This document shows positions 1-12,007 of a DNA stretch of 12,007 nt, one piece after another. The DNA lies in assembly GCA_002494215.1 (NCBI GenBank), contig DLBF01000093.1:1-12007 (forward strand), given 5' to 3'. A model generated the notes under the pieces. That model was not told the DNA's origin. It saw only the letters and a program-made list of their open reading frames with translations, and did no database searches. The translations under genes and the position numbers were made by a program. Source of the DNA: Prevotellaceae bacterium UBA7028 (GTDB lineage Bacteria; Bacteroidota; Bacteroidia; Bacteroidales; Bacteroidaceae). The first letter of the stretch is position 1. Each line of letters opens with the position of its first letter.

Positions 1-1704
1 CAGATCAAGGTGGCTCAGGGTGCAAAACCCGGTGAAGGCGGTCAGTTGCCCGGCTTCAAAGTAAACGATATCATCGCCAAGACACGTAACGCCATCCCCG
101 GAATCTCATTAATCTCACCTCCACCTCATCACGACATCTACAGTATCGAGGATTTGGCACAGCTTATCTTCGACCTGAAGAATATCAATCCCGCAGCAGC
201 CGTCAGCGTGAAACTGGTAGCCGAGAGCGGTGTAGGAACCATCGCCGCCGGTGTAGCCAAGGCTAAGGCCGATCTGATTGTCATCTCTGGTGCTGAGGGT
301 GGTACAGGTGCCAGCCCCGCCAGCAGTATGCGCTTTGCCGGTATCTCTCCCGAGATTGGTCTGGCCGAGACACAACAGACATTGGTGATGAACGGACTGC
401 GTAATCAGGTTCGCCTGCAGACCGACGGTCAGCTGAAGACCGCCAAGGATGTCATCATCATGGCCATGCTGGGAGCGGACGAGTTCTCATTCGGAACGCT
501 GCCCCTGATCGTATTGGGCTGCGTCATGATGCGTAAGTGTAACACCAACACCTGCCCCGTGGGTGTAGCTACACAGGACGAACGCCTTAGAGCCCGTTTC
601 ATGGGACGTGCCGAATATGTTGTAAACTTCTTCACCTTCCTGTCAGAACAGGTTAGGGAATACTTGTCAGAAATTGGTGTTCACAGCCTCAAGGAGATCA
701 TTGGACACACCGAATTGATCATTCGAAATGAAGAATTAAAAGTGAAGAGTGAAGAATCTTCCGCTGCGCAGAAGTGGGCAACCATCGATTTTGGCCGTCT
801 GCTGTACAAGCCCGAAACAGACAAAGCCCTGTACTGGGACCGTGGTGCATACACCAAAGTAACAGGCGTGAAGGACGAGGAGATAATCGCTGCTTCTCAG
901 AAGGCAATAGATAATCAGGAGGAAGTCACTCTGGACTTCGCCATCAAGAACACAGACCGTGCAGCCTGCACCATGCTCTCAGGCGCTATTGCCAGCAAGT
1001 ACGGCGAAGCAGGTTTGCCCGACAACACCATCAACATCAAGTTCAAAGGTTCTGCCGGACAGTCGTTTGGTGCCTTTGCCGTTCGCGGTCTGAACCTGCG
1101 TCTGGAAGGCGAAACCAACGATTACTTCGGAAAGGGTCTTTCCGGCGGTCGAATCAGTATTCTGCCTCCCGCAAGAAGAGACGCCAACTTCCATGCCGAG
1201 GACAACATCATTGCCGGTAACACAGGTTTATACGGAGCCACCAGCGGCGAACTGTATGTAAACGGTCGTGTAGGTGAGCGTTTTGCTGTACGAAACTCTG
1301 GCGCCATCGCTGTTGTAGAGGGTGCAGGCGATCATTGTTGCGAGTACATGACAGGCGGTCGTGTGGTTGTACTGGGTAAGACTGGACGTAACTTTGCCGC
1401 TGGTATGAGTGGTGGTGTAGCATACGTTTATGACCCCGACCACACCTTCGACTACTTCTGTAACATGGATATGGTAGAGATCAATCTGGTGGAGGAAGCT
1501 TCACACCGCAAGGAACTGCTGGAACTTATCCGTCAGCACTATCTGCACACAGGCTCTGCATTAGCCGGACGCATGCTGGACGACTGGAATCGTCACGTCG
1601 AGGACTTCATCCAGGTTGTCCCCATCGAATACAAGCGCGTTCTGCAGGAAGAGCAGATGGCCCGCCTGCACGAGAAGATCGCAGATATCCAGAGAGACTA
1701 TTAA
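1..1704 (+). CDS. gltB: Glutamate synthase large subunit, C-terminal part (5' truncated by window)
   Basis: This is the large (alpha) subunit of glutamate synthase, which with GltD makes glutamate from 2-oxoglutarate and glutamine-derived ammonia in the cytoplasm. The frame is open from base 1, so 567 codons of the C-terminal part are present and the glutaminase domain lies outside the window. The first residues carry the family motif AQGAKPGEGGQLPG of the FMN/synthase domain. The 3Fe-4S ligands are visible as C-x5-C-x4-C at codons 174, 180 and 185 (GCVMMRKCNTNTCPVG). The Gly-rich C-terminal beta-helix domain runs from about codon 344 to 480 (GSAGQSFGAFAVRGLN, TGGRVVVLGKTGRNFAAGMSGG). Oddity: codons 243-253, in the linker between the two domains, are encoded by a heptanucleotide repeat (separate entry) and look like an in-frame insertion. 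gltD follows after 30 bp, so the two are probably one operon. Confidence 0.96.
   Translation, partial: QIKVAQGAKPGEGGQLPGFKVNDIIAKTRNAIPGISLISPPPHHDIYSIEDLAQLIFDLKNINPAAAVSVKLVAESGVGTIAAGVAKAKADLIVISGAEGGTGASPASSMRFAGISPEIGLAETQQTLVMNGLRNQVRLQTDGQLKTAKDVIIMAMLGADEFSFGTLPLIVLGCVMMRKCNTNTCPVGVATQDERLRARFMGRAEYVVNFFTFLSEQVREYLSEIGVHSLKEIIGHTELIIRNEELKVKSEESSAAQKWATIDFGRLLYKPETDKALYWDRGAYTKVTGVKDEEIIAASQKAIDNQEEVTLDFAIKNTDRAACTMLSGAIASKYGEAGLPDNTINIKFKGSAGQSFGAFAVRGLNLRLEGETNDYFGKGLSGGRISILPPARRDANFHAEDNIIAGNTGLYGATSGELYVNGRVGERFAVRNSGAIAVVEGAGDHCCEYMTGGRVVVLGKTGRNFAAGMSGGVAYVYDPDHTFDYFCNMDMVEINLVEEASHRKELLELIRQHYLHTGSALAGRMLDDWNRHVEDFIQVVPIEYKRVLQEEQMARLHEKIADIQRDY
727..758 (+). repeat. In-frame heptanucleotide half-element inside gltB
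   Basis: These 32 bases read as 7-bp units AATGAAG, AATTAAA, AGTGAAG, AGTGAAG plus AATC. They match the left arm of the element in gltD (2371-2402) with 3 differences in 32. They are translated in-frame as NEELKVKSEES. The right arm seen in gltD and in the regulator gene is missing here, so this may be a decayed or partial copy. Confidence 0.8.
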
Positions 1705-1731
1705 TGTTCAATGATCAATGTTCAATAGATA
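1704..1731. repeat. Intergenic 7-bp-periodic array between gltB and gltD
   Basis: The gap reads ATGTTCA, ATGATCA, ATGTTCA, ATAGATA: four 7-bp units starting on the last base of the gltB stop codon. It fills nearly all of the 30-bp gltB-gltD gap. No Shine-Dalgarno sequence is present before gltD. The array seems to belong to the same general class of heptamer-periodic sequence as the arrays inside the genes. Confidence 0.6.
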
Positions 1732-1734
1732 AAA

Positions 1735-3135
1735 ATGGGAAATCCAAAAGCATTTCTGACAGTGCCTCGTAAAGAGGCCGGATACCGCCCCGTTCACGAT
1801 CGTATCCATGACTTTGGCGAGGTGGAACAGACATTAAATACAAAAGACAGACAGGAACAGGCCTCACGTTGTATGGATTGCGGCGTACCTTTCTGCCATT
1901 GGGCTTGTCCATTGGGCAATAAGGACCCAGAATGGAATGACGCCCTCTATCACGGAGAGTGGGAAAACGCATATAAACTGCTGAAGAAGACCAATCCCTT
2001 CCCCGAGTTCACAGGACGCATCTGTCCTGCGCTGTGCGAGAAAGCCTGTATCTTGTATCACACTACTGGCGAAGCCGTTACCAACCGCGAGAACGAGGCT
2101 GCTATTGCCGAGCGTGCTTTCCTGGAAGGTTATGTAACCATTGAGAAGCCCGTGCGCAACGGGAAAAAGGTTGCCGTTATTGGAGCTGGTCCTGCAGGAC
2201 TGGCTGCTGCCAACGAGCTGAACCTGATGGGATACAGCGTTACAGTATTTGAGAAGAACGAAGCTGCCGGCGGACTCCTCCGCTATGGCATCCCCAACTT
2301 CAAGCTTAACAAAACCGTCATCGACCGTCGCATCAGCGTCATGGAACAGGAAGGGGTAGAGTTCCGTTATAATGAAGAATTAATAATGAAGAATGAAGAA
2401 TCGTCTGTAGATGGTACGGCGGTAGCCAACTCTTCACTCTTCACTCTTCACTCTTCACTTAAAGATTACGATGCCATCGTAATTGCCACCGGTACACCCA
2501 CAGCTCGCGACCTCAAGGCTCCTGGCCGCGAACTGAAGGGCGTGCATCTGGCCCTCGAACTGCTCTCGCAGCAGAACCGTGTGCTGGCCGGCATGACATT
2601 CTCTGACGAGGAGCGCATCACCGCCAAGGGCAAGGACGTTCTTGTTATCGGTGGTGGCGACACGGGCTCTGACTGTATCGGAACAGCCCATCGCCAGGGA
2701 TGTAAGAGCGTCACTCAGATCGAGATTATGCCCAAACCACCCGTAGGCCACAACCCCAACACTCCTTGGCCCAACTGGCCCGTCATCCTGAAGACCACCA
2801 GCAGCCACGAGGAGGGTTGTACCCGTCGTTGGAACATTAACACCCTGGAGTTCATCGGTAAGAACGGAAAGGTTACTGGCGTAAAGGTTCAGCCAATTGA
2901 CTGGAAGCCCAATCCAGAAGGCGGCCGTCCCATCATGGTGGAAGCTGGTGAGCCTGAAATCATCAAGGCTGAACTCGTCCTGCTTGCTATGGGATTCCTG
3001 AAGCCTGAGCATCCCGAGTATCCCGCCAATGTCTTCGTTTGCGGTGATGCTGCCAACGGTGCCAGCCTGGTTGTCCGTGCCATAGCCAGCGGAAAGCAGA
3101 CGGCAGAGAAAGTCAATGCTTTCCTGAAAAAATAA
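1735..3135 (+). CDS. gltD: Glutamate synthase small subunit (NADPH-dependent)
   Basis: This is the beta subunit of glutamate synthase, a 466-residue FAD and Fe-S protein that passes electrons from NAD(P)H to GltB. The N-terminal cysteine clusters are clear: C46-x2-C49-x4-C54-x3-C58 and C97-x3-C101-x3-C105. The FAD-binding GxGxxG is GAGPAG at 150-155. The NAD(P)H-binding glycine motif is GGGDTG at 306-311, and the C-terminal FAD motif VFVCGDAANGASLVVRAI closes the protein. The start is the first ATG after gltB, with an A-rich upstream stretch, normal for this phylum. Oddity: residues 213-242, between the FAD and NAD(P)H motifs, come from a 90-bp palindromic repeat that keeps the frame. The family has a shorter variable segment at this place, so the element probably inserted there or replaced part of it. 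Flanking conserved motifs are intact, so the enzyme is likely functional. Confidence 0.96.
   Translation: MGNPKAFLTVPRKEAGYRPVHDRIHDFGEVEQTLNTKDRQEQASRCMDCGVPFCHWACPLGNKDPEWNDALYHGEWENAYKLLKKTNPFPEFTGRICPALCEKACILYHTTGEAVTNRENEAAIAERAFLEGYVTIEKPVRNGKKVAVIGAGPAGLAAANELNLMGYSVTVFEKNEAAGGLLRYGIPNFKLNKTVIDRRISVMEQEGVEFRYNEELIMKNEESSVDGTAVANSSLFTLHSSLKDYDAIVIATGTPTARDLKAPGRELKGVHLALELLSQQNRVLAGMTFSDEERITAKGKDVLVIGGGDTGSDCIGTAHRQGCKSVTQIEIMPKPPVGHNPNTPWPNWPVILKTTSSHEEGCTRRWNINTLEFIGKNGKVTGVKVQPIDWKPNPEGGRPIMVEAGEPEIIKAELVLLAMGFLKPEHPEYPANVFVCGDAANGASLVVRAIASGKQTAEKVNAFLKK
2371..2460 (+). repeat. 90-bp palindromic heptamer element, in-frame inside gltD
   Basis: The left arm (2371-2402) is AATGAAG, AATTAAT, AATGAAG, AATGAAG, AATC. 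A 28-bp centre containing GGCGGTAGC follows. The right arm (2431-2460) is four perfect TCTTCAC units plus TT. The arms are inverted repeats, with about 24 of 29 aligned positions able to pair. The element is exactly 30 codons and encodes NEELIMKNEESS, a short linker, then NSSLFTLHSSL. The right arm matches the copy in the regulator gene (3544-3573, opposite genomic strand) at 29 of 30 bases. Confidence 0.85.
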
Positions 3136-3143
3136 AGACCCGA

Positions 3144-3201
3144 CCCCCGCTCCAGGGGGGAGGGCTTAATTTTGAAATTTTAATTTATAAATTTTGAATT
3201 G
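3144..3201. other. GC-rich hairpin and degenerate 7-bp A/T array after gltD
   Basis: Directly after gltD a CCCCC (3144-3148) / GGGGG (from 3155) hairpin with a six-base loop is followed by TTAATTTT, which may help end gltBD transcription. From about 3168 to 3201 the sequence is A/T-rich with a loose 7-bp period (minus strand units such as TTCAATT, CAAAATT, TATAAAT, TAAAATT). It is probably a decayed relative of the other heptamer arrays. Confidence 0.4.
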
Positions 3202-3252
3202 AACACCCCTCCTAACGTCCCGCGATGCGGAAAGTTAGGAGGGGGTGTTTTG
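3202..3252. terminator. Bidirectional-type terminator hairpin between gltD and the regulator gene
   Basis: AACACCCCTCCTAAC (3202-3216) pairs with GTTAGGAGGGGGTGTT (3234-3249), a 15-bp stem with one extra G. The loop contains a small GC hairpin (CCGC/GCGG). TTTT follows on the plus strand. The right arm overlaps the last codons and stop of the minus-strand regulator gene. The placement between converging genes fits a shared transcription stop. Confidence 0.7.
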
Positions 3253-4362
3253 TTGAAACTTAGCTGGTGTCATGCCAGTATATTCGCGGAAAGTGCGGTG
3301 GAAATACTCGCGGCTGCTGAAGCCACAGTAGTTGGCAACGGTCTCTGTGGACCATTCCGGGTGTTCCTTCAGCACACGTTTCGCATCTTCTATGCGAAGC
3401 GGTGTTACCAAACCAGCCAAATTCTTGTATTCCGATTGCCTGAGCCACTCCTGTAGCTGTCTGCGTGTCACCTTCATCTGTTTCGACACCACGCTTAGCG
3501 TCAGGTTGTGCTCACGGTAGTACCCGTTGGAAATCCAGTTTTCAAGTGAAGAGTGAAGAGCGAAGAGTGAAGACCCAACTTGTGCAGGTGTGGCGGTAGC
3601 AAATTCTTCATTCTTCACTCTTAATTCTACATTCGACTCTGCTTCCTCTACCCTTACAATATTCTCACTTACGCCATAGGTGTACAGACTGATGGTGCTG
3701 TAGGCAATAGAGAAGAAATAGGTAATAGAGAATACCACCAAAAGTTTGCCTTCCAAGAAGATGACCAGCGGCACGAAGAAGGCCAGCACGGCCATTGTAC
3801 GCATACTCCATCCCATCCATCCGAAAAGGTCGTGGCGCTCACGGTCGAAATACTCATCCACCGCCAGCTCCAGCTTTTTGTATGCCTTGAATTGCATAAT
3901 AAAGATGTAGGTCTGCATCACCACGTAAAGCAATGCTCCTACGTATTCAGCCATTCGCAGGACTGGCGACCCTTGCCGGAAAGGTATGCCGTCCAGCAAT
4001 ATAGTACCTAATAATAATAAAATTGTGGATGCGCAGGCACCGCACACCAATCTCCATTCCTTCCTTCGGACAATGCCATGCCGCTGCACAAAAAGTATAG
4101 ACATACTGCAAAGCAGCGAGGCAGGTGTGAAAAACAGCAGATTGCAGAACACGGCTTGTGTCACCCCCATCTGCCGGAACCCGAAGATATATTGCAACAG
4201 AAACTGGATGGCTATCAGTCCCGTACCGACTGCCATCAGCCAACGTGCCTTGGTAAAACTGTTTCTGCGTTTAGAACGATTAGGGATACCTAACATCAGC
4301 ATCACCGACAACATCAACATTGTCAGCACACCACTTATCTGCATCTCACCAATCGAAATCAT
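3235..4362 (-). CDS. Membrane-embedded AraC-family transcriptional regulator
   Basis: This 375-residue protein has a hydrophobic N-terminal half with about seven predicted membrane spans (roughly 8-25, 41-61, 68-92, 106-124, 135-157, 186-204, 208-230). The C-terminal DNA-binding domain (about 275-372) holds two helix-turn-helix motifs. The second carries the AraC signature pattern STETVANYCGFSSREYFHRT then FREYTGMTPAKF. No periplasmic sensor or ligand domain is visible, so the membrane part itself is the likely sensor; the signal is unknown. The linker between membrane and DNA-binding parts (residues 246-273) is encoded by a palindromic repeat shared with gltD. The gene is divergent from the small membrane protein and surface protein at 4526-10790, and operator-like repeats lie between them, which suggests control of that operon and perhaps of itself. 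The ATG at 4362 is the first in frame; a second Met at residue 7 is an alternative start. Confidence 0.88.
   Translation of the reverse strand: MISIGEMQISGVLTMLMLSVMLMLGIPNRSKRRNSFTKARWLMAVGTGLIAIQFLLQYIFGFRQMGVTQAVFCNLLFFTPASLLCSMSILFVQRHGIVRRKEWRLVCGACASTILLLLGTILLDGIPFRQGSPVLRMAEYVGALLYVVMQTYIFIMQFKAYKKLELAVDEYFDRERHDLFGWMGWSMRTMAVLAFFVPLVIFLEGKLLVVFSITYFFSIAYSTISLYTYGVSENIVRVEEAESNVELRVKNEEFATATPAQVGSSLFALHSSLENWISNGYYREHNLTLSVVSKQMKVTRRQLQEWLRQSEYKNLAGLVTPLRIEDAKRVLKEHPEWSTETVANYCGFSSREYFHRTFREYTGMTPAKFQQNTPS
3544..3628 (-). repeat. 85-bp palindromic heptamer element, in-frame inside the regulator gene
   Basis: Read on the coding (minus) strand, the left arm (3628 down to 3603) is AGAATTAAGAGTGAAGAATG followed by AAGAAT. 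It differs from the gltD left arm at 2 of 26 bases. The right arm (3573 down to 3544) differs from the gltD right arm at 1 of 30 bases. The centre contains GGCGGTAGC on the plus strand, as the gltD centre does, so the core lies in the opposite orientation relative to the host gene. It encodes residues 246-273, with ELRVKNEEF at one end and SSLFALHSSL at the other. Confidence 0.85.
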
Positions 4363-4403
4363 GCGGCGAAATTACGAAGAAATGTTTGAACGAACAAAGA
4401 AAC

Positions 4404-4471
4404 TGTGAAAAAAACCGTATTTTTTCACACCTACCTCCTGTTTTTTCACACCAAGTACAGTTTTTTCACAC
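4404..4471. promoter_or_regulatory. Array of TTTTTTCACAC operator-like repeats in the divergent control region
   Basis: TTTTTTCACAC occurs exactly at 4420-4430, 4441-4451 and 4461-4471, with start-to-start distances of 21 and 20 bp (about two helical turns). An inverted copy, TGTGAAAAAAA, lies at 4404-4414 and forms a 10-bp-arm palindrome with the first copy. The last repeat abuts the -33 region of the plus-strand promoter. Direct half-sites about 21 bp apart are typical of AraC-family binding, so the neighbouring regulator is the obvious candidate ligand. The role is inferred; the repeats themselves are plain in the sequence. Confidence 0.75.
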
Positions 4472-4491
4472 TCACACATGCGCATATTCTT

Positions 4492-4499
4492 TATATTTG
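4492..4499 (+). promoter_or_regulatory. Bacteroidetes -7 promoter element for the 4526-11052 operon
   Basis: TATATTTG fits the Bacteroidetes -7 consensus TAnnTTTG exactly. The -33 zone about 20 bp upstream is the T-run of the third operator-like repeat rather than a clear TTTG, which suggests an activator-dependent promoter. The expected transcript start is near 4506, giving a leader of about 20 nt before the ATG at 4526. I found no other TAnnTTTG between 4500 and 4853 or between 10791 and 10881, so it may serve all three downstream genes. Confidence 0.6.
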
Positions 4500-4525
4500 C
4501 GTACCGAAATAAGCAAAAGCAAAAT

Positions 4526-4648
4526 ATGAACAACACCTATCAAGACTTTCTATCGCAGCCCCTATGGTTCACCATCCCTATGGTGCTAATTTACTTGGGA
4601 CTTATTGCTTTTATCATCTATTTTGTGTGGAAAAACAAGAAACAATAG
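4526..4648 (+). CDS. Small single-span membrane protein, 40 residues
   Basis: This short ORF encodes 40 residues beginning MNNTYQDFLSQPLWF. One hydrophobic span follows (about residues 14-35, containing VLIYLGLIAFIIYFVW) and the protein ends with the basic tail KNKKQ. The tail predicts a cytoplasmic C terminus with the N terminus outside. I do not recognise the family. Support for it being real: it starts about 20 nt after the predicted transcript start of an exact Bacteroidetes promoter, it has a well-formed transmembrane segment, and it lies first in a probable operon divergent from a membrane-bound regulator. It could be a partner of that regulator's membrane domain or an accessory subunit of an unknown membrane complex; neither can be told from the sequence. 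There is no Shine-Dalgarno, only an A-rich leader. Confidence 0.65.
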   Translation: MNNTYQDFLSQPLWFTIPMVLIYLGLIAFIIYFVWKNKKQ

Positions 4649-4649
4649 G

Positions 4650-4770
4650 CCCACCCCCTTCGGGACCCTCCGTCGCAAATGGGAATTCGCTCCCCTTTGT
4701 GGGGCCGTAGCCACATTCAGTGGCTGCTCTAAAGACCCCAGTCGCCCTCGCCGTGAGGGAGGGGAACTTG
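4650..4770. repeat. GC-rich stretch with three consecutive short hairpins
   Basis: After the 40-residue ORF come three stems, each with a five-base loop: CCCC-TTTGT-GGGG (4692-4704), AGCCAC-ATTCA-GTGGCT (4709-4725) and CCCTC-GCCGT-GAGGG (4745-4759). No ORF or promoter is visible. The base composition contrasts with the A-rich sequence around it and looks like a dispersed intergenic repeat. It would lie in the transcript between the small membrane protein and the surface protein, where it could attenuate or stabilise the message. Confidence 0.5.
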
Positions 4771-4776
4771 AAAGAA

Positions 4777-4847
4777 AAAAATGAGTAATAACAATTAAAT
4801 AAAATCCTGTCCCTAGTCCCCTCCCTCGGGAGGGCTGGGGAGGGGTC
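4777..4847 (+). repeat. 71-bp leader repeat, copy 1 (upstream of the surface-protein gene)
   Basis: This direct repeat matches 10804-10874 with 6 differences in 71 and no gaps. It runs from an A/T-rich half (AATAACAATTAAATAAAATC) into a GC-rich half with CCCCTCCC (4818-4825), GGGAGGG (4828-4834) and GGGGAGGGG (4837-4845). The last block contains GGAGG about 10 nt before the ATG at 4854 and can act as ribosome binding site. The C-rich block can pair either with GGGAGGG or with GGGGAGGGG, and the second pairing would mask the ribosome binding site. Confidence 0.85.
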
Positions 4848-4853
4848 TGAATT

Positions 4854-7800
4854 ATGAGTAAAAAGATTAACCAAGTCCTCGCGTTTGTGCTGACGATAGC
4901 GGCACTGTTGACGGGGCAGACGGCATGGGCCGACACAACGTGGTCTGTCGAGAATAACACAGGCAGCACGTTCCGTATCAAACGTAGCACTTCCGGTACC
5001 ACCGAGACAGTGAAGTATCGCACCGTGAACCTGAGTGCCTATGCTGGGCAGCACTACACCGCCAAGAGCGGTGAAGTCACTTTTGGGCCCACTGACACCT
5101 ACATAGATGTCACCGTCACGGAGAGGACTCCCGCAGCGGACGCCTACGCTTACAAATACCAGACGGGCACCAAACGCAAGTACCGCTTTGATGTCACCGA
5201 CCTGGGCGGCTTCCACCTGGCTCAATGTGACCGGGAAATCACTACCGGCACCAGCTTCAGCGGCAGCTATGTGAACAAGAGCGTCACCGATCTGGTGTAT
5301 TTCCAGAGCGGTAGCGTCAAGTCTGGCAGCGGCAATAAGTATCTCGATGTGGCTCACAGCGGCACCGACGGAACCGAGAAGAAAATTGATGACGGTTATG
5401 ACTATAACAACAATACCCTCTGTACTGTCAGCACCGATAATCTTTACGGTAGCAACAACAGCAGCCTGCGCACCTGGCTCAACAGTCTTAGTTACAAGAT
5501 GTACGCCACCGTTTATTTCCAGCAGCGCGAGGTGGACGACGGCTATCAGTACATCCAGATCCTGGCCGACAATGCTTCCACCTACGACGGCAAGGATGGT
5601 GATGGAAAGATTGACAACGGCCCCACGACATCGCTCTACAAGGCCGCCTTTATTCTCACCAAGAACGAGAACGTCTGCACAAGTTGGAAGTACCAGGCCT
5701 TCCCCCACAAAACCGACGACCACACCAGTTCAACGGAGTTCGACTACAGCGATAGCTACCTCTACGCCCAGGCCTTTAAGAGTAGCAGCTACCGCGCCAC
5801 CACCAGCGGTTCTCTGGTACTCGCTCCCACTGTAAACGACATCAATGTGCGCTTTGATGCCAACGGAAGCGGCGATGACACCTGGTATCTGAAGAACCTG
5901 AAGGTCCGCATGGCTCTGGTGGATACCAGCGCTCCCACCATACTCTCCAACAGCATAACCGTAGCTCCCGGCCGTTACTCCAAGGGAAACACCGTATATG
6001 TCTCTGTGGCATTTAACGAGATAGTAACTGTGACGGGCACACCGAAGCTTACCACTACATCCAATAACCACTGGGGCGACCTCAGCTATGTAGCTGGCAG
6101 CGGCAGCAACGTGCTGACCTTCAGCACCACGATTCCAGCCAATGCCACCGGCAGCCTTAATATCACCGGACTCACTGGCACTGTCGAAGACCTGGCAGGC
6201 AACAGCTTCACAGGAAGCAGCGTCACAGCCACCAATCTTTGCTTCGTGGATGCCAACTACACCTACACTATCACTTACAACCTGGACGAAGGCAGCGTGG
6301 CTACGGCGAATCCCACCAGCTACACCTACGAGACAGACGCCATTACACTGACCAACCCCACCAGATTCGGCTACTACTTCAACGGCTGGACGGGCAGCAA
6401 CGGCAATACGCCGCAGACTACCGTCACCATCGCCAACCACAGCCACGGCAATAAGAGCTACACCGCCAACTGGATAAAGGCGTGGACCGGCAGCGGTACG
6501 CAGGGCGATCCCTACACCATCACCAGCTGGCAGGGCTTGGATCTGCTGGCGCAGTACGTGAACAGCGGCAACGACTGCTACGGCGTCTATTTCCAGCTGG
6601 GAGGCCCTATTGAATACTCTTACACCAACACATGGAACGTGGCCAGCGAAGAGAACAATTACACCGTCATCGGCACCAACGACACCCCCTTCCAGGGCAC
6701 CTTCGACGGCAATAATAATACTGTCAGCGGCATCCGCATCTATAAAGGCGGATCCAGCATGGACAACTACTACCAGGGCCTCTTCGGTACAGTCAGGAGC
6801 GGCGGCAAGGTAAAGCGCGTCAACCTCGCCGATACCCGAATCACTGGATATAACGATGTCGGCGGTATTGCGGGCCACGTTCTTACTGGAGCCACCATCG
6901 AGGACTGCACCGTAGCCGCCGACGTCTGCATCCACGCTGTACAGAGCACCGCCAACTACCACGGCGGCATCGTGGGCTTTAGCCAAAGCCCCATCAGCCG
7001 CTGCATCAGCCGCGCCACCCTCACCGTAGCAGACGCGTCCTACTGCAAGGACTTCGGCGGCATTGCGGGGTACAATAGCAATAACATCACCGACTGCATA
7101 GCCGATGGCGTTGTCATCCCCGACGTCAAAGGACGCGGCGCCATCGTCGGCTACTATATCGGCACCCTCACCCGCAACTACTACCGCGGCTGCACCGTGG
7201 CGGGCGTGGCGAATGCCACCGGCGCAGGCAAGGGCAATAGCGACACCACCACCGAGACCAGCGACGTCACCGGTGCCCAGCCTCTCTATGCCGTCACCCT
7301 GCCAGAGCATGTCTCGCTGGTGCGCAACGGCATCAATCTCCCCGGCACAGGCAATGCCACCTACACCACCGGTGCAGATATCGACGGCCAGTCCTACGCC
7401 TATGCTACGGCTACGCTACGCCTACGTTACGACGCAGCTTCATTACCCAGTGGTTATGACCTCTCGTCCATCACTGTTAAGTATACCTCAGGCAGTACGG
7501 TTGTTGATGTCACCAGCAATGGCGATTACACCTTCGATTTCACCATGCCCGATGCCGATGTCACCGTAACCCCCAATTTCCTGCCTTTGATTTCCTACAT
7601 CGATGCCGACGGTGTTGAGCAGAGCCACATGTGTACACCCATCACCACCAGCACATCCAGCACCATCAACTATGGCGATGCTGCCAATGCTGAAGGCTGG
7701 TACTGCGTGAATAGCGATGTGACCTTTGATAGCCAACAAATAATCTTCAACGATCAACAGGTGAACATCATCCTTTGCGACGGAGCAACGATGTCCGTCC

Positions 7801-10790
7801 AAAAAACAACACAATGTCCATTCAATGTAAATAACGGTTCCTTGGCCATTTATGGTCAGGCCCTCGGTACCGGCACTCTCACAGCCAACTCAAGAAATGG
7901 AAGAGCTATTTCCGCAAATGCCAATATCGACTTCAATGGCGGTACCATTATTGCCACCTCATCTTATTCCATTGGTATATGTGCTGATAACAACATCACA
8001 ATCCGCCGCGGCAACATAACCGCAAATGGAGGTTCCCTGAATGATTTCTGTGGTATCAAAGCCAGTGACACCATCACCCTGGGATGTCTCACAACTTTGG
8101 ATCGCATCTATTCCACAGGTTATAGTGGTACTGTGACTATAGCCGAAGGCCAGACGCTTACCGACGGTAACTCAGCCAACAACTACACCGGTACCCTCGA
8201 TGACAATCAGAAGGATGCTATTAAGAGAAAAACGATGATGAAGGCTCTGGGCGACGTCAGCTATATAGATGAGAACGGTCTGGAGCAGACCTGCACCAAC
8301 TATATAATTCTTTCCGATAATGTTTTCAATGGCATGACGCATAATATCGGAAAAACAGGTTATGATACCTGGTACGTTGCCTGCGGCAATTATACCTACA
8401 ATACTACTAATCTCCAAACTAACGGTTACGTACATCTTATATTATGCGATGGTGCTAATTTTACTGTCAACGGCAGTTCCTATGGTATTGAGGTCGGAAG
8501 TGTTCTCAGCATCTACAGCCAGAGTCAGGACACCGGCACGCTTACAGCCAATGTAGCGAGTGCGTCGGGTAGGGCTTTGTTTGTTTCTAGCGGCAACCTC
8601 GCTATCAATGGTGGTGTAATCAATGCAAATGGCGGCGCGTATGGCATCTATATCGACAATGGCCATCTGACAGTAAATCGCGCCACTATCAACGCTACCG
8701 GCACCACCAGTGACATCCACGTAGATGGCACCTTCACCCTGGGCTGGACCAGGCTCACCGACCGCATCTACACCAGCAGTTACAACTGTGAAGGCACCGT
8801 CAGCATCAAAGACGGCCAGACGTTCTGGAACGGCAGCGAGGGTCTGAGCGGCACCATTACCGATATGACCAAACTGAACAACAAGACACTGCGACCTTGC
8901 TTCAGCATCACGCTGCCGGACGGCATCACCGCCAGCGGCGTGTTGGGACAGGATGGCACCACCGCTTACGCACTGCCTGAGGCTACTGTTACCCTCTCAT
9001 CCTTGGCGGGCTACCATCTGGCTGATGTCACCGTGAATGGCAATGCCGCTACCGATAATGGCGACGGCACTTGGAGCTTCCAGATGCCTGCTACCAATAT
9101 CACCGTTACGGCAACTATCATCTCTGGTGGTTATTGCGGCTTTGCCAGCGTGAACAGTGGACAGAACGTAATATGGGCCTACAACCTCTCCACCACCACA
9201 CTCACCATTAGTCCCAATCCCGAAGCTATTGCTGGCGGAGAGACCAACTTCAACATGGCTGGCTATGACGAATCTAACCAGCCTTGGAATGACTATAAAG
9301 ACGTTCTCACTACCGTTGTCATCGATGCAGGCGTTACCAACATAGGCTCCAACGCCTTCTATGAATGTAGCAAACTGGAATCCATTACCCTGCCCGATGG
9401 CATCAACAGCATAGGTACCGGTGCTTTCTATGACTGCCAAGAACTGTCAGCCATCACCATCCCCGCCAGTGTGACCACCATTGACTACTGTGCTTTCGAA
9501 GATTGCTACAAGCTCGAGGCCGTCACCTTTGCCGCTGGCTCGCTGCTGACCAGCATAGGCAGCAGCGCCTTCTCTCTCTGCGATTCACTGTCAGCCATCA
9601 CCATCCCCGCCAGTGTGAGAAACATCGACTACAATGCTTTCCAGGAATGCTACAACCTCAAGACCGTCACCTTTGCCGCAGGCTCACAACTGACCAGCAT
9701 AGGCTCCAACGCCTTCTCTCTCTGCGATTCACTGTCAGCCATCACCATCCCCGAGCATGTGACGACCATTGGCGACAATGCCTTTGCAGAATGCCCCAGT
9801 CTCTCCACCATCATTGCCCTGCCAGCCACACCGCCAAGCTTAGGCTCTCCCATGGGGGTGCCTGGCAACAGAAACAACCATAACATCTACTTCCGCAACC
9901 ATAGCTACTGGACCGTGGACGGCTGGCGCAGATGTATTGAGGAGAACTCTCACGATTTCTTCGACCACGGCTATTTGCTCATGGACAAAGAAGCTAACGA
10001 CATCGCAGCCCTCTATACAGCCCTCCATGATGATGACCGCTATGCAGCCCTCCATAATGATGACCCCGAGGATGATGATCTTCCTTATAAGGATGCCCCC
10101 ATCGACAGCATCGTCAACGTCATGCTCTACGGCCGCACACTCTACAAGGACGGTGGCTGGAACACACTGTGCCTGCCGTTCGATGTCAAAGTGGGCAGTG
10201 GTCCCCTCGAAGATGCCACAGCCATGACGCTCGACGGTTCTACCTCCAACTTTGAGACCTCTACCGGTATACTGACACTCAACTTCACTGGCGTGACTTC
10301 GGGCAATACCATCACCGCAGGCACACCGTTCATCGTAAAATGGGAGAGCGGCGAGGACCTGGTGAACCCCAACTTCCGGCACGTGAGCTTCAGCAACAGC
10401 ACGAACGATGTGACCAGTGCAGACGGCAGGGTGCAGTTCAAGGGAACTTACAGTCCGATTGACTATGCCAGCAATAACCAAAGCATCCTCTTCCTTGGCA
10501 CTGGTAACAAGCTCTACTATCCGCAAGCAGGTGCCAACATCGGTTCCTGCCGCGCCTACTTCCAGCTCAATGGCAGCAACGAAGTCAAGGCGTTCAAGCT
10601 GAACTTCAACGAAGAGGACGATAACGCCGATGGAATCGGCTCAATTCAAAATTCAAAATTCAAAATTCAAAATGAGGATGCTGTTTACGACCTTTCGGGA
10701 AGAAAAATTAATTCTCAATTTTCAACTTTCAATTCTCAATTTAAAAAGAAGGGGATTTACATCATCAACGGCCGCAAGGTGCTTTATTAG
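4854..10790 (+). CDS. Giant mosaic secreted surface protein with BspA-type leucine-rich repeats
   Basis: This 1978-residue protein begins with a clear signal peptide (KK at 3-4, hydrophobic core, cut after AWA at 26). In order it shows: a Calx-beta-like stretch (about 28-90, HYTAKSGEVTFGP); an unassigned region; a bacterial Ig-like domain (about 359-460, VTVTGTPKL); an InlB B-type repeat (about 470-543, ITYNLDEG...GYYFNGWTG); GLUG-type repeats (about 615-750, VGGIAGH, FGGIAGYN); a divergent InlB-type domain (about 813-910); two tandem beta-helix modules starting YIDADGVEQ (about 915) and YIDENGLEQ (about 1138); another InlB-like domain (1345-1423); BspA-type leucine-rich repeats (1483-1666); an acidic stretch near 1730; a C-terminal beta domain; and the ending VYDLSGRK...GIYIINGRKVLY, which resembles type IX secretion sorting signatures. 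The likely role is adhesion or glycan binding at the cell surface; no catalytic motif is seen. The start has GGGGAGGGG upstream. The C terminus carries 7-bp arrays. Confidence 0.9.
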   Translation: MSKKINQVLAFVLTIAALLTGQTAWADTTWSVENNTGSTFRIKRSTSGTTETVKYRTVNLSAYAGQHYTAKSGEVTFGPTDTYIDVTVTERTPAADAYAYKYQTGTKRKYRFDVTDLGGFHLAQCDREITTGTSFSGSYVNKSVTDLVYFQSGSVKSGSGNKYLDVAHSGTDGTEKKIDDGYDYNNNTLCTVSTDNLYGSNNSSLRTWLNSLSYKMYATVYFQQREVDDGYQYIQILADNASTYDGKDGDGKIDNGPTTSLYKAAFILTKNENVCTSWKYQAFPHKTDDHTSSTEFDYSDSYLYAQAFKSSSYRATTSGSLVLAPTVNDINVRFDANGSGDDTWYLKNLKVRMALVDTSAPTILSNSITVAPGRYSKGNTVYVSVAFNEIVTVTGTPKLTTTSNNHWGDLSYVAGSGSNVLTFSTTIPANATGSLNITGLTGTVEDLAGNSFTGSSVTATNLCFVDANYTYTITYNLDEGSVATANPTSYTYETDAITLTNPTRFGYYFNGWTGSNGNTPQTTVTIANHSHGNKSYTANWIKAWTGSGTQGDPYTITSWQGLDLLAQYVNSGNDCYGVYFQLGGPIEYSYTNTWNVASEENNYTVIGTNDTPFQGTFDGNNNTVSGIRIYKGGSSMDNYYQGLFGTVRSGGKVKRVNLADTRITGYNDVGGIAGHVLTGATIEDCTVAADVCIHAVQSTANYHGGIVGFSQSPISRCISRATLTVADASYCKDFGGIAGYNSNNITDCIADGVVIPDVKGRGAIVGYYIGTLTRNYYRGCTVAGVANATGAGKGNSDTTTETSDVTGAQPLYAVTLPEHVSLVRNGINLPGTGNATYTTGADIDGQSYAYATATLRLRYDAASLPSGYDLSSITVKYTSGSTVVDVTSNGDYTFDFTMPDADVTVTPNFLPLISYIDADGVEQSHMCTPITTSTSSTINYGDAANAEGWYCVNSDVTFDSQQIIFNDQQVNIILCDGATMSVQKTTQCPFNVNNGSLAIYGQALGTGTLTANSRNGRAISANANIDFNGGTIIATSSYSIGICADNNITIRRGNITANGGSLNDFCGIKASDTITLGCLTTLDRIYSTGYSGTVTIAEGQTLTDGNSANNYTGTLDDNQKDAIKRKTMMKALGDVSYIDENGLEQTCTNYIILSDNVFNGMTHNIGKTGYDTWYVACGNYTYNTTNLQTNGYVHLILCDGANFTVNGSSYGIEVGSVLSIYSQSQDTGTLTANVASASGRALFVSSGNLAINGGVINANGGAYGIYIDNGHLTVNRATINATGTTSDIHVDGTFTLGWTRLTDRIYTSSYNCEGTVSIKDGQTFWNGSEGLSGTITDMTKLNNKTLRPCFSITLPDGITASGVLGQDGTTAYALPEATVTLSSLAGYHLADVTVNGNAATDNGDGTWSFQMPATNITVTATIISGGYCGFASVNSGQNVIWAYNLSTTTLTISPNPEAIAGGETNFNMAGYDESNQPWNDYKDVLTTVVIDAGVTNIGSNAFYECSKLESITLPDGINSIGTGAFYDCQELSAITIPASVTTIDYCAFEDCYKLEAVTFAAGSLLTSIGSSAFSLCDSLSAITIPASVRNIDYNAFQECYNLKTVTFAAGSQLTSIGSNAFSLCDSLSAITIPEHVTTIGDNAFAECPSLSTIIALPATPPSLGSPMGVPGNRNNHNIYFRNHSYWTVDGWRRCIEENSHDFFDHGYLLMDKEANDIAALYTALHDDDRYAALHNDDPEDDDLPYKDAPIDSIVNVMLYGRTLYKDGGWNTLCLPFDVKVGSGPLEDATAMTLDGSTSNFETSTGILTLNFTGVTSGNTITAGTPFIVKWESGEDLVNPNFRHVSFSNSTNDVTSADGRVQFKGTYSPIDYASNNQSILFLGTGNKLYYPQAGANIGSCRAYFQLNGSNEVKAFKLNFNEEDDNADGIGSIQNSKFKIQNEDAVYDLSGRKINSQFSTFNSQFKKKGIYIINGRKVLY
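9403..9830 (+). repeat. 144-bp tandem units encoding leucine-rich repeats
   Basis: The LRR region is built of 144-bp units (48 residues, two LRRs each). tgaccagcataggc recurs at 9547 and 9691, and a run of 44 identical bases (9566-9609 and 9710-9753) joins units two and three. The peptide pattern is LSAITIPASVTTIDYCAFED then AVTFAAGSLLTSIGSSAF. Such near-identity at DNA level points to recent duplication and a chance of copy-number variation. Confidence 0.75.
10642..10743 (+). repeat. Two 7-bp arrays in the sorting-type C terminus of the surface protein
   Basis: The first array (10642-10673) is a tandem of ATTCAAA units, translated SIQNSKFKIQNE. The second (about 10707-10743) has units AATTCTC, AATTTTC, AACTTTC, AATTCTC, translated INSQFSTFNSQFK. 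The second sits inside the C-terminal signature, splitting VYDLSGRK from KKGIYIINGRKVLY. The reading frame stays open. The 7-bp period is the same as in the gltB, gltD and regulator elements, although the unit sequence differs. Confidence 0.75.
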
Positions 10791-10803
10791 TGAAGAGTGA
10801 AAC

Positions 10804-10874
10804 AAAAATGAATAATAACAAATAAATAAAATCCTGTCCCTATCTCCCTCCCTCGGGAGGGATGGGGAGGGGTC
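10804..10874 (+). repeat. 71-bp leader repeat, copy 2 (upstream of the 56-residue peptide gene)
   Basis: This is the second copy of the 4777-4847 leader, with the same order: A/T-rich half, CTCCCTCC-CTCG-GGAGGG hairpin and GGGGAGGGG (10864-10872), ending 7 nt before the ATG at 10882. The two direct copies bracket the whole surface-protein gene, with start points 6027 bp apart. Just upstream (about 10792-10800) lies a short AGTGAAG AGTGAAA heptamer fragment. Confidence 0.85.
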
Positions 10875-10881
10875 ATCTATT

Positions 10882-11052
10882 ATGAAAAAAACATATAACA
10901 AGCCAGCAATCGTAGTTGTTAAGCTACAGGCAATGAGCATACTTTGTGAAAGTACAGTAACAAGCGTAGCAAGTAACGCAGATTTGGAATACGGTGGCGG
11001 CAGTAGCACAGCTGCAAGAACCCGCGAAAGCCTCTGGGACGAGGAGTGGTGA
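10882..11052 (+). CDS. Small conserved-looking peptide, 56 residues, C-terminal WDEEW
   Basis: This ORF encodes 56 residues. It begins MKKTYNKPAIVVVKLQAMSI, passes through a Ser/Thr-rich middle and a GGG motif (LEYGGGSSTAARTRE), and ends in the acidic-aromatic SLWDEEW. From memory, short proteins of this layout (MKKxYxKPxxxVVxL start, glycine pair, Arg-rich then acidic end) are frequent in Prevotella and usually annotated hypothetical; I cannot check this here. There is no convincing signal peptide or membrane span. It has the same 71-bp leader and ribosome binding site as the surface-protein gene immediately upstream, which argues that it is translated and co-regulated. The GG followed by a polar tail invites comparison with ribosomally made precursor peptides, but no maturation enzyme or exporter is in the window, so the function is unknown. 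Confidence 0.7.
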   Translation: MKKTYNKPAIVVVKLQAMSILCESTVTSVASNADLEYGGGSSTAARTRESLWDEEW

Positions 11053-11085
11053 ATAACCAGTCCCTACCCACTTTTCAACTTCCAC

Positions 11086-11206
11086 TGTCTGCTTCCAGTC
11101 TCCTCTTAAGCTCCTCCTAGCCTCGTTGCAGCCATATTGCAGCCATACTGCTGCCTTACTCATGAGTAAGGCTAGAGTAAGGCTGGAGTAAGGCAGGAAC
11201 GAGAGT
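11086..11206. repeat. 11-bp-periodic array forming an 82-bp imperfect palindrome
   Basis: From 11086 the sequence runs as eleven 11-bp units that drift gradually. Clear ones are AGCCTCGTTGC, AGCCATATTGC, AGCCATACTGC (11119-11151), then TGAGTAAGGCT, AGAGTAAGGCT, GGAGTAAGGCA (11163-11195). The two sets are inverted relative to each other about a perfect 20-bp palindrome, GCCTTACTCATGAGTAAGGC (11153-11172). Extended, 11122-11203 is an 82-bp inverted repeat with 32 of 41 positions paired. It lies in the likely 3' untranslated region of the 56-residue peptide gene. Confidence 0.8.
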
Positions 11207-11308
11207 GAAAGGTCTGAAGTGCAAATATGAGTTTGTGGGTTTGTGAGGTAAGGAAGTCCTCTCAACGAAATCCCGGACAACCGGAAAATCCTTCTTTTCT
11301 CCTAAATA

Positions 11309-11327
11309 TTTTTGCGATAAGCAAAAA
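11309..11327. other. Small A/T-rich hairpin
   Basis: TTTTTGC (11309-11315) and GCAAAAA (11321-11327) form a 7-bp stem with loop GATAA. There is no GC-rich core. It could contribute to termination in either direction, since A and T runs flank it, but it is weak alone. Confidence 0.35.
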
Positions 11328-11351
11328 AGTGGCCCACGCCTCATTTTACAG

Positions 11352-11394
11352 GTTGAGCCGGCTCGATTGATTAGTTGAGCCGGCTCAACTTTTT
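11352..11394 (+). terminator. Paired GAGCCGGCTC palindromes followed by T5: terminator or operator pair
   Basis: GTTGAGCCGGCTC (11352-11364) is repeated 23 bp downstream inside the perfect 18-bp palindrome AGTTGAGCCGGCTCAACT (11373-11390). The two copies can pair with each other over 13 bp with a 10-base loop, and a T5 run follows on the plus strand, so a strong intrinsic terminator for the upstream operon is the plainest reading. Two palindromes spaced about two helical turns apart could instead bind a dimeric regulator ahead of glnN. Confidence 0.55.
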
Positions 11395-11615
11395 GGCGGA
11401 CAGCCCAAGAAATTAGTTACAAACGGAATTATTTTGAAAAAAAGGTATTTCTTATACACCCCGCTTTCGTAAATTAAAACGGTATTCTGAATGGAAGTTA
11501 AATGAGAATATCCCCCTTAACTCACCAATTAGCCACCTTAATGCGAGGAAACGAGTCATAAAAATGACATATATCAACAAAATTACACAAAAATAAATCT
11601 TTTTGCTTTGAAATA
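11395..11615. other. A/T-rich intergenic stretch without recognised features
   Basis: Between the GAGCCGGCTC palindromes and the glnN promoter I see no credible ORF, RNA gene or repeat. The composition becomes strongly A/T-rich towards glnN. Confidence 0.5.
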
Positions 11616-11647
11616 TTTTGTTTCAATTACAAAATGTTGTAATTTTG
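11616..11647 (+). promoter_or_regulatory. Promoter of glnN (TTTTG-N19-TAATTTTG)
   Basis: TTTTG at 11616-11620 and TAATTTTG at 11640-11647 are separated by 19 bp, a full match to the Bacteroidetes sigma consensus. The expected start is near 11654, about 75 nt before the glnN ATG. The -7 box lies between inverted arms ATGTTG (11634-11639) and CAACAT (11648-11653), and a second inverted repeat, ATTACAA-AATG-TTGTAAT (11626-11643), overlaps it. Either could be an operator for nitrogen control. Confidence 0.75.
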
Positions 11648-11664
11648 CAACATCATTTACAAAG

Positions 11665-11745
11665 ATGACACAAAAACTAAAGAAAAATAGGCAAAAAGAT
11701 TTGTTATTAATCCAAAATCAAGCACAATTATGGCAAACGAATTGA
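11665..11745 (+). CDS. Possible glutamine-rich leader peptide overlapping the glnN start
   Basis: An ATG about 11 nt after the predicted glnN transcript start opens a 26-codon ORF, MTQKLKKNRQ onward, ending at a TGA at 11743-11745. The stop is 13 nt inside glnN in another frame. Six of 26 residues are Gln (all CAA) and three are Asn. The position suggests a possible upstream ORF coupled to glnN translation. The leader is A-rich, so CAA codons are expected by chance, and no Shine-Dalgarno is seen. It may not be translated. Confidence 0.25.
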   Translation: MTQKLKKNRQKDLLLIQNQAQLWQTN

Positions 11746-12007
11746 GATTTCAAGTTGTAGGCGAGGCTTTCAAGAAGAAGCCAGTCACCGTGACCGCACC
11801 AAGTGAAAAACCTAGCGCGTATTTCGGCAAGAAGGTTTTCAATCGCCAAAAAATGTACAAGTATCTGCCCAAGCGTGTCTATGACCAGATGATTGACGTC
11901 ATCGAGAACGGTACCCGTCTGGACCGCACCGTAGCCGATGCCGTAGCTGCCGGCATGATGCAGTGGGCCCAGGAAAACGGCGTCACACACTATACTCACT
12001 GGTTCCA
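11730..12007 (+). CDS. glnN: Glutamine synthetase type III, N-terminal part (3' truncated by window)
   Basis: This is the start of a type III glutamine synthetase, which makes glutamine from glutamate, ammonia and ATP and feeds GltBD. Ninety-two full codons are present, beginning MANELRFQVVGEAFKKK. The stretch YFGKKVFNRQKMYKYLPKRV followed by YDQM is characteristic of the N-terminal domain peculiar to GSIII, which is not found in GSI or GSII. The complete enzyme is usually about 720-730 residues, so most of it lies beyond the window. The start follows a consensus Bacteroidetes promoter and an A-rich leader of about 75 nt. Its nearness to gltBD fits a nitrogen-assimilation region, here separated by the surface-protein module. 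Confidence 0.93.
   Translation, partial: MANELRFQVVGEAFKKKPVTVTAPSEKPSAYFGKKVFNRQKMYKYLPKRVYDQMIDVIENGTRLDRTVADAVAAGMMQWAQENGVTHYTHWF

Follow-up and report, generated by a model that had tools for sequence, protein, structure and literature searches.

Two unrelated genes in one stretch of Prevotellaceae DNA, gltD and the gene of an AraC-type regulator, carry closely similar segments in frame, which raises the question of what these segments are and how they came to lie inside proteins. We analysed the whole stretch of 12,007 nucleotides (hereafter the window) and compared it with L001 (RUG12069), whose GltD is 97% identical, and with 79 further Bacteroidales gltD loci, many of them from rumen and gut according to the record titles. 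The host genes and repeat features of the window are as follows.

10–1704, plus strand: gltB, C-terminal 564 aa, host gene
727–757, plus strand: single arm of the same family in gltB, peptide NEELKVKSEE
About 1705–1727: heptamer arm of another family
1735–3135, plus strand: gltD, glutamate synthase small chain, host gene
2371–2401, plus strand: left arm of the gltD copy, TGAAGAR heptamers, peptide NEELIMKNEE
2402–2428, plus strand: loop of the gltD copy, with the core GCGGTAGCCA at 2419–2428 adjoining the right arm
2429–2460, minus strand: right arm of the gltD copy, CTCTTCA heptamers, peptide SSLFTLHSSL
3235–4362, minus strand: AraC-type HTH regulator, host gene
3544–3573, plus strand: arm of the regulator copy, the SSLFALHSSL side in the minus-strand frame
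3574–3602, plus strand: loop of the regulator copy, with the core GCGGTAGCAA at 3593–3602
3603–3634, minus strand: arm of the regulator copy, the VELRVKNEE side in the minus-strand frame
10642–10742, plus strand: heptamer arms of other families, TTCAAAA and TTCAACT/TTCTCAA type
10789–10801, plus strand: short arm fragment overlapping the stop codon of a 1978-aa frame

Each copy consists of two heptamer-built arms, inverse to each other, that flank a loop of 27–29 bases. Both copies lie in frame, as a preliminary description of this DNA had proposed; we place them at 2371–2459 in gltD and at 3544–3634 in the regulator (minus-strand frame 3235–4362). The arms at 727–757, about 1705–1727, 10642–10742 and 10789–10801 go beyond that description. 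In coding sense, the right arms of the two copies differ at 1 of 30 bases, exactly as first given, and the left arms at 3 of 31, where 2 of 26 had been claimed. The left arm in gltD has TTA in place of the TGA expected from the repeat unit, and the same replacement marks in-frame left arms of NEELRVKSEE type. Because the core GCGGTAGC stands on the same DNA strand in both copies and the two genes run in opposite directions, the element is oppositely oriented relative to the two frames. The loop is unconserved except for the core GCGGTAGCMAAY, which lies beside one arm in some copies. The inverse arms of the proposed inverted repeat are thus present, but the palindrome itself is weak: the best 28-mer within a copy pairs at 22 of 28 positions, against 18–21 in 40 simulated windows, and the palindromy of the in-gene copies alone is only just above chance. 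Upon RNA folding, the gltD and regulator copies gave z-scores of −3.8 and −4.1, better than all 200 shuffles.

The window also encodes a 1978-aa protein with BspA-type leucine-rich repeats, in which the arms at 10642–10742 flank YDLSGRKI on both sides. The N-terminal half of the regulator looks membrane-spanning by eye. Because gltD in L001 is followed by the next gene without the regulator or the 1978-aa protein in between (window 3136–11713 versus L001 3504–3694), a window stretch of a little over 8 kb without an L001 counterpart is, on this comparison, accessory. A GC-rich, palindrome-bearing leader is found in two 71-nt copies that are 92% alike (4777–4847 and 10804–10874), one just 5' of the frame at 4854 and the other just 5' of an ATG at ~10882. 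At 11122–11203, in the gap before the frame starting at ~11730, lies a spacer-less 41-nt inverted repeat that is 78% complementary and has a right arm built from 11-base units (GAGTAAGGCTG). No Rfam family reached its gathering score in the window, and a plasmid BLAST returned two short partial matches, from which no inference was taken.

The linker of GltD that holds the segment lies between MEQEG.. and YDA.. and could be excised from 76 of the 81 GltD sequences. These linkers range from short and plain to long and repeat-bearing: 35 are plain, 7 carry TGAAGAR, 7 ATTGACA heptamers, 2 TGTTCAA heptamers, 9 GC-rich repeats and 16 other long sequence, the GC-rich label being a loose pattern that wrongly takes in L045 (a chance match outside its linker), and L048, filed under the other long linkers, looking GC-rich. 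At least four unrelated repeat families are found in this one linker among the relatives. The segment is far from shared by all orthologues, with 7 of the 76 linkers classed as carriers, and the idea of one palindrome at these sites gives way to that of gene sites which hold unrelated repeat families in different relatives. On a GltD tree built with the linker removed, the linker classes require 30 changes, compared with a mean of 37.7 for shuffled labels, so the classes are partly inherited and partly turning over. The TGAAGAR class takes 6 changes for its 7 rows, the GC-rich class, as labelled, 9 changes for 9 rows, and the six-row clade that includes the window (97/95 support) holds four different linker classes. 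The strand of the core in gltD also differs between the window, L001 and L050 on the one hand and L004, L012 and L018 on the other. In the gltD linker of L039, another palindromic repeat (GGACGAAGTCC..) breaks up the TGTTCAA array known from L036, in what looks like a nested insertion. At the linker, three solved GltD chains in an alignment are 16 residues shorter (gap count by eye). With a mean pLDDT of 60, the AlphaFold model of GltD is of poor quality, and the low values of its insert 219–238 (below 50) fit a loop and prove little.

That such segments were created by the assembly of metagenome-assembled genomes (MAGs) is hardly credible. Nearly all loci do come from MAG or uncultured-isolate contigs, and L046, whose record title has neither MAG nor uncultured, contains only 2 arm-pattern matches. 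Against an artefact, the gltD element is present in both the window and L001, with a single difference between them, the frames stay open, and related in-frame copies are found in L002, L012, L018, L050 and others, under titles that name several projects.

An alignment of gltB from the fetched loci likewise revealed recurrent insertion sites. In the gltB linker at 720–771, the window has a TGAAGAR arm where L001 has an 85-bp stretch with a GC-rich inverted pair, and the DNA on both sides is 94–97% identical between them; the gltB–gltD spacer also differs, and the gltD linker is the same except for one base. In place of the native HDEAFKPAEINEFLPNNGQF at site 838, L010, L070 and L031 have GC-rich repeats, L066 and L144 the GCGGTAGCAAATTCTTC arm, L029 an AGTTGAC heptamer pair and L040 an unrelated palindrome. 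One gltB loop thus holds at least four unrelated repeat families among the relatives, and the same protein loops are used by unrelated families in both enzymes. The comparison with orthologues, which had been proposed as a way to map insertion edges and target duplications, yielded neither a clean empty site nor a target duplication: native linkers were replaced, not simply interrupted. We infer the mobility of the repeat from its distribution. In L010, the adjacent genes gltB and gltD contain five SLTP(N/G)PSPV(G/R)EG stretches.

Other proteins carry the repeats as well. Relatives of the regulator were found in 7 of 121 sampled genomes and are at most 37% identical (G001 has none); six of them, at 32–37% identity, are without the arms and vary in their linkers, so that the insertion edge in the regulator is unreadable. 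In L129 (twice), L186, L191 and L193, TTCACTC-side arms form the hydrophobic part of N-terminal segments that by eye look like signal peptides. Repeat-type peptides of several families stand 5' or 3' of YDLSGRK, which we take to be a T9SS-type C-terminal motif, in many of 51 loci. In a census of 13-mers with at least six copies, 2 of 272 and 23 of 241 ORFs from the stretches of G001 and G002, respectively, contained a repeat run, one of the 23 being a CRISPR-like artefact (L182 279–641, where ~35-bp repeats recur every 65 bp as in a CRISPR array). In L060 and L043, a GC-rich repeat lies in frame in VDAPYLW.. / SSW.FFDW.. frames, seemingly an aminotransferase gene; at that place L032 has NGMKSWEFF.

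The arm is dispersed far beyond these genes. The 20-mer TCTTCACTCTTCACTCTTCA, with up to two mismatches, gave 191, 160, 206, 186 and 88 matches in five related genomes, compared with 0–1 for a reversed-pattern control in the same genomes; one arm may yield several overlapping matches, so arms are fewer than matches. Arm stretches are shared far more than chance would allow, and some related genomes contain arms in abundance, where their absence would have spoken against a spreading element. In an order-wide sample, 23 of 149 genomes had any match to the arm pattern, at most 37 apart from G001 itself (reversed control: 0–20, with 20 in G294). Of 201 genomes sampled across the family, 21 contain core plus arm at no more than one mismatch, and the control gave a single match in total. 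The copy number of the repeat depends on the lineage.

We scanned 0.74 Mb (G001, G002 and the window) and found 64 arms, 50 of which are 24–39 bp long. Many begin AT/TCTTCA and end CACTT, and 8 come after an exact GCGGTAGCAAAT (count by eye). Among 60 placed arms, 30 are intergenic, 12 lie across an ORF edge and 18 lie within ORFs of at least 120 aa, of which 5 come from the window and at least one (L124) is doubtful. Such ORFs cover 89% of the stretches concerned, those of G002 and a few of G001 having been chosen around matches, and genes are therefore strongly avoided. In the stretches of G001 and G002, 23 of 54 arms contain TTAA units irrespective of where the arm lies, so the open, stop-free variant need not arise after insertion. 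Neighbouring arms no more than 120 bp apart are for the most part inverted pairs that face inward (left-right, LR) and show one pairing polarity, with LR 34, LL 8, RR 1 and RL 0 over all loci, and LR 14, LL 3, RR 1 and RL 0 (row count by eye) without L131–L170, which were mostly fetched for the core and supply many of the 34 LR rows; the scan used the TTCACTY unit, and the window's own gltD pair is below its threshold and outside the 34. Many arms are single and pairing is optional. The unit is thus an arm of ~30 bp built of heptamers, not a fixed 90-bp block, and what stands of the spreading element first proposed is a dispersed Bacteroidales repeat that lies in frame inside proteins, not a single spreading 90-bp palindrome.

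A search with the core recovered 22 distinct full palindromes in G160, G118, G132, G086 and G019, with the form (TGAAAAG)n-ATTTGCTACCGC-N ~28-GCGGTAGCAAAT-(TTTTCAC)n. They are bordered by an A-tract/T-tract and lie mostly outside open frames (by eye). Two of them were folded and are very stable, at −54 and −58 kcal/mol (z −11 and −14). Hence it might be argued that the repeats are functional RNA hairpins, bidirectional terminators or mRNA stabilisers, with the in-gene copies as by-products or regulatory hairpins. The tract borders and the stability of the folded palindromes speak for this, and 9 of 20 core-fetched loci lie between convergent open frames (raw count by eye), which fits a bidirectional terminator. 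We nevertheless consider it distinctly unlikely, given that the in-gene copies are degenerate and stand in mid-gene, and that none of the 30 intergenic TGAAGAR arms among the 60 placed from G001, G002 and the window was scored between convergent frames, 2 of the 30 having a neighbour on one side only. In L135, eight matches of a 46-bp unit, GCGGTAGCAAATTTTTCACTTATCACTTTTAC.., form two tandem groups at 1334–2671.

Heptamers also dominate the tandem repeats of these loci. A census of tandem runs counted 112 of period 7, compared with 0–17 for the other periods from 2 to 13, although heptamer matches were the reason for including 30 of the 111 loci, and the runs comprise many different unit sequences. 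Slippage in steps of 7 bp, together with hairpin template switching, could then have built palindromes in place at unconstrained linkers by local mutation only. The prominence of period 7, the many unit sequences and the matching of arms within genes described below agree with such an origin, and PMC4692102 reports a hypothesis that ties heptamers to polymerase slippage. We regard this origin as unlikely, because the same arm, with recurrent ends and partly the same core, is met again in unrelated genes as well as in intergenic DNA, and because a length of 24–39 bp in 50 of 64 arms is hardly expected of independent local events.

The two sides of a linker match each other within a gene. When the left half of each of 35 long gltD linkers was compared with the inverse of right halves, the fit to its own right half was 12.99 and the cross fit 6.74; in 26 de-duplicated long linkers, the values were 11.52 and 6.06 (p 5e-5). 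In 41 short linkers there was hardly any effect (4.73 versus 4.44, p 0.036). In these and the following permutation tests of arm matching, kinship was handled by de-duplication alone. Pairs of gltB sites behaved similarly. At alignment columns 512/601 of 69 gltB sequences, 56 have neither insert, 2 the right only, 1 the left only and 10 both (Fisher 2e-9); the own fit exceeds the cross fit with p 0.012–0.013 in two runs and p 0.048 after de-duplication (n = 8). At columns 1061/1178 of 73 sequences, the counts are 54, 1, 5 and 13 in the same order (Fisher 1e-9), and the own fit again exceeds the cross fit (p 5e-5 to 2.5e-4 in two runs; de-duplicated n = 11, p 1.5e-4). Columns 1352/1492 of 73 sequences (60, 1, 10 and 2) show no arm matching, the cross fit of 31.5 being above the own fit of 15.25 with two genomes that have both inserts. 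In gltD and at two of the gltB site pairs, an arm therefore fits its partner in the same gene better than it fits the arms of other genomes. At site 601, shared flanks suggest an old common insertion whose arms may later have changed type together. Around YDLSGRK, two-sided matching is absent in the 51 loci (own 6.90, cross 6.68, p 0.17), which limits a reading in terms of co-evolution.

The paired gltB arms bracket native sequence: L060 has inverse repeats matching at 39 of 39 bases and 92 bp apart, and L002 has 39-bp inverted repeats with 2 mismatches. Such long, near-perfect repeats around native sequence are what one would see if the arms were flipping sites of an invertible coding segment, but the enclosed segment keeps its native direction in the aligned gltB sequences and the gltD pair is short and imperfect, and we judge inversion highly improbable. 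Similar segments inside one ORF were inverted or direct in ratios of 9:2 at gaps of 20–60 bp, 8:7 at 60–150 bp, 1:7 at 150–300 bp and 0:5 at 300–650 bp, counts that include protein-domain repeats. Bracketing over longer range is therefore a feature of particular sites and reflects no general excess of inverted pairs. It is possible, with the balance tilted against it, that in-frame inverted arms repeatedly enclose coding segments in these bacteria and are actively held complementary, a change of repeat family in one arm being followed by the other, so that sites in gltB and gltD swap families as pairs. If true, conserved enzymes would undergo concerted evolution through copy-correction of hairpins or re-insertion in pairs, and new linkers and signal peptides would have a standing source.

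The reading that we prefer is that the segment is probably a copy of a non-autonomous, palindrome-forming dispersed repeat, similar to REP and RPE elements, of a rumen Bacteroidales lineage. Dispersal, pairing polarity and in-frame presence in unrelated proteins all belong to the observations above. Its unit would be an arm of ~30 bp with about four heptamers and recurrent ends, and the full hairpin element would consist of two inward-facing inverted arms with or without the inner core (ATTTGCTACCGC ... GCGGTAGCAAAT). Copies may spread without an enzyme of their own, through a separate enzyme or through copying of hairpin DNA. Selection would purge insertions in genes except in-frame, stop-free ones, which could be tolerated in flexible linkers, signal-peptide-like N-termini and C-terminal spacers. 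Template switching at the hairpin (quasipalindrome correction), or fresh insertion in pairs, might then keep the two arms similar. In a separate search for the Y1 tyrosine transposase (PF01797), none of six genomes, which may be incomplete, had a match over the cut-off and two had weak matches. A RAYT-driven REPIN cycle of the classical kind is thus unsupported, since no Y1 match rose above the cut-off in the six genomes.

Several known systems resemble this repeat. According to PMC3733652 and PMC2229807, RPEs are palindromic repeats, of which many lie in frame within protein-coding genes. Here, too, in-frame insertions lie in unrelated conserved proteins (gltD, gltB, the regulator and other ORFs), and palindromic repeats are also what Wolbachia palindromic elements have in common with ours, a likeness drawn, in the case of RPEs, from published descriptions. 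Unlike the RPE and Wolbachia elements, the present repeat belongs to a different lineage, is built of heptamers and shares its sites with several families. PMC3733652 also gives a CGTC end tag for R. conorii RPEs and mentions CGTC repeats in Bacteroidetes; here CGTC is unconserved, following the left arm in the window's gltD but not in L012, L018, L050 or the regulator. REPs inside genes are on record from several groups; in one case a single gene has received two insertions, and X. campestris and X. oryzae carry different REPs at nearly the same site of recB (PMC3733652). With REPs and REPINs our repeat shares a length of 20–40 bp, inverted doublets of one polarity within 120 bp and a location of some copies inside genes. 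By eye, the GC-rich family looks REP-like, with arms such as CCTCCCCCAAGGGGGAGG having a small hairpin of their own; in contrast, the TGAAGAR arm forms no stem by itself, in the two full copies that were folded the GTAG of GCGGTAGC falls within the paired stem rather than at its foot as in GTAG REPs, and a transposase of the RAYT type, as expected with REPINs, is missing above the cut-off in the six genomes.

Heptameric repeats of cyanobacteria go by the names STRR and small dispersed repeats. Tandem 7-bp units are over-represented in bacteria and spread between genes, are sometimes arranged as inverted pairs in Xanthomonas and are known in Nostoc and Calothrix, according to PMC4692102. Our arms share with such simple repeats the tandem 7-bp units and the dispersal, but they are mostly limited in length, have recurrent ends, lie in coding frames and keep one pairing polarity. 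Like MITEs, they are short, numerous and inverted at the ends and have no gene of their own; a MITE would further have a target duplication and a partner transposase, where our comparisons gave no clean empty site and the transposase search, which covered Y1, no match above the cut-off in six genomes. A limited literature search, with sources available in part, found no account of heptamer palindromes in Bacteroidales genes. Within the same limits, the heptamer-built arm appears new in this lineage, as do the way in which unrelated families reuse the same enzyme loops and the match between arms of one gene.

For annotators, these findings mean that stretches such as SSLFTLHSSL, NEELRVKSEE, NSQLSTFNSQL and SLTPNPSPVREG in genomes of this kind are likely repeat-derived and not signs of homology. 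Because unrelated families reuse loops of core enzymes in related species and arms fit within a gene at several sites, comparison can now test whether coding palindromes are passing junk or are maintained and copied through a definite process. Repeats that a reading frame tolerates give proteins a route to new linkers, secretion signals and C-terminal spacers.
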